Shown: positions 1-64,000 of the stretch, in pieces
Layout of the letters: each line of letters opens with the position of its first letter
Numbering within the stretch: position 1 is the stretch's first letter
NCBI RefSeq assembly: GCF_000711875.1
Contig: NZ_JONM01000008.1
Location: 186,001-250,000, forward strand
Length of the DNA stretch: 64,000 nucleotides
Direction of reading: 5' to 3'
Source of the DNA: Andreprevotia chitinilytica DSM 18519
GTDB taxonomy: Bacteria; Pseudomonadota; Gammaproteobacteria; Burkholderiales; Chitinibacteraceae
Program-made: the position numbers and the translations under genes
Notes under the pieces: generated by a model
Told to the model about the DNA's origin: nothing
Database searches by the model: none
What the model saw: only the letters and a program-made list of their open reading frames with translations

Positions 1-2
1 TG

Positions 3-773
3 ACCCCGGGCAAGGGCGGTTCCGAGCATCTCGGCCTGCCGGTGTTCAACACCATGAAAGACGCCGTGCGCCAAACCCAGGCTGATGCTTCGGTCATCTA
101 CGTGCCGGCAGCGTTTGCCAAGGATTCCATCCTTGAAGCCATCGATTCCGGCGTGAAGCTGATCGTCTGCATCACCGAAGGCGTGCCGACGCTGGACATG
201 CTGTACGTGAAGAAAGCGGTCGACGAAGCCGGCATCCGCCTGATCGGCCCGAACTGCCCGGGCGTGATCACGCCGGGCGAGTGCAAGATCGGCATCATGC
301 CGTGGCACATCCACAACCCGGGCCGCATCGGCATCGTGTCCCGCTCCGGCACGCTGACCTATGAAGCCGTGGCGCAAACTACCGCGCTGGGTCTGGGTCA
401 ATCGACCTGCATCGGTATCGGCGGCGACCCGATCCCGGGCACCAGCCACATTGATGCACTGAAGCTGTTCCAGGACGATCCGGATACCGATGCGATCATC
501 ATGATCGGTGAAATCGGTGGTTCAGCTGAAGAAGAAGCTGCTGAGTTCGCCAAGGCCTACGTGAAGAAGCCGGTGGTTGGCTACATCGCTGGTGTGACTG
601 CCCCGAAGGGCAAGCGCATGGGCCACGCTGGCGCGATCATCTCCGGTGGCAAGGGTACGGCAGAAGAGAAGTTTGCCGCGTTCGAACGTGCTGGCATCGC
701 TTACACGCGTAGCCCGGCCGAGATCGGCAAGACCATGTTCGAATTGCTCAAGAGCAAAGGCATGATCAAGTAA
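3..773 (+). CDS. sucD: Succinyl-CoA synthetase alpha subunit (5' end outside window)
   Basis: Succinate-CoA ligase alpha subunit of the citric acid cycle, which forms succinyl-CoA/succinate with ATP or GTP together with SucB. The reading frame is open from base 3, and the first visible residues [18 protein letters not shown] match the region about 35-40 residues into the family, so the true start lies upstream. The CoA/nucleotide fold is visible, including [19 protein letters not shown] and the SRSGTLTYE motif. The catalytic histidine phosphorylation region is seen in the [18 protein letters not shown] stretch near residues 205-225 of the visible protein. 256 residues are visible against a usual total near 290. 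It is followed by a strong terminator, so it is probably the last gene of a sucCD unit whose sucC lies upstream of the window. Confidence 0.97.
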
Positions 774-811
774 GTCACGCAGCCCAAACTTCGGGCTTGC
801 TTGAAATGAAC

Positions 812-840
812 AACGCCACCGTCAGGTGGCGTTGTTTTTT
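812..840 (+). terminator. Rho-independent terminator of sucD
   Basis: Nine-base-pair stem AACGCCACC / GGTGGCGTT with a GTCA loop, followed directly by a run of T. It lies 38 bases after the sucD stop codon. Confidence 0.9.
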
Positions 841-886
841 TGCAAGGCGTGGATAATTGCTGCAAATGCGTAAATCAACGCCCATC

Positions 887-916
887 AAAAAGCCCCGCCG
901 ATATCGACGGGGCTTT
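887..916 (-). terminator. Terminator of the small secreted protein genes
   Basis: Near-perfect palindrome AAAGCCCCG-C-CGAT/ATCG-A-CGGGGCTTT, with a T-rich tail on the minus strand. It sits about 50 bases after the stop codon of the last of the three minus-strand cysteine-rich protein genes. The plus-strand side is also T-ended, so it may work in both directions. Confidence 0.75.
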
Positions 917-967
917 CAATTCGGTACTCGGTCCAAGCGGTATGCCGCTTAGGCACCAAGTGCCAAA

Positions 968-1135
968 TTAGTCGTTCGGACAGTTTTGAACAGCGATGAT
1001 GCAAACCGAGTTGGTCGAGCCCTGATCGCATACATGATGACGGATATCGCACCACAGTGTGTCAGCAAAAGCCGGTCCGGCTACCGCAAATGTCAGTCCC
1101 AAACCCATAAGCAGCGAAGCAACGATCTTTTTCAT
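968..1135 (-). CDS. Secreted four-cysteine miniprotein, paralogue 1
   Basis: Small protein of 55 residues, not recognised as a known family. It has a clear Sec signal peptide (MKKIVASLLMGLGLTF then AVAGPAFA, cleavage expected before Asp25). The mature part is about 31 residues with four cysteines in a C-x6-C-x8-C-x6-C pattern. The core WCDIRHHVC carries a His-His pair. An upstream in-frame ATG would extend it by 28 residues. I chose the internal ATG at 1135 because it begins the signal peptide and matches the starts of both paralogues next to it, with an AAGGGAC ribosome-binding-like stretch upstream. Two disulfides in the periplasm or outside the cell, or metal binding by Cys/His, are possible. 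No function can be assigned. Confidence 0.8.
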   Translation of the reverse strand: MKKIVASLLMGLGLTFAVAGPAFADTLWCDIRHHVCDQGSTNSVCIIAVQNCPND

Positions 1136-1173
1136 AATGCGTAGTCCCTTTTTTGAGTGGTTACTGCTAAATG

Positions 1174-1189
1174 TCTGCCAATTGGCAGA
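1174..1189 (-). promoter_or_regulatory. Leader hairpin/palindrome of paralogue 1
   Basis: Perfect palindrome TCTGCC-AATT-GGCAGA, 39 bases before the start codon. The same position in the two paralogues holds a hairpin of different sequence but the same pairing, which suggests a conserved RNA stem or an operator. Confidence 0.6.
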
Positions 1190-1251
1190 TTCTTTTACGC
1201 GCAAAAACTTGTTTTGCACTTTGATTCATTTCAATTGCGTTTAATTGCGAC

Positions 1252-1268
1252 TTGTCGCGCGGCGACAA
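1252..1268 (-). terminator. Hairpin just after paralogue 2
   Basis: Inverted repeat TTGTCGC-GCG-GCGACAA beginning immediately after the stop codon of paralogue 2. It lacks a T run, so it is a weak terminator or an RNA-stabilising stem between two tandem genes. Confidence 0.4.
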
Positions 1269-1269
1269 A

Positions 1270-1440
1270 TCAGCCGTTTACGCAGTATTCGTTTGCAAGG
1301 ACGCAAACGTTATTGGTCGAGCCTTGATCGCAGACGTGATGCTTGATCTCACACCAAAGCCCACCGTCGGCTGATGCCGGCGCAGCTACAGCAAAAGTCA
1401 GACCCAAACCCATCAGCAGTGAAGCAACAATCTTTTTCAT
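1270..1440 (-). CDS. Secreted four-cysteine miniprotein, paralogue 2
   Basis: A 56-residue protein found by comparison with its neighbours and easily missed because of its size. The translation begins MKKIVASLLMGLGLTFAVAA and has a signal peptide ending APASA before Asp25. The mature part contains LWCEIKHHVCDQGSTNNVC and ends EYCVNG. The cysteine spacing C-x6-C-x8-C-x6-C and the HHVC core are the same as in paralogues 1 and 3. Ribosome binding is probably from AAGGAA about ten bases upstream of the ATG at 1440. The hairpin leader is also conserved. Family and function are unknown. Confidence 0.78.
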   Translation of the reverse strand: MKKIVASLLMGLGLTFAVAAPASADGGLWCEIKHHVCDQGSTNNVCVLANEYCVNG

Positions 1441-1476
1441 ATTGCGTATTCCTTACTTGAGCGATTGACAGGGGAG

Positions 1477-1494
1477 ATCTACCTATTGGCAGAT
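1477..1494 (-). promoter_or_regulatory. Leader hairpin of paralogue 2
   Basis: On the transcribed strand ATCTGCC-AATA-GGTAGAT, 37 bases before the start codon. As RNA it forms seven pairs with one G-U wobble, at the same place as the hairpins of paralogues 1 and 3. Confidence 0.55.
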
Positions 1495-1511
1495 CCAGAA
1501 CTTATGCTGCG

Positions 1512-1596
1512 CAGCCAATCAGCCAATCAGCCAATCAGCCAATCAGCCAATCAGCCAATCAGCCAATCAGCCAATCAGCCAATCAGCCAATCAGCC
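1512..1596. repeat. Tandem repeat (CAGCCAAT) x 10.6
   Basis: Ten perfect copies of the 8-base unit CAGCCAAT from 1512 to 1591 plus a partial CAGCC. The array overlaps the stop codon of paralogue 3 (1591-1593) and fills the gap up to the leader of paralogue 2. The unit looks like an expansion of the GGCTGATT sequence found at the gene end, since paralogue 2 also ends GGCTGATTTG. Eight is not a multiple of three, so slippage changes spacing but not the protein. Confidence 0.97.
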
Positions 1597-1758
1597 GTTC
1601 GGGCAGTTTTGATATGCCTGCTCGCACGAAATATAGGACGGATCTTTCTCGCAGACATGATGTTTGATATCGCACCAAGGATTAGTGTCAGCGAAAACCG
1701 GAGCCGACACGCCAAGCGTAATTCCCAGACCAATTAAAAGTGCAACGATTGTTTTCAT
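1591..1758 (-). CDS. Secreted four-cysteine miniprotein, paralogue 3
   Basis: A 55-residue protein with a Sec signal peptide (MKTIVALLIGLGITLGVSAP then VFA, cleavage before Asp25). The mature sequence contains NPWCDIKHHVCEKDPSYISC and ends QNCPNG, with the same C-x6-C-x8-C-x6-C spacing as its two paralogues. It is first in transcription order on the minus strand. The start at 1758 is preferred over an upstream in-frame ATG because it begins the signal peptide and aligns with the paralogues. Its C-terminal half diverges more than that of the other two. Function unknown. Confidence 0.78.
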   Translation of the reverse strand: MKTIVALLIGLGITLGVSAPVFADTNPWCDIKHHVCEKDPSYISCEQAYQNCPNG

Positions 1759-1795
1759 ATTGCGTAGACCTTTTCTTGAATTGTGACCGCTAAAT

Positions 1796-1813
1796 ATCCG
1801 CAGGGGTGCGGAT
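1796..1813 (-). promoter_or_regulatory. Leader hairpin of paralogue 3
   Basis: Perfect inverted repeat ATCCGCA-CCCC-TGCGGAT, 38 bases before the start codon. Relative to paralogue 1, paired positions have changed on both sides (compensatory changes), which supports a real stem. Confidence 0.55.
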
Positions 1814-1836
1814 TCTTTTGGTGCGCTAAAACGCAT

Positions 1837-2146
1837 TCTCTTTGAGCCATCAAAAGGGGAAGGTTATCCACCCGCAAGACTGCACTCGATGGAACTAGGG
1901 AATACACTTACGTTGAGGTGCGAATGAATTGAAGCATGCACACTTATTTCTTGCAAATAAAATTTCTACTTGCTGAATTTATTCTTAATTTCGACAAATG
2001 GTTTGAAGGAATTTTGGCGAAAATGCTAGGAGTTTCGAGTAAGAATGTTGCATCAAGACAAATACATCTGTGTTGTTTATTCAACAGTTCGATTCGATGC
2101 TCGGCACATCCGTAGCAGGCGGCGACGGTTTGTTAGCGTCGCCAAA
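1837..2146. other. Intergenic, no gene seen
   Basis: About 310 bases, noticeably AT-richer than the surroundings. It must hold the promoter for the miniprotein genes on the minus strand, but I could not place convincing -35/-10 boxes. No RNA gene or terminator was recognised. Confidence 0.5.
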
Positions 2147-2638
2147 TCAACCGTGGAGGTGGGGATGCAAGACGGACCAAGCCTGCAATTTGGCAGCAAA
2201 TGCCGTAGTCAATGCCGGGCTGGTGGAGGGAAGGGCGTAGTACGGTAGATGCGGGGGCAGTTGCTTATGCCCAAGCTTGTAGGCAGTTTGGCCGTTGAAA
2301 GCGATAGCCTGGAGCCTGGGTAACGTTGTGATTAGTTCAAACAGCGGATTGGTCGACACATCACGCAGATCGGCATCCAGGCTGCCGCGTCGCTTGGCTT
2401 GCCCGACGACATCCCAAAGTCCTACCCCGGCATCAAGCAAGGCCTGCAATCGTTCCATGTAGGGCAGGGCAGCAAGCGGCTGCTGCGTGAGTGCCGCCAT
2501 GATGGGCCAGAAGGCGTTGCGCGGGTGGGCGTAGTAGGCCTGCTGCGCTAACGAGGCGGCACCGGGCAGGCTGCCCAGCACCAGCACGCGAACATCCGGA
2601 TTCACGACGGGGGGCAGGCAGTTGAGCGCGGTTTGCAT
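2147..2638 (-). CDS. DNA-deoxyinosine (hypoxanthine) glycosylase
   Basis: Single-domain member of the uracil-DNA glycosylase superfamily, hypoxanthine-DNA glycosylase branch. It removes deaminated adenine (hypoxanthine) from DNA in base-excision repair. The 163-residue length is usual for the family. Motif 1 is VLVLGSLPGAASLAQQAYYA near residues 18-37, followed by HPRNAFWPIM. The C-terminal loop motif LPSTSPA lies near residues 136-142. The gene stands alone between the miniproteins and a chemoreceptor on the same strand. The exact base preference (hypoxanthine versus other lesions) is inferred from the family. Confidence 0.88.
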   Translation of the reverse strand: MQTALNCLPPVVNPDVRVLVLGSLPGAASLAQQAYYAHPRNAFWPIMAALTQQPLAALPYMERLQALLDAGVGLWDVVGQAKRRGSLDADLRDVSTNPLFELITTLPRLQAIAFNGQTAYKLGHKQLPPHLPYYALPSTSPALTTAFAAKLQAWSVLHPHLHG

Positions 2639-2691
2639 GAGGTCGGTTCAGTCAGGGAAATTGGTCAATGAAAATTGGTTGAGGAAAAGAA

Positions 2692-2716
2692 AACGCCACC
2701 GGATAGCGGTGGCGTT
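2692..2716 (-). terminator. Terminator of the chemoreceptor gene
   Basis: Nine-pair stem AACGCCACC / GGTGGCGTT with a 7-base loop, followed on the minus strand by TTTTCTTTTCC. It starts about 20 bases after the stop codon. Confidence 0.85.
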
Positions 2717-2734
2717 GTCGGCGCGAAGCAGCAA

Positions 2735-4537
2735 TCAGCCATTCTGTTGCATGAATACACTGGCGTCGAAACCCAGCCGCAAGCCGCCCCAGTGACGACC
2801 TTCCACCACAATGGGCACATCCAGTTCGGTCACGATCTCGCCGGTATCCCGGACATAGGTCTGCAGCAGGAAACGCTGTGTGTTGCGCGCGGCGCGCAAG
2901 CCGGTCGGGTCGTTGAAGATGCGTTTATCCCGGCTGTTGACGAGATCCACTGCCTTGTCACCGGTTTGCGGTTTTGAGTACCAGCTGTTGTGGGTAGGGC
3001 CATAACCGTTGCTGTCTACCGCGAGCGAGAACTTGCCACCCGGCGTTTCTTTGACCAGCTGGTCATACAAGGGCTGTATTTCTTTCTCGAACAGCTGGTC
3101 GTAGCTGGTCTTGAACTTGGGCGGATTGCTGCCGGCCACGGCTTGATAGCTTTGGTCGAAGATGTTCACCCCGCGTTGGCGGAAGGATTCGATTTTGGCG
3201 ACGACCTGGTCACGGAAACGGCCGCTGCGCTGAATCGCGGCATCGAGCTCACCCTGGCCTACGACGAAACGCCCGATCATCTCCTGTACTTTCTCGGCGG
3301 CGCGGGACAAGTCTTGCGACGATTGCGCCGAGCGCGTCATCCGCTCGTTAACGGCCAGAGAGAGTTGATGGATTTCCGAGACGTTCGAATTGACGAGGTT
3401 GTTGGCGATGCTGAATTCTTCCAGCGTGCCAGCGATACCTTGCAGCGCATCGCTGGTCGATTCGAAATCGCCCATCATCTTGGCAAACTGACCGGAGGCG
3501 CGCTCGACCACTTCATGCGTGAGTTTGGCATCGTGGTTGATCAGCTCGGTTTCCGAGAGCGTTTCCGCCACTTGCGAGAGCATGCTGTCGATATTTTGCG
3601 AAATATCATCGGTGGCAACGCCGACCTTTTCGGCCAGCTTGCGTACTTCGTCGGCCACCACCGCGAAACCACGGCCTTGTTCGCCGGCACGAGCGGCTTC
3701 AATGGCCGCATTCAGTGCCAACAGGTTGGTTTGACCGGAGATTTCCTTGATCAGATCGACGATGGTTTTGATGCTCGACGAACTGTTGTTCAAGCCGTCG
3801 ACGGTGGCGCTGAAGTTTTCGATCTTGGTGGTGATGGCGTTGATGCGCGAGGTAACGTCTTGCAACTCGGCATAGGATTCGCGCGCCAGAATCAGATTGT
3901 TGCCGGTGGTGTCTGAAATGGCCTGCGTGCGATGTGTCACTTCGTTGATGCCGCTGGTGGTTTCATTGCTGGCATCGACGACCTTCTGCGCCAGCTGGTC
4001 TTGCTGCAAGGTTGAGGTCGCGGAATCCTTGATGTTCTTCATCGACTTGGCGGCTTCAAGCGCGATGCCGACGGTCATGGTCTGGACGCTGGAAATGATC
4101 TCGCGCTGCTTGGCGAGGAAGGCGTTGCAAGCGAGCCCAAGCTGAGCCACTTCATCGCTGGTGGTGACGGGCACGTCGGCGGAAAGATCGCCTTCGCCAT
4201 TGGCGACCTGGCGCAATGCGCCGGTAATCCGCCGGACTGGCCGTGTGATCCAGTAATTGAAATAAATCATCTGAATCGTGACCAACGCCACGCTCAGTAC
4301 CAGTGCAGCCCAGCTCAAGGTTCGTACGCCAGACAGCGTATCCGTCAGCTTGGCTGCTGCCACGGCATCCAGCTTGAGCGCAGCAGCTGCAGCGGCGAGA
4401 CTGTCAGCAGCCCAATAGCAGGCGATCAGGATGGCGAGCGGGAACAGCGCAAACAGATAGAGAAAAGCGAATTTGCGCCCAAGGCTGGGTAGCAGGCTGC
4501 GTTCCAGGCTGGTGTGGAATTCTTCGAACCAGTTCAT
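2735..4537 (-). CDS. Methyl-accepting chemotaxis protein with C-terminal cytoplasmic sensor
   Basis: Inner-membrane chemoreceptor of 600 residues that signals to CheA/CheW. Two membrane segments lie near residues 23-44 and 73-97 with only about 28 residues between them, so there is no room for a periplasmic ligand domain. A HAMP domain follows (about 98-150). The cytoplasmic coiled coil has the conserved tip containing [20 protein letters not shown] near residues 265-290. After the signalling bundle there is an extra soluble domain of about 140 residues with [12 protein letters not shown] and [12 protein letters not shown] motifs, resembling a PAS/Cache-type sensor. The sensing end is therefore probably cytoplasmic. 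Start chosen at an ATG with AAGGAA nine bases upstream. The ligand is unknown. Confidence 0.93.
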
Positions 4538-4627
4538 GCCAATTCCTTGGGCCGGGCGAATTTTTATGTAAGGTTAGTTGCTATATCGGCAATTTGCATC
4601 AAACCGGTGCGGGTCGCCAGACCAGAA

Positions 4628-5044
4628 TCAATCGCCGGCGAATGCAGCTTGCAGTTGATCCAGGCTCAAGTGCCAGCGATTCAGCATGTGCCCGAATACG
4701 GCGAGTTCGGCCGGGCTGAAGTCATCGTCGGCTTTGGAGAGGTCAAGTGCCAGTGCGGCCAGCAACAAACGCTTTTTCGGGTCATCCACGGTATCGAGCA
4801 AGGCATCGATGCGTTCGCGGTCGATCAGCTTGATCTGGCCTTCATCGTCGGCTTCGTCGGATACGTCATTACAGTAGTCCTGCAGGACGGTGATGAAGCC
4901 CTTGCGGCTGATGTCGAGTGCTTCGTAGACCCGCAGATGTTCCAGTTCGTCGATTTCTTCCGGATCGAAGTTACCGTCACACATCATTTGCATGACCAGA
5001 ATGCGGGCCATCGCTTCCGGGCTGTTATTGGCATATTTTTTCAT
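4628..5044 (-). CDS. TerB-like acidic protein
   Basis: A 138-residue, strongly acidic, all-helical protein. The pattern LVMQMMCDGNFDPEEIDEL near residues 16-34, a second similar helix pair (LAALALDLSKADDDFSPAEL) and length fit the TerB/DjlA N-terminal fold, which often binds metal ions through acidic loops. Precise function is unknown. Its ATG overlaps the stop codon of the thioesterase gene (ATGA at 5041-5044), so the two are translated together. Identification as TerB-like is by pattern only. Confidence 0.65.
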   Translation of the reverse strand: MKKYANNSPEAMARILVMQMMCDGNFDPEEIDELEHLRVYEALDISRKGFITVLQDYCNDVSDEADDEGQIKLIDRERIDALLDTVDDPKKRLLLAALALDLSKADDDFSPAELAVFGHMLNRWHLSLDQLQAAFAGD

Positions 5045-5478
5045 GGGAATTTCCTTGCAGCTTGTAGTGACTCAACGAAACCGGCAGGTATGACAACCGA
5101 CTTCCGAGCAGTGTAATCAAAAAATACGATACGGGTTCTGGCATCCGCCACAGGGCGCGTTCCGGCGCTCACACGGTAATACAGATCAAAGCCGGTGCGT
5201 CCCATTTCATCCGCTGCGACCTCGATCGTCAATTGCTCTGCGGCAAATGCTTCGCTTCGGTAGGTGACGGCTACGTCCGCCAGGATAATGCCGGGCCGGG
5301 TCGATGTGCCGAGCTCGTCAAAGCCGAAACGCGCCAGAAAACCGACACGCGCTTCGTTGAGGAGTGCGAGCAAGGACTGATTGGCCAGATGACCACCGTA
5401 ATTCAGATCGGTGATGCGCACCGTAAGCGTGGTCGAGTAATCGACGTATTCGGGAAGGGCGAGTTTGAGGCGGGGCAT
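5041..5478 (-). CDS. Acyl-CoA thioesterase, 4-HBT hotdog fold
   Basis: A 145-residue single hotdog-fold protein of the 4-hydroxybenzoyl-CoA thioesterase class, hydrolysing acyl-CoA thioesters. The family start pattern VRITDLNYGGHLANQSLLAL contains the D-x-N-x-x-G-H active-site region near residues 22-41. A TTG codon 19 residues upstream is possible but the ATG at 5478 fits the family length. It overlaps the downstream TerB-like gene by four bases. The physiological substrate cannot be told from sequence. Confidence 0.82.
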   Translation of the reverse strand: MPRLKLALPEYVDYSTTLTVRITDLNYGGHLANQSLLALLNEARVGFLARFGFDELGTSTRPGIILADVAVTYRSEAFAAEQLTIEVAADEMGRTGFDLYYRVSAGTRPVADARTRIVFFDYTARKSVVIPAGFVESLQAARKFP

Positions 5479-5584
5479 TACAAATGAGTTTGCGCCAAAT
5501 CGAGCAAGTGTAAGGGCTACCCCCTGCGCCCGCAACCGGCGGCTCTGCTAGACTTGTAATAACGATCAAGCCAAGGAGGCCATC

Positions 5585-6055
5585 ATGTATCAGAAAATTC
5601 TGGTGCCTGTGGATGATAGCGATACCTGCGCCGCAGCACTCAAGGAAGCCAGCCGTTTTGCCAAGGATCAACGTGCCAGTGTCAGGCTCGTACACGTGAT
5701 CGATCTGGCCCAGTTTGCCTGGAGCGCCAACGAGTTCCTCGACGTACCCCAGCTGCAAGAGGCGCTACGCCGAGCAGGGCAGCGGACGCTGGATACCCAG
5801 CGCGACCGTTTGAAAGAAGAGGGCGTGGAAGCCGAAACGGAACTGCTGGAAGCATGGGGTGGCAACCTGGCCAAGACCATCGTTGAGGATGCGGCGAAGT
5901 GGGGCGCGGAGCTGATTGTGATGGGCACGCATGGCTACGGTGGGTTGACACACTTGCTGCTTGGTAGCGTCGCAGAAGGGGTGATGCATCAGACCCCCAT
6001 TCCGGTGCTGCTGATTCGCGCAAAGGCGAACGACAAAAAGTCGAATGACAAATAG
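5585..6055 (+). CDS. Universal stress protein, UspA family
   Basis: A 156-residue single-domain universal stress protein. It begins MYQKILVPVDDSDTCAAAL, as usual for the family, and carries the ATP-binding glycine motif GTHGYGGLTHLLLGSVAEGV near residues 117-136 (G-x2-G-x9-G-S/T), so nucleotide binding is likely. It has a strong ribosome site AAGGAGG seven bases before the ATG. The C-terminus is a Lys/Asn/Asp-rich tail. It overlaps the following radical SAM gene by 11 bases in another frame, suggesting co-translation. Stress induction is family knowledge. Confidence 0.92.
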   Translation: MYQKILVPVDDSDTCAAALKEASRFAKDQRASVRLVHVIDLAQFAWSANEFLDVPQLQEALRRAGQRTLDTQRDRLKEEGVEAETELLEAWGGNLAKTIVEDAAKWGAELIVMGTHGYGGLTHLLLGSVAEGVMHQTPIPVLLIRAKANDKKSNDK

Positions 6056-6914
6056 CAAGCTGTCGTCCATCGCGCTGCGTACCGACAATCACGACCGTGA
6101 CAGCGCGGGTTTTACTTATGTGTATCCCGTGGTGTCCCGGCGTGCTGGCGGTGTATCGATCGGCATCAATCTGAACCCCAACAATGCGTGCAACTGGCGC
6201 TGCCTGTATTGCCAGGTGCCCGATCTCAAACGCGGCGGGCCGCCGCCCATTGACCTTGTCCAGCTCGAATCCGAACTCGTGACCATGCTCGATGACATCG
6301 TCCATGGCGATTTCATGCTGCAGCGGGTGCCGGAAGGTGTGCGGCGCTTGAACGACGTGGCGTTTTCCGGCAATGGCGAGCCGACGATGAGCGCTGAGTT
6401 TCCCAAAGCGGTGGCGCTGGTCGGTGAAGTACTGACCCGCTTTGGTCTGCTTGGCGCGGTCAAGCTGGTGTTGATCAGCAATGGTAGTCAGTTCTACAAG
6501 GCGCAGGTTCAGCAGGCCGTTGCAGGTATGCGTGCGTTGGGTGGGGAGGTCTGGTTCAAGATTGATCGCGCGCCGCAGGATGGCTTCAGCGTCACCAATC
6601 AAGTGCAGCTGAATCGGGCGGCGGTGACGCGCCATCTCGCGGCGGCCTGCGCAGCCTGCCCGACTTGGGTGCAGACCTGCATGTTCGGTTTGGATGGCGC
6701 ATTGCCGAGCGAAGCCGAAATCACCGCATATCTCGACTATTTGGCTTGCTTGCCTGCACAGGGCATTCGTATTGAGGGTGTCTTGCTATATGGATTGGCT
6801 CGGCCATCCATGCAGACAGAAGCGCCGCGTTTGACCGCCGCGCCAGCGGCGTGGATGGAAGCGCTGGCGGCGCAGATCAGGGCGTTAGGGCTGACCGTCA
6901 AACTGAGCGTTTGA
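6045..6914 (+). CDS. Radical SAM protein
   Basis: A 289-residue radical S-adenosylmethionine enzyme. The iron-sulfur cluster motif CNWRCLYCQ (C-x3-C-x2-C) is near residues 49-57, and the SAM-binding glycine stretch is FSGNGEPTMS near 108-117. The sequence resembles the COG0731-like radical SAM proteins of betaproteobacteria whose substrate is not established. Additional cysteines (ACAACPTWVQTC) in the C-terminal half might bind a second cluster, but this is inference. The start overlaps the universal stress protein gene. No ribosome site is obvious, consistent with coupling. Confidence 0.85.
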   Translation: MTNSKLSSIALRTDNHDRDSAGFTYVYPVVSRRAGGVSIGINLNPNNACNWRCLYCQVPDLKRGGPPPIDLVQLESELVTMLDDIVHGDFMLQRVPEGVRRLNDVAFSGNGEPTMSAEFPKAVALVGEVLTRFGLLGAVKLVLISNGSQFYKAQVQQAVAGMRALGGEVWFKIDRAPQDGFSVTNQVQLNRAAVTRHLAAACAACPTWVQTCMFGLDGALPSEAEITAYLDYLACLPAQGIRIEGVLLYGLARPSMQTEAPRLTAAPAAWMEALAAQIRALGLTVKLSV

Positions 6915-6939
6915 CGGTACTGGGTTGGACGCTAGCGGT

Positions 6940-7257
6940 TTAGCGGCGGGCAGTTGCGCGTTCGAGGCTGGCAGGCGCTTTTTCCTGCGTGCTGGCTTCG
7001 AGCAATAACTTGTAGAGTTCTGGCCGGTGCGACTTCAGGTATTGCAGCACCTTGGCATCGTCGCGTTCCAGTTGGGCGAGGTCGATTCGTTCGATGTGCA
7101 CCACGCGTAGCAGTTCGCGCACCGGTTTCGGCATTGCCCGGCCGCTTTCGTAGCGCGAGCCACCGCTTTGAGTCACGCCGATCTTGCCCCAGAATTCTTG
7201 CTGGTTCATGCCCAGATGCTGGCGGATGTCGCGCGGATTGACGATTTTGGCAGACAT
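6940..7257 (-). CDS. Small helix-turn-helix regulator
   Basis: A 105-residue protein with an XRE-like helix-turn-helix in the first half (RDIRQHLGMNQQEFWGKIGV then TQSGGSRYESGRAMPKPV). The C-terminal half is helical and charged. AGGAGA lies seven bases before the ATG. It is divergent from the DUF455 gene with a 120-base gap that could hold its operator. Targets unknown. Confidence 0.8.
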   Translation of the reverse strand: MSAKIVNPRDIRQHLGMNQQEFWGKIGVTQSGGSRYESGRAMPKPVRELLRVVHIERIDLAQLERDDAKVLQYLKSHRPELYKLLLEASTQEKAPASLERATARR

Positions 7258-7379
7258 GGTGTTCTCCTGTCGGATAGCTGCCCCGCGAAGGGCCGAATGT
7301 TGCTGTCATCTTAAAATTCGCGACGATGACGTGCCCGTAACTATTCGACCGACATTTTGTGAATTAATCACCATGATTT

Positions 7380-8177
7380 ATGGGAACTGAACATACAAAT
7401 ATGTATGACGTTGTGTTTGCGGCGTTAATGGAATGTGATCCGGCGACCAAAGTGGCCTCGGTGGCGTCGCTTCGCGCCGATTTCCAGCGAAATGTGGCAC
7501 CTGCAGTGATCTCCGTGCCAGTGCCGGGCCGGCCTCTGAAACCGCTGCTGGTGACACCAAACGAGCTGACTAAACGCAGCATGAATAGTGACGAGGGGCG
7601 GGCGGCGTTGCTGCACGCGATCGCTCATATCGAATTCAACGCCATTAACCTGGCGCTGGATGCCGTTTACCGATTCCGCGACATGCCGGATGCCTACTAC
7701 GCCGACTGGTTGCAAGTGGCGCGTGAAGAGTCGCTGCACTTCACCTTGTTGCGGCAACACTTGCAATCGCTGGGTTATGACTACGGCGACTTCCCGGCTC
7801 ACAACGGTTTGTGGGAGATGGCAGTCAAAACCGAAAGTGATGTACTGGTGCGGATGGGCTTGGTGCCACGCATTCTGGAAGCGCGTGGGCTGGATGCCAC
7901 GCCGCCCATCCGCGCCAAGCTTGCTGGTGCGGGCGATAGCAAAGCCTGCGAGATCCTCGACATCATTCTTCGCGACGAAATCGGCCACGTGCAGATCGGC
8001 AACCGCTGGTTTCATTGGTGCTGCGAACAACGTGGGCTTGAACCGATCCCTACTTTCGTGCGCTTGCTGCGTGAGCATGAGGCCCCGGCCATTCGTGGCG
8101 CGCTGAACTACCCGGCGCGACGGCAGGCCGGGTTCAGTGAGGACGAATTGATGCTGATCGAATCGCTCAAAGCTTAA
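7380..8177 (+). CDS. DUF455 ferritin-like protein
   Basis: A 265-residue all-helical protein of the DUF455 family, a ferritin-like (MiaE-related) di-iron fold. Candidate metal ligands are visible: HIEFNAINLALD (Glu/His near residues 81-92), REESLHFTLLRQH (about 121-133) and RDEIGHVQIG (about 205-214). Members are suspected non-haem iron proteins but the reaction is unproven. The start is uncertain: ATG 7380 or ATG 7401, neither with a clear ribosome site. The 3' end overlaps the convergent gph gene by 11 bases. Confidence 0.82.
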   Translation: MGTEHTNMYDVVFAALMECDPATKVASVASLRADFQRNVAPAVISVPVPGRPLKPLLVTPNELTKRSMNSDEGRAALLHAIAHIEFNAINLALDAVYRFRDMPDAYYADWLQVAREESLHFTLLRQHLQSLGYDYGDFPAHNGLWEMAVKTESDVLVRMGLVPRILEARGLDATPPIRAKLAGAGDSKACEILDIILRDEIGHVQIGNRWFHWCCEQRGLEPIPTFVRLLREHEAPAIRGALNYPARRQAGFSEDELMLIESLKA

Positions 8178-8838
8178 GCTGTTCGATCACGTCCAACAGT
8201 TCGCCAAAGTTGCTGATCACGGCATCGGCAGCCATGTCCGCGACATTTTCGCCGTAGCCATAATCGACCATCACGACTGGCGAGCCGGCAGCACGCGCTG
8301 CGAGCAAGTCATTCTTTGAATCCCCGACCATCAACATCTCGCCCGGCGGTACACCTAGCTTGTCGGCGACATGCAGCAAGGGTTCGGCGGACGGTTTTTT
8401 CTGCGGCAGCGTATCGCCCGCCACTACACAATCGAAGTGCTCGTGAATGCCCAGCAACGCCAGCAGCGGCAAGGTAAAGCGCTCGGGTTTGTTGGTAACG
8501 ATGGCGAGTGGATAGCCCCGCTGGTGCAAGGTGTGCAAGGTTTCCTGCACTGCGGGGTAGAACTCAGTGGCGATCTTCAGGCCCTGTTTGTAGTGCGTGT
8601 CGAATCGCGCCATTGCCTCTTTCTGCGATGACGTACCGGTGAACTCGGCGGCGTAATCATTCGCGAGCGTACGGGCCACCAGACTGGCTGCACCATCGCC
8701 TACATAGCTTTCCACCGTCGCGACCTCAAGCGGTGCGAGGCCAAGATCGGCTCGGGCAAGGTTGGCGGCGCGTGCCAGATCGGCAATAGAGTCGACAAGC
8801 GTACCGTCGAGGTCGAAGGCGAGAGCGGTGATGGGCAT
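8167..8838 (-). CDS. gph: Phosphoglycolate phosphatase
   Basis: HAD-superfamily phosphatase of 223 residues, dephosphorylating 2-phosphoglycolate. HAD motif I is FDLDGTLVDS (residues 8-17 from the chosen start), motif II is VTNKP, motif III includes KPSAEPL and motif IV is MVGDSKNDL. The chosen ATG at 8838 puts motif I at the usual position; an ATG nine codons upstream is less likely. Convergent overlap with the DUF455 gene. HAD substrates are hard to assign, but length and motif set fit Gph well. The family's usual neighbours (ubiG, rpe, trpE) are not adjacent, although rpe lies 6 kb away on the same strand. Confidence 0.88.
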   Translation of the reverse strand: MPITALAFDLDGTLVDSIADLARAANLARADLGLAPLEVATVESYVGDGAASLVARTLANDYAAEFTGTSSQKEAMARFDTHYKQGLKIATEFYPAVQETLHTLHQRGYPLAIVTNKPERFTLPLLALLGIHEHFDCVVAGDTLPQKKPSAEPLLHVADKLGVPPGEMLMVGDSKNDLLAARAAGSPVVMVDYGYGENVADMAADAVISNFGELLDVIEQLKL

Positions 8839-8886
8839 GGGCGTATCCGGCAAGCAAAGCGCCATTTTACGTCAGCGGCTTTGCGC

Positions 8887-9312
8887 TTAGCGTGCGGCAG
8901 CCAGCGCGATGACGAATGCGGCCAATTGCAACGTCAGTACGATCAGAAAATACCGGATCAGGCGGCGTACGCCATGCCAGCGACTTGCCAAGGTACGCGC
9001 CGGCAATGCTGGTTTGCCGGTGAGTGCCTCCAACGCATGATCAAAGGCCACGCTGTCTGCGTTCTCGGCATAAAGCGCCACAAACAGCTGGCGATCAAAG
9101 TACAGCCGCGCGGCGTAGTACTGCGCGATCAGGCCCAGCAGGACGACGACCAGCGACAGCTCGCGGCTGAATTTGCTCGTCGGTGCAAACAACACCGCCA
9201 AACCTGCCAGCATCAACACGCCAAATGATAGCCACGCGAGCCGGCTGCAGGTTGCCAGCACCGCGATCAGCACGCCGCCAGCGCTGGGATGGACGAGTTG
9301 CTCGTCGCTCAT
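8887..9312 (-). CDS. Small integral membrane protein of the lipid operon
   Basis: A 141-residue hydrophobic protein with about three membrane spans (residues 12-45, a stretch near 53-70 and the C-terminal 120-140). No known family recognised. The start at 9312 is set by the four-base ATGA overlap with the upstream PAP2/phosphatase gene; an in-frame ATG six codons earlier also exists. It is the last gene of the six-gene phospholipid operon, so a role linked to membrane lipids is likely but unproven. Confidence 0.75.
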   Translation of the reverse strand: MSDEQLVHPSAGGVLIAVLATCSRLAWLSFGVLMLAGLAVLFAPTSKFSRELSLVVVLLGLIAQYYAARLYFDRQLFVALYAENADSVAFDHALEALTGKPALPARTLASRWHGVRRLIRYFLIVLTLQLAAFVIALAAAR

Positions 9313-10613
9313 GTGCGCGCCTCCGCCCAACCCCGTAGTACTGTCTTATGCCCCTCGTGCAGTACCACCCCGGCGCGAGCGGCACGGACACGACTGATTG
9401 CATGTTCCAGATCCGGCTCGCGCTTGCTGGCGACCAGCCATGCAGCGACGACTGTGGCGCTACGTGAGAGGCCGAGTGCGCAGTGCACCAGTACCGGGCC
9501 GGATTGCCGCAAGCGCTCCAGTTCGTTGACGGCACGTTCCAGCTCAGCGTGGGACGGCGGCACCAGATCAATCAGCGGGCAACTTCCATAAACCAAGCTT
9601 GCTGCGCTGCGTGGTAGTTCGGCAGTGAGGTCCAGCACGGCCGTCATTCCGGCCAATTCCGCCTTGCGCGGATAGTGCGAGATCACCACGTCTTCCGTCA
9701 CCCGGCCCGGTGGCGCGAGCTGAGGTAAGTAGCGCCGATAGGACGGCCATGCACCCAGGCGATAGGGTGCGAGCAAGAGCACCGCCGAGAGCGTGCTGTG
9801 GCCGTCCGCATCTTTCTGGAATATCGCCGGGCCGAGGGCGAGGTAGCCAAGCGCTACCAACACTAGTGCCACCGCAGGCCAGAGCAGCAGCCAGCCCCAG
9901 CCTCCCAACGCCACAGCAATCAACAGGCAAGCCGCCGCGCCGACTAGATAGAGCGAACCGACTCGCCTTGCCTGTTGCGCATTGCCGGCTTGCCAGCGTT
10001 GCCAGCCGTGCGGTGGCATGGGCAAGGCATAACTGATCACCACGCCGACCGCCAAGCCGCTGACCACGTCGATGAAGTGGTGTTGCCACGTAGTCAGCAC
10101 CGATACACCGATCAAGGCAAACCAACCGTGCACCAGCCACCGCCAGCGTGGCGAGGTATGTGCTGCATAGCGCAGCCACAGCAGCCACAACAAAGAGATA
10201 TGCAGCGACGGTGCCTGGTTGTAGGGCAGATCGAAGCTGGTCAGCGATGCGAACAACGTGCCAAACACGCCGTGCGTTTCCGGTCGGATGAACGAGAACT
10301 TGAGCGGAAACAGCAAAAAACCCGCAACCGACACCAGCGTCGCCGTTGCCAGCCGTAGCGCATGGGTATTGAGTTCGCGTCGAGTCACACACAGGAACAC
10401 CGAAGCCGCGTAGAAGAAGTCGATGCTCCAGTACGGCACGATGGTCCAAGGCAAGAACGGGATGTGTTGCTCCCAGCCAAAGGCGAGGCTGGCAACGTAC
10501 GGCAGTTTCGCCGTGTGGTAATTGGCGAAGCCGTAACTGCCAAAGAAGAACGGCCCGAGGAAAACGAGCCAGAGGATGGCTGCCTTCCACGGACGGGGCG
10601 TTACCTCGCTCAT
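9309..10613 (-). CDS. PAP2 membrane phosphatase fused to dual-specificity phosphatase
   Basis: A 434-residue fusion. The N-terminal ~290 residues form a multi-span PAP2-like lipid phosphatase domain with QAPSLHISLLWLLW and WQHHFIDVVSGLAVG, which hold the conserved serine-leucine-histidine and histidine-aspartate parts of the PAP2 signature. The C-terminal domain is a cytoplasmic dual-specificity/tyrosine-type phosphatase with the P-loop HCALGLSR (Cys378, Arg384). It may dephosphorylate phosphatidate- or PGP-type lipids, or phosphoinositide-like head groups, at both sides of the membrane; this is inference. It overlaps neighbours on both sides by four bases (ATGA). Confidence 0.87.
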   Translation of the reverse strand: MSEVTPRPWKAAILWLVFLGPFFFGSYGFANYHTAKLPYVASLAFGWEQHIPFLPWTIVPYWSIDFFYAASVFLCVTRRELNTHALRLATATLVSVAGFLLFPLKFSFIRPETHGVFGTLFASLTSFDLPYNQAPSLHISLLWLLWLRYAAHTSPRWRWLVHGWFALIGVSVLTTWQHHFIDVVSGLAVGVVISYALPMPPHGWQRWQAGNAQQARRVGSLYLVGAAACLLIAVALGGWGWLLLWPAVALVLVALGYLALGPAIFQKDADGHSTLSAVLLLAPYRLGAWPSYRRYLPQLAPPGRVTEDVVISHYPRKAELAGMTAVLDLTAELPRSAASLVYGSCPLIDLVPPSHAELERAVNELERLRQSGPVLVHCALGLSRSATVVAAWLVASKREPDLEHAISRVRAARAGVVLHEGHKTVLRGWAEART

Positions 10614-12358
10614 GCCACGCGCTCAGCCAGTGACACGCTGAAAATGCCCCACTCATCGATGCGTTGCGTGAGCTTCTTGAAGCCAGCAGCTTCGACCAAT
10701 GCATCCATCTCAGCTTGTGTGCGGCGGCGCATGATCCACGGTTGGCCGTCGCGATGGCTGGTCAGCGCACGGGCGATCAGCTCCAGCTGCGGGTGCCAAG
10801 GCTGATTGGTGTAGACGAGGTAGCCACCGACCGGTACCGCATCCGCCAGCCCCTTGAGCGAGGCGAGAATCGGCGCGTTGTCAGGGAATAGCTCATACAA
10901 GCCAGACACGATGGCGAGCGTCGGTTTCGGGTCGAGCGACGACAGACTATCGCGATCAAATGCATCGCCCTGCACAAAACGCGCCTTGTGCCCCAGGCCG
11001 CGTGCCTCGATCAACTTGCCGCCTTGTTCGACATTGATCGGGCTGTAATCGCGCAGCAGGATTTGCTCGGCTTCGGGGATCTGTTGCAACGCATCGAGCA
11101 CATAGCGGCCGTGACCGGCGGCGATATCGACCACGCGGATCGGCTCGTTGCGCGCCTTGAGCTGGTCGGCAGCGCTGCCGATCAATTGCTCCAGATGCTG
11201 TTTGCGCTTGCGGATGCCGCGCCAGCCGATGCTGTCCAGATAAATCTTGTCGGTCAGTTTGCCCAGCGGCGTAATGCCTTCCACCTGATTGCGGTAGACA
11301 TAATCGAGCGTGCTGCCCGAATCGAAGCCGGTTTTCAGGCCCAGTTTGATGCCGCTCGAGAGACTGCCGAAGGCACGCATATTGAGCTTGGTCAGCCCGA
11401 AGTAGACGCGTTTGGGCGATAGCGGCGACAACGGCTGTTGCAGCGAGCGATATTCCTCTGCGGTGTGGCCGTGGCGGTCGGCGGCAAGCAAATCGGGCTG
11501 GACGGCTTCGCTGGCGTACAGATGGTCGATAAAGGCGCGAATCTTGTCGAAGGCGAGGTGGCGATCTTTCTCGCCCAGCGTGTCGTGATAGAAGCCGTCG
11601 AGCACATGTTTTTCCTTCACCACGCTGCCCAGCCGGTCAAAGAATGCGTGCTGCGGGCCGTGATGCACCACCCAATCCGCACCGGAGATCAGCAATTGCG
11701 TTGGCACGGTGATGGCACCGGCATCAGCGACCACCCGTTCTGCAGCTTCATAGAGAGCCAGCAGGATGTGCGAGGCAATCGGGCGTGTGATCAGCGGATC
11801 GGCTTCATACGAGGCGATGCGCTCCGGGTCGTGGCTGAGGAACTTGGCTTTGACGTAGGAGTTGACGAAAAACTGGCCGCGTAATTTTTCCATCAGCGAT
11901 AGACCTGGCCGTGCAAATGGCACGTACAGCTTGACCTTGAAGGCCGGCGAGGCGAGCACCATGCCGCGAATCTTCGGCGCGTAGTCATGCACCCAGGTCG
12001 AGACCAGCACTGCGCCAACGCTCTGCGCGATGACCACGATATTTTCAATTGGCACGCCGGAGACTTGTGCGGCGTGGCGGACGAATTCGTCCACATCGCG
12101 TACCGATGACCCAAGGCTGGGGCTGAACCCGCGTTGCCCCGGCGAGCGGCCGTGCCCGCGTGCATCCCAGGCGAACATCGGCACTTCCGGCATCGCCAGC
12201 TCATCGACGATGTGCTGCAAGCGGCCGGAATGCTCGTGGCCGCGATGGAACAGCACGATGGCCCGCTCGGGCTTGCCGTTGCCGGTTGCCGGCCAGTGGC
12301 GGCAAAACAGCTCGACGCCGTCGAAGGTCTGGAAAACGTGCTCTTCAGCTTGGCGCAT
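10610..12358 (-). CDS. Alpha/beta hydrolase fused to SAM methyltransferase
   Basis: A 582-residue bifunctional protein. The N-terminal half is a serine hydrolase of the monoacylglycerol-lipase type, with nucleophile motif AQSVGA (Ser113), the early LFHRGHEHSGR oxyanion region and DGFYHDTLGE for the catalytic histidine. The C-terminal half is a class I SAM-dependent methyltransferase with motif I VVDIAAGHGRY. Start at 12358 has AAGGAGA nine bases upstream; a longer frame beginning at 12535 would run into the acyltransferase gene. It starts 14 bases before the upstream acyltransferase gene ends. Context (CdsA, CDP-alcohol transferase, acyltransferase) suggests lipid processing; the substrate is unknown. 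Confidence 0.87.
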   Translation of the reverse strand: MRQAEEHVFQTFDGVELFCRHWPATGNGKPERAIVLFHRGHEHSGRLQHIVDELAMPEVPMFAWDARGHGRSPGQRGFSPSLGSSVRDVDEFVRHAAQVSGVPIENIVVIAQSVGAVLVSTWVHDYAPKIRGMVLASPAFKVKLYVPFARPGLSLMEKLRGQFFVNSYVKAKFLSHDPERIASYEADPLITRPIASHILLALYEAAERVVADAGAITVPTQLLISGADWVVHHGPQHAFFDRLGSVVKEKHVLDGFYHDTLGEKDRHLAFDKIRAFIDHLYASEAVQPDLLAADRHGHTAEEYRSLQQPLSPLSPKRVYFGLTKLNMRAFGSLSSGIKLGLKTGFDSGSTLDYVYRNQVEGITPLGKLTDKIYLDSIGWRGIRKRKQHLEQLIGSAADQLKARNEPIRVVDIAAGHGRYVLDALQQIPEAEQILLRDYSPINVEQGGKLIEARGLGHKARFVQGDAFDRDSLSSLDPKPTLAIVSGLYELFPDNAPILASLKGLADAVPVGGYLVYTNQPWHPQLELIARALTSHRDGQPWIMRRRTQAEMDALVEAAGFKKLTQRIDEWGIFSVSLAERVA

Positions 12359-13058
12359 GGTGTGTGTCTCCTTGATTGCCGTGCCCCGCTGCCTTGCGTC
12401 GCAAAGCGTGGAAACGGGCTTGCAGTTCGGTCTTGAAGTGGGTTTTGTCCTCGTGCCAGTCAATCGGGCGGTCAACGTGGACATCGACGAAAAAGGGCAC
12501 CGGCACATGCTGGCCTTTGGCCATGGCGCGGCCAAGGCCGTACATGAACACCGGCACGATGGGAATGTCGGGATAACGGCGGGCGAGATACCACAAGCCC
12601 GATTTCAGTTCGGAGAGCTGCTCCGGCTCGCCACGCGTGCCTTCGGGAAACAGAATCAGGATATGCCCGGCCGCGAGTGCATCGTGGCAGCCGGCCAGCG
12701 GGTGGACCGATTTGCTCGCGCTGCCACGGATCACTGGAATGATGCCGACCACATGACTGGCGAACCACGCCAGCCAGCGATTGGTCAGGAAGTAATCCGC
12801 CGCCGCCGCTGGCCGCACATTCAGCACGCGCGAGAGCGGAAACAGGCTGTAGAGCGTAAGGATATCGAGATGGCTGTTGTGGTTGGCGACGATGATGGCC
12901 GGCCCGCGCAGGGGCAGCCGCTCGCGATGGCGCACGGTGAGCCCAAGCCACAGCAGCGTCACCGGATAAGCCACGCCTGCCACGAACAGCAGCCGTAACA
13001 ACGTTTGCCACCAGCGCGTCGTGGTTGGAGATGCCTCGGGGTGCGGCGTATCCGTCAT
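12345..13058 (-). CDS. 1-acylglycerol-3-phosphate acyltransferase family protein
   Basis: A 237-residue membrane-bound PlsC-type acyltransferase. Catalytic motif NHNSHLD at residues 59-65 gives the H-x4-D pair, and the glycerol-phosphate motif FPEGTRGE is at residues 137-144. A hydrophobic N-terminal segment (20-42) anchors it. It transfers an acyl group to a lysophospholipid or related alcohol. The ATG shares its A with the TGA of the upstream cdsA gene. Many frames could extend it upstream, but the overlap and motif positions favour this start. Confidence 0.9.
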   Translation of the reverse strand: MTDTPHPEASPTTTRWWQTLLRLLFVAGVAYPVTLLWLGLTVRHRERLPLRGPAIIVANHNSHLDILTLYSLFPLSRVLNVRPAAAADYFLTNRWLAWFASHVVGIIPVIRGSASKSVHPLAGCHDALAAGHILILFPEGTRGEPEQLSELKSGLWYLARRYPDIPIVPVFMYGLGRAMAKGQHVPVPFFVDVHVDRPIDWHEDKTHFKTELQARFHALRRKAAGHGNQGDTHHAPS

Positions 13059-14008
13059 CAGTAATAGAGATAACGCAGGTAATGGAAAAACAGCGGGGCG
13101 GTGTAGGTGAGCGAATCGAGTCGGTCCAGAATGCCGCCGTGACCGGGCAGCAGGTCGCCGGTGTCCTTCACACCCAGATCGCGCTTCAGGCCAGACATCA
13201 CCACGTCGCCAATGAAACCGGTTACACCGATCAATAGCCCCGCAGTTGCCGCATAGAGTGGCGACATCGGCGTGAGTACCGGGCCGAGCAGCCAGCCCAG
13301 CAGCGTGGTCGTGGCCGCGCCGCCGACAAAGCCGGCAATGGTCTTGTTCGGGCTGACCTTGGGAATGATCTTGGCCTTGCCGAGCGCTTTGCCCCACAGG
13401 TATTGCGCCACGTCGTTCAGCTGGGTGAGGGCGACCAGATACAGTACCAGCATCGGCCCGTTGCCCTTCATCGAACCGGTCGCATCAGTTGGCAGCACCA
13501 GTAAATAGGCCATGTGGGAGAGGCTGAACACCGTCGTCATCAAGCCCCAGTGCAAACTGCTGGCCGCATGCAGAAAGCCGCGTGTTTCGCCGATCAGCAC
13601 CATGCGCATCGGCAGGAACAGGAAGATGTAGACCGGGATGAAGATGATGAACATCCCGTACCAGCCATCCCAGATCCAGAAGTATTGCACCGGGATCGCC
13701 AGATAAGCCCAGAACAGCGGCATGTGGTCTTCACGCCGTGTTGGCACCAACGTGAGGTATTCCTTGAAGGCGAGGAAGCTGACGAAGGAGAGCACCAGCA
13801 GCGAGACGGTGCGATTGACCGAGATCGCTAGCACGAACACCACCACGATCCACCACCAGGTGCGGATGCGTAGCTTGAGTTCCAGCCAGTTCTTGTGCGG
13901 ATAGCGACGCGCCAGCAGCGCGATGGTGGTGCTGGCGAAGACCAGCAGGCAGAACACGGCGATTAAAGCGTATTCCAGCGCGCGGGGGGCTTGGGCCAGG
14001 AAGCTCAT
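13058..14008 (-). CDS. cdsA: Phosphatidate cytidylyltransferase (CDP-diglyceride synthase)
   Basis: Integral membrane enzyme of 316 residues making CDP-diacylglycerol from phosphatidate and CTP. The CdsA signature is present near residues 265-292: SGLKRDLGVKDTGDLLPGHG followed by GILDRLD. About eight membrane segments are visible. The start is fixed by a four-base ATGA overlap with the CDP-alcohol phosphatidyltransferase gene. The setting beside acyltransferase and phosphatidyltransferase genes suggests this may be a second, operon-specific CdsA and not the sole housekeeping copy; that is inference. Confidence 0.92.
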   Translation of the reverse strand: MSFLAQAPRALEYALIAVFCLLVFASTTIALLARRYPHKNWLELKLRIRTWWWIVVVFVLAISVNRTVSLLVLSFVSFLAFKEYLTLVPTRREDHMPLFWAYLAIPVQYFWIWDGWYGMFIIFIPVYIFLFLPMRMVLIGETRGFLHAASSLHWGLMTTVFSLSHMAYLLVLPTDATGSMKGNGPMLVLYLVALTQLNDVAQYLWGKALGKAKIIPKVSPNKTIAGFVGGAATTTLLGWLLGPVLTPMSPLYAATAGLLIGVTGFIGDVVMSGLKRDLGVKDTGDLLPGHGGILDRLDSLTYTAPLFFHYLRYLYY

Positions 14009-14604
14009 TGCGCTTCCGCCAGCGCAGCGCGGGCGCGGTTGAGGCAGGTCAGCAGCGAGAGGCCGGCCAGCAGCCAGAACAGCACCGCGCTCCACGCCAA
14101 TGCTGCGGGGTAGTAGGCGATCAACAGCGCATAAGCGCCGATGACAAATGCGCGGTCGCTCTTGCCCAGTGGCCCGTTGTAACGGCGGCTGGCACCGATG
14201 GTCTGGCCAAGCGTGCCGGTGAATTCGGTCAAGCCAGCGAAGAGCACGAAGATCACGACCGGCGCGCCTTGTGCATCCGGCAGCAAGGCAAACGGCAGAT
14301 AGAGCGCGGCATCCGAAATGACATCGCCCAATTCGTTCAGCAGCGCACCCAGCTTGGACTGTTGCTTGAATTCGCGTGCCAGCATGCCATCGATGGCGTT
14401 GAGCGCCATCCGTACGAACAGAAAGCCGGGCAACGCGAGAAAGTGAATTGGCAATGGCGAGAACGCCACCCATGCACCAAGAGCAATGGAGGCCAGCATG
14501 GCCAACAGGGTGACTTGATTGGCGGTAACGCCTGCGCGATGCAGAAAAGCCAGCAGGGGCCGGAGGAGCGATTGGAAGCGAGGTTTAAGGTCGTAGAGCG
14601 TCAT
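14005..14604 (-). CDS. CDP-alcohol phosphatidyltransferase
   Basis: A 199-residue membrane enzyme that moves the phosphatidyl group from CDP-diacylglycerol to an alcohol. The family signature D-G-x2-A-R-x8-G-x3-D-x3-D is complete in DGMLAREFKQQSKLGALLNE then LGDVISD near residues 72-98. Five or six membrane spans. First gene of the six-gene operon on the minus strand. The acceptor alcohol cannot be told from sequence (glycerol phosphate, inositol phosphate or other). Confidence 0.9.
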   Translation of the reverse strand: MTLYDLKPRFQSLLRPLLAFLHRAGVTANQVTLLAMLASIALGAWVAFSPLPIHFLALPGFLFVRMALNAIDGMLAREFKQQSKLGALLNELGDVISDAALYLPFALLPDAQGAPVVIFVLFAGLTEFTGTLGQTIGASRRYNGPLGKSDRAFVIGAYALLIAYYPAALAWSAVLFWLLAGLSLLTCLNRARAALAEAQ

Positions 14605-14703
14605 GCAGCCAGTTTCTGAAGAGAATTGTCATTGCGGCGTTGTAATCGCGAATGGATTGTTCCCTTAAAATGCGTGACAAGCAAATTCGGCTGTGACAAA
14701 CGA

Positions 14704-14728
14704 CACAGCCGGCTATTTGCCGGCTGTG
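14704..14728 (-). terminator. Hairpin after rpe
   Basis: Ten-pair perfect stem CACAGCCGGC / GCCGGCTGTG with a 5-base loop, about 28 bases after the rpe stop. The T tail is poor (TCGTTTGTC), so termination may be partial. Confidence 0.65.
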
Positions 14729-14755
14729 GGTGGGTGATGCGAGGAAGAGGGCGCG

Positions 14756-15439
14756 TTAAGCGGTCGCTGCTGCGATTTCGCTCTTCATCTGCCGGATGAC
14801 CTCGGCGTAATCCGCATGGCCGAAGACCGCTGAGCCAGCCACGAAAGTATCCACGCCAGCGGCGGCGATCTCGCCGATGTTCTCTACCTTCACACCACCA
14901 TCGATTTCCAGATGGATGTGGCGGCCGGTTTTGTCCTTGTACGCATCCAGCTTGGCGCGTGCGGCGCGGGCTTTGTCGAGGATGGCAGGGATGAATGATT
15001 GCCCGCCAAAGCCGGGGTTGACCGACATCAGCAGTACCATGTCGACCTTGTCTAGCACGTAATCCAGATAATCCAGCGGGGTGGCCGGGTTGAACACCAA
15101 GCCGGCCTGACAGCCATGATCGCGGATCAGGCCCAAGGTGCGGTCAACGTGATCCGAGGCTTCCGGATGGAAGGTGATGATGTTGGCGCCAGCGCGGACG
15201 AAGTTCGGCACGATGCGGTCGACCGGGCGCACCATCAGGTGCACGTCGATCGGCACGGTGGCGTAGGGCTTGATCGCTTCGCACACCATCGGGCCGATGG
15301 TCAGGTTGGGGACGTAATGGTTGTCCATCACATCGAAGTGGATCAGGTCGGCGCCAGCGGCGATGACCTTGGTCACTTCCTCGCCCAAGCGGGAAAAATC
15401 GGCTGAGAGAATGCTCGGGGCAATGCGGGGCTGCGTCAT
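14756..15439 (-). CDS. rpe: Ribulose-phosphate 3-epimerase
   Basis: TIM-barrel epimerase of 227 residues interconverting ribulose 5-phosphate and xylulose 5-phosphate. Family hallmarks: [10 protein letters not shown] at the start, [14 protein letters not shown] (metal and catalytic Asp), [18 protein letters not shown] and LEIDGGVK (second catalytic Asp). Length is standard. A GGAGG stretch lies just upstream of the ATG. Divergent from rmuC, with about 160 bases between. Confidence 0.96.
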
Positions 15440-15597
15440 GGGGCCTCCTGATCTGTGAATGCGCTCATTCTAATTTAGGTTGCCATCACTGGTCGCGGTA
15501 CGGATTGTCGCAGCTTGACCACGCGTTTTTGACTGCCGTGCTGGGCCAGCCAAGAGGCAGGCACTAGAATCACGGTCTGCACCCTGGAACCCTCGCT

Positions 15598-17115
15598 ATG
15601 CTCGAATCGTTATTTGGAATTACCACTATCGTTGTTTTGCTGGCCGGCGCACTGGTGGCCGTGCGTTTGCAGCAACTGGCGCGCAGTCAGCACGCCGCGC
15701 TGGAGTTGCTGGGGCAGGAGCTGGAAGCGCGCCATCGCGAGATGTTGAATGATCTGCATCAAGGCTTGGCGCGGCAGAGCGAGGCCCAATTTGCCACGCT
15801 CACCCAGCAAGGCAATCTGCTCACGGATACCGTGACGCGTTCCGGCGAGCGGTTGCGTGACACCATGAACGAGAATTTCGAGCGCTTGCGTGAGGGGGTG
15901 AACCGCGAGCTGCAGGAAACGCGCGAGAGCATGAATCGCTTGCAGACGACCCAGACCGATTCGCTGGCAACGCTGCGCTTGGCGATGACCACCTCGCTCT
16001 CCGAAGGCCGTGAGCTGACATCGCAACAACTGGCCTCCATTTCGGAAGTGCTGCAAACCAAGCAGGATCAGTTGCGCGAGGACGTATTGGTGAAGCTGGG
16101 CCAGATGCTGGCCGAGCAATCACAGCGGCAGATGGAGCAAGTCCAGAGCATGCTCACCAACAGCACGCAGCAACTGACGCAATCGGTGGGCGAGCTGACC
16201 AAGACAGCCGATGGCCGTCTGGCGGAGATTTCCGGCAAGGTGACCGAGCGGCTGGATGAAGGTTTCAAGAAGACCAACGAAACCTTCGCCAACGTGATGG
16301 CCCGTTTGGCGACCATCGACGAGGCGCAGAAGAAGATCGATGGCCTGACGACCAACGTCGTCAGCTTGCAGGAGCTGCTGGGCGACAAGCGCAGCCGTGG
16401 CGCGTTTGGCGAAGTGCAGTTGGAACATCTGGTGCGCAACGTCTTGCCGGCGCAGGTGTACGAACTACAGGCGACGCTCTCCAACGGTACACGTGCCGAT
16501 TGCCTGCTCAAGCTGCCGGAGCCGACCGGTATGGTCGCCGTCGATGCCAAGTTCCCGCTGGAGAACTACCACCGCATGTTCGAAGCCGGCATCGATCGCG
16601 CCATGGCATCCCGCGCGTTCAAGATCGATGTGAAGAAGCATATCGACGATATTTCGAGCAAATACATCATCCCGAACGAAACGGCCGATGGCGCGGTGAT
16701 GTTCGTACCGGCCGAAGCGGTCTTCGCCGAGATCCACGCCTATCACCCCGATCTGGTGCAGCACGCCATGGTGCGGCGGGTCTGGATTGTCTCCCCGACC
16801 ACGCTGATGGCCGTGCTCAACACGGCGCGGGCGGTGATCAAGGACGTGGAAACCCGCAAGCAAGTCCACATCATCAAGGAGGCACTGGGCCGGCTGTCGC
16901 AGGAGTTTGGCCGCTTCGACGACCGGATGAAGAAGCTCGCCATGCATATCCGTCAGGCGAACGACGATGTGCAGCAGGTGAGCATCACCAGCGAGAAGAT
17001 TTCACGCCGCTTTATCGAGATCGAGCAGGTGCAGCTGGAGGGGGACGCAGCAGCCTCGCCTGTAGCGGTGCCGTTGGCGGATGGGCCGGATGATTTCGCT
17101 GAGGCGGTGATTTAA
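15598..17115 (+). CDS. rmuC: DNA recombination protein RmuC
   Basis: A 505-residue protein: one N-terminal membrane anchor (about residues 5-25), a long coiled coil rich in Gln, Glu and Arg (to about residue 250) and the C-terminal RmuC nuclease-like domain. The conserved core is visible at GAFGEVQLE, VAVDAKFPLENYHRM and VMFVPAEAVFAEI. RmuC limits inversions at short inverted repeats. No partner gene nearby; it ends before a REP doublet and a bidirectional terminator. Confidence 0.95.
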   Translation: MLESLFGITTIVVLLAGALVAVRLQQLARSQHAALELLGQELEARHREMLNDLHQGLARQSEAQFATLTQQGNLLTDTVTRSGERLRDTMNENFERLREGVNRELQETRESMNRLQTTQTDSLATLRLAMTTSLSEGRELTSQQLASISEVLQTKQDQLREDVLVKLGQMLAEQSQRQMEQVQSMLTNSTQQLTQSVGELTKTADGRLAEISGKVTERLDEGFKKTNETFANVMARLATIDEAQKKIDGLTTNVVSLQELLGDKRSRGAFGEVQLEHLVRNVLPAQVYELQATLSNGTRADCLLKLPEPTGMVAVDAKFPLENYHRMFEAGIDRAMASRAFKIDVKKHIDDISSKYIIPNETADGAVMFVPAEAVFAEIHAYHPDLVQHAMVRRVWIVSPTTLMAVLNTARAVIKDVETRKQVHIIKEALGRLSQEFGRFDDRMKKLAMHIRQANDDVQQVSITSEKISRRFIEIEQVQLEGDAAASPVAVPLADGPDDFAEAVI

Positions 17116-17145
17116 GGGTTGGATACAGCTGGCTGGCCACATCCT

Positions 17146-17218
17146 GTAGGAGCGAGCTTGCTCGCGATGACCACATTGAATAATCCAACATTGCTATCGC
17201 GAGCAAGCTCGCTCCTAC
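17146..17218. repeat. REP doublet (REPIN-like), GTAGGAGCGAGCTTGCTCGCGAT type
   Basis: Two copies of a 23-base palindromic unit (GTAGGAGCGAGC-TTGCTCGCGAT) in opposite orientation at 17146-17168 and 17196-17218, separated by 27 bases. Each unit can form its own hairpin and the two can pair with each other. The unit is the same type as repetitive extragenic palindromes known from Pseudomonas. Confidence 0.9.
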
Positions 17219-17238
17219 AAAACCTTTGCTGCAAAAAA

Positions 17239-17270
17239 ACACCGCCTTCTGAATGGAGGCGGTGTTTTTT
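17239..17270. terminator. Bidirectional terminator between rmuC and ispH
   Basis: Stem AACACCGCC / GGCGGTGTT with T runs on both strands. It serves the convergent ends of rmuC (plus) and ispH (minus). Confidence 0.88.
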
Positions 17271-17300
17271 CTTAAAAAAACGGCATTCGCCGCAAAACCG

Positions 17301-18251
17301 TTAGGCAAGGCCCTTCGGCAGCGAGAACACGATATTTTCCTCAATGCCTTCCATCGGCGAAACCGACTCGGCACCGAATTCCTTCACCTTCGCGATCACT
17401 TGTTGCACCAACACATCCGGTGCGGAGGCGCCGGCCGTGACGCCGACCCGCACCTTGCCGTTGAACCACGCCGGGTTCAACTCGGTTTCGTTGTCGACCA
17501 TGTAGGAGTCGATGCCGAGATTGGCGCCGACTTCACGCAGGCGGTTGGAGTTCGAGCTGTTGGGCGAGCCGACCACGATCAATACGTCCACTTCGCGGGC
17601 CAGCTGCTTCACGGCATCCTGGCGGTTCTGCGTGGCGTAGCAGATGTCGTCTTTCTTCGGCCCGACGATGTGTGGGAAGCGGGCACGGAGTGCGTCGATG
17701 ACCACTTGGGCATCGTCGACCGACAGCGTGGTCTGGGTCACGAAGGCCAGCTTCTCGACATCGGCCACGTCGAGCGCGGCGACGTCGGCCACATCCTCGA
17801 CCAGATACATGCCGCCTTGTGCCTGGCCCATGGTGCCTTCGACTTCCGGATGGCCTTTGTGGCCGATCATGATGATCTCGAAGCTTTGCTCGCGCAGGCG
17901 CTTCACTTCCAGATGCACTTTGGTGACCAGCGGGCAGGTGGCATCGAAGATGTTCAGCCCGCGCTCGGCTGCCTCGGCACGCACCGCTTGGGATACGCCG
18001 TGGGCGGAGAAGATCAACGTGTTGCCGGCCGGCACATCGGTCAGCTCTTCGACAAAGATCGCACCCTTGGTTTTCAGGTCTTCGATCACGAACTTGTTGT
18101 GTACGACTTCGTGGCGGACATAGATCGGCGCGCCGTATTTCTCCAGCGCCTTCTCGACGATGGCAATCGCACGATCCACGCCGGCGCAAAAGCCGCGCGG
18201 CTGCGCCAGGATGATCTGCATGTTCTTGGCGGGGCTTTTCGAAGTGGTCAT
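17301..18251 (-). CDS. ispH: 4-hydroxy-3-methylbut-2-enyl diphosphate reductase
   Basis: Last enzyme of the MEP isoprenoid pathway, 316 residues. The three cluster cysteines are in GFCAGV, DATCPLV and [10 protein letters not shown]. Substrate motifs EVVHNKFV and SAHGVS are present. The start overlaps the lspA stop by four bases; an internal ATG ten codons later also matches the family start. Last gene of the ribF-ileS-lspA-ispH operon. Confidence 0.97.
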
Positions 18252-18745
18252 GCCTGTTCCTTTTTCTTGCCGCGGAAGCTATCCAGCACCAAGAGCGCAG
18301 CACCGATGCAAATGGCTGAATCGGCGATGTTGAATGAAGGGTAGTGCCTGATGCCGTAGTAAATATCGATGAAATCGATCACGTGACCGAACGCCACGCG
18401 GTCGATGACATTGCCCAGCGCCCCGCCCATGATCAGCGCCAGCGCCAGCGAAAGCCGCGTTTCGCCATAGTGTTTGCGCAGCACGTTGATGATAAAGACG
18501 CTGACTGCGAGTGCCAGCACAGTGAAGAAGTGCCGCTGCCAGCCGCCAGCATCTGCCAGGAAGGAAAACGCTGCACCGGGGTTATAGGCCAGGGTCAGGT
18601 TGAAAAAGCCGGGGATGACGGGCTTGATCTCGCCATAAATGAACGCAGCTTCAATGGCCTGTTTGCTGGCCTGATCCAGCACGATGACCAGCAAGGCCAC
18701 GCCAATCCACAGCCAGAAGCGTTTATTCAGTAACGACTCAGGCAT
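18248..18745 (-). CDS. lspA: Lipoprotein signal peptidase
   Basis: Inner-membrane aspartyl protease of 165 residues that cleaves the signal peptide of prolipoproteins. Four membrane segments. Family motifs: [25 protein letters not shown] (catalytic Asp) and FNIADSAI (catalytic Asp). Start at 18745 overlaps the ileS end by eight bases; longer in-frame starts would lie deep in ileS. Substrates in this window include the two efflux lipoproteins at 58.7 and 63.1 kb. Confidence 0.95.
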
Positions 18746-21608
18746 GAACGCGTGCCTCACCGTGACCGAACAGGTTGCCGTGGCAACGGGCGCACAAGCC
18801 AGGGTGATCGGCATTGCTGCCGACGCTGGCGGTGTAATGCCAGCAGCGCTCGCACTTGGCCTCGGTGGAAGGCGAAACCTTGATCGCCGTCTCGCCGCCT
18901 TGGGCAAGGATCGCCTTGGAGGTGATGAACACGAACTTCAGTTCATCGCCAAGGGCTGCCAACGCGCTGTACAACTCGCCATTGGCTTCAAGGGCGACTT
19001 CCGCTTGCAGGCTGGAGCCCAGCTTGCCGTCAGCACGCTGCACTTCGATTTCCTTCAGCACGTCAGCACGCAAGGCCCGCACTTGGGCGAACTGTGCGGA
19101 CAGGGCATCGGCACCCTCGACGGCCGGAACCGCGTACCAAGTCGCCAGCTGGATGTTGTCTTCCAGTGAGCTATCCGCCGCCTTCAACACATCCCACACT
19201 TCATGCGCGGTGAAGGAGAGGATCGGCGCCAGCAGGCGAGCGAGTGTCTGCGTGATGTGCCACAGCGCGGTCTGCGCGGAACGACGGATCGCGGAATCGG
19301 CCCCGGTGGTGTAGAGGCGATCCTTGATGATGTCGAGGTAGAACGAACCCAGCTCTTCCGAGCAATAGCGGTGGATTTCCTGCACGGCCGAGTGGAATTC
19401 ATAGCGGCCGTACAACTCGGTGACGCGGGACTGGAACGCGGCTAGTTCGACCAGGGCATAACGATCCAACGTCAGCAGCTCATTGGCCGGTAACACCTGC
19501 GTGGCGTTGAAGTCCGAGATATTCGCCAGCAAAAAGCGCAGGGTGTTGCGCACGCGGCGATAAGCATCAGTAGTGCGCTTGAGAATCTCCTGGCTCAGCG
19601 ACATTTCGCCGGAGTAATCGGCGCTCGCCACCCACAGGCGCAGCATGTCCGCGCCCAGCGTGTTGAAGATTTCCTGCGGTTCGATGCCGTTGCCTTGCGA
19701 CTTGGACATCTTGTGGCCCTTCTCATCGACGGTGAAACCGTGGGTGAGCAGCTGCTTGTACGGCGCACGGCCTTCGCTGGCGCAGCCGGTGAGCAGGGAC
19801 GACTGGAACCAGCCGCGATGCTGATCGGAGCCTTCCAGATACAAGTCCGCAGGCCATGCGAGTTCTTCGCGTTGCTTGAGCACGGCGAAGTGCGTCGAGC
19901 CGGAATCGAACCAGACGTCGAGCGTGTCTTTCAGCTTTTCATAAGTCTTGGCTTCATCGCCGAGGATTTCGGCTGCATCGAGCTTGAACCAAGCCTCGAT
20001 GCCTTCCTTTTCGATGCGTTGTGCGACTTGTTCCAGCAGCTCGCCCGAGCGCGGATGCAGGTCGCCGGTTTCCTTGTGCACGAAGAAGGTCATCGGCACG
20101 CCCCAGTTACGCTGGCGCGAGATACACCAGTCCGGGCGGTTGCCGATCATGGATTCCAGACGGGCACGGCCCCAGGCCGGGAAGAATTCGGTGTCTTCAA
20201 CCGCTTGGTTGGCGATGGCGCGCAGCGTGCTGCCGGCCACTTCCTTTTCCATCGCGATGAACCATTGGGCGGTGGCGCGGAAGATGATCGGTGTCTTGTG
20301 CCGCCAGCAATGCGGGTAGCTGTGTTCCAGCTTCTTGTTGGCCAGCAGTGCGCCAGTCTCGCCCAATTGGGCGATCACCAGCGGATTGGCTTCCCAGACG
20401 GTCTTGCCGGCAAACAGCGGCGTGGTCGAGATGAAGCGGCCGTCGTTGCCGACCGGGTTTTCGACCGGAAGCTTGTACTTGAGGCCGACCAGATAATCGT
20501 CCAGACCATGCGCAGGGGCAGTGTGGACGAGGCCGGTGCCGGCTTCGATGGTGACGTGCTCGCCGAGGATGATCGGCACTTGGCGGTCGTAGAACGGATG
20601 CTGCAGCTGCAGGCCTTCCAGCGCCGCGCCATGCGCTTGGGCGATGACTTCGTTGGCATCGAGGTCGTAGCGTTGCAACGCGGATTCAGCCAGATCGCGG
20701 GCCAGGATCAGCAGGCCTTTCTCGGTTGCGATCAAGTCGTAGATCAGTTCGGCATGGACGGTGACGGCTTGATTGGCTGGCAGCGTCCACGGGGTCGTGG
20801 TCCAGATGACGGCGAAGGCTGACTGGTCGCCGACGTTGACGCCACCGAAGGCCTTCGAGAGCGCCGCGGTATCGACCACCCGGAAACCGACGTCGATCGC
20901 CGGCGAGACTTTGTCTTCGTATTCGACTTCGGCTTCAGCCAGCGCCGAGCCGCAATCGACGCACCAATGCACCGGCTTCTGGCCTTTCACCATGTAGCCG
21001 TTGGCGTTGATCTTGCCGAGCGTGCGCACGATGTCCGCTTCGGTCTTGAAGTCCATGGTGCGATATGGGTTTTCCCAATCGCCGATGATGCCAAGGCGGA
21101 TGAAATCCTTTTTCTGGATTTCCACTTGTTTGGCGGCGTAGTCGCGGCACAGCTCACGGATAAAGGCAGGCGTGAGTTCCAGCGACTTGGCATCCAGACC
21201 GTTGGCCTTGCGGTATTCGACCATGCGCGCATGGATGTCCGGGTTGGCCTTCACCGCCTTGCTGTCGCCCTTGGCGATCTTTTCGATCTGGTGCTCGATC
21301 GGCAGGCCGTGGCAATCCCAGCCCGGTACATACGGGGCATCGAAGCCGGCGAGGCTTTTCGATTTGACGATGATGTCTTTCAGGATCTTGTTGACCGCGT
21401 GGCCGAGGTGAATCTCGCCGTTCGCATAGGGCGGGCCGTCATGCAGGATGAATTTCGGGCGGTTTTGTTCTTTCGACTTGGCGCGCAGCTTCTTGTACAG
21501 CTGCTGGTCCTGCCATTGCTTAAGAAAACCCGGTTCGCGCTTGGCGAGATCGCCGCGCATCGGGAACGGCGTGTCGAGCAGATTGACGGGGTATTTGTTG
21601 TCAGCCAT
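18738..21608 (-). CDS. ileS: Isoleucyl-tRNA synthetase
   Basis: Class I aminoacyl-tRNA synthetase of 956 residues, the common bacterial type. HIGH motif is HLGHAVNK (about residues 68-75) and the second motif KMSKSQGN lies near 628-635. The editing domain is intact between them. The C-terminal zinc site is shown by CERCWHY and CARCHGN. Membership in the ribF-lspA-ispH operon is typical for proteobacteria. Confidence 0.97.
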
Positions 21609-21674
21609 GGGGCACTCAGGTTAAGACTTTGAATATGTTGGGATTATGTCAGAAGTGGGGTCAGGCGCTGCACT

Positions 21675-22601
21675 TCACAATGGCGCTCTGGCGGCAAACC
21701 AGGCTCGGGCGTCGTCGCAATCCTTGCCAATCTGCGTAATCAGCTCGGGCAGGCCGGCGAACTTGGCTTCGTCGCGCAACTTGTGCAGAAAGTCGATGCG
21801 CAGATGGTGGCGATAGATTTGCCGGTTGAAATCGAACAGGTGCACTTCCAGCACCGGCGCGGCGCCAGCGCCTTTCACTGTTGGGCGAACTCCCAGGCTG
21901 GCGACGCCATGAATGGGTTGTTCCAGGCCATGTGCTTCGACCACGTAAATGCCGAGCATCGGCGGGCGGTTATGCCGCAGGCGGATATTGGCGGTAGGGA
22001 AGCCCAGCTCGCGGCCGAGTTTGTCGCCATCGACCACTTGGCCGGAAATCGAATACGGGCGGCCGAGCAGTTGTGTGGCGTGTTCCATATCGCCATCCGC
22101 CAATGCGCGGCGGACAGCCGTCGAGGAAATGCGCAGCTCACGCAGAGCAACGGTGGGCAGGCTGGCGGCTTCGAAACAGGAGGATTGCGACAGCAGCTTG
22201 AAATCGCCGGCCCGCTTGGCGCCAAAGCAGAAATCGTCGCCCACCAACACATAGCGGGCGTTCAACTGCTTGGCGACGACTTCATCGCGGAAGGTGAGGG
22301 CATCGATGCCGGCAAAGCCGCGGTTGAAGCGCTGCACGATCAGGTAGTCGATGCCTTCGGACGCCAGCCGCTCGATTTTCTCGCGCAGGCTGGTAAGGCG
22401 GGTTGGGGCGGTATCCGGGGTGAACAGCTCGCGCGGGTGCGGTTCAAATGTCAGCACCGCTGTTTTCAGGCCACGTGCGGCGGCTGCGGCGCGTAATTCG
22501 GCCAACATGGCGCGGTGGCCGAGGTGCAGGCCATCGAAATTGCCGATGGTGAGTGCGGTAGGGGGAAGTTGGGCGGCGTGAACGCCGCGGACGATGCGCA
22601 T
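21675..22601 (-). CDS. ribF: Bifunctional riboflavin kinase / FAD synthetase
   Basis: Makes FMN and FAD from riboflavin. N-terminal adenylyltransferase domain with TIGNFDGLHLGH, and ISSTAVRRALADGDM; C-terminal kinase domain with GRELGFPTANIRL. 308 residues from the chosen ATG at 22601, which gives the family start MRIVRGVH. ATG 22619 and a TTG at 22631 are alternatives; none has a clear ribosome site. First gene of the operon with ileS, lspA and ispH. Confidence 0.94.
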   Translation of the reverse strand: MRIVRGVHAAQLPPTALTIGNFDGLHLGHRAMLAELRAAAAARGLKTAVLTFEPHPRELFTPDTAPTRLTSLREKIERLASEGIDYLIVQRFNRGFAGIDALTFRDEVVAKQLNARYVLVGDDFCFGAKRAGDFKLLSQSSCFEAASLPTVALRELRISSTAVRRALADGDMEHATQLLGRPYSISGQVVDGDKLGRELGFPTANIRLRHNRPPMLGIYVVEAHGLEQPIHGVASLGVRPTVKGAGAAPVLEVHLFDFNRQIYRHHLRIDFLHKLRDEAKFAGLPELITQIGKDCDDARAWFAARAPL

Positions 22602-22705
22602 CCGTTTGGTTGCCAGCATTGACGCGTTCAAAACACGCGATTTTACCGGCTGGGTGGGGTTTTGTCAGAGGCTGTTTGCATCTGTCGCTGGCAAGGTCGA
22701 AACGC

Positions 22706-22788
22706 AGGATGGGTTGAGCGTAGCGATATCCATCAATCAGGCTCATCGCATCTAGCAACGATGGGTATCGCTGCGCTCAACCCATCCT
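22706..22788. repeat. Palindromic repeat doublet, AGGATGGGTTGAGCG type
   Basis: Two inverted copies of AGGATGGGTTGAGCG(T/C)AGCGATA-CCATC at 22706-22733 and about 22760-22788 around a short spacer. This looks like a REPIN-type extragenic element of a family different from that at 17146. It lies between ribF and the AGE-family gene and ends within ten bases of the latter's stop codon. Confidence 0.85.
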
Positions 22789-22798
22789 ACGAGTTTGA

Positions 22799-23983
22799 TC
22801 AATCCTTGATGGCGTTCAACGCCTCGTAACACGCGCCCATGGTGTGGTAGTCGGTCTTGCCGGCCGGCGATTTTTCGTCGTCCACCTTCTTGTTGTCCGG
22901 CGTCAGGATGCGGAACCACGCGCCGTGCTGGTGATCGACGAAATGCGCCCAGCTGTAGGCCCAGATCTTGTCATACCAATCCCAATACTTGGCATCGCCC
23001 GTGCGCTCGGCCAGCAAGGCGGCGGCGGCGAAGGATTCGGCCTGCACCCAGAAATACTTGTCTTCGTCGTAGGGTTGGCCGTCGAGGTCGTAACCATAGA
23101 TCAGGCCGCCATGCGTGTGATCCCAGCCGGAGGCCATGGCGGCATCGAAGAGTTCACGGGCACGCTGCAAATGCCAATCCGCCGGGGCATGGCGATCGAG
23201 GATCAGCAGCAGCTTGGCCCATTCGGTCTGGTGGCCGGTCTGGAAGCCCCACGGGCGGAAGATATTGGTGCGGTCGCCCTTGTTGTATTCCAGATCGGGC
23301 GTCCAGTCCGGTTTGAAGTGTTCCCACACTTGTCCGCCAGTGAGCGCGGCCTGGCGGCGGGTGAAGTTGTCCGCCAGCAGCCTGGCGCGATCCAGATAGC
23401 GTTGCTCGCCAGTGGCCTCGTACGCGGCCAGCATTGCCTCACAGCCGTGCATATTGTCGTTCTGGCCACGATAGGCAGTGAGTGCCCAGTCGGCGCTGGC
23501 TTCGCTGGCATAGACGCCGTATTCCGGCAGCCAGAAGCGTTGCTCCATCACGTCATAGGCTTCAGCCAGCCACGCTTTTGCTTCGGTGATGCCGGCCTTC
23601 ACGCCGCAGGCATAAGCCAGTATCACGAAGGCCAGGCCATAACATTGGTTGGTGGCGTCGACCACTTGCCCATCGCGCAGCAGCCAGCCGTAACCGCCAG
23701 TCGCCGGGTTGCGATGCACATCGCGGATATACGCCAGCCCGTGCTTCACCCACGCCAGATATTCCGGCTTGCCGAACTGCTTGTAGGCCATCGCATAGTT
23801 GAATACGAAGCGCGTGCTGGAGACCAGATGCCGCGTATGCGCGTCGTAAACCGTGCCGTCGTCCTTGTAGAAATGGTAGAAGCCACCCGCCGGATCAACG
23901 GCGCGCGGGTCATAGAACGACAGGGTGTGAGCGATATGGTCGAGCAGGAAGGTGCGGGATTTGAAGTGCGGCAGGGCGGACAT
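22799..23983 (-). CDS. AGE-family sugar epimerase/isomerase
   Basis: A 394-residue (alpha/alpha)6-barrel protein of the N-acylglucosamine 2-epimerase family; the sequence is closest in pattern to the D-mannose/aldose-ketose isomerase branch (YihS-like). Visible motifs include RFVFNYAMAY, NDNMHGCEAMLAAYEATG, FQTGHQTEWAKLLL and FWVQAESFAAAALL, containing the conserved His and Glu residues of the pocket. Start chosen at ATG 23983 (another ATG lies seven codons upstream). The sugar substrate is a family-level inference. It stands alone. Confidence 0.88.
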   Translation of the reverse strand: MSALPHFKSRTFLLDHIAHTLSFYDPRAVDPAGGFYHFYKDDGTVYDAHTRHLVSSTRFVFNYAMAYKQFGKPEYLAWVKHGLAYIRDVHRNPATGGYGWLLRDGQVVDATNQCYGLAFVILAYACGVKAGITEAKAWLAEAYDVMEQRFWLPEYGVYASEASADWALTAYRGQNDNMHGCEAMLAAYEATGEQRYLDRARLLADNFTRRQAALTGGQVWEHFKPDWTPDLEYNKGDRTNIFRPWGFQTGHQTEWAKLLLILDRHAPADWHLQRARELFDAAMASGWDHTHGGLIYGYDLDGQPYDEDKYFWVQAESFAAAALLAERTGDAKYWDWYDKIWAYSWAHFVDHQHGAWFRILTPDNKKVDDEKSPAGKTDYHTMGACYEALNAIKD

Positions 23984-24088
23984 GGGCGTGTTCCGTTGGA
24001 TCAATGGCCATGAGCATAGCGCCGAGCTGTGGCGAAGAAACTAAGGCGAATTACTAGCCAGAAAGCTGCGGCCGGAATCCGGCTGGAA

Positions 24089-24799
24089 TCAAGGCGTTAC
24101 TTCGACCATGCCATTGCTATGCGCGATGCCCTGAATAATCTGGTTGTTCCCCACGCGCACGCGCACCGTTTGGCCTTCGCTGGCATTTTGCAGCGCCGTG
24201 CCTTCATTGCTGACTTCCACATCGCCATCACGGAAGATGATCTTTACCCGCTGATTCTGCTGAATCACCACTGCCGCCCGCAGCATTTCGCCGCGCAGCA
24301 CGCCGCCGGAGGGTACGGCGGAATTCAGCATTCTGCCGATCGCCTGGGTTGGATCGAGAATCACGCTACCCGGCAAGAGCGATAAATCCCCTTGCTGCGG
24401 GATCAGATCGCCCGGCTGGATTTCGCTGCCGGCCTTGAGCGGGCGGGCCGCGACGTAATAAGTGCTCTGGATCGATACCTTGACCGGAACGTTGATCCCC
24501 CAGGCGGCACCATCGATGCACCGCACGCGCACCATCGTATTGCCAACCAAGCGTGATCCCGCCGTCATCTGGATATCGAAGCGCTGGCAGGCATCCAGCC
24601 GCAACCGGCTGTCGATTTCTCCAATCTGATAATTGGCGGTGCCTTGGCTATTGGCCAATTGGCCTTCCAGCCAATCGCCGACGGCGCGCTGAATGGCTTT
24701 AAGGTCTTGAGCCGGGCCGGCCGCTAGCGTGGCAGTGGCTGTTGCCGCCACGGCAAGCAGGATCGAGAGGCGCAGGATTGATAGGTAGATGGTACGCAT
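24089..24799 (-). CDS. flgA: Flagellar P-ring assembly chaperone FlgA
   Basis: Periplasmic chaperone of 236 residues for P-ring assembly. Signal peptide at residues 1-26, then an N-terminal domain and a C-terminal SAF domain with AARPLKAGSEIQPGDLIPQQ and GRMLNSAVPSGGVLRGEMLR. The end INQ-like stretch (VRVRVGNNQIIQGIA) is typical. No other flagellar gene is in view, so the flgBCDE cluster must be elsewhere or upstream on this strand beyond apaG's divergent position, which is not the case here. Confidence 0.93.
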   Translation of the reverse strand: MRTIYLSILRLSILLAVAATATATLAAGPAQDLKAIQRAVGDWLEGQLANSQGTANYQIGEIDSRLRLDACQRFDIQMTAGSRLVGNTMVRVRCIDGAAWGINVPVKVSIQSTYYVAARPLKAGSEIQPGDLIPQQGDLSLLPGSVILDPTQAIGRMLNSAVPSGGVLRGEMLRAAVVIQQNQRVKIIFRDGDVEVSNEGTALQNASEGQTVRVRVGNNQIIQGIAHSNGMVEVTP

Positions 24800-24897
24800 G
24801 GCGTGATGATAACCGGCCGATTCGCCCTTTGCAGGCAAAGGTTGCGCGCTGCAATCGGCTAGAATCCCCTTAATCTACTTTTCAGTATGAGGTTGTC

Positions 24898-25281
24898 ATG
24901 GCCGAGCCCAATCGCCACCCCATTCGCGTGGTCGCCGAATCATTCTTCCTGCCCGAGCAGTCGGATGAAGACGAAAACCGCTACGTCTTCGCCTACCAGA
25001 TCACCATCGTCAATCAGGGCGAGGTGACCGCACAGCTGGTTTCGCGGCACTGGATCATCACCGATATGGAAAACAAGGTGCAGGAAGTGCGCGGTCTGGG
25101 CGTGATCGGCGAGCAGCCGGTGCTGGAGCCGGGCCAGTCATTCGAATACATGAGCGGTGCCACGCTCGAAACCCCCGTTGGCACCATGCGCGGCAGCTAC
25201 CGGATGCGCACCCTGGACGGCAGCGAATTCGATGCGGAAATCCCCGAGTTCGTGTTGTCGATCCCACGCACCTTGCATTGA
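24898..25281 (+). CDS. apaG: ApaG protein
   Basis: A 127-residue single-domain beta-sandwich protein of the ApaG family, linked in the literature to Co/Mg efflux phenotypes and to polyphosphate/dinucleotide metabolism. Family pattern: RYVFAYQITIVNQGEVTAQL, SRHWIITD, GLGVIGEQPVLEPGQSFEYM and GTMRGSYRM. Divergent from flgA. Confidence 0.95.
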   Translation: MAEPNRHPIRVVAESFFLPEQSDEDENRYVFAYQITIVNQGEVTAQLVSRHWIITDMENKVQEVRGLGVIGEQPVLEPGQSFEYMSGATLETPVGTMRGSYRMRTLDGSEFDAEIPEFVLSIPRTLH

Positions 25282-25400
25282 TGGCGATGATTTAAATTCG
25301 CGCCTTGCACTTGGCATACACCGCCCGCATTTTCTTGCATTGACGCGTGCAATTACTGCGATCCAATCCCGCAATCCAACCTGAGCGAAAAGCCGACCTC

Positions 25401-27176
25401 ATGGCCGAAACCAAGCAACCCCGCAACGACTGGCAAACCATCCGCTCGCTGCTGCCTTATCTGTGGCAATACAAGCTGCGCGTTATCGTCGCGCTCAGCC
25501 TCCTGGTGCTCGCCAAGTTCGCCAACGTGGCGGTGCCGCTGGTGCTCAAGGGCATTGTCGATCAGCTGGATGGCAGCAAAGGCATGTTGTTGGTGCCGCT
25601 GTCGTTGGTGCTGGCGTATGGCGCACTGCGGCTGTTCTCATCGGTATTCGGTGAATTGCGCGACGCGGTGTTCGCCAAGGTCACGCAGGGCGCGATCACG
25701 CGGATTGCCTTGCAGGTATTCAACCATCTGAACGCGCTCAGCCTGCGCTTTCACCTGGAACGCCAAACCGGCGGCATGAGCCGCGATATTGATCGCGGCA
25801 CCAAGGGCATCGCCTTCCTGCTCAATTTCACGCTGTTCAATATCTTGCCGACACTGGTGGAAATCGTGTTGGTGGCGGTGATCCTGCTGAAGAAATACGA
25901 CTGGTATTTCGCCGCGATCACCTTCTTCACCATCGTGCTCTACATTGCGTTCACGCTGGGCATCACCGAATGGCGCATGCATTTCCGCCGCGAAATGAAC
26001 GAGCTGGATTCCAAAGCCAATACCCGCGCCATTGATGCATTGCTCAATTACGAGACGGTCAAGTACTTCAATAACGAGGGCTGGGAAGCCCAGCGTTATG
26101 AAAAGAGTCTGAAAAAATGGGAAGACGCCGCCGTTAAAAGCCAGGTCTCGCTGTCGTTCTTGAACGCCGGGCAGGCCGGCATCATCGCCTTGGGCGTGAC
26201 TGCACTGGTGTGGATGGCCGCCAACGAAGTCGTGCATGGCCGCATGACGCTGGGTGACCTGGTGCTCGTCAACGCCTTCCTGCTGCAGCTGTACGCGCCG
26301 CTCAACTTCCTCGGCTTCGTGTACCGCGAAATCAAGCACTCGCTGGCGGACATGGAAAAGATGTTCACGCTGATGCACCAGAACACCGAGGTGCAGGATT
26401 CGGCAGAGGCCCGGCCGCTGGTCACCAACGCGGTGGAAATCCGCTTCGAGCACGTCGACTTCGGTTACGACCGCAATCGGCAGATTCTCACTGACCTGAG
26501 CTTCAGCATTCCGGCCGGCCATACCGTCGCGGTGGTGGGCGCGAGCGGCGCGGGCAAATCGACGCTATCACGCCTGCTGTACCGCTTCTATGACGTGTGG
26601 AACGGCCATGTGAACATCAATGGCACCGATCTGCGCGACCTCACCCAAGCCAGCCTGCGTGCGCATATCGGTATCGTTCCGCAAGACACCGTGCTGTTCA
26701 ACGACACCATCTATTACAACATCGCCTACGGCAAACCCGGCTCGACGCGGGAAGAAGTGATCGAGGCCGCCAAAGCCGCGCATATCTACGACTTCATCCA
26801 GCGCCTGCCGGATGGTTTCGAGACGATGGTCGGTGAGCGTGGCCTCAAGCTCTCCGGCGGTGAAAAGCAACGGGTGGCGATTGCCCGCACCATCCTCAAG
26901 AACCCGCCGATCCTGATCTTCGACGAAGCGACCAGTGCGCTCGATTCCAAGACCGAGAAAGCCATTCAGGCAGAGCTGAAAGCTATTTCCGCCAATCGCA
27001 CCACGCTTGTCATCGCGCATCGGCTCTCCACCATTTCCGATGCAGACGAGATCATCGTGATGGAAGCGGGCAGGGTGGTCGAGCGCGGTAGCCACAACGC
27101 ATTGCTGGAGCGTGACGGTGCCTATGCCCGCTTGTGGGCGCTGCAGCAGCATGAGGAATTGGCCGGGGCTGCTTGA
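25401..27176 (+). CDS. ABC exporter of the Atm1/ABCB7 (heavy-metal/Fe-S glutathione) type
   Basis: Half-size ABC exporter of 591 residues: six membrane helices (about 20-330) followed by the nucleotide-binding domain. Walker A is GASGAGKST, signature LSGGEKQRVAIAR, Walker B ILIFDEAT. The membrane part, with NNEGWEAQRYEKSLKKWEDA and the short N-terminus, is that of the bacterial Atm1-like family exporting glutathione-metal or sulfur species. Start at 25401 follows a CCTGAGCG...GACCTC region without a strong ribosome site; an upstream ATG adds 18 residues. Confidence 0.88.
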   Translation: MAETKQPRNDWQTIRSLLPYLWQYKLRVIVALSLLVLAKFANVAVPLVLKGIVDQLDGSKGMLLVPLSLVLAYGALRLFSSVFGELRDAVFAKVTQGAITRIALQVFNHLNALSLRFHLERQTGGMSRDIDRGTKGIAFLLNFTLFNILPTLVEIVLVAVILLKKYDWYFAAITFFTIVLYIAFTLGITEWRMHFRREMNELDSKANTRAIDALLNYETVKYFNNEGWEAQRYEKSLKKWEDAAVKSQVSLSFLNAGQAGIIALGVTALVWMAANEVVHGRMTLGDLVLVNAFLLQLYAPLNFLGFVYREIKHSLADMEKMFTLMHQNTEVQDSAEARPLVTNAVEIRFEHVDFGYDRNRQILTDLSFSIPAGHTVAVVGASGAGKSTLSRLLYRFYDVWNGHVNINGTDLRDLTQASLRAHIGIVPQDTVLFNDTIYYNIAYGKPGSTREEVIEAAKAAHIYDFIQRLPDGFETMVGERGLKLSGGEKQRVAIARTILKNPPILIFDEATSALDSKTEKAIQAELKAISANRTTLVIAHRLSTISDADEIIVMEAGRVVERGSHNALLERDGAYARLWALQQHEELAGAA

Positions 27177-27362
27177 TCGGGTCAGCCCTTGGCCTGACGC
27201 CTGTTGGCTACACGATCGGGTTTGCATGACTTGATCAAACCGGTTTGGTCGGGAAGAATGCACGACTATGTCGATGTGAAAATTGACGCTGGCGTGCAGG
27301 GCAAATGACTTGGAATCGAAGTCTGAGCGAGGCGGCGCTTATCCCATCCCGGAGAAATTCCC

Positions 27363-27815
27363 ATGAAGAAATCCATCCTCGCCGCGCTGTTCGCGGTGAC
27401 GTCCATCGGCGCGGTCGCCATCGAAACTTCTGCGCCGGTTGAATACCAGGCCGCGCAAGACAAGGAAAGAGAAGCCAAGCAGAGCGAGCAACGGGCCGCT
27501 GACATCGCCCGCGCCAAGCAGGAGGCGATTGCAAAGGCAGCACGGGATGCGGAAGCCGCCAAAGCTGCCGCCCAATCGGGTACGACGCCGACCAAGTCCG
27601 CGCAAGGGCAAGCTGCCCCAGCTGCGGCAACCACAGCCAGTGCCAAGACATCTGCTCAAACGACGCCAGCTACCACCTCTGAATCACATGAATTGAGCTG
27701 GGTGGATCGGATCAGTGGCAAGGTGCAAGCAAAGGAATGGCTGACCGCCGATATGCCGCTGCAAGGCGGCACGGTGGATGCGCTGATCGATACCAAGTCA
27801 GCGACGGATAAATAA
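27363..27815 (+). CDS. Small secreted protein of unknown function
   Basis: A 150-residue protein with a signal peptide (MKKSILAALFAVTSIGAVA). The middle (about 30-110) is low-complexity, rich in Ala, Lys, Glu, Gln and Thr, with a helical charged part then an Ala/Thr-rich linker. The last 40 residues (SWVDRISGKVQAKEWL...) look more structured. GGAGAA lies eight bases before the ATG. Not recognised as a known family. Confidence 0.75.
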   Translation: MKKSILAALFAVTSIGAVAIETSAPVEYQAAQDKEREAKQSEQRAADIARAKQEAIAKAARDAEAAKAAAQSGTTPTKSAQGQAAPAAATTASAKTSAQTTPATTSESHELSWVDRISGKVQAKEWLTADMPLQGGTVDALIDTKSATDK

Positions 27816-27826
27816 CATCGGTCATG

Positions 27827-27870
27827 CAAATGAAAAGGCCGAAAGCAATTGCTTTCGGCCTTTTCATTTG
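27827..27870. terminator. Perfect 44-base palindrome, bidirectional terminator
   Basis: CAAATGAAAAGGCCGAAAGC, AATT, then the exact reverse complement. It serves as terminator for the secreted protein gene (plus) and for the mbtH end of the peptide synthetase operon (minus); T runs are present on both strands. Confidence 0.93.
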
Positions 27871-27914
27871 CCGGGCTCAATAGGGTGTCGCCATCCGAAT
27901 CCGCTTGATCCTTA

Positions 27915-28133
27915 TTACTGCCCGGCAGATTCCATCTGTTTCCGCAGCGACAGCGGCCGCATATCGGTCCAGACCTCCTTGATATAGGCAAGGCAGGTCT
28001 CCTTCGTGCCCGGATTGCCTTCGATATGCCAACCCAAGGGAACGGCTTTGCCTTCCGGCCAAATCGAATATTGGCCTTCATCGTTGACGACCACGTGATA
28101 CAAGGCGTCGTTTTGGGTATTTTCGTCAGTCAT
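27915..28133 (-). CDS. MbtH-like protein of the peptide synthetase cluster
   Basis: A 72-residue MbtH-family protein that binds and activates adenylation domains of peptide synthetases. The family signature is clear: YSIWPEGKAVPLGWH, GTKETCLAYIKEVWTDMRPL. ATG at 28133 with AGGA nine bases upstream. Last gene of the synthetase cluster on the minus strand. Tyrosine-activating A domains, of which there are three here by prediction, frequently need an MbtH partner (family knowledge). Confidence 0.96.
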   Translation of the reverse strand: MTDENTQNDALYHVVVNDEGQYSIWPEGKAVPLGWHIEGNPGTKETCLAYIKEVWTDMRPLSLRKQMESAGQ

Positions 28134-28200
28134 GCGCTTCGATCCTATCAGTACGATTGATTTTCTGAAGCCGCGCCTGCAATGGGCAGGGCAGCAAGGG

Positions 28201-28237
28201 TTCGTCGAATGGCAGGCCAGCAGGCCTGCCGGACGAA
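28201..28237. other. Strong nested hairpin between exporter and mbtH
   Basis: TTCGTC-gaat-GGCAGGCC-agca-GGCCTGCC-g-GACGAA forms a two-part stem. No T run follows on either strand, so it is more likely an RNA processing or stability element in the operon than a full terminator. Confidence 0.5.
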
Positions 28238-28348
28238 TTGATTAAACGGCCTGACCGGATTCGCTCGTGTTGCATCGCGTCCGGCATTGGCCATTTTTAT
28301 AACATTGCCGGATGTTCTTTGTTGAAATCATCCCGGTGAATGTCGCGA

Positions 28349-29995
28349 TCAAACAACGCTATAGGCCGGTTGTTGCTCCTGATGCTGCAAATGCCCCTCT
28401 TCAAGCTTGATGACCCGATCCGCGCACGTGAAATAAGCATCGTCGTGCGTGATCACCAACACGGTCTTGCCGCGCCGTTTCAGATCCGGCAATAGCTCGG
28501 TATAAAACACGCGCTTGAATACCGGGTCTTGATCGGCGGCCCATTCATCGAACAGATAAATGGGGCGGTCTTCCAGATAGGCGGATACCAAGGCGAGGCG
28601 CTTGCGCTGGCCGGTCGACAAATTGATGGTCGAGAATTTGCCATCAACCACGCTCACCTTATGCGCCATCCCCAGCTTCTCGACGTAATGCATGGCGCGT
28701 TCTCGCACCCCGTCCTCATCGGCATCCAGCAGTTGTTCAAACAAATGGAAATCGGCAAACACCGCCGAGAAGTGCTGGCGGTATTGCGTGATGTTTTCCG
28801 GGGTCACCAGTGTGCCATTCAGGTGGATTTCACCCGCTTCCGGCGCATAAAGCCCCAGCAGCAGCATGGCCAGCGTGGTCTTGCCGCTGCCGTTGCCGCC
28901 GATGATGAACACGATTTCGCCTTCGCCAATGCTTAGATCGATCGGGCCGAGCATGAACTGGCGCTCTTCCACCGGGCCGGGGTAGTGATGCGCGACTTTC
29001 TTCAAGACCAGCGACCGTTGCGCCACAGCGGGGAACGCAGTGGTAGCGGCGGCAGTATTGGATAGGGCTTCCGGTTCGCCCAGTGCGCCTTCCAGCTGCC
29101 CGATCTTGGCGAGCGAGAAACCGGCCTGCCGGATGACTGGCACGGCATACAGGATGTCGTTGATCGGCCGCATCAAAAACAGCAATACCAGCGTGAAGGT
29201 GGTCAGCACTTCAGCTTTGGGCGTAAACCAGATCGGCACGATAAACACCAACACACCGATCAGCAGATAAAACAGGATGTTGTTGAGGTTCGAAATCAGC
29301 GCATAGATTTTCATGGTCAACAAATACAGGTTTTTGAAAGCCAGCGAATCGGGTGCCATGATGCCTTCGACGAATCGCTTGCCCCGCTTGGTATTGAGCT
29401 GCAATTCCCGGCTGCCTTCGATCAGGCTGCGGAAATTCCGATACAGAAAATCCATCTGTTCGCGCAGTTTGAACATATGGCGCAGTGGAATACGCTCGGC
29501 GAATTGATAGGCGACCAGCCCGATGGTCAGGCAAGCCACCGTCACCACCGAAAGTTGCCACGATAGCCAGGTCAGATAGCCCATGCAGCCGATCACGATA
29601 ATGATGTTGCCGAATGCCGGCGGCAGCATTTGCAGCGCTTGCACCAAGGTGCCGATATCGTTGGTCATGATCGCCAGCAGTTCGGATTGCCCTAGTGCCT
29701 GTAGTTTCTTGACCGGCGTGGCAATCAGCTTTCTGCTTAAATCGACCCGAATCCGGTGTACCGCATCCTGCGTTAAATGCATCAGCACGAATTCGGAAAT
29801 CAGCTTGGTAATCAGAAAGACCGTGCACAGCCCGAAAAAGCGCCATGCCAGTTCCGCCGAGGCATGATGGGCAGTAACACCGTCCCCAATCGTTTTCACG
29901 AGGCTGGCCCCGCTGAATCCGCTGATCATGCCGGTCAAGGTAGCCAATAGCATCAGTTGCCACGACTGGCGGATCAATTGCTTTATCATTTCCAT
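28349..29995 (-). CDS. Cyclic peptide export ABC transporter
   Basis: A 548-residue half transporter, six-helix membrane part (about 10-300) and an ATPase domain. Walker A is GGNGSGKTT; the signature is the unusual LSTGQRKRLALV followed by IYLFDEWAADQDP, which marks the cyclic-peptide exporter family (SyrD/PvdE-like) used by nonribosomal peptides and ferribactin-type precursors. It lies 67 bases after the second synthetase gene and is surely the exporter of its product into the periplasm. ATG at 29995 with AGG eight bases upstream. Confidence 0.94.
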   Translation of the reverse strand: MEMIKQLIRQSWQLMLLATLTGMISGFSGASLVKTIGDGVTAHHASAELAWRFFGLCTVFLITKLISEFVLMHLTQDAVHRIRVDLSRKLIATPVKKLQALGQSELLAIMTNDIGTLVQALQMLPPAFGNIIIVIGCMGYLTWLSWQLSVVTVACLTIGLVAYQFAERIPLRHMFKLREQMDFLYRNFRSLIEGSRELQLNTKRGKRFVEGIMAPDSLAFKNLYLLTMKIYALISNLNNILFYLLIGVLVFIVPIWFTPKAEVLTTFTLVLLFLMRPINDILYAVPVIRQAGFSLAKIGQLEGALGEPEALSNTAAATTAFPAVAQRSLVLKKVAHHYPGPVEERQFMLGPIDLSIGEGEIVFIIGGNGSGKTTLAMLLLGLYAPEAGEIHLNGTLVTPENITQYRQHFSAVFADFHLFEQLLDADEDGVRERAMHYVEKLGMAHKVSVVDGKFSTINLSTGQRKRLALVSAYLEDRPIYLFDEWAADQDPVFKRVFYTELLPDLKRRGKTVLVITHDDAYFTCADRVIKLEEGHLQHQEQQPAYSVV

Positions 29996-30062
29996 GACAT
30001 AACCTGTTGTGAATGCGCGAATGAATGAATTGCGTAAAGAAAGACGTTGCCAGATCGATCAT

Positions 30063-33000
30063 TCATGAGAGGGTGCCTTCCGCCGTGCGGAGTTCGCTGG
30101 TTTCAATGAATTCGATCAAGGATTTGGCAATGCCTGCCCCGTGGTTTTTCAAAATGGCAAGATGCAGGCCATCGAACGTGTCGCTGGCTGAATGCTCGAA
30201 AACGGTGGCCCCCCACCCATTGGCTTTGCTGATTTCCGCGCTTTCAATTCTTTTCGCCGGAAAATGCACCGGCGTTCGATCAGGCAGCTCGCCGAATCGC
30301 AGCCCGTTTTCATGGTGATCCGCCCAGTATTGGCGCGTCGCCAGCGCGTGATATTTCTCCGCCAGATAGCGCTGCCGCAGGATGGTCCGCCAGATGTCGT
30401 GCTCATGCGGGCTGTGCAATGCCATTCTCTCAACCGCAAATTCCACGCACGCCTCCAGGGGCATATCGTCGAATTTGCGCGCGGTAATCGCCTCGCCAAT
30501 CTTGGAATAGGTATCGCAAATGGCCTTGAAGAACTCGCTCTTGAAGTAATGCTCGTCAAAAGCTTCGAACGTGTGCTCGGCAGACACGATTGCCGTATCG
30601 ATGAAGCACAGCATGGATTCGGCAAACCCTAGCCGCTGCAACGCCTGCGCCAGCTCGAAACCGATCAGGCCGCCTACGCAGTAGCCCGCCAGCACGATCT
30701 TGCCGGTGCGTTGGCGCAAGACCTGCGGTGCGTACTTCTCGGCCATGGCCGCAAAGCTGTCGAGCGGGTCTTCCTCGTTGTCGATGCCATCGTGATGGAA
30801 GACGAACACGTTCGCATGCTCCGCCGCCACGCTGCGCGCAACGCCGTTGAACACCTCCGCACTACCGCCTGCGCCGGGAATGAAAAAGATGTCGTGCGTC
30901 GCCGTGTGGGGCGAATCTAGCTTGGCGATATTGTTGTCCACCAACACCCAGTTCCGTTCCTGGTTCGTTGCGGGTGTTGTCTGGGCTGCGCTTGTGGGGG
31001 TGATGCCAAGCTTCCGAGCAAATGATTCGATGGTGGGGGCTTCGAAAATGGCACGTACGCTCAAATCGCTCTGGAAGACTTCCCGCACCCGAATGGTCAG
31101 TGCCGTTGCGGACAAGGAATGCCCGCCAAGTTCAAAGAAGTTGTCGTGCACGCCGACGCGATCCAGCTTGAGCACTTCAGCCCAGATGGCGGCGAGTTGG
31201 GTTTCGGTGGCGTTGCGCGGGGCGGTGTAGCTGGTGTCGTCGCGGTTGCGGTCGGGAGCGGGCAGGGCCTTGCGGTCGACTTTGCCGTTGGGGGTGAGCG
31301 GCAACTGATCCAGCACGAGGAAGTGCGCTGGGATCATGTAGTCGGGCAGGCGTTGCAGCAATTGTTCGCGCAACGTGGACACGTCGATTACTTGCCCGGT
31401 ATCAGCGACGAGATAGGCCACTAGGCGCTTGTCGCCCGGTTCGTCTTCTCGCGCCAACACCACGGCATCCCGCACATTGGCGAGGGCGGTCAGGCTGGCT
31501 TCGATCTCGCCCAGTTCGATGCGGAAACCACGCAGCTTCACTTGCTGATCGATCCGGCCGAGGTACTCGATCCGGCCATCCGGCAGATAGCGGGCCAGAT
31601 CGCCCGAGCGGTACATGCGGTCGCCCGTCTGGGTGAACGGGTTCGGTACGAAGCACGCTGCGGTCAAGTCAGGGCGATTCAGATACCCCCGCGCCAAGCC
31701 TGCACCGGCAACGTACAGCTCACCCGCCACACCGACCGGCACGGGGTTCAGTTGCGCATCGAGGATGTAGGCTTTTGCGTTGGCAATCGGCTTGCCAATG
31801 GGCGGTGAGGCATCGTTGCCGGCCTCGCAGGGTTGCAGGGTGGCGCAGACGGTGGTTTCAGTCGGGCCATAGGCATTGAAGAAGCGCCGGCCCGGTGCCC
31901 AGCTATCGACCAATGCCGCCGGGCAAGCTTCGCCGGCGACGATCAGCGTAGTCAGCGCCGGCAGGGTGGAGGCATCCAGCCACGGCAGCGCTACGGGGGG
32001 CAGGGTCGCGACCTGAATCCCTAACTGCTGCAAGGTTGCTTGCAACGCTTGCCCCGGCGTCAGATCGGCTTTGCTCGCCAAGCACAGTGTCGCACCCGCA
32101 CCCAGCGCCATGAAGATTTCAGACGTGGCGGCATCGAAATTGAACGAGGCGAATTGCAGCACCCGTTGACCGGGCTGAACGTCAAAGGCGGCGATCTGCG
32201 CCAAGGCCAGATTGACCAAGCTGGCATTCGATAGCAGCGTGCCCTTGGGCCGGCCGGTGGAGCCGGAGGTGTAGATCACGTAGGCCAGTTGCTGCGGCTG
32301 GACGGGGAGGGCTGGGTTGGTGGTGGGGTAGGTCGCCAGTAGTGCCGTTGATTCATCCAGGCAGCACAGAGTGACCGTCTGCCCTGCCAACACATGGCGA
32401 TGTGCAGTTTGCGTCAGCACCAGCTGCGGCTTGGCATCCGCCAGCATGTAGGCCAAGCGTTCGGCCGGATAGTCGGGATCGAGCGGCAGGTACGCGCCAC
32501 CGGCTTTGAGTACCGCCAGCAGACCGATCACCAGATCGAGCGAGCGTTCCAGGCACAGCCCAACCAGGACGTCCGGGCCAACGCCTTGGCTGCGTAGGTA
32601 ATGCGCCAGTTGATTGGCACGGCCATCGAGTTCGCTGTAGCTCAGCTGGCTGTCTTCGAACACGAGCGCGATTTGGTCGGGGGTTTGGGCTGCGTGTTGC
32701 TCGAACAGCTGATGGATCGTTTGTTCGGTCGGGTACGCAACGGCAGTGTCATTCCACTCCACCAGCAACTGGCGGGATTCCGCCGCACTTAGCAGTCCCA
32801 AATCCGCAATCCGTCGCTCGGGCGCAGCAACGATCTGCCCAAGCAGCGTCGTGAAATGTCCGGCCATCCGCGCAATCGTCGCGGCATCGAACAGATCGGT
32901 GTTGTATTCCCACTGCAGCGTCCAGCGTTCTCCCTGTTCGATCACATTCAAGGTCAGGTCGAACTTGGCTGCGGTGGCGTCGATTGCGACGAATTCAAGC

Positions 33001-36000
33001 GACAAGTCCGGTAGCTGCAACGACGGGGCCGGCTGGTTCTGCAGCACCAGCATCACCTGGAACAGTGGCGTGTAGCTGGTGTCGCGTACCGGGTTGAGCG
33101 CTTCGACCAGTTGTTCGAACGGCAAGTCCTGATGCGCATCGGCTTCCAGCACCGCCTCGCGCACCTGTTTGAGCAAGGCATCGAAGCGCTGCTCGGGATC
33201 GATCCGTGTCCGCAGGACCAGCGTATTGACGAAGAAACCGATCAGGCCTTCGGTCTCGGCGCGGTTGCGGTTGGCGATGGGCGTGCCGATGCACAGGTCG
33301 GTCTGGCCGGAATAGCGGGACAACAGCACGTTGAAGGCAGCAGTCAGGGCCATGAATGGCGTGCAGCCGTGTTGCTGGGCGAGCTGAATCAACGCTGCAT
33401 GATTGGCTACCAGCAAATCCACGACATGACTGGCCCCGGCATAGCTTTGCACCGTTGGGCGGGGCCGGTCGGTGGGCAGGGTCAGCAGGGCGGGCGCGTT
33501 GGTGAGTTGCTGATGCCAGTAATCCAACTGGTCTTGCAGCACGGCACCCGTCAGCCATTGCCGTTGCCAATGGGCGAAGTCGGCGTACTGGATCGGCAGC
33601 GACCGGAGTTGGGCCGGTCGTTGTGTGCGCTGGGCTTGATACAGCTGGGTCAGTTCATCCAACAACACCCCCATCGACCAACCATCAGCGACGATGTGGT
33701 GCAGCGTCAGCAACAGGACATGCGTGGTGGCATCCAGCCGGATCAGACCGGCGCGGATCAAGGGGCCGGTGCCCAGATCGAACGGCGTGCGGGCTTCGTC
33801 CTGCGCCAGCCAGCCCAGCTTGGCATCCCGCTCGCCATGCGGTAGGTCGCTCAGATCGGTGACGGGCAGGGCGATTTCCAGCTTTGCGTGGATGTGCTGC
33901 GTTGGTTCGTTGCCGTGGGTGATGAAGGTCGTGCGCAGCGCTTCATGCCGTGCGACAACATCATTCAGCGTGTGGCGCAGCGCGGCGATATCTAGCGTGC
34001 CGGTCATCTTCAACGCCATCGGCATGTTGTAGACGGCGCTGCCGGTTTCGAACTGATCGAGGAACCACAGCCGTTGCTGGGCGAAGGACAGCGGCAACGG
34101 CTGGCTGCGGTCGATGGGCAAGATCGGCGGTGCTTCGACGCTTTGCTGATGACCAGCCAGATGCTTGCTCAGCGCCGCGACGGTCGGCTCGGCAAACAGC
34201 GTGCGCAAGGCGAGTTCGATGCCGAAGTGCTGGCGCACCTTCGATACCAATTGCGTCGCCAGCAAGGAGTGCCCGCCGAGTTCGAAGAAGTTGTCGTGCA
34301 CACCGACCCGATCCAGCTTGAGGACTTCGGCCCAGATAGCGGCGAGCTGCGCTTCAGTGGCGTTGCGTGGGGCGACGAAACTGGCTTCGTCGCGGTTGCG
34401 TTCCGGCGCGGGCAGCGCTTTGCGATCCACCTTGCCGTTCGAGGTGAGCGGCAACTGATCCAGTACGACGAAATGCGCTGGGATCATGTAGTCGGGTAGG
34501 CGTTGCAGCAGGGCTTCGCGCAACGTGAACACATCGATTGCTTTGCCGGCGGCATTGGCAACGAGATAGGCCACCAGACGCTTGTCGCCCGGTTCATCTT
34601 CACGCGCCAGCACGACGACATCACGCACCGCAGGCAGGGCGGTCAGGCTGGCTTCGATCTCGCCCAACTCGATGCGGAAACCGCGCAGTTTTACTTGCTG
34701 ATCGATCCGACCAAGATACTCAATGCGGCCATCCGGCAGATAGCGCGCCAGATCGCCCGAGCGGTACATGCGCTCGCCTGCTTCACCGTAGGGATTCGGC
34801 ATGAAACGTTCTGCAGTTAGGTCGGGGCGGCCGAGATAACCACGGGCCAAGCCGATGCCGGCGACGTAAAGCTCACCGGCCACGCCAACCGGTACGGGCT
34901 GCAGCGCATCGTCCAACAGGTAAACGCGGGTATTGGCAATCGGGCGGCCAATCGGCGGGGTAGTGCCATTGCCTTCATCGCAACGCTGGATCGTGGCGCA
35001 GACGGTGGTTTCAGTCGGGCCATAGGCATTGAAGAAGCGCCGTCCTGGTGCCCAGGTATCGACTAGCGCTGCCGGGCAGGCTTCACCAGCTACGATGAGG
35101 GTGGTCAATGCGGGCAGGGTGGAGGCATCCAGCCACGGCAGCGCTACGGGTGGCAGGGTAGCGACCTGAATCCCCAACTGTTGCAAGGTCATTTGCAGTG
35201 CTGCGCCCGGAACCAGCTCGGTTTTGGCGGCCAAGCACAACGTCGCACCGGCACCCAGTGCCATGAAGATTTCGGACGTCGCCGCATCGAAGTTGAACGA
35301 CGCGAATTGCAGCACGCGCTGGTTGGGCTGAACGCCAAAGGCAGCGATCTGGGCCAAAGCCAGATTGGTCAGGCCAGCATGCGACAGCAGCGTGCCCTTG
35401 GGGCGTCCGGTGGAGCCCGAGGTGTAGATCACGTAGGCCAGTTGTTGTGGCAACACGGACAACACTGGCCGTTGGGTGGAATAAGCATCGAACAAGGCTG
35501 CCAACTCATCCAGGCAGCACAGTTCGACTGACTGGCCAGCCAGAACCGCTCGATGCCGCGCTTGCGTCAACACCAGCTGCGGTTTGGCATCGGCCAGCAT
35601 GTAGGCCAGCCGTTCCGCTGGATAGTCGGGATCAAGCGGCAGATACGCGCCACCGGCCTTGAGCACGGCCAGCAGACCAATCACCAGATCGAGCGAGCGT
35701 TCCAGACACAGGCCGACCAATGTGTCCGGGCCGACACCTTGAGAGCGCAGGTAATGCGCGAGTTGATTGGCGCGAGCGTCGAGTTCGCCGTAGCTCAGTT
35801 GCTGCCCTTCGAACACGAGTGCAGTCTGGTTCGGGGTTTGGGTAGCATGCTGCTCGAACAACTGATGGATCGCCTGATCTTGTGGATAGGCAACAGCGGT
35901 GTCATTCCAGTCCAACAGCAACTGGCGGGATTCGGTCTCGCTGAGCCACGGCAAGGCGCTGACTTGGCGTGTCGGATCGGCTGCAATGCCCGCCAGCAGC

Positions 36001-39000
36001 ACGCCAAAGTGCTTCGCCATCCGGGTGATGGTCGCGGCATCGAACAGGTCGGTGTTGTATTCCCACTGCAGCGTCCAGTGCTCGCCCTGTTCGATCACAT
36101 TCAAGGTCAGGTCGAACTTGGCGGCAGTGGCATCGATTGCGACGAATTCCAGCGACAAGTCCGGTAGCTGCAACGACGGGGCCGGCTGGTTCTGCAACAC
36201 CAGCATCACCTGGAACAGCGGGGTGTAGCTGGTATCCCGCACCGGATTGAGGGCTTCGACCAGCTGTTCGAATGGCAAGTCCTGATGGTCGTAGGCGGCG
36301 AGCGTTATTGCTCGCACTTGTTGCAGCAGGCCGGTGAAGGTTGCTTGTGGATCGACGTGGCTGCGCAGCACCAGCGTATTGACGAAGAAACCGATCAAGC
36401 CTTCGGTTTCAGCGCGGTTGCGGTTGGCGATGGGCGTGCCGATGCACAGGTCGGTCTGGCCGGAATAGCGCGACAGCAGCACATTGAAGGCGGCAGTCAG
36501 GGCCATGAATGGCGTGCAGCCGTGTTGTTGGGCGATCTGAATCAACGCTGCATGATTGGCTACCGGCAAATCCACGACATGACTGGCGCCGGCATAGCTT
36601 TGCACCGTTGGGCGGGGCCGGTCGGTGGGCAGGGTCAGCAGGGCGGGCGCGTTGGTGAGTTGCTGACGCCAATAGTCGAGCTGGTCTTGCAGCACGGCAC
36701 CCGTCAGCCATTGCCGTTGCCAAGCGGCGAAGTCGGCGTACTGGATCGGCAGCGACCGGAGTTGGGCCGGTTGCTGTGTGCGCTGTGCTTGGTACAGCTG
36801 AGTCAGTTCATCCAGCAGCACCCCCATCGACCAACCATCGGCGACGATGTGGTGCAGGGTGTAGTACAGCAGATGCTCGTCGTCAGCGAGCCGGATCAGG
36901 CCGGCACGGATCAGCGGGCCGGTGCCCAGATCGAACGGACGATTGGCTTCGTCACGCAGCGCGGTGGCGGCTGCATCGGCACGTTCGGCTGCCGGCAGGT
37001 GGGTCAAATCAAGTAACGGCAACGCGAAGTCGCTCGCTACCGTGACGACCTGCACCGGCATGCTGTCCTGCTGCGCAAAGTGCGTACGCAAGGCTTCGTG
37101 ACGGCCGATCAGGTGTTCGAACGCTTGGCGCAGTACCTCAACATCAAGTTCACCTTGCAAACGCAAGGCGGCCGGGATGTTGTAGGAGGCGCTGCCCGGA
37201 TCGAACTGATCGAGGAACCACAGGCGTTGCTGAGCGAAGGACAGCGGGAAGGTGTGGGTTGCTGCATCAGCACGCGCCAGCGGCAGTAGCGGCGCAGCCA
37301 CATGCTGGGCACTGGCCGCATCCAGCACCGTCGCCAATGCAGCGATGGTCGGGTGATCGAAGAACTGCCGCAGCGGCAGATCACGGCCGAGCTGGCGGCG
37401 CAGTTGCGAGCTGACTTGCGTCGCGAGCAGCGAATGGCCGCCCAACTCAAAGAAGTTGTCGTGGATGCCGATGCGGTCGAGTTTCAACACTTCGGCCCAG
37501 ATGGCGGCGAGTTGGGTTTCGGTGGCGTTGCGCGGGGCGACGAAGTTGACCGTGTCGTTGCTGCGTTCCGGCGCGGGGAGTGCTTTACGGTCGACTTTGC
37601 CGTTCGGGGTCAGCGGCAGCTGATCCAGCAGCATGAAGTGCGCCGGCACCATGTAGTCGGGCAGGCGTTGGCCCAACTGTTCGCGCAACGCGGACACTTC
37701 GATTTTTTGCCCTGCATCGGCTACCACGTAGGCCACTAGGCGTTTATCGCCGGGTACATCCTCTCGCGCCAGCACCACTGCACTCCGTACACCCGGCAGC
37801 GCCATCAGCGTCGCTTCAATCTCGCCGAGTTCGATGCGGAAACCGCGCAGCTTCACTTGCTGGTCGATCCGGCCCAGATAGTCGATGCGGCCATCGGGTA
37901 GATAACGCGCCAGATCGCCGGAGCGGTACATGCGTGCCCCAGCCTGGCCGAACGGATTCGGGACGAACTTCTCGGCGGTCAGATCCGGCCGGTTCAAATA
38001 ACCACGGGCCAAGCCATCGCCAGCGATATACAGCTCACCGGCCACGCCCACTGGCACCGGTTCCAGATTCGCATCGAGGATGTAGGTCTGTGCATTGGCA
38101 ATGGGTTTACCAATCGGAATGGCAGTCCCGTCGATCTCGCCGCTCACCGCCTCGGTGCAGGAGAAGGTCGTGCACTCGGTCGGGCCATAGCCATTGGTCA
38201 AACGACCACCGGCTGCCAAGAACGCTGCCACATGCGGTGGCGACAAGGCTTCACCCCCCGCCAGCACATGCTTGGCCTTCACCAGCCGTGGCAATTCGTG
38301 ATCGACCATCTGATTGAATAGCGCCGAGGTCAGCCACAGCGTATCGATGCGTTGGGTGTCGATGAATTCGCCGATCGCCGCCAATGTCAGCCGACCCGGT
38401 GCCGGCAGCGCCACGATTGCGCCATTCAGCAACGGCGCCCACAGCTCGAAGGTGGTGGCATCGAAGGTGGTCGGGGCCAGGTGCAGGACGCGGGCATGGG
38501 GAGCGAGGGAGAAGTAATGCGTCTCCCGCACCAGTCGCACCACATTGCGATGGGTGACCAAGACCCCTTTGGGCTGGCCAGTGGAGCCGGAGGTGTACAT
38601 CACGTAGGCGAGGTGGTCGGGCGAAGTCACATCGGTCGGGTTGTGATTGGGCAATCCCGGCAACGAGGCATCGTCGAGGCGCAAGCTTGGCACACTATCC
38701 AAACCCAGCGCTGCCCACGCCTCGCCATGACTCAGCACCAGAGCCGGTGCGGCATTGCTCAGGATATAAGCGAGCCGTTGCGCCGGCAGCGCCGGATCGA
38801 GCGGCAGATAAGCGCCGCCGGCCTTGAGAATGCCGAGCACCCCAACCAACGATTCAAAGGAACGTTCCGCGCACAGGCCGACCAGTACGTCCGGCCCGAC
38901 GCCGCGTGCGCGCAAGGCATGTGCCAGCTGATTGGCGCGGCGGTTCAGTTCGCCATAACTAAGTGCCTGCTCAAAACCAACTTCCGCAACGTTGCTACTT

Positions 39001-42000
39001 CCATTCCCCCCTTCGTGAAGGGGGGCTAGGGGGGATTTCGACGTCATCACAACTTGAGATGTCGCAGAAATCCCCCTCGGTCCCCCCTGCCTGGACGAAT
39101 CAGGAGATTCGCACGGCACGAGAAGGGGGAGGTTAGAAGCTGCAGCGCTGAGTGCGGACGGCTGGTGTGGTTTTGCGCTTGAATCCCCGTCAAACAGCGC
39201 AGCAACCCGCTCCGGTGCAGCAGCAGCCTGCTGCTCAAACAGAGCCTGAATACTCGCCTGCGGATAATCAGTCGCCGTGGCATTCCAATCCGTCACCAGC
39301 TGCTTACGCTCAGCGGCAGACAAAATCCCTAGCGTCGCGACAGAAGCATGTGGCGCGCTTTCCAGTGCCACCACCAACTGCTCGATCGCCCGGCCCAGAT
39401 AGGCGCAGACCTGTTGTGGATGGACGGCGCGGCTGCCCAGCACGGTCAGCGCGAATCCCTCGCCCAGATCGTCGATCGATACCGTGAGCGGATAGCTGGT
39501 GCGTTCTTCGCCGCGCAGGATTTCCATACCGTCGAAAACCGGCGACGCGGCGGCTGCGGCATCGCTGTAGCGGTAATTCAGCAGTGACGAAAACAGCGGA
39601 ACGGACGCCGCAACGCCGCTGCAGCGCTGCGCTTGCACCAGTGATGCATGTTCATGGCGCAGCAACTCGGTGAGCATCGATTGCGTGCCGCGCAGGGCTT
39701 GATCGACGCTGGCCGTGCCAGCATCAATGCGGATTGGCAGTGTGTTGATACATAGCCCCATGACGCGATCCGCGCCTTCGCCGCCTTGCAGACGGCCGAA
39801 CAGGATGGTGCCGAAGACGACGGCGTCGTGTCCGGTGAGGCGGGCGAGCACTACGCCCCAGGCCAAGTGCATCAGCGCGGCGGTGCTGACTTTGCGGGTG
39901 CGGGCGCTGTGGCGAATCCGTTGCGCCAGCTCGGCTGGCACGGCTTGGTGCGCTTCCTCGATATCCGCGCCATCGCCGTGGACGTCCAGCACGCCGTAGG
40001 GCGCGGTTGGTTCTTCGATTGCGCCGAGCATGTCGGTAAAGAACGCTTCGTGCTCCGCCGTGCCAATGCCCAGCCGGGCCTGCGCGATGAAGTTGCGGAA
40101 TGGCAGCGGCACCGGCAACTGGTCGGTCTGGCCGGCAAGGATGGTCTGGACTTCCGCGAACAGCAGTTCCAGCGTGGTGTGGTCGCTGATCAGATGGTGG
40201 TGCAGCAGCTGCAGCAGCCAGCGGCCTTGATCGGCGTCTTCGGCGACGAAGGCGCGCATCAGTGGCGCTTCGCTGACCGCTAGCCGATAGCGGCGTGGGT
40301 CGTATTCGTTGTCCAGCGCGGCCAGCGGCACGTCTTCGACCGGCAGCCGGGCGCTGCGCAGGACGACTTGCACCGGCTCGGCCAGGCCTTGCCACAAGAC
40401 GGCGGTGCGGAAGGTGTCGTGGCGGTCGATCACGGTTTGCAGCGCGGCGGTGAAGCGGTCGAGCCGCGCGCGGCTGTCGAAGCTCAGTTGCAGTTTGAGC
40501 AGGTAGGTGTCGCCCTGCTCGTGCAGCAGGTGGTGGAACAGGATGCCTTCCTGCAGCGGCGCGAGCGGGTAGATGTCCTGGATATTGGCGGCACCGCCCG
40601 GCACGGTGGCGACGATGGTCGCGATGGCATCGGGCGTGAGTTCGATCAGCGGCAACATCGCCGGCGTGATTGCATCGCAACCAGCGGGAATCAGGTTGGG
40701 CGGGACGGCGGTTGGCGCGGTATTGACCTGCGAGGTGGCGGCGACGGCGGCAATCGTCGGCGCGTTGAATAGAGTGCGGATATCGACCGCCAGCCCGGCG
40801 CGGCGCATGCGTTCGGTGAGCGTGACGGCCAGCAGCGAATGCCCGCCGAGTTCGAAGAAATCATCGTGCACGCCGACGCGTTCCAGCTTGAGCACTTCGG
40901 CCCAGATGGTGGCGAGCTGCGCTTCGGTGTCGTTGCGCGGGGCGACGAAGCCGGTTTCGTCGCGTGTCCGTTCCGGCGCAGGCAGCGCTTTGCGATCCAC
41001 TTTGCCGTTCGGCGTGAGCGGCAGTTGCTCCAGCACCACGAAATGCGCGGGTGCCATGTAGTCCGGCAGGCGTTGCAGCAACTGGCTGCGCAGCACGGCG
41101 GGTTCCGGCGCGGTCTGGCCGGCGCGGAACACCAGATAGGCCACCAGTTGACGGTCGCCCGGTTCGTCTTCGCGGGCGAGCACCACGGCATCGCGCACGG
41201 CGGGGATGGCGGCGAGCGCGGCTTCGATCTCACCCAGTTCGATGCGAAAACCGCGCACTTTCACCTGATGGTCGATGCGGCCGAGGTATTCGATGTTGCC
41301 ATCGGGCAGGTAGCGCGCCAGATCGCCCGTGCGATACATCCGCTCGCCGCTCTGGCTGAACGGGTTGGGGATGAATTTTTCGGCGGTGAGATCAGGCCGG
41401 TTCAGATAACCCCGCGCCAGCCCGGCCCCGGCCAGATACAGCTCGCCGGCCACGCCAACGGGGACCGGTTTGAATTCGGCATCCAGCAGGTAAGCCAGGC
41501 TGTTGGCGATCGGCCGCCCGATGGTGACTGCTGGGCTGCCCTTGGCGACCAGCGTGTAGGTGGAATAGGTGGTGTCTTCGGTCGGGCCGTAGAGGTTGAA
41601 TACGGCGTCGATGGCGTTGTGCTGGTACAGCGATTGCACCAGCGCATTCGGCAAGGCTTCGCCGGCCAGATTGATCACCTTCACCGACGGCGGAATGGCG
41701 GCGCTGCGCTGCAGGGCGGCGATGGCTGAGGGCACGGTGTTGATCAGCGTGACCGGGAAGGCATCGGGCTTGGCGACGACGTCCAGTACGTCTTGCACCA
41801 CCCACACCGAGCCGCCGACGCTCAGTGGCACAAACATCTCGAAGATGGAGAGATCGAAGCACACCGAGGTGGCGGCGAGCACCCGGCTCAGGCAATCCCG
41901 ATCGAATACCGAGCACGCCCAATCGATGAAGACGCTGGCATTGCCATGCTGTACGCCCACGCCCTTGGGTTGTCCGGTCGAGCCAGAGGTGTAGATCACA

Positions 42001-43997
42001 TAGGCCAGATGGCCGGGCAGGGCGATGTTGGACGGATTGGTGGCGGGAAAGCCTGCCAGCGCTGGCATCCGCTCGTCGAGGCAGAACGTAGCGACGTCGG
42101 CCTGGAACCGCCCCAGCAAGGGCCGCTGGGTGAGCAACAGCCGGGGCTGGGCATCTGCCAGCATGTAAGCCAGTCGGTCTTCCGGGTAGGCCGGATCGAG
42201 CGGCACATAAGCGCCGCCTGCTTTCAGGATGCCGAGGAAGCCGACCAGCATATCGAGCGACCGCGCCGTGCACACGCCCACCGCCACATCCGGGCCGACG
42301 CCCTGGCTGCGCAGGTAATGCGCCAGCTGGTTGGCTTGTGCGTTCAGTTCGGCATAGGTCAGTTCTTGCCCTTCGAACACCGCCGCCAGATGGTCTGGCG
42401 TCTTGGCGACTTGGGCTTCGAACAGCTGATGGATGGTGTGGGCAGCTGGCTGCGGTGTTGTGGTGGCGTTCCAGTCCCACAGCAATTGCTTGGTTTCCGC
42501 CGCGGTGAGCCACGGCAGATCGCCAATGCGGCGGGCCGGGTCGGCGAGGATGGCATCGAGCAGCGTGGTGAAGTGCCCGGCCATGCGGGCGATGGTGTCG
42601 CGGTCGAACAGGTCGGTGTTGTACTCGAAGGCGCAACGCAACTGGCCGTCCACTTCTTGTACATCCAGCGTCAGATCGTATTTGGCGGTGTGCCAGGCCA
42701 CATCGACGTTTTCCAGCGTCAGGCCCGGCAGCGTGGCCGCCTGGGTTTGCGCGTTCTGCAGCACCAGCATGACCTGGAACAGCGGGGAATGGCTGGCGTG
42801 GCGTTCCGGTTTCAGCGCATCGATCAGTCGGTCGAACGGCACATCCTGATGTTCGTAGGCATCGAAGGTGACGCGGCGCACTTGTTGCAGCAGCTCGGCA
42901 AAGGTCGCTTGCGGGTCGACGTGCGTGCGCAGCACCAGCAGGTTGACGAACAGGCCGATCAGCGGCTCCAGCTCGCTGCGTTGCCGGTTGGCAATGGGTG
43001 TGCTGACGCAGATGTCCTGCTGCCCGGCATGCTTGGCGAGCAGGATGTCGAACACGGCAGAGAGCGCCATGAACAGTGTGGCCTGCGATTGGCGGCTCAG
43101 CACGTGCAGCGCGGCGGTGGCTGCTGCTGGCACCACGAATGGCAAGCGGTCGCCACGGAAGCTTTGTGCCGGTGGGCGCGGGCGATCGGTGGGCAAGGTC
43201 AGCAGCGTGGGCACGCCGGCCAGTTGCCGGGTCCAGTAGTCGAGCTGTTTGTTCAGCACGCCGCTGGCGAGCCATTGCTTTTGCCAACGGGCGAAATCGG
43301 CGTACTGCATGGTGAGCGGTGGCAAGGCCGGTGCGTGCCCCGCGGCGTGGGCGGCGTACGAACGTGCCAGCTCGTCGATCAATATGCCCATCGACCAGCC
43401 ATCGGTGACGATGTGGTGCATGGTCAACAACAGGATGTGCTCGTCCTCGCTTAGCCGCAGCAGTGCCGTGCGCAGCAGCGGGCCGGCGCTCAGGTCGAAC
43501 GGTGTCTCGGCGGCATCCCGCGCCAGTTGCAGGGCTTGCGCTTCGCGTGCATCGGCCGGCAGCGCTGCCAGATCGGTTAGCGGCAGGGCGAGATCGAGCG
43601 CCGGGGCGATGATCTGGTACGGCTGGTCGTCCGCCACGCCGAAGGTGGTGCGCAGCGCGTCATGGCGGGCCACGATGCCAGCGAACGCGGCCTTGAGCGC
43701 GGCGATGTCGAGCTGCCCGCGCAGGCGTAGCGCGACGGCAGTGTTGTAGGTGGCGCTGCCCGGCTCGAAGCGGTCCAGAAACCAGAGCCGTTGCTGGGCG
43801 TAGGAAAGGGGCGTTCTGTCGCTGGAGAGGGCGTCCTGCAGCTGGCGCAGGTGATCGATCAACGCGGCCTTGTGCAGGCGCAGGTCGGCGCGGATTTCAT
43901 CGGTCACCACGCCCGGCAGCGCGTTGAGAATGAGCTTGTCGCCATCCAGGTTCAGATGGATCTGCAAGCGCCGCAACGTATCCAGTAATGCCCACAT
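30063..43997 (-). CDS. Nonribosomal peptide synthetase B: docking-C-A-T, C/E-A-T, C-A-T, C-A-T-TE
   Basis: Second synthetase of the cluster, 4644 residues, four modules. It begins with a TubC-like N-terminal docking domain (residues 1-52). Adenylation pockets read by eye against the PheA alignment: A5 DLFNNALTYK (Ala), A6 DAFWLGGTFK (Val), A7 and A8 DASTIAAVCK (Tyr-like, Phe possible). C5, C7 and C8 have HHIVTDGWS or HHIVADGWS and look like LCL domains. The domain before A6 is a dual C/E domain (FHHLLHEQGD and HHLISDHT), expected to make D-Ala. All four carrier domains keep GGHSL. The thioesterase occupies the last ~310 residues, with nucleophile motif GYCVGG (Cys4440 instead of Ser). A6 carries a 72-residue insertion (residues 1606-1677). 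ATG at 43997 is two bases after the previous stop, with its ribosome site inside the preceding gene. A domain calls are inference. Confidence 0.95.
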   Translation of the reverse strand: MWALLDTLRRLQIHLNLDGDKLILNALPGVVTDEIRADLRLHKAALIDHLRQLQDALSSDRTPLSYAQQRLWFLDRFEPGSATYNTAVALRLRGQLDIAALKAAFAGIVARHDALRTTFGVADDQPYQIIAPALDLALPLTDLAALPADAREAQALQLARDAAETPFDLSAGPLLRTALLRLSEDEHILLLTMHHIVTDGWSMGILIDELARSYAAHAAGHAPALPPLTMQYADFARWQKQWLASGVLNKQLDYWTRQLAGVPTLLTLPTDRPRPPAQSFRGDRLPFVVPAAATAALHVLSRQSQATLFMALSAVFDILLAKHAGQQDICVSTPIANRQRSELEPLIGLFVNLLVLRTHVDPQATFAELLQQVRRVTFDAYEHQDVPFDRLIDALKPERHASHSPLFQVMLVLQNAQTQAATLPGLTLENVDVAWHTAKYDLTLDVQEVDGQLRCAFEYNTDLFDRDTIARMAGHFTTLLDAILADPARRIGDLPWLTAAETKQLLWDWNATTTPQPAAHTIHQLFEAQVAKTPDHLAAVFEGQELTYAELNAQANQLAHYLRSQGVGPDVAVGVCTARSLDMLVGFLGILKAGGAYVPLDPAYPEDRLAYMLADAQPRLLLTQRPLLGRFQADVATFCLDERMPALAGFPATNPSNIALPGHLAYVIYTSGSTGQPKGVGVQHGNASVFIDWACSVFDRDCLSRVLAATSVCFDLSIFEMFVPLSVGGSVWVVQDVLDVVAKPDAFPVTLINTVPSAIAALQRSAAIPPSVKVINLAGEALPNALVQSLYQHNAIDAVFNLYGPTEDTTYSTYTLVAKGSPAVTIGRPIANSLAYLLDAEFKPVPVGVAGELYLAGAGLARGYLNRPDLTAEKFIPNPFSQSGERMYRTGDLARYLPDGNIEYLGRIDHQVKVRGFRIELGEIEAALAAIPAVRDAVVLAREDEPGDRQLVAYLVFRAGQTAPEPAVLRSQLLQRLPDYMAPAHFVVLEQLPLTPNGKVDRKALPAPERTRDETGFVAPRNDTEAQLATIWAEVLKLERVGVHDDFFELGGHSLLAVTLTERMRRAGLAVDIRTLFNAPTIAAVAATSQVNTAPTAVPPNLIPAGCDAITPAMLPLIELTPDAIATIVATVPGGAANIQDIYPLAPLQEGILFHHLLHEQGDTYLLKLQLSFDSRARLDRFTAALQTVIDRHDTFRTAVLWQGLAEPVQVVLRSARLPVEDVPLAALDNEYDPRRYRLAVSEAPLMRAFVAEDADQGRWLLQLLHHHLISDHTTLELLFAEVQTILAGQTDQLPVPLPFRNFIAQARLGIGTAEHEAFFTDMLGAIEEPTAPYGVLDVHGDGADIEEAHQAVPAELAQRIRHSARTRKVSTAALMHLAWGVVLARLTGHDAVVFGTILFGRLQGGEGADRVMGLCINTLPIRIDAGTASVDQALRGTQSMLTELLRHEHASLVQAQRCSGVAASVPLFSSLLNYRYSDAAAAASPVFDGMEILRGEERTSYPLTVSIDDLGEGFALTVLGSRAVHPQQVCAYLGRAIEQLVVALESAPHASVATLGILSAAERKQLVTDWNATATDYPQASIQALFEQQAAAAPERVAALFDGDSSAKPHQPSALSAAASNLPLLVPCESPDSSRQGGPRGISATSQVVMTSKSPLAPLHEGGNGSSNVAEVGFEQALSYGELNRRANQLAHALRARGVGPDVLVGLCAERSFESLVGVLGILKAGGAYLPLDPALPAQRLAYILSNAAPALVLSHGEAWAALGLDSVPSLRLDDASLPGLPNHNPTDVTSPDHLAYVMYTSGSTGQPKGVLVTHRNVVRLVRETHYFSLAPHARVLHLAPTTFDATTFELWAPLLNGAIVALPAPGRLTLAAIGEFIDTQRIDTLWLTSALFNQMVDHELPRLVKAKHVLAGGEALSPPHVAAFLAAGGRLTNGYGPTECTTFSCTEAVSGEIDGTAIPIGKPIANAQTYILDANLEPVPVGVAGELYIAGDGLARGYLNRPDLTAEKFVPNPFGQAGARMYRSGDLARYLPDGRIDYLGRIDQQVKLRGFRIELGEIEATLMALPGVRSAVVLAREDVPGDKRLVAYVVADAGQKIEVSALREQLGQRLPDYMVPAHFMLLDQLPLTPNGKVDRKALPAPERSNDTVNFVAPRNATETQLAAIWAEVLKLDRIGIHDNFFELGGHSLLATQVSSQLRRQLGRDLPLRQFFDHPTIAALATVLDAASAQHVAAPLLPLARADAATHTFPLSFAQQRLWFLDQFDPGSASYNIPAALRLQGELDVEVLRQAFEHLIGRHEALRTHFAQQDSMPVQVVTVASDFALPLLDLTHLPAAERADAAATALRDEANRPFDLGTGPLIRAGLIRLADDEHLLYYTLHHIVADGWSMGVLLDELTQLYQAQRTQQPAQLRSLPIQYADFAAWQRQWLTGAVLQDQLDYWRQQLTNAPALLTLPTDRPRPTVQSYAGASHVVDLPVANHAALIQIAQQHGCTPFMALTAAFNVLLSRYSGQTDLCIGTPIANRNRAETEGLIGFFVNTLVLRSHVDPQATFTGLLQQVRAITLAAYDHQDLPFEQLVEALNPVRDTSYTPLFQVMLVLQNQPAPSLQLPDLSLEFVAIDATAAKFDLTLNVIEQGEHWTLQWEYNTDLFDAATITRMAKHFGVLLAGIAADPTRQVSALPWLSETESRQLLLDWNDTAVAYPQDQAIHQLFEQHATQTPNQTALVFEGQQLSYGELDARANQLAHYLRSQGVGPDTLVGLCLERSLDLVIGLLAVLKAGGAYLPLDPDYPAERLAYMLADAKPQLVLTQARHRAVLAGQSVELCCLDELAALFDAYSTQRPVLSVLPQQLAYVIYTSGSTGRPKGTLLSHAGLTNLALAQIAAFGVQPNQRVLQFASFNFDAATSEIFMALGAGATLCLAAKTELVPGAALQMTLQQLGIQVATLPPVALPWLDASTLPALTTLIVAGEACPAALVDTWAPGRRFFNAYGPTETTVCATIQRCDEGNGTTPPIGRPIANTRVYLLDDALQPVPVGVAGELYVAGIGLARGYLGRPDLTAERFMPNPYGEAGERMYRSGDLARYLPDGRIEYLGRIDQQVKLRGFRIELGEIEASLTALPAVRDVVVLAREDEPGDKRLVAYLVANAAGKAIDVFTLREALLQRLPDYMIPAHFVVLDQLPLTSNGKVDRKALPAPERNRDEASFVAPRNATEAQLAAIWAEVLKLDRVGVHDNFFELGGHSLLATQLVSKVRQHFGIELALRTLFAEPTVAALSKHLAGHQQSVEAPPILPIDRSQPLPLSFAQQRLWFLDQFETGSAVYNMPMALKMTGTLDIAALRHTLNDVVARHEALRTTFITHGNEPTQHIHAKLEIALPVTDLSDLPHGERDAKLGWLAQDEARTPFDLGTGPLIRAGLIRLDATTHVLLLTLHHIVADGWSMGVLLDELTQLYQAQRTQRPAQLRSLPIQYADFAHWQRQWLTGAVLQDQLDYWHQQLTNAPALLTLPTDRPRPTVQSYAGASHVVDLLVANHAALIQLAQQHGCTPFMALTAAFNVLLSRYSGQTDLCIGTPIANRNRAETEGLIGFFVNTLVLRTRIDPEQRFDALLKQVREAVLEADAHQDLPFEQLVEALNPVRDTSYTPLFQVMLVLQNQPAPSLQLPDLSLEFVAIDATAAKFDLTLNVIEQGERWTLQWEYNTDLFDAATIARMAGHFTTLLGQIVAAPERRIADLGLLSAAESRQLLVEWNDTAVAYPTEQTIHQLFEQHAAQTPDQIALVFEDSQLSYSELDGRANQLAHYLRSQGVGPDVLVGLCLERSLDLVIGLLAVLKAGGAYLPLDPDYPAERLAYMLADAKPQLVLTQTAHRHVLAGQTVTLCCLDESTALLATYPTTNPALPVQPQQLAYVIYTSGSTGRPKGTLLSNASLVNLALAQIAAFDVQPGQRVLQFASFNFDAATSEIFMALGAGATLCLASKADLTPGQALQATLQQLGIQVATLPPVALPWLDASTLPALTTLIVAGEACPAALVDSWAPGRRFFNAYGPTETTVCATLQPCEAGNDASPPIGKPIANAKAYILDAQLNPVPVGVAGELYVAGAGLARGYLNRPDLTAACFVPNPFTQTGDRMYRSGDLARYLPDGRIEYLGRIDQQVKLRGFRIELGEIEASLTALANVRDAVVLAREDEPGDKRLVAYLVADTGQVIDVSTLREQLLQRLPDYMIPAHFLVLDQLPLTPNGKVDRKALPAPDRNRDDTSYTAPRNATETQLAAIWAEVLKLDRVGVHDNFFELGGHSLSATALTIRVREVFQSDLSVRAIFEAPTIESFARKLGITPTSAAQTTPATNQERNWVLVDNNIAKLDSPHTATHDIFFIPGAGGSAEVFNGVARSVAAEHANVFVFHHDGIDNEEDPLDSFAAMAEKYAPQVLRQRTGKIVLAGYCVGGLIGFELAQALQRLGFAESMLCFIDTAIVSAEHTFEAFDEHYFKSEFFKAICDTYSKIGEAITARKFDDMPLEACVEFAVERMALHSPHEHDIWRTILRQRYLAEKYHALATRQYWADHHENGLRFGELPDRTPVHFPAKRIESAEISKANGWGATVFEHSASDTFDGLHLAILKNHGAGIAKSLIEFIETSELRTAEGTLS
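38967..39182. repeat. Palindromic element inserted in frame in the Val adenylation domain
   Basis: 216 bases (72 codons) absent from the seven other A domains here, placed just before the first A core motif (ALSYGEL). It contains the perfect hairpin CCCCCCTTC-GT-GAAGGGGGG at 39006-39025 with CTAGGGGGGATTT, then an inverted relative AAATCCCCCTCGGTCCCCCC at 39068-39087 and GAGAAGGGGGAGG near 39120. This is the structure of a REPIN/MITE-like element. The reading frame stays open across it. Confidence 0.8.
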
Positions 43998-43999
43998 CC

Positions 44000-46900
44000 T
44001 TAGATTTCCTCTTGCTGATACGCATCGCTTGGCGGCGTATCGTCCGTGTTCCAGTTCAGCAGGCTGCGCAGGTCGTCGATGCGACGGCCCAGGCGTGCGA
44101 TATCGGCGTCTTCGAACAAGGCGCGCAGAGGGATATCCACGCAGAAGCGCTCGCGAATCTTGATGACCACTTGCGTGGCCGAGAGCGAATGCCCGCCGAG
44201 TTCGAAGAAGTTGTCGTGAATGCCCACGCGCTCGAGCTTGAGCACCTCGGCCCAGATGTCGGCCAGTTGTGTTTCGACGTCATTGCGCGGCGCGACATGG
44301 TGGGTGGGATCGCTGCGCGTCGGTGCCGGCAGGGCCTTGCGATCCACCTTGTGGTTCGGCGTGAGCGGCAGTGCATCGAGGGCGATGAAGTAGGCCGGAA
44401 TCATGTGATCCGGCAGGCTGCGCTGCAGCTGGCTGCGTAGTGCTGCGGTCTCTGGCAGCGACGTATCCACATGCGCCATCAGATAGGCGACCAGCTGTTT
44501 TTCACCGGCATCGTCTTCGCGGGCGAGCACGATGGCTTCGCGCACGGCGGGCAATGCCAGCAAGGCGGCTTCGATCTCGCCCGGCTCGATGCGGAAACCG
44601 CGCAGCTTGAGCTGATGATCATTGCGGCCGAGGTATTCCAGCGCGCCATTTGCCGACCAGCGTGCCAGATCGCCCGTCCTGTAGAGCCGTGCGCCGGGTT
44701 TCGCGTTGAACCGGTCGGCGATGAAGCGCTCGGCCGTCAGCGCCGGCCGGTTGAGGTAGCCCCGTGCCACGCCCTCGCCACCGATATACAGCTCACCGGC
44801 CACGCCTTGCGGCACTGGCAGTCCGTGCGTATCGAGGATGTACACCTGCGTATTGGCGAGCGGCTGGCCGATGTTCGGCTGCGGGTTGGCGGCGGATAGC
44901 CGCGCCGCAGTGCTATCGACCGTGCATTCGGTCGGGCCGTACACGTTGTAGAAAACCGTGCGCGGCGCGTTGGCGAGCCGTTGCCACAGCGCGGGGGAAA
45001 TCGCATCGCCGCCGACCAGCACCATGCGGGGCTGATAGGCATCCGCACCGGCCAGCCCGGCCTGCATCAGGCCATCCAGCTGGACCGGCGTGCAGTCGAA
45101 CAGATCAATGCGATGCGCGGTGAGGAAACGCCACATCGCTGCGCCATCGGCACGGATGTCCGCCGGAACGATCACCAGCCGATGCCCTGACAACAGTTGC
45201 AGCCAGCCTTGCACGGAGGCATCGAACGCCAGCGAGGCATTCAGCGCGACCGATACCGGCCGCCCCAGCGCGTGCAGGGCGCGTTGTTCGAGCGCCGTCC
45301 ACAGATTGATCACCGAGCGTTGTTCGACCTCGACGCCCTTCGGCTGCCCGGTGGAGCCGGAGGTGTAGATCACATAGGCCAGATGATGGGCACTGGCGCG
45401 GGGTGTGGGGTTGCTGCGCGGATAGGCATCCAGCCCGGTTGGTTCATCAATGCAGATTGTTTCGACTGGCGAGGTCGGCAGCGTGCCGAGCAGGTGACGC
45501 TGGGTCAGCAACACCGCCGGTTTCGCATCGGCCAGCAGATAAGCCAGACGCTCTTGGGGGTAGCTCGGGTCGAGTGGCAGGTAAGCGCCTCCCGCCTTGA
45601 GGATGCCCAGCACGCCGACGAGCATATCGAGCGAGCGTTCCACGCAAAGGCCGACGAGCACGTCCGGCCCGACGCCGTGTGCCTGCAGGTAATGCGCCAC
45701 TTGGTTGGCGCGGCGGTTGAGTTCGTCGTAGGTGAGTTGATCACCTTGGCAGACGACCGCCACGTTGTCCGGCGTGCTGGCGGCTTGTGCTTCGAACAGG
45801 CGTTGGAGCGTTTGGTCGGTCGGGTAATCCGCGGCGGTAGCGTTCCAGTCCGTCAGCAGCTGTTGCCGTTCTGCCGGCGGCAGGATGTCGAGGCGAGCGA
45901 GCGGGGCTTGTGGCGCGTTTTCCAGCTGATCCAGCACACGTTCGATGGCTGTGCGCAGGTAGCCCACAACGCTGGCTGGCTTTGCATCGGCGCTGCCGCG
46001 CACGGTGAAGCTGAAACCATCGCCCAGATCGTCGATGGCGACAGTGAGCGGATAGTTGGTGCGCTCGTCGAAATGCAGCACTTCCAAGCCTTCCCACGCG
46101 GGGCCGGCGAAGATCGATTCGGTGCGCTGGCTGTAGCGGTAATTCAGCAGAGAGGAAAACAGCGGGGCGGAGCCGGCTACGCCGCTGCAGCGCTGCGCTT
46201 GCACCAGCGACGCGTGTTCGTGCCGCATCAGTTGGGCGAGCTGCTCATGCGTGCCGCGCAAGCTGTCGTTGACGCCCGATGTGCCCACATCGACGCGGAA
46301 CGGCAGCGTGTTGATGCACAGGCCCATGACGCGCTCGATGCTGTCGCCGCCTTGCAACCGGCCAAACAGCACCGTGCCGAACACCACGTTTTCCTGACCG
46401 GTGAGCCGCGCCAGCACCAGGCCCCAGGCCAGATGCATCAGGCTGGCGACGCTGACCTGCGCTGTTCGTGTCGCCTGATAGAGCCGTTGCGACAAGGTAT
46501 TGGGCAACTCAAGGCGTACTTCCTCGGTCGCCGCGCCGTCGCTGTGCACATCGGTGATGCCGTACGGTGCGGTGGGTTCCTCGATCTGGCCGAGCATGGC
46601 CGTGAAGAAGGCTTCATGCGCTGCTTCGTCCACGCGATTGGTTTGCGCGACGAAGTTGCGGAACGGCACCGGCTCGGGGAGCTGGTCGCCTTGGCCGCTC
46701 AGGATGGTCTGGATTTCGGTGAACAGCAGATCGAGCGTGGTGTGGTCGCTGATCAGGTGGTGTTGCAGTAGGTGCAGCACCCAGTGGCCGCTCGTCGTGT
46801 CCTCGGCGATCAGCGCCTGCATCATCGGCGCGCGGCGGATATCCAGCCGGTAGTGCTTGGGGTCGTAATGGGCGTCCAGCTGGGCGGCGATAGCGCCATC

Positions 46901-49900
46901 GGCAGCGTTCAGTTGCACCGTTTCCACTGGTAGCACGGCTTGGCGCAGCACCACTTGCACTGGCTGATCGAGCTGTTGCCAACACAGTGCGGTGCGGAAG
47001 GTATCGTGACGGTCGATCACCGTTTGCAGTGCCGCCAGAAAGCGATCCAGCCGTGCGCGGTGATCAAAGCCGAACTGCACCTTGAGCAGATAGGCATCGC
47101 CGTCTTTTTCCAGCAGGTGGTGGAACAGCATGCCCTCCTGCAGTGGCGCGAGCGGATAGATGTCCTGGATATTGGCTGCGCCGCCCGGCACCGCAGCGAC
47201 GATGGTCGCGATGGCCTCCGGCGTGAGGTCGATCAGCGGCAGCATGGCCGGCGTGATGGCCGTGCAGTTGGTCGGGATCAGGTTCGGCGGGATTTCGGCC
47301 AGCGCGGTTCCAATGTGGATTTTCGCAGCCAATGCAGCCACTGACGGGGCAGAGAACAAGGTGCCGACGTCACTGGCGAGGCCGGCTTGGCGCATGCGTT
47401 CAAGCAGCGAGACGGCGAGCAGCGAATGCCCGCCCAACTCGAAGAAGTTGTCGTGGATGCCGACCCGGTCCAACTTCAGCACTTCGGCCCAGAGGGCGGC
47501 GAGTTGGGCTTCAGTGGTGTTGCGCGGGGCGACGTAGCTGGTTTCGTCGCGGTTGCGGTCGGGGGCTGGCAGGGCTTTACGATCGACTTTGCCGTTGGGG
47601 GTGAGGGGTAACTGATCCAGCACGATGAAATGCGCCGGGATCATGTAGTCGGGCAGGCGTTGCAGCAGGGCTTCGCGCAACGTGGACACGTCGATTGCTT
47701 TGCCGACGGCATCGGTAACGAGATAGGCCACCAGACGCTTGTCGCCCGGCTCGTCTTCGCGGGCTAGTACCACCGCGTCCCGCACCGCGGGTAGGGCGGT
47801 CAGGCTGGCTTCGATCTCGCCCAGCTCGATGCGGAAGCCACGCAGTTTGACTTGCTGGTCGATGCGGCCGAGGTATTCGATCCGGCCATCCGGTAGATAG
47901 CGCGCCAGATCGCCGGAGCGGTACATGCGTTCGCCTGCTTCACCGTAGGGATTCGGCACGAAACGTTCTGCGGTCAGGTCGGGCCGGCCAAAGTAGCCAC
48001 GGGCCAAGCCGATGCCGGCGACGTAGAGTTCTCCGGCCACACCAACCGGTACGGGTTGCAGCGCGTCATCCAATAGATAGACACGGGTATTGGCGATGGG
48101 GCGGCCAATCGGCGGGGTGGTGCTGTTGCCGTTGTCGCAACGCTGGATGGTGGCGCAGACGGTGGTTTCGGTTGGGCCATAGGCGTTGAAGAAGCGCCGT
48201 CCCGGTGCCCAGCTATCGACCAACGCTACCGGGCAGGCTTCGCCAGCGACGATGAGGGTGGTCAATGCGGGTAGCGTGGATGCATCCAGCCACGGCAAGG
48301 CCACTGGCGGCAGGGTAGCGACCTGAATCTCCAACTGCTGCAAGGTGGTTTGCAGCGCTTGCCCCGGAGTCAGATTGGCTTTGCTCGCGAGGCACAACGT
48401 TGCACCCGCACCCAGCGCCATGAAGATTTCGGATGTCGCGGCATCGAAGTTGAACGAGGCGAATTGCAGCACGCGTTGATTCGGTTGAACGCCAAAAGCG
48501 GCGATCTGCGCCAAAGCTAGATTGGTCAGGCCGGCATGGGACAACAGCGTGCCTTTGGGGCGTCCGGTCGAGCCCGAGGTGTAGATCACATAGGCCAGTT
48601 GTTGTGGCAACACGGACAACACCGGCCGTTGGGTGGAATAAGCATCGAACAAGGCTGCCAGCTCATCCAGGCAGCACAGATCGACTGACTGGCCAGCCAA
48701 CACATGGCGATGCGCCGATTGTGTTAGCACCAACTGCGGTTTGGCATCGGCCAGCATGTAGGCCAGCCGTTCTGCTGGATAGTCCGGGTCGAGCGGCAGG
48801 TATGCGCCACCGGCTTTGAGCACCGCCAGCAGACCGATCACCAGATCGAGCGAGCGGTCCAGGCATAGCCCAACCAGTACGTCCGGGCCGATGCCTTGGC
48901 TGCGCAGGTAATGCGCGAGTTGATTGGCGCGAGCATCGAGTTCGCCGTAGCTCAGTTGCTGCCCTTCGAACACCAGCGCGATCTGGTCTGGCGTCTTGGC
49001 GGCATGCTGCTCGAACAACTGATGGATCGCTTGTTCGGCCGGATATGCCACGACAGTGTCGTTCCAATCCACCAACAACTGCCGCGATTCCTCCGCACTC
49101 AGCAGCGCCAAATCCGCAACCCGCCGTTCCGGCGCGGCAACGATCTGCCCAAGCAGCGTCGTGAAATGCCCCGCCATCCGCGCAATCGTCGCGGCATCGA
49201 ACAGGTCGGTGTCGTATTCGAACAGCGCCTGCAAGGTGTCGCCGTCTTCCACCACGTTCAGCGTCAGATCGAAGCGGGCGATGTGACTGTCGATGGCGTA
49301 GGGCGCAAGGGTCAGGCCGGGCAGGGTGAGGTCGTAGGCGGGATTGTTTTGCAACACCAGCATGGCCTGGAACAGCGGTGCATGGCTGGTATGCCGCGCT
49401 GGGTTGATGCGTTCCACCACCTGTTCGAACGGGGCGTCCTGATGCTCGTAGGCGGCGAGGGTGTTGTCACGCACCTGGCCCAGCAGCGCTTCAAAGCTGA
49501 AATCGCCGTCGCAGTGCGTGCGCAGCACCAGCGTGTTCACGAAGAAACCGATCAGCCCTTCGGTTTCGCCACGATGGCGATTGGCAACCGGGGTGCCGAG
49601 GCAGATGTCTTGCTGACCGGCATAGCGGGAGAGCAACACGCTGAATGCGGCGGCGAGCGTCATGAACAAGGTGCTGTGCAGGTGCTGGCCCAGCGTACGA
49701 AGTTGGGCGAGTAGCTGGTCGTCCACGCTGAATGCGTGGCAGGCGCCGCGATGCCGTTGCACCAGCGGGCGTGGTCGATCCGTCGGCAAGGTGAGCTGTT
49801 CGGGCGCGCCGGCCAGTCGCTCGGCCCAGTAATCGAGTTGCGGGCGGAGCGCATCGCCCGCCAGATGCTGCCGTTGCCATGCGGCGAAGTCGGCGTATTG

Positions 49901-52900
49901 GATCGGCAGCGGCGACAGGGCGGGTTGCTGGCCGCGCACCAGCGCGCCATACGCATGCGCCAGTGCCTGCGTCAGCAGGCCCAGCGACCAGCCGTCCGCA
50001 ACGATGTGGTGCAGGGTGGTGATGAGCAGATGTTCGTGTTCGCTCAGGCGAATCAGCCCGAGCCGCACCAGCGGGCCATGCGCCAGATTGAATGGCTGCT
50101 GGGTGATCCCTTGCGCCAGCTGGCGGGCGGTGTTTTCCCGCTCGGCGGGCGGCAGGGCGCTCAGGTCGGTCTTGCTCCAGTCGATGGTTCCAACTGCATC
50201 GATCACTTGCACCGGCCCATTGCCGTGCTGGACGAAACGCGTGCGCAACGCTTCGTGCCGTTCAACGATGGCGGCAAAGGCCTGCCGCAAGGCGTCTTCG
50301 TGCAGGCTGCCGATCAGGCGCAGCCCGGTGAAAATGCTGTAGAGCGCGTTGCCCGGCGCCAGCTGGTCGAGGAACCACAGCCGTTGCTGCGCGAACGAGA
50401 GCGGCAATGCGGCATCCCGCGATGTGGCGGCGATGACCGGGTTCTGCTGTTGGCGGCCGGTGGCGTCGATCTGCCGGGCCAAGGCGGCGATGGTTGGCAG
50501 ATCGAACAAGCGGCGCAGCGGCAAATCCACCTGCATGCGATTGCGCAGCTTGGACATCACTTGCGTGGCGAGCAGGGAATGGCCGCCCAAGATGAAGAAA
50601 TCGTCGTTGACGCCGATACGGTCGAGCTTGAGGACTTCGGCCCAGATGGCGGCGAGCAGCGTTTCGGTGGCGTTGCGCGGAGCGATGTAACCCTGTTGGC
50701 TGCTCGTGTTGCGATCCGGCGCGGGCAGTGCCTTGCGATCGACCTTGCCATTGGGCGTGAGCGGCAACTGATCGAGCACGACGAATTGCGCCGGCACCAT
50801 GAAGTCGGGTAGGCCGTGCCGCAGTTGCTCGCGCAACGCTGTCGCATCGGGGGACTGCCCGGCATGCGGCACCAGATAGGCCACCAGTCGCTTGTCGCCG
50901 CCGTCTTCACGCGCCACCACGACCGCTTCGCGCACTGCGGGGATGACGGCCAGCGCGGCCTCGATTTCGCCCAGTTCGATGCGATAGCCGCGAATCTTCA
51001 CTTGATGATCGATGCGGCCCAGATAGTCGATATTGCCGTCGGGCAGATAGCGCACCAGATCGCCGGTACGGTACATGCGTGCGCCGGGCTGCGGGCTGAA
51101 CGGATCGGGGACGAAGCGTTCATCGGTCAGATCGGGCCGGTTCAGATAACCGCGTGCGACGCCGGCACCGCCGATATACAGCTCGCCGGCGATACCCTGC
51201 GGTGTCGGCAGACCATGCACATCGAGGATGTAGATTTGAGTGTTGTCGATCGGCCTGCCGATGCTGACGGCGCTGGCTTCGCCGGCTGAGGTAATGCGGC
51301 TTTGCGTCGACCAGATGGTGGTCTCGGTGGGGCCGTACAGGTTCCAGAGACTGCCGGTGCGGGCCAGCAGCCGCACCGCCAAATCTGCTGGCAGGGCTTC
51401 GCCACCGCATAGCGCCTTGAGGTCCGGCTTGCCGGCCCAGCCGGAATCCAGCAGCAGACGCCAGCCTGAGGGCGTGGCCTGCATCGCGGTCACGTCGTGT
51501 TCGGCAATGGTGCGGGCCAGCAGCTCGGCATCGGTATTGTGATGGCGCGTGCTCAGTACGATGCGTGCGCCCACGGTCAACGGCAGATACAGCTCAAGCC
51601 CGGCGATATCGAATGACAGGGTGGTGAGCGCCAACATCACGTCGTTGGCATCGAGCCCCGGCGCTTTGGCCATGCTGCCAAGGAAGTTGGCGACGGTGCC
51701 ATGCTCGACCATCACGCCCTTGGGGCGGCCGGTGGAGCCGGAGGTGTAGATCACATAGGCCAGATGCTCCGGCCGAGCGCCGCCATCCACGGTGGTTTGC
51801 GGGTAAGTGGCGAGGGCGTCGGCGGTGCTGTCCGGGCAGAACGTGGGGACATCGTGCTCGGCCACGTCCAGCAGGTGTGGTTGGGTCAGCAGCAGTTTGG
51901 GCTTGGCGTCGGCCAGCATGTAGGCCAGCCGGTCTTGCGGGTAGGTGGGGTCGAGCGGGATATACGCACCACCCGCCTTCAGGATGCCAAGCAGAGCGAC
52001 GATCATGCCCAGCGAGCGATCCATGCACAGGCCGACCAGTACGTCCGGGCCGACGCCTTGCGCTTGCAGGTAGTGCGCCAGTTGGTTGGCGCGGCGATCC
52101 AGCTCGCCATAGGTCAGCTGGTCTTGCTCGAAGATGACCGCTATGCGGTCGGGCGTTTGGGCGGCTTGCAGTTCGAACAAGCAATGAATCGTTTGCGCTT
52201 GCGGCACTGGGGCCGTGGTCGCATTCCAGGTGGCCAGCAATTGCTGCCGTTCCGCTGCCGGTAGCACCTCGGTGTGGGCAAGCGGTGCATCGGGCGTGTT
52301 GTCCAGCGCATCCAGCAACGATGCGATGGCCGTGCTCAGGTAGGCGCAGACCTCGTGTGGTTTGACAGCGGCGCTGCCTTGCACCATCAGGCCGAAGCCT
52401 TCGCCCAGATCATCGACGGTGAGCGTGAGTGGATAGTTGGTGCGCTCATCGAAATGCAGCACCGCCATGCCTTCCCAGCGCGAGGCGGCGAACACCGAGT
52501 CGGCACTCTGGCTGTAGCGGTAGTTCACCAGTGAGGAGAACGGTGGTGTGGACGCGGCCATGCCGCTGCAGCGTTGCGCTTCGGCCAGCGAGGCATGCTC
52601 GTGCTGCAGCAACTCGATCAGCAGCGCATGGGTGTTGCGCAGGCCATCGGCGACGCTTGCCGTACCGATCGCAACGCATACCGGCAGCGTGTTGATGCAC
52701 TGGCCCATGATCCGGTCGGCACCCGCGCCGCCGTGCAGACGGCCGAATAGCACCGTGCCGAACACGGCATCGTCCCGCCCTGTCAGCCGCGCCAGCACCA
52801 GCCCCCAGGCCAGATGCAGCAAACTCGCTGCGCTGACCTGATGGGCACGCGTGTGGCGGCGGATTCGCTTTGCCAGCGCGATGGGCAGGACGTGATGGAC

Positions 52901-55900
52901 TTCGTCGATATCCGTGCCGCCACTGTAGACGTCGACCACACCATACGGTGCGGTGGGTTCGTGGATATGGCCGAGCATGGCGGTGAAAAAGGCGCGATGC
53001 GCCGCGGCATCGACACCAAGCCGGGTCTGCGCGATGAAATTGCGGAACGGCGGCGCGGCTGGCAACTGGTCAGCTTGGCCTGCCAGAATGGCCTGCACCT
53101 CGATCGCCATGTATTCCAGCGTGGTGTGGTCGCAGATCAGGTGATGCAGCAGCAGGTGCAACACCCAGCGACCGCTTGTTCCATCTTCGGCGATCACGGC
53201 GTGCAGCATCGGTGCGCGATCCACTGGCAAGCGATAGTGGCGTGCGTCGTAGCGTTCATCCAACTGGCGGGCGGCAGCGCCTGCGGCGGCGTCGAGCTGG
53301 ATTTTCTCGACCTCCAGCGTGGCTTGGCGCAACACGACTTGCACGGCCTGTTCCAGATGCTGCCAGAGCACGGCGGTGCGGAAGTTGTCGTGCCGGTCGA
53401 TCACGGTTTGCAGCGCGTCGGTGAAGCGGTCGAGGCGGGCGCGGCTATCGAAGACGAACTGCTGCTTGATCAGATAGGTATCGCCGTCCTGATCCCCGTC
53501 CAGCTGATGGTGGAACAGGATGCCTTCCTGCAAGGCCCCCAACGGGTAGATGTCCTGAATGTTGGGCGCACCGCCCGGCACGGCGGCGACGACGGTGGCG
53601 ATGGCGTTTGGCGTGAGAGTGATCAGCGGCAGCATGTCCGGCGTGATTGCCGTGCAGCCGGCCGGGATCAGGTTCGGCGGGACGTCGGCCTGCGTGGTTC
53701 CGGCGTGGATTTTTGCGGCCAATGCAGAAACCGATGGCGCAGAGAACAAGGTGCCGACGTCGCTAGCATGCCCGGCCTGCCGCATGCGTTCGACCAGCGA
53801 GACGGCCAGCAGCGAATGTCCGCCGAGTTCGAAGAAGTTGTCATGCACGCCGACGCGGTCGAGCTTGAATACGTCGGCCCAGATGGCGGCGAGCTGTGCT
53901 TCGGTGTCGTTGCGTGGGGCGATGTAGCTGGTGTTGTCGCGAGTGCGGTCGGGTGCGGGCAGGGCTTTGCGGTCGACTTTGCCGTTGGGGGTGAGCGGCA
54001 ACTGATCCAGCACGATGAAGCGCGCCGGCACCATGTAGTCGGGCAGACGTTGTTGCAGGGCTTCACGAAGGCTTGCTGGTTCGAGAGTTTGGTTCGCATC
54101 GGCGACAAGATAGGCGACCAGGCGCTTATCCCCCGGCTCGTCTTCACGGGCCAGCACCACGGCATCCCGCACGATGGGCAAGGCAGTCAGGCAGGCTTCG
54201 ATCTCGCCGAGTTCGATACGGAAGCCGCGCAGCTTCACTTGCTGGTCGATACGGCCGAGGTATTCGATCCGGCCATCCGGCAGGTAGCGCGCCAGATCGC
54301 CCGAGCGGTACATCCGTTCGCCATCTTGGCTGAAGGGATTGGGGACGAAGCGTTCGGCGGTCAGGTCTGGGCGACCTAGATAACCACGGGCCAGTCCTGC
54401 ACCGGCGATGTACAGCTCACCCGCCACGCCGACCGGCACGGGCTCCAGATTCTCATCCAGCAGATACACCCGGGAATTGGCGATCGGACGGCCAATCGGT
54501 GAGGCATTGTGGGCTACGTCGCAATGCTGAACGGTGGTGCAGACGGTGATTTCCGTCGGGCCATAAGCATTGCAGAAGCGCCTTCCTGGCGCCCACTCCC
54601 GAACCAATGCCGCCGTGCAGGCATCGCCACCGACCACCAGAGTCCGTAAGCCTGTGAGGGCCGGCGCAGACAACAGCGGCAAGGCAACGGGCGGCAACAC
54701 TGCCATCTCGATGGCTTGCCGCTGTAAGGTTGCCTGCAGCGTTTCACCCGGCACCAGATCGGCTTTGCTTGCCAAGCACAGCGTCGCACCCGCACCCAAT
54801 GCGAGGAAGATTTCCCAGGTAGAAGCATCGAAGTTCAGCGAGGCGAATTGCAATACGCGCTGACCGGGACGGATATCGAAAGTGGCGATCTGCGCCGTGA
54901 TCAGATTGCACAGCCCGACGTGCGACAGCAGTGTGCCCTTCGGCCGCCCCGTTGAGCCCGAGGTGTAGATCACATAGGCGAGGTGCTGCGGCAGGGCGTG
55001 GCTGGCCGGGCGGGTGATGGCGTGGCTGGCCAGTTGCTCCGCTGCTTCATCGACGCAGAACAGCGCAATGCCGTGCCCGGCGAGCACGTCGCGCCGATGG
55101 GCTTGCGTCAGCACCAGCCGGGGCTGGGCATCGGCCAGCATGTAGGCGATTCGCTCGGCCGGGTAATCGGGATCGAGCGGCAGGTAAGCCCCGCCGGCCT
55201 TGAGGATGGCCAGCAGGGCCACGATCATGTCGAACGAGCGCTCGATCGACACACCCACCAGCACGTCCGGGCCGACGCCCTGGCTGCGTAGGTAGTGCGC
55301 GAGTTGATTGGCGCGGGTGTCGAGGTCGCCGTAGCTCAGTTGGCGGTCTTCGAACACCAGTGCGATCTGATCGGGGGCCTGGGCTGCGTGTTGCTCGAAC
55401 AACTGATGGATCACCTGATCCTGTGGATATGCGACAGCCGTGTCGTTCCATTCCACCAGTTGGCGCTGCCGGGCGGCTTCGTCCAGCAAGGGCAGGCTGG
55501 CGAGGGGCTGCGTGGTTTCTGTTGCCAGCTCGCGCAGCAAGACCTGCCACTGCGCCGCCATCACTGGCAAGTACGCCTCATCCAGCGCGCTCGCATCGTA
55601 AATCCAGCGGCAAGCGCTGCCATCCGCGGCGATCTGCAGCAGTAAGGTGCCACCGAGTTCGCTCAGGCGCGCTGCGCCATCGTGCCAGTGATCCGAATCG
55701 ACAATTTCGACCAGCAAGGGCCAGCGCGGCTCGCCGGTAGTGCGGAGCTCCGGGTAGCGCTGGACGATGTCTCGTGTTGGCACACCGCGCTTTTGGAGCG
55801 TCGCCAACTGTTCCGCCATGCGCTGTCGGGCGGCGGCAAAACCGTGTTGCAGGTCGATGTCGCAACGCAGTGGCACGGCGGCGGCGAAGAAGGCTGCAAT

Positions 55901-57094
55901 GCGTTGCTCGGCGTGGCGGGGCGAGATATGACCAAGATCGAAACTGGATAGCTGGGTAATACGCGCCAGATAGACCGCATAGGCGGCCAGGATGTCGTCG
56001 CTGCACCAGCCTGCCGGCAGGTCGAGATCGTATTGCCGCACATCACCCGCTGTCTCGGCGGCTTGCCGGGCGTAGGGCAAACGCAAGGGCTCGGCAGCCT
56101 GCAGCTGTGCCACCCAGAACGCCTCGTGCCGTACCGATTGCGCATGCAGTTGTGTCAGCAGCTCGGCTTCTTGCTGCGGCAGGCTGGGGAGGCGTTGTGC
56201 GGGTGAGTAGCCGAGTGCTGTCGCGGAGACTGATGCGCCGGCCAGCGTCGAGAAGGCAGCAAGGCGCAGGTCACGGGTGGCTGTGGCTACGACGAGTGAG
56301 GTATCTGATGTTGCAATCACCGTGCCGGGCGACTGGTCGGATACTGTATCGAGCACATCCACGCTGCCTACGGTCACGAAGCCATCGAGCGTCGCGATCT
56401 TCGCCGTGCCCAGCGGATTGCGGTACGGCCCGAAGTCCAGCGCACGCACCAGCGCGGACGCTTGCTCGGCCGGCCGATCAAAACGCAAGCAGGCCCCCGC
56501 CTCAGGCCGGCGCTCGTTGGCGAAAAATGTACGCGCGCGCAAATCCTGCGGTTGCGGGGTGACCTTGTCCTCAGCCAGTTCATGGATCAGCGTTTCAAAG
56601 GCGCTCAGCGCCGCGTCATAACATTTGGCGTTGATCGACAGCGCGGTTTCGTCCGGCGCGAGGTCGAACCACGCTTGTTGCATCAAGTCGCCCGCGTCGA
56701 CTTTTTCATGCATGAGGTGCCAGCTGATGGCATGGCGGGTTTCGCCGTGGATCAGCGCCCACGAGCTGGCATGGGTGCCGGCGTAGCGGGGCAGCGGCGC
56801 ATCGTGATAGTTGATGGCAAAACCAACCGGCGCGGCCAGGAGCGCGGACGGCAGGATGGCCGGATTGACGATGCTGAAGAGATGATCGAAAGGTTGTCCG
56901 CCCAGCAGCGCAAGCAGCTCGGCCGGCGAGGCGGTGAACGGAATCTGCCGGGCGGCGGCCCACTGCTGCAGCCGCTCATCCCGTGAGACCACGCCAACGA
57001 TCGTGTGGCCGCTCGCCAGAAGCCGCTCTGCGCAAGCCTCGGGCAGCGTCGTTTCACCAATCAGAACGCAGCGGAAGGCTTTTTTCGATGTCAT
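44000..57094 (-). CDS. Nonribosomal peptide synthetase A: formyltransferase-C*-A-T, C/E-A-T, C-A-T, C/E-A-T
   Basis: First synthetase, 4364 residues. Residues 1-305 form a formyltransferase domain (Formyl_trans N plus C parts) with catalytic triad residues Asn95, His97 and Asp133 (INYHDAPLPRYAG, KVDAGD), like the initiating F domain of linear gramicidin synthetase. Residues ~309-539 resemble only the C-terminal half of a condensation domain and lack HHxxxDG. Then A1 (pocket DAWVVGAVCK, hydrophobic/aromatic, uncertain) and T1; dual C/E (FHHQLDGDQDGD, HHLICDHT), A2 DILQLGLIWK (Gly), T2; C (HHIVADGWS), A3 DASTIAAVCK (Tyr-like), T3; dual C/E (FHHLLEKDGD, HHLISDHT), A4 DAQDLGVVDK (Gln), T4. The acidic C-terminal tail (SDAYQQEEI) can dock to the TubC-like domain of synthetase B. 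No thioesterase. Start at 57094 has GGAA seven bases upstream; an in-frame ATG 18 codons earlier is less likely. Confidence 0.95.
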   Translation of the reverse strand: MTSKKAFRCVLIGETTLPEACAERLLASGHTIVGVVSRDERLQQWAAARQIPFTASPAELLALLGGQPFDHLFSIVNPAILPSALLAAPVGFAINYHDAPLPRYAGTHASSWALIHGETRHAISWHLMHEKVDAGDLMQQAWFDLAPDETALSINAKCYDAALSAFETLIHELAEDKVTPQPQDLRARTFFANERRPEAGACLRFDRPAEQASALVRALDFGPYRNPLGTAKIATLDGFVTVGSVDVLDTVSDQSPGTVIATSDTSLVVATATRDLRLAAFSTLAGASVSATALGYSPAQRLPSLPQQEAELLTQLHAQSVRHEAFWVAQLQAAEPLRLPYARQAAETAGDVRQYDLDLPAGWCSDDILAAYAVYLARITQLSSFDLGHISPRHAEQRIAAFFAAAVPLRCDIDLQHGFAAARQRMAEQLATLQKRGVPTRDIVQRYPELRTTGEPRWPLLVEIVDSDHWHDGAARLSELGGTLLLQIAADGSACRWIYDASALDEAYLPVMAAQWQVLLRELATETTQPLASLPLLDEAARQRQLVEWNDTAVAYPQDQVIHQLFEQHAAQAPDQIALVFEDRQLSYGDLDTRANQLAHYLRSQGVGPDVLVGVSIERSFDMIVALLAILKAGGAYLPLDPDYPAERIAYMLADAQPRLVLTQAHRRDVLAGHGIALFCVDEAAEQLASHAITRPASHALPQHLAYVIYTSGSTGRPKGTLLSHVGLCNLITAQIATFDIRPGQRVLQFASLNFDASTWEIFLALGAGATLCLASKADLVPGETLQATLQRQAIEMAVLPPVALPLLSAPALTGLRTLVVGGDACTAALVREWAPGRRFCNAYGPTEITVCTTVQHCDVAHNASPIGRPIANSRVYLLDENLEPVPVGVAGELYIAGAGLARGYLGRPDLTAERFVPNPFSQDGERMYRSGDLARYLPDGRIEYLGRIDQQVKLRGFRIELGEIEACLTALPIVRDAVVLAREDEPGDKRLVAYLVADANQTLEPASLREALQQRLPDYMVPARFIVLDQLPLTPNGKVDRKALPAPDRTRDNTSYIAPRNDTEAQLAAIWADVFKLDRVGVHDNFFELGGHSLLAVSLVERMRQAGHASDVGTLFSAPSVSALAAKIHAGTTQADVPPNLIPAGCTAITPDMLPLITLTPNAIATVVAAVPGGAPNIQDIYPLGALQEGILFHHQLDGDQDGDTYLIKQQFVFDSRARLDRFTDALQTVIDRHDNFRTAVLWQHLEQAVQVVLRQATLEVEKIQLDAAAGAAARQLDERYDARHYRLPVDRAPMLHAVIAEDGTSGRWVLHLLLHHLICDHTTLEYMAIEVQAILAGQADQLPAAPPFRNFIAQTRLGVDAAAHRAFFTAMLGHIHEPTAPYGVVDVYSGGTDIDEVHHVLPIALAKRIRRHTRAHQVSAASLLHLAWGLVLARLTGRDDAVFGTVLFGRLHGGAGADRIMGQCINTLPVCVAIGTASVADGLRNTHALLIELLQHEHASLAEAQRCSGMAASTPPFSSLVNYRYSQSADSVFAASRWEGMAVLHFDERTNYPLTLTVDDLGEGFGLMVQGSAAVKPHEVCAYLSTAIASLLDALDNTPDAPLAHTEVLPAAERQQLLATWNATTAPVPQAQTIHCLFELQAAQTPDRIAVIFEQDQLTYGELDRRANQLAHYLQAQGVGPDVLVGLCMDRSLGMIVALLGILKAGGAYIPLDPTYPQDRLAYMLADAKPKLLLTQPHLLDVAEHDVPTFCPDSTADALATYPQTTVDGGARPEHLAYVIYTSGSTGRPKGVMVEHGTVANFLGSMAKAPGLDANDVMLALTTLSFDIAGLELYLPLTVGARIVLSTRHHNTDAELLARTIAEHDVTAMQATPSGWRLLLDSGWAGKPDLKALCGGEALPADLAVRLLARTGSLWNLYGPTETTIWSTQSRITSAGEASAVSIGRPIDNTQIYILDVHGLPTPQGIAGELYIGGAGVARGYLNRPDLTDERFVPDPFSPQPGARMYRTGDLVRYLPDGNIDYLGRIDHQVKIRGYRIELGEIEAALAVIPAVREAVVVAREDGGDKRLVAYLVPHAGQSPDATALREQLRHGLPDFMVPAQFVVLDQLPLTPNGKVDRKALPAPDRNTSSQQGYIAPRNATETLLAAIWAEVLKLDRIGVNDDFFILGGHSLLATQVMSKLRNRMQVDLPLRRLFDLPTIAALARQIDATGRQQQNPVIAATSRDAALPLSFAQQRLWFLDQLAPGNALYSIFTGLRLIGSLHEDALRQAFAAIVERHEALRTRFVQHGNGPVQVIDAVGTIDWSKTDLSALPPAERENTARQLAQGITQQPFNLAHGPLVRLGLIRLSEHEHLLITTLHHIVADGWSLGLLTQALAHAYGALVRGQQPALSPLPIQYADFAAWQRQHLAGDALRPQLDYWAERLAGAPEQLTLPTDRPRPLVQRHRGACHAFSVDDQLLAQLRTLGQHLHSTLFMTLAAAFSVLLSRYAGQQDICLGTPVANRHRGETEGLIGFFVNTLVLRTHCDGDFSFEALLGQVRDNTLAAYEHQDAPFEQVVERINPARHTSHAPLFQAMLVLQNNPAYDLTLPGLTLAPYAIDSHIARFDLTLNVVEDGDTLQALFEYDTDLFDAATIARMAGHFTTLLGQIVAAPERRVADLALLSAEESRQLLVDWNDTVVAYPAEQAIHQLFEQHAAKTPDQIALVFEGQQLSYGELDARANQLAHYLRSQGIGPDVLVGLCLDRSLDLVIGLLAVLKAGGAYLPLDPDYPAERLAYMLADAKPQLVLTQSAHRHVLAGQSVDLCCLDELAALFDAYSTQRPVLSVLPQQLAYVIYTSGSTGRPKGTLLSHAGLTNLALAQIAAFGVQPNQRVLQFASFNFDAATSEIFMALGAGATLCLASKANLTPGQALQTTLQQLEIQVATLPPVALPWLDASTLPALTTLIVAGEACPVALVDSWAPGRRFFNAYGPTETTVCATIQRCDNGNSTTPPIGRPIANTRVYLLDDALQPVPVGVAGELYVAGIGLARGYFGRPDLTAERFVPNPYGEAGERMYRSGDLARYLPDGRIEYLGRIDQQVKLRGFRIELGEIEASLTALPAVRDAVVLAREDEPGDKRLVAYLVTDAVGKAIDVSTLREALLQRLPDYMIPAHFIVLDQLPLTPNGKVDRKALPAPDRNRDETSYVAPRNTTEAQLAALWAEVLKLDRVGIHDNFFELGGHSLLAVSLLERMRQAGLASDVGTLFSAPSVAALAAKIHIGTALAEIPPNLIPTNCTAITPAMLPLIDLTPEAIATIVAAVPGGAANIQDIYPLAPLQEGMLFHHLLEKDGDAYLLKVQFGFDHRARLDRFLAALQTVIDRHDTFRTALCWQQLDQPVQVVLRQAVLPVETVQLNAADGAIAAQLDAHYDPKHYRLDIRRAPMMQALIAEDTTSGHWVLHLLQHHLISDHTTLDLLFTEIQTILSGQGDQLPEPVPFRNFVAQTNRVDEAAHEAFFTAMLGQIEEPTAPYGITDVHSDGAATEEVRLELPNTLSQRLYQATRTAQVSVASLMHLAWGLVLARLTGQENVVFGTVLFGRLQGGDSIERVMGLCINTLPFRVDVGTSGVNDSLRGTHEQLAQLMRHEHASLVQAQRCSGVAGSAPLFSSLLNYRYSQRTESIFAGPAWEGLEVLHFDERTNYPLTVAIDDLGDGFSFTVRGSADAKPASVVGYLRTAIERVLDQLENAPQAPLARLDILPPAERQQLLTDWNATAADYPTDQTLQRLFEAQAASTPDNVAVVCQGDQLTYDELNRRANQVAHYLQAHGVGPDVLVGLCVERSLDMLVGVLGILKAGGAYLPLDPSYPQERLAYLLADAKPAVLLTQRHLLGTLPTSPVETICIDEPTGLDAYPRSNPTPRASAHHLAYVIYTSGSTGQPKGVEVEQRSVINLWTALEQRALHALGRPVSVALNASLAFDASVQGWLQLLSGHRLVIVPADIRADGAAMWRFLTAHRIDLFDCTPVQLDGLMQAGLAGADAYQPRMVLVGGDAISPALWQRLANAPRTVFYNVYGPTECTVDSTAARLSAANPQPNIGQPLANTQVYILDTHGLPVPQGVAGELYIGGEGVARGYLNRPALTAERFIADRFNAKPGARLYRTGDLARWSANGALEYLGRNDHQLKLRGFRIEPGEIEAALLALPAVREAIVLAREDDAGEKQLVAYLMAHVDTSLPETAALRSQLQRSLPDHMIPAYFIALDALPLTPNHKVDRKALPAPTRSDPTHHVAPRNDVETQLADIWAEVLKLERVGIHDNFFELGGHSLSATQVVIKIRERFCVDIPLRALFEDADIARLGRRIDDLRSLLNWNTDDTPPSDAYQQEEI

Positions 57095-57556
57095 GGAACT
57101 GTTCCAACCAATGTTCGCTGCGTATCGCTGGCTGCCAGATTCGACCAAGCTTTCGCAAGAACCTCTAGGCTCTTCTTTTGGGGCGGATGCAAAGTGGCTG
57201 TGCCCTTACTGGTCTAGCCCCCTTAGCAGCTCGGCATTCTGACATAAGGGAATAGACTTATTGCTTCGGATTTGTAATTGGTATGCATGAATACAACAGA
57301 GAGGCATTGGTGTTGTGTAAAACGGCCGGTTGCCTATCCGACAGGTGGGGGAATCTTTCGCGCTTTGACAGCGATACGGGTCGCCAGCGTGTTGCCAGAT
57401 AGGGCGCGCTGCGTATTAGGTGAATATCAGCTGAAAGGCCGCGCGTAGTTCTTGGAGGTTGCGCCAGGCAAAGCGCGGAGGGCGGGCAAAGGGCGGGGGA
57501 GGTAATTGATCGCGGCTGTGGGCGGCAGGAATGCCGGGGGAAGCCGCAAAATGAAA
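57095..57556. other. Upstream region of the peptide synthetase operon
   Basis: About 460 bases between the synthetase and the tRNA. It must contain the synthetase promoter on the minus strand. I saw no regulator gene, no clear -35/-10 pair and only a weak quasi-palindrome CCTATCCGACAGG near 57333-57345. Confidence 0.5.
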
Positions 57557-57588
57557 AGCGCCCGGTGCCATCGAGGGCCGCGAGCGCT
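57557..57588 (-). terminator. Terminator after tRNA-Gly
   Basis: Imperfect GC-rich stem ending in AGCGC/GCGCT, followed on the minus strand by TTTTCATTTT. It starts 12 bases after the tRNA 3' end. Confidence 0.6.
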
Positions 57589-57599
57589 GTTCTTGAATC

Positions 57600-57673
57600 T
57601 GGAGCGGGCGACGGGAATCGAACCCGTGTTCCGAGCTTGGGAAGCTAGTGTCTTACCATTAGACGACGCCCGC
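57600..57673 (-). tRNA. tRNA-Gly (CCC anticodon)
   Basis: 74 bases including an encoded CCA. Acceptor stem GCGGGCG / CGCCCGC, D arm with AATGGTA, anticodon loop TTCCCAA (anticodon CCC), T arm ACGGG-TTCGATT-CCCGT. The anticodon stem CTAGC/GCTCG has one mismatch (position 28 U against 42 C), which is unusual but the other pairs are complete. Confidence 0.93.
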
Positions 57674-57845
57674 AGAGGCCGCGATTCTAGCTTGCTGGCC
57701 GGCGAAACTGCAAGTCTGGATGTTGTGAGGTCTTGGGCTGGCCGAGGTTTGGGGCGAGGCGGCAGATTTGCTAATCGATCGTAAGTCAGGTGCCAATAAG
57801 TATTTGCCTTGGAAGCTTGCTGCTCACATTTGGATTTGTACGATA

Positions 57846-57892
57846 TTGACTAGACTGTACAGTCCAAAATAGACTCTGTACTCATGAGTCTA
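57846..57892 (+). promoter_or_regulatory. tetR promoter with two palindromic operators
   Basis: Candidate -35 TTGACT (57846-57851) and -10 TAGACT (57870-57875), 18 bases apart. A perfect palindrome GACTGTACAGTC lies between them (57853-57864), and an inverted repeat AGACTC-N9-GAGTCT covers the -10 and start (57871-57891). Both share TAGACT half sites, as expected for TetR-type autorepression. Confidence 0.6.
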
Positions 57893-57915
57893 AATCTGTG
57901 TCCTGTTCCCTTCCT

Positions 57916-58533
57916 ATGATTCCCAGCCCCCCGCCCAGCCCGACCGGCAACGAAAACGTCGACCGTGTTCTGGAAGCCGCCCGGCAATTGTTTTGCGAGG
58001 TCGGTTTTCGCGCCAGCATCGATAAGGTGGCCGAGCGTGCCGGCGTGGCACGCCAGACCGTTTACAACCATTTCGAATCCAAGGCCGATCTGTTTCGGGC
58101 TGTCATGCAGCGGGTTTGCGCTGACCTGCACGCGTCGCTACAGGCTCGGGATGGTTCGCTACGGGAGCAGCTGGTCGATTTCAGCGTGAAATTTCGCGCG
58201 CATATCCTGACCCCGGAATCGGTCAACGCGCACCGGATGATCGTGAGCGAAGCGCCGCGGTTCCCGGATTTGTCGCTGGATTTTCTGGAGAACGGCCCGA
58301 CGCGTACCCGGCGTCAACTGGCCGATTTGCTCAAGCATGAAATGGATGCCGGCCGCCTGCTGGCGGCTGATCCGCTCGAAGCGGCGGAAATGCTGATTGA
58401 AACGGTCGTCGGCTTCGATCACACCCGCCTGTTGTTTGGCGGAGATCCGCCGGATGCTTCGAAGGAGCAGGGCAAGGTGGAGCGCATTGTCGATGTGTTC
58501 CTGCGTGCCTATGCCTTGCCCCCAACGTCATGA
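57916..58533 (+). CDS. TetR-family repressor of the efflux operon
   Basis: A 205-residue transcriptional repressor. The N-terminal helix-turn-helix is ASIDKVAERAGVARQTVYNH then FESKADLF. The rest is a helical ligand domain of AcrR/TetR_C type. Start at ATG 57916; a GTG six codons upstream is possible. It is located 187 bases before the RND efflux operon in the same direction and is the likely local repressor, with palindromes in its own promoter and in that of the efflux operon. Confidence 0.9.
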   Translation: MIPSPPPSPTGNENVDRVLEAARQLFCEVGFRASIDKVAERAGVARQTVYNHFESKADLFRAVMQRVCADLHASLQARDGSLREQLVDFSVKFRAHILTPESVNAHRMIVSEAPRFPDLSLDFLENGPTRTRRQLADLLKHEMDAGRLLAADPLEAAEMLIETVVGFDHTRLLFGGDPPDASKEQGKVERIVDVFLRAYALPPTS

Positions 58534-58591
58534 CGCTGCGATGCCCATGAACTGAGTGCATTTGATACGTGTCTACAGAAATCATGCGCCA

Positions 58592-58613
58592 TATAGAACG
58601 ATTGTTCTATAAT
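58592..58613 (+). promoter_or_regulatory. Efflux operon promoter with inverted repeat
   Basis: Perfect inverted repeat TATAGAAC-GATT-GTTCTATA (58592-58611) overlapping a consensus -10 TATAAT (58608-58613). No good -35 box is seen. Position fits a repressor-binding site, possibly for the TetR protein upstream, although its half site differs from those in the tetR promoter. Confidence 0.55.
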
Positions 58614-58720
58614 GACTGCAAAATACCGTTGTACTGATCAAATTCTTTCCCCGTTTAGTTATTTTGCTGAACTATTGCTGAATAAGTTTACAAATCAATA
58701 TTGATCCTCAGGAGCTCACG

Positions 58721-59920
58721 ATGCACAAATCCCATCTCCGCAATGCAGTGCTGCTTGCAAGCCTTGCCATGGCACTGGCTGCCTGCGGCAAGGACGGCGG
58801 CACGGCCCAAATGGCCGGCGGTGGCCAGATGCCACCGCCAGAAGTCGGCGTGGTGACATTGGCTGAACAAGTCGTGCCGATCATCAGCGAATTGCCAGGT
58901 CGCACCTCCCCTTTCCGGATCGCTGAAGTCCGTCCACAAGTGAATGGCATTGTCCTCAAGCGTCTCTATACCGAAGGCAGCGACGTGAAGGCTGGCCAGC
59001 AGCTTTATCAGATCGACCCAGCCACCTATCAAGCCGCCCTCGAAAGCGCTCAGGCTTCGTTTGCCAAGGCACAAGCCAACGTGACAAGCGCAAAGCTGAA
59101 AGAAGAGCGCTACAAGGCGTTGCTGGACATCAAGGGTGTGAGCAAGCAGGAATACGACGATGCCAATGCCGCCTTGCTGCAAGGCCAGGCCGATGTGGCT
59201 TCGGCCAAGGCCGCTGTCGAATCGGCACGCATCAACCTGACTTACACCCGCGTGCTGTCGCCGATTTCTGGCCGCATCGGCAAATCGACCGTGACGGAAG
59301 GTGCGCTCGTGACCGCCAACCAAGCCGCTGCACTGACGACCGTGCAACAGCTGGACCCGATTTACGTCGACATCGCGCAATCGAGCACTGATCTGTTGCG
59401 CCTGAAACGTGACTTCGAAAGCGGTCGCCTGTCGCGCGCCGGTCAAGGCCAGGCCAAGGTCAACATCGTGCTGGAAGATGGCAGCAAGTACGCGCAACCG
59501 GGCGCATTGCAGTTTGCCGATGTGACCGTGGACCCGACTAGCGGCGCGGTGAATTTGCGCGCCGTGGTGCCGAATCCGAAGGGTGAATTGCTGCCGGGCG
59601 TATTCGTTCGCGCGCGTCTGGAAGAGGGCGTGAACAACAAGGCGCTGCTGGTGCCGCAGCAAGGCGTGACGCGTGATGCGCAAGGCAATGCGGTCGCGAT
59701 GGTGATCGGCGCTGAGGGCAAGGTCGAGGTCCGCATCCTCAAGGCCCAGCAATCGCTTGGCGACAAATGGCTGGTCAGTGACGGTCTGAAAGCCGGCGAC
59801 AAGGTCATCGTGGAAGGGCTGCAGAAAGTGCGTCCGGGTTCACCGGCCAAGCCGGTGGAAGCTTCGGCAGTTGTCGCCGCTGCCGCTCTGAAAGCCGAAT
59901 CCGCCAGCCACGCCAAGTAA
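58721..59920 (+). CDS. RND efflux membrane fusion protein (AcrA/MexA type)
   Basis: Periplasmic adaptor of a tripartite drug pump, 399 residues. Lipoprotein signal with lipobox LAAC (Cys22). Family regions: GRTSPFRIAEVRPQVNGIV, lipoyl half motifs, a coiled-coil hairpin (about 95-165), TYTRVLSPISGRIGKS and the C-terminal beta-barrel with GALVTANQ and LLPGVFVRARL. AGGAG lies eight bases before the ATG. First gene of a three-gene operon. Confidence 0.96.
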   Translation: MHKSHLRNAVLLASLAMALAACGKDGGTAQMAGGGQMPPPEVGVVTLAEQVVPIISELPGRTSPFRIAEVRPQVNGIVLKRLYTEGSDVKAGQQLYQIDPATYQAALESAQASFAKAQANVTSAKLKEERYKALLDIKGVSKQEYDDANAALLQGQADVASAKAAVESARINLTYTRVLSPISGRIGKSTVTEGALVTANQAAALTTVQQLDPIYVDIAQSSTDLLRLKRDFESGRLSRAGQGQAKVNIVLEDGSKYAQPGALQFADVTVDPTSGAVNLRAVVPNPKGELLPGVFVRARLEEGVNNKALLVPQQGVTRDAQGNAVAMVIGAEGKVEVRILKAQQSLGDKWLVSDGLKAGDKVIVEGLQKVRPGSPAKPVEASAVVAAAALKAESASHAK

Positions 59921-59950
59921 CGCCCACGCAAATATTAGGGAGCTTGCCTC

Positions 59951-62900
59951 ATGGCAAAGTATTTTATTGATCGCCCGATTTTCGCTTGGGTGATCGCCAT
60001 CATCATCATGGTGGCGGGGTCGCTCGCGATCGTCGGCTTGCCGATCTCGCAGTACCCGAATATTGCACCGCCTTCGGTAGCGATTACCGCTACCTATCCA
60101 GGTGCATCCGCCAAGACGGTGGAAGACAGCGTGACCCAGGTCATCGAACAAAAGATGAAGGGGATCGACCACCTGCGCTACATGTCGTCCAACAGCGACT
60201 CCGCCGGTAACGTCAACATCACGCTGACTTTCGATGCCGGTACCAACCCGGATACCGCTCAGGTTCAAGTGCAAAACAAGCTGGCGCTGGCGACCCCGCT
60301 GTTGCCGCAGGAAGTGCAGCAGCTGGGCGTACTGGTTTCCAAGGCCACCAAGAACTTCATGATGGTCGTCGGTTTTGTGTCCGACGACGGCAAGATGACC
60401 GGTGCCGACTTGGGCGACTATGTGGCCGCCAACGTGCTCGACCCGCTCAGCCGTACGCCTGGCGTGGGTGACGTGACACTGTTCGGCTCGCAATACGCGA
60501 TGCGGATTTGGCTCGACCCCAGCAAGCTGAACAACTTCCAACTGATGACCAGCGATGTCAGCGCGGCGATCAAATCGCAGAACGTGCAGGTGTCGTCCGG
60601 TCAGTTGGGTGGCTTGCCGGCAGTGCCGAATCAGCAGTTGAATGCGACCATTACCTCGCAATCCCGTCTGCAAACCACTGAGCAGTTCGGCAACATCCTG
60701 CTCAAGGTGAATACCGACGGCTCGCAAGTGCGCTTGAAAGACGTCGCGCGTCTTGAACTGGGTGGCGAAAGTTATCAAGTCCTGGCGCGTTACAACGGCA
60801 AGCCGGCCGCCGGTGTTGCCATCAAGCTGGCAACCGGTGCCAATGCGCTGGATACCGCCAATGCCGTACGCAAGACCATTGATGGTTTGGCGAAGTATTT
60901 CCCGCCTTCGATGAAAGCGGTCTATCCGTACGACACCACGCCGTTCGTGAAGATTTCGATCGAGGAAGTCGTCAAGACCCTGCTCGAAGCCATCGTGCTG
61001 GTGTTCCTGGTGATGTATCTGTTCTTGCAAAGCTTCCGTGCCACGCTGATCCCGACGATCGCCGTGCCGGTGGTGTTGTTGGGTACGTTCGGTTTGTTGT
61101 CGGTGTTCGGTTTCTCGATCAATACGCTGACCGCATTTGCAATGGTGCTGGCGATCGGTTTGCTGGTCGATGATGCGATCGTGGTGGTCGAGAACGTCGA
61201 GCGGGTGATGGCGGAAGAGGGCTTGTCGCCTCGCGATGCCTCGCGCAAATCGATGGGCCAGATCACCGGCGCCCTGGTGGGGATCGTGGTGGTGCTGTCG
61301 GCGGTGTTCATCCCGATGGCGTTCTTCGGTGGCTCGACCGGTGTGATTTATCGCCAGTTCTCGATCACCATCGTGTCCGCCATGGTCTTGTCGCTGCTGG
61401 TGGCTCTGGTGCTGACACCAGCGCTGTGCGCGACTTTGCTCAAGCCGATCCCGAAAGGGCATCACGACGAAAAGCGCGGTTTCTTTGGTTGGTTCAACCG
61501 CACGTTCGAGCGCTCCAGCAATGGCTATCAAAGCATGGTGGGCAAGATCCTCGGCAAGACCTTCCGCTACATGGTGCTGTACGGCTTGATCATCGCGATC
61601 ATGGCCTTCCTGTTCGTGCGCTTGCCCAAGTCCTTCCTGCCGGATGAAGACCAGGGGATCATGTTTGCCCAGGCGCAACTGCCGACTGGTGCGACGCAAG
61701 AGCGCACGCTTGCCGTCCTCAAGAAAATGGAAGACCACTTCCTGAACAATGAAAAAGAGAACGTCAATTCTCTGTTCACGGTGGCCGGCTTCAACTTCAG
61801 CGGTAACGGCCAGAACACCGGCATGGCGTTCGTGATGCTCAAGGACTGGGGCCAACGGCAACGTCCGGACCAGCACGTTGGTGCGATTGCCGGCCGTGCC
61901 ATGGGGGCCTTCATGCAGATCAAGGACGCGATGGTGTTTGCGTTCGCGCCACCGGCGGTGCTGGAACTGGGTAACGCAACCGGTTTCGACTTCCAGCTGC
62001 AGGATCGCTCAGGCCTTGGCCACGAGAAGTTGATCCAGGCGCGTAACCAGCTGCTGGGCATGGCATCGAAGAACCCGAATCTGGTCGCAGTTCGCCCGAA
62101 CGGGATGGAAGATACGCCGCAGTACCAGATCGATATCGACCGGGAAAAAGCGCGTGCCTTGGGCTTGTCGCTGTCCGACATCAACGACACCTTGTCCACG
62201 GCCTGGGGCTCGTCCTACGTGAACGACTTCCTCGACAAGGGCCGTATCAAGAAGGTGTATCTGCAAGCTGATGCGCCGTTCCGTATGTCGCCGGAAGACG
62301 TCAACCGCTGGTATGTGCGTAACAACCAGGGCCAGATGGTGCCGTTCTCCAGTTTTGCATCCGCGCATTGGTCCTATGGTCCTGCACGTCTTGAGCGTTA
62401 CAACGGTCTGGCATCGGTGGAAATTCTCGGCGCACCGGCACCGGGCAAGAGTACTGGCGATGCGATGAAGGCGATGGAAGACATGGCGAAGCAGCTGCCG
62501 GAAGGCATCGGCTACGAGTGGACTGGTTTGTCTTATGAAGAGCGGATGTCCGGCTCGCAAGCGCCGCTGCTGTATGCCATCTCGATGCTCGTCGTGTTCC
62601 TGTGCCTGGCCGCCTTGTATGAAAGCTGGTCGATTCCGTTCTCGGTCATTCTGGTCGTGCCGCTGGGGGTGATTGGCGCGCTGATCGCAGCATCGTTGCG
62701 CGGCCTGAATAACGACGTGTACTTCCAGGTGGGCTTGTTGCTGACGGTGGGTCTATCGGCGAAGAACGCGATCTTGATCGTCGAATTTGCCAAGGAGCTG
62801 CAAGAGCATGGCAAGGGCGTGGTTGAGGCAACGTTGGATGCGGTGCGGATGCGTCTGCGGCCGATCTTGATGACGTCACTGGCCTTCGTATTGAGCGTGG

Positions 62901-63091
62901 TGCCGCTGGTGATCAGCAACGGCGCAGGTTCTGGCAGCCAACACGCGATCGGTACTGGCGTGATGGGCGGCATGATCTCCGCCACGGTGCTGGCGATCTT
63001 CCTGGTGCCGGTGTTCTTCGTGGTGATCCGCAAGTGGTTCCCGCCGAAGATCAAAGCATCCGTCGATTCGACCGCCGAAGACCATCGCTAA
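59951..63091 (+). CDS. RND efflux inner-membrane transporter (AcrB/HAE1 type)
   Basis: Full-length 1046-residue proton-driven multidrug pump with 12 membrane helices and two large periplasmic loops. It begins [20 protein letters not shown] as usual for HAE1. The proton relay in helix 4 is [18 protein letters not shown] (the Asp-Asp pair near residues 407-408). Thirty bases separate it from the adaptor gene. Drug range cannot be inferred from sequence. Confidence 0.97.
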
Positions 63092-63103
63092 GGAGAGAAG
63101 AAC

Positions 63104-64000
63104 ATGCTTAAACCAATGATTCTGGCGATGGCGGTGGCCCTATCAGGCTGCGCCGTCATCGGCCCGAACTACGAGCGACCGGCTAGCCCGGCGTCGGGCA
63201 TAATCGGTCGCGGTGATGCTGCCACCGTGGCTGTGCCGAGCTGGGATGTCTATTTCAGCGACCCGACGCTCAACGCGCTGATCAAGCGCGCGCTCGATAA
63301 CAACCGCGATCTGCGGGTTGCGGTAGCCAATATCGAAGTGGCTCGTGCCCAATACGGCATCACCAATGCTGACCGCCTGCCGACCTTGTCGGTGGGGGGC
63401 AGTGCAACCATCAACCACGTGCCGGCATCGTTGTCGTCAACGGGGCAATCGATGACATCGCGTCGTTATGACGCGAACGTTGCTCTGGCTTCATTCGAGC
63501 TGGATTTCTGGGGCCGCGTAGCGCGTTTGTCCGAATCGGCCAAGGCAAGCTATCTCGCGACCGAAGAAGCGCAGCGTACGGCTAAGCTTTCCTTGATTGC
63601 GGAAGTCGCCAACAGCTACTACAACCTGCTCGCGCTGAACGAAGAAGCTGATTTCGCCCGCAAAACGGCCAAGACGCGTGAGGACTACGCCAAGGTCATC
63701 GGCCGCAAGGTCGATATCGGTTCGGCTAATCGCCTGGATCAACTGCAGGCGGAAAACTCGCTCGATAGCGCTTTGTCGGATTCGGCGTCTCTATCCCGCC
63801 AGGCTGAAACCGCCCGCACTGCACTCGGGTTGCTGGTCGGTGATAACGGCCCGCTGCCGATGGCGAGCGGCAAAGGTGTGGCTGCCTTGCCCTTGCCGCA
63901 ACGGCTGCCGCAAGGCTTGTCGTCCGATGTACTGCTGGATCGCCCGGACGTTCGTCAGGCCGAGCAACAGTTGATCGCGGCCAATGCCAATGTCGGTGCG
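63104..64000 (+). CDS. RND efflux outer-membrane lipoprotein (OprM/NodT type), 3' end outside window
   Basis: Outer-membrane channel of the tripartite pump. The frame is open from ATG 63104 to the window end (299 residues of about 470). Lipobox LSGC gives a lipidated Cys16. Typical OprM stretches follow: GPNYERPA, LIKRALDNNRDLRVAVANIE, FELDFWGRVARLSE and VLLDRPDVRQAEQQLIAANA. AGGAGAG eight bases upstream. Third gene of the efflux operon. Confidence 0.95.
   Translation, partial: MLKPMILAMAVALSGCAVIGPNYERPASPASGIIGRGDAATVAVPSWDVYFSDPTLNALIKRALDNNRDLRVAVANIEVARAQYGITNADRLPTLSVGGSATINHVPASLSSTGQSMTSRRYDANVALASFELDFWGRVARLSESAKASYLATEEAQRTAKLSLIAEVANSYYNLLALNEEADFARKTAKTREDYAKVIGRKVDIGSANRLDQLQAENSLDSALSDSASLSRQAETARTALGLLVGDNGPLPMASGKGVAALPLPQRLPQGLSSDVLLDRPDVRQAEQQLIAANANVGA

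Follow-up and report, generated by a model that had tools for sequence, protein, structure and literature searches.

Three adjacent minus-strand genes in the window (the whole 64 kb stretch of DNA that was analysed) encode mini-proteins that share an invariant four-cysteine frame, C-x6-C-x8-C-x6-C. They are real, constrained genes, because relatives are found in five genomes and dN is lower than dS for each of the 24 member pairs with a computable dS. The reading to which we give an even chance is that the products are orphan exported mini-proteins, oxidised helical hairpins that bind a periplasmic or extracellular target. Such a binding role outside the cytoplasm is suggested because the invariant residues are of the scaffold type, predicted helix 1 carries a conserved charged patch, and the loop that follows it is variable. 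The features of the region are collected in Table 1.

Table 1. Mini-protein genes, 5′ leaders, and neighboring elements in the window. Coordinates of genes 1 to 3 include the stop codons.
Feature	Position	Strand	Description
Gene 1	968..1135	(-)	55-aa precursor; mature part DTLWC...CPND, 31 aa; QGSTN-type loop
Gene 2	1270..1440	(-)	56-aa precursor; mature part DGGLWC...CVNG, 32 aa; QGSTN-type loop
Gene 3	1591..1758	(-)	55-aa precursor; mature part DTNPWC...CPNG, 32 aa; DPSY-type loop
5′ leader of gene 1	1136..1200	(-)	Stem-loop 1173-1190, purine-rich ribosome-binding-like stretch; RNA fold z -2.35, 6/200 shuffles as good
5′ leader of gene 2	1441..1505	(-)	Stem-loop ~1475-1496; RNA fold z -1.60, 12/200 shuffles as good
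5′ leader of gene 3	1759..1823	(-)	Stem-loop 1796-1813; RNA fold z -1.61, 11/200 shuffles as good
Perfect 8-bp tandem repeat	1512..1596		Unit CAGCCAAT, 10.6 copies; from repeat scan
Possible terminator after gene 1	889..916	(-)	G+C-rich inverted repeat followed by T; by eye, absent from the terminator scan list

A preliminary description of this DNA had reported a tandem triplet of secreted precursors of 55 to 56 residues, with invariant four-cysteine spacing in mature parts of about 31 residues and no recognised family. The three minus-strand ORFs are confirmed, the spacing is seen in the mature parts of all three and is kept in relatives elsewhere, and none of the three genes has a Pfam or NCBIfam match up to E = 10. 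The remark that one copy falls under the usual gene-calling size finds no support in the lengths, as no copy stands out as smaller (55, 56, and 55 aa). The frame occurs four times in the six reading frames of the window, three of these being genes 1 to 3; in 50 mononucleotide shuffles of the window it turned up 0.06 times on average and at most once. The precursors appear to carry Sec-type signals: a short basic stretch is followed by a hydrophobic core and, as judged by eye, by a likely cleavage site (A-x-A in genes 1 and 2, V-F-A in gene 3) with Asp next in each. Across the family, a Sec-like signal ending in [AV]-x-A before an acidic residue was recognised by eye in seven of the eight members. 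The triplet is flanked on one side by a plus-strand gene ending at 773, which we take from its sequence to be sucD, and on the other by a minus-strand gene of the uracil-DNA-glycosylase superfamily (2147-2638, PF03167).

Genes 1 to 3 are tandem duplicates, and each unit includes a leader of its own. Their alignment shows similarity in both the 5′ leader and the coding part, and the start codon lies within TACGCANTATGAAAA. The leaders can form stem-loops that end 34 to 38 bases ahead of the start codon. By eye, and with only three copies to compare, some pairs have both partners changed between the stems of genes 1 and 3. The leader RNAs fold only somewhat better than their shuffles. A scan for terminator-like sites gave three, with 1.9 expected, and two of these are the leader stem-loops read on the opposite strand. 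No clearly matching stem-loop element was seen in the leaders of the five other members. The three Rfam matches are all below the gathering score, a sigma-70 promoter scan found none, and a regulon search with the gene 3 leader returned, besides itself, short matches at E 0.4 to 4.9, one of which is the gene 2 leader. The 8-bp repeat overlaps the stop codon of gene 3 where it begins and runs to 71 bases short of the start of gene 2; slippage in it would alter the spacing and leave the protein unchanged. Lying upstream of gene 2, this slippage-prone repeat might affect the expression of that gene.

The family comprises eight intact members, with three in the window, two in A. lacus DSM 23236 (NZ_FWXD01000011.1), and one each in Andreprevotia sp. 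IGB-42 (NZ_WXTX01000003.1), in G023, a genome of the same taxonomic family, and in G255, a genome of another family. Within the taxonomic family of the window, 4 of 43 genomes (the three Andreprevotia and G023) have members at E below 1e-17, and in the genus of G023 (g4) a member is present in one of three genomes. G255 is the one further genome found in an order sample of 399 and the only one with a member among the ten examined from its own family (f21). The class (369 genomes) and phylum (398 genomes) samples, which like the order sample are incomplete and overlap one another, contain no credible members other than the window's own genes. The IGB-42 member has no ATG upstream of its signal core, and TTG was taken as the start; the start, and perhaps the expression, of this copy is therefore uncertain.

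Membership was counted strictly. A search at E <= 1 matched 49 of 61 genomes, of which the four with the whole four-cysteine frame were counted, the others giving partial matches. At E <= 0.2, 10 of the 43 genomes of the taxonomic family were matched, and the six besides those with members gave partial matches (E 0.039-0.18). Matches were dropped when they covered the signal peptide only (G056, E 4.1e-4), when they contained two stops (G008, E 0.005), or when they fell on stops or unrelated longer frames, as did two in the order sample (E 0.0036 and 0.0042) and two in the class sample (E 0.0058 and 0.0098). Two of four loci from the pattern search (L034 and L035) are chance matches within long frames. 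Three further weak matches lie in the genome of the window itself, two of them in stretches with other ORFs and the third, at E 0.247, not counted.

No member exceeds a Pfam cut-off. One of the eight gives sub-threshold matches to DUF6520 (E 0.0041, 17.9 bits vs a gathering score of 25.4) and DUF3551 (E 0.12, 12.9 vs 26.5 bits); both start in its signal-peptide region, whereas the other seven members are unmatched. The best PHROGs matches are at E 0.11 for gene 1 and 0.052 for gene 3, and a PDB sequence search gave one unrelated entry at E 0.13, a second search none. A phage or plasmid origin was set aside, as a tblastn search with gene 3 against 50,697 phage and 72,556 plasmid records gave nothing at E <= 1; likewise, 11 stretches of viral contigs fit a pattern and none encodes a relative. 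A known anti-phage protein was rejected with PADLOC, which gave nothing at E <= 1. The literature search found no paper on these mini-proteins, no occurrence of "twin CX6C" among the matches listed, and nothing on DUF3551. The portions of the IGB-42 secretome study (PMC8802321) and of the HS-3 study (PMC9555858) that were available do not mention such peptides.

Four of the five genomes have a member no more than 2.4 kb away from sucD. In the window, IGB-42, and G023 it sits directly past sucD in convergent orientation, and in A. lacus one copy is situated 2.4 kb past sucD. The 43 sucD genes of the taxonomic family gave 30 loci that were scanned over 1.5 kb downstream (323 bases in the case of L081), and three of these, those of the window, G023, and IGB-42, contain a four-cysteine member. 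In G018, a genome without the family, a glycosylase-like ORF of 161 aa is seen by eye about 1 kb past sucD (L071, 3185-3670), and the sucD-glycosylase neighborhood may therefore be older than the mini-protein genes. Together these loci suggest a family that settled beside sucD in this lineage, with duplication, movement, and loss. Either a weapon or a niche-specific envelope factor would be consistent with the patchy occurrence, the duplication, and the decay.

Between sucD and the mini-protein gene of A. lacus (L037, 2617-4904) stand three ORFs that match no Pfam family, and the second intact copy of this species (L036) lies elsewhere, near phosphopantetheinyl transferase and beta-lactamase-family genes. 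Another A. lacus contig holds a decayed fragment (L055, 420-572) in which only the last two cysteines are recognisable, in ...CITTYQNCPNG. The fragment adjoins a PF03167 glycosylase gene, of the same family as the glycosylase of the window, and on its other side an insertion-sequence transposase-like ORF, identified by eye and without Pfam match. G255 has its member at yet another place, after a same-strand glutaredoxin-like gene (PF00462), with a TonB-dependent receptor beyond. This glutaredoxin-like gene (L061, 5569-5970) has a hydrophobic N-terminus, and the adjacency is possibly a coincidence. Among the neighboring genes examined, none was recognised as serving immunity, maturation, or dedicated export.

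The conserved residues point to a scaffold. Invariant in all eight members are the Trp, the four cysteines, the Ile at C1+2, and the Ala at C3+3; an acidic residue after C1, an acidic residue after C2, and a basic residue at C1+3 are likewise kept in all eight. No position of the loop is invariant, and the loops are of two kinds, QGSTN and P-[SF]-Y, with DTGHDNPV as an outlier in one A. lacus copy. The net charge of the mature part (K+R-D-E) ranges from -3 to 0. The WC-[DE]-I-[RK]-HHVC core given in the preliminary description is present in the three window copies and is relaxed in the family at large, in which HH is found in four of eight members and the first His in seven. Neither an invariant His nor an invariant polar residue of one kind exists among the eight.

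These patterns bear on the proposal that the peptides bind metal or take part in thiol-redox chemistry through the HH pair or the four cysteines. HH stands beside acidic residues in the three window copies, and the glutaredoxin-like neighbor in G255 would suit a redox role, but that neighbor is present at one locus only and the mature part of the G023 member has no His at all. HH was thus rejected as a conserved metal-binding motif; a conserved metal site is unlikely, because the pair is limited to half of the members and all invariant residues look structural. The earlier suggestion of metal binding is weakened accordingly, and we regard metal or redox function as highly improbable.

The family is under purifying selection, and nothing points to positive selection. 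For the 27-residue core of the eight members, dN is 0.13 to 0.51 and dS is computable in 24 of the 28 pairs, the other four being saturated; dS is often above 1, so that dN/dS ratios are rough. Among the window copies dN is below dS in five of six comparisons, which are all those with computable dS. Gene 3 and one A. lacus copy (C36) share 89% of core residues and 75% of bases. The variation that had been likened to that of diversifying toxins is real in that the signal peptides are better conserved than the mature parts (genes 1 and 2 keep 92% of residues in the signal peptide and 63% in the mature part), but diversifying selection is not supported, dN being below dS wherever dS is computable.

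Purifying selection, together with structural invariants, acidic to neutral mature parts, and a Sec signal with no export system beyond it, would also suit a periplasmic mini-protein that serves the envelope in housekeeping or under stress, for instance a modulator or stabiliser of an envelope protein whose dosage is raised by duplication. Its presence in only 4 of the 43 genomes of the taxonomic family is odd for a housekeeping function, however, and no conserved partner gene is found beyond the sucD neighborhood. We hold such an envelope role to be unlikely.

The reading as binding hairpins is in line with the predicted fold. AlphaFold2 was run on the mature parts of genes 1 and 3 with five-row alignments, and in both loop kinds it places one C-x6-C pair on each of two helices that form a hairpin (residues 4-13 and 22-28 in gene 3, 3-12 and 19-27 in gene 1), with the fourth cysteine one residue beyond helix 2. 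The best models have mean pLDDT values of 89.7 and 84.6, and the five models per job go down to 57.5 and 67.6. Disulfides are not observable in these models. By its spacing, an antiparallel hairpin would pair C1 with C4 and C2 with C3. Foldseek searches of the PDB and of viral models, as well as VIA-align, gave no useful match, which says little for a 32-residue model.

The closest architectural likeness is to the glycocins. The C-x6-C-x8-C-x6-C frame of all eight members recurs unchanged in glycocin F (Cys 5, 12, 21, and 28), ASM1, and thermoglycocin. ASM1 is identical to glycocin F over the frame region, and both share with the present family the Trp before C1. The disulfides of glycocin F are nested (5-28 and 12-21, in the section of PMC5890784 used here), and those of thermoglycocin are given as 7-30 and 14-23 in the relevant part of PMC12139839. 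Two helices and nested disulfides are known in these glycocins, whereas the helices and the pairing are predicted here. Similarity of residues to glycocin F beyond the cysteines, in a shuffle test that was chosen after the likeness had been noticed, gives p 0.010 when the Trp is included and 0.105 when it is left out. Because similarity beyond the cysteines and the Trp is not significant, common descent is not shown and the likeness is architectural.

Beyond the frame, the features tested do not fit a glycocin. Glycocin F carries its sugars at Ser18 (C2+6) and Cys43, whereas C2+6 is Asn or Tyr in all eight members and none of the mature parts has a fifth cysteine; other Ser or Thr residues of the loop could in principle carry a sugar. 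The glycocin leader is removed by a C39-peptidase transporter (as stated in the part of PMC12139839 consulted), in contrast to the Sec-like signal here, and the present family differs from glycocin F, ASM1, and thermoglycocin in its Gram-negative host. The usual glycocin gene clusters are described in portions of PMC8620827 and PMC6405829. In the genome of the window the best match to a SunS-type enzyme scores 27.3 bits (E 3.0e-6), the cut-off being 350, and in a control of 14 genomes ten give matches and one exceeds the cut-off. With a Sec signal, no SunS-type enzyme over the cut-off in the genome of the window, no fifth cysteine, and no Ser/Thr at the acceptor site, these mini-proteins are not glycocins.

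A glycocin-like bacteriocin in a wider sense, a sugar-free hairpin that is released and inhibits competing bacteria through a membrane or surface target, is rather doubtful. The exact glycocin F frame with its Trp, the tandem copies with differing loops, and the uneven distribution, along with the decayed A. lacus fragment, speak for it. Against this, the mature parts have a charge of -3 to 0, dN is below dS, the neighbors examined include no recognised immunity gene, C39 transporter, or glycosyltransferase, the genome lacks a SunS-type enzyme over the cut-off, and plain Sec export alone would strand the peptide in the periplasm. Furthermore, the sugar-free precursors of pallidocin and its relatives are inactive, according to the part of PMC6405829 that covers them.

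If the products are target-binding hairpins, their action may proceed as follows. The precursor would be exported by Sec and its signal cleaved. Oxidation in the periplasm would then form the nested disulfides C1-C4 and C2-C3 and yield a rigid helical hairpin of about 31 residues. It would act by binding a partner rather than by catalysis or metal coordination, either in the periplasm or after release. Helix 1, with W-C-[DE]-I-[KR], would present a constant face, and the inter-helix loop together with helix 2, by which the family divides into two main kinds, would provide a variable recognition face.

If the fold holds, the family offers a very small natural two-disulfide helical hairpin on the glycocin F frame, one that would be made in a Gram-negative cell through plain Sec export and with no sugar machinery. 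It would allow the share of glycocin behavior that resides in the bare hairpin to be tested and would supply a compact scaffold. The secretomes of chitin-degrading bacteria should now also be searched for this small-protein family, which no Pfam or NCBIfam model covers. That Gram-negative chitin degraders use such Sec-exported, sugar-free hairpins on the glycocin F frame against competitors, with the loop choosing the target, is improbable; as a speculation, a target in the sugar uptake of bacteria living off released chitin sugars would fit the niche.

Other known hairpins resemble the predicted fold with a different spacing. The twin CX9C (CHCH) proteins are built from antiparallel helices stapled by two disulfides, a likeness to the present model, but their spacing is C-x9-C and they are mitochondrial. 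Plant alpha-hairpinins have a twin C-x3-C spacing, compared with C-x6-C in all eight members here. The likeness in their case lies in the four cysteines on a helix-loop-helix, as described in the portion of PMC11591084 considered.
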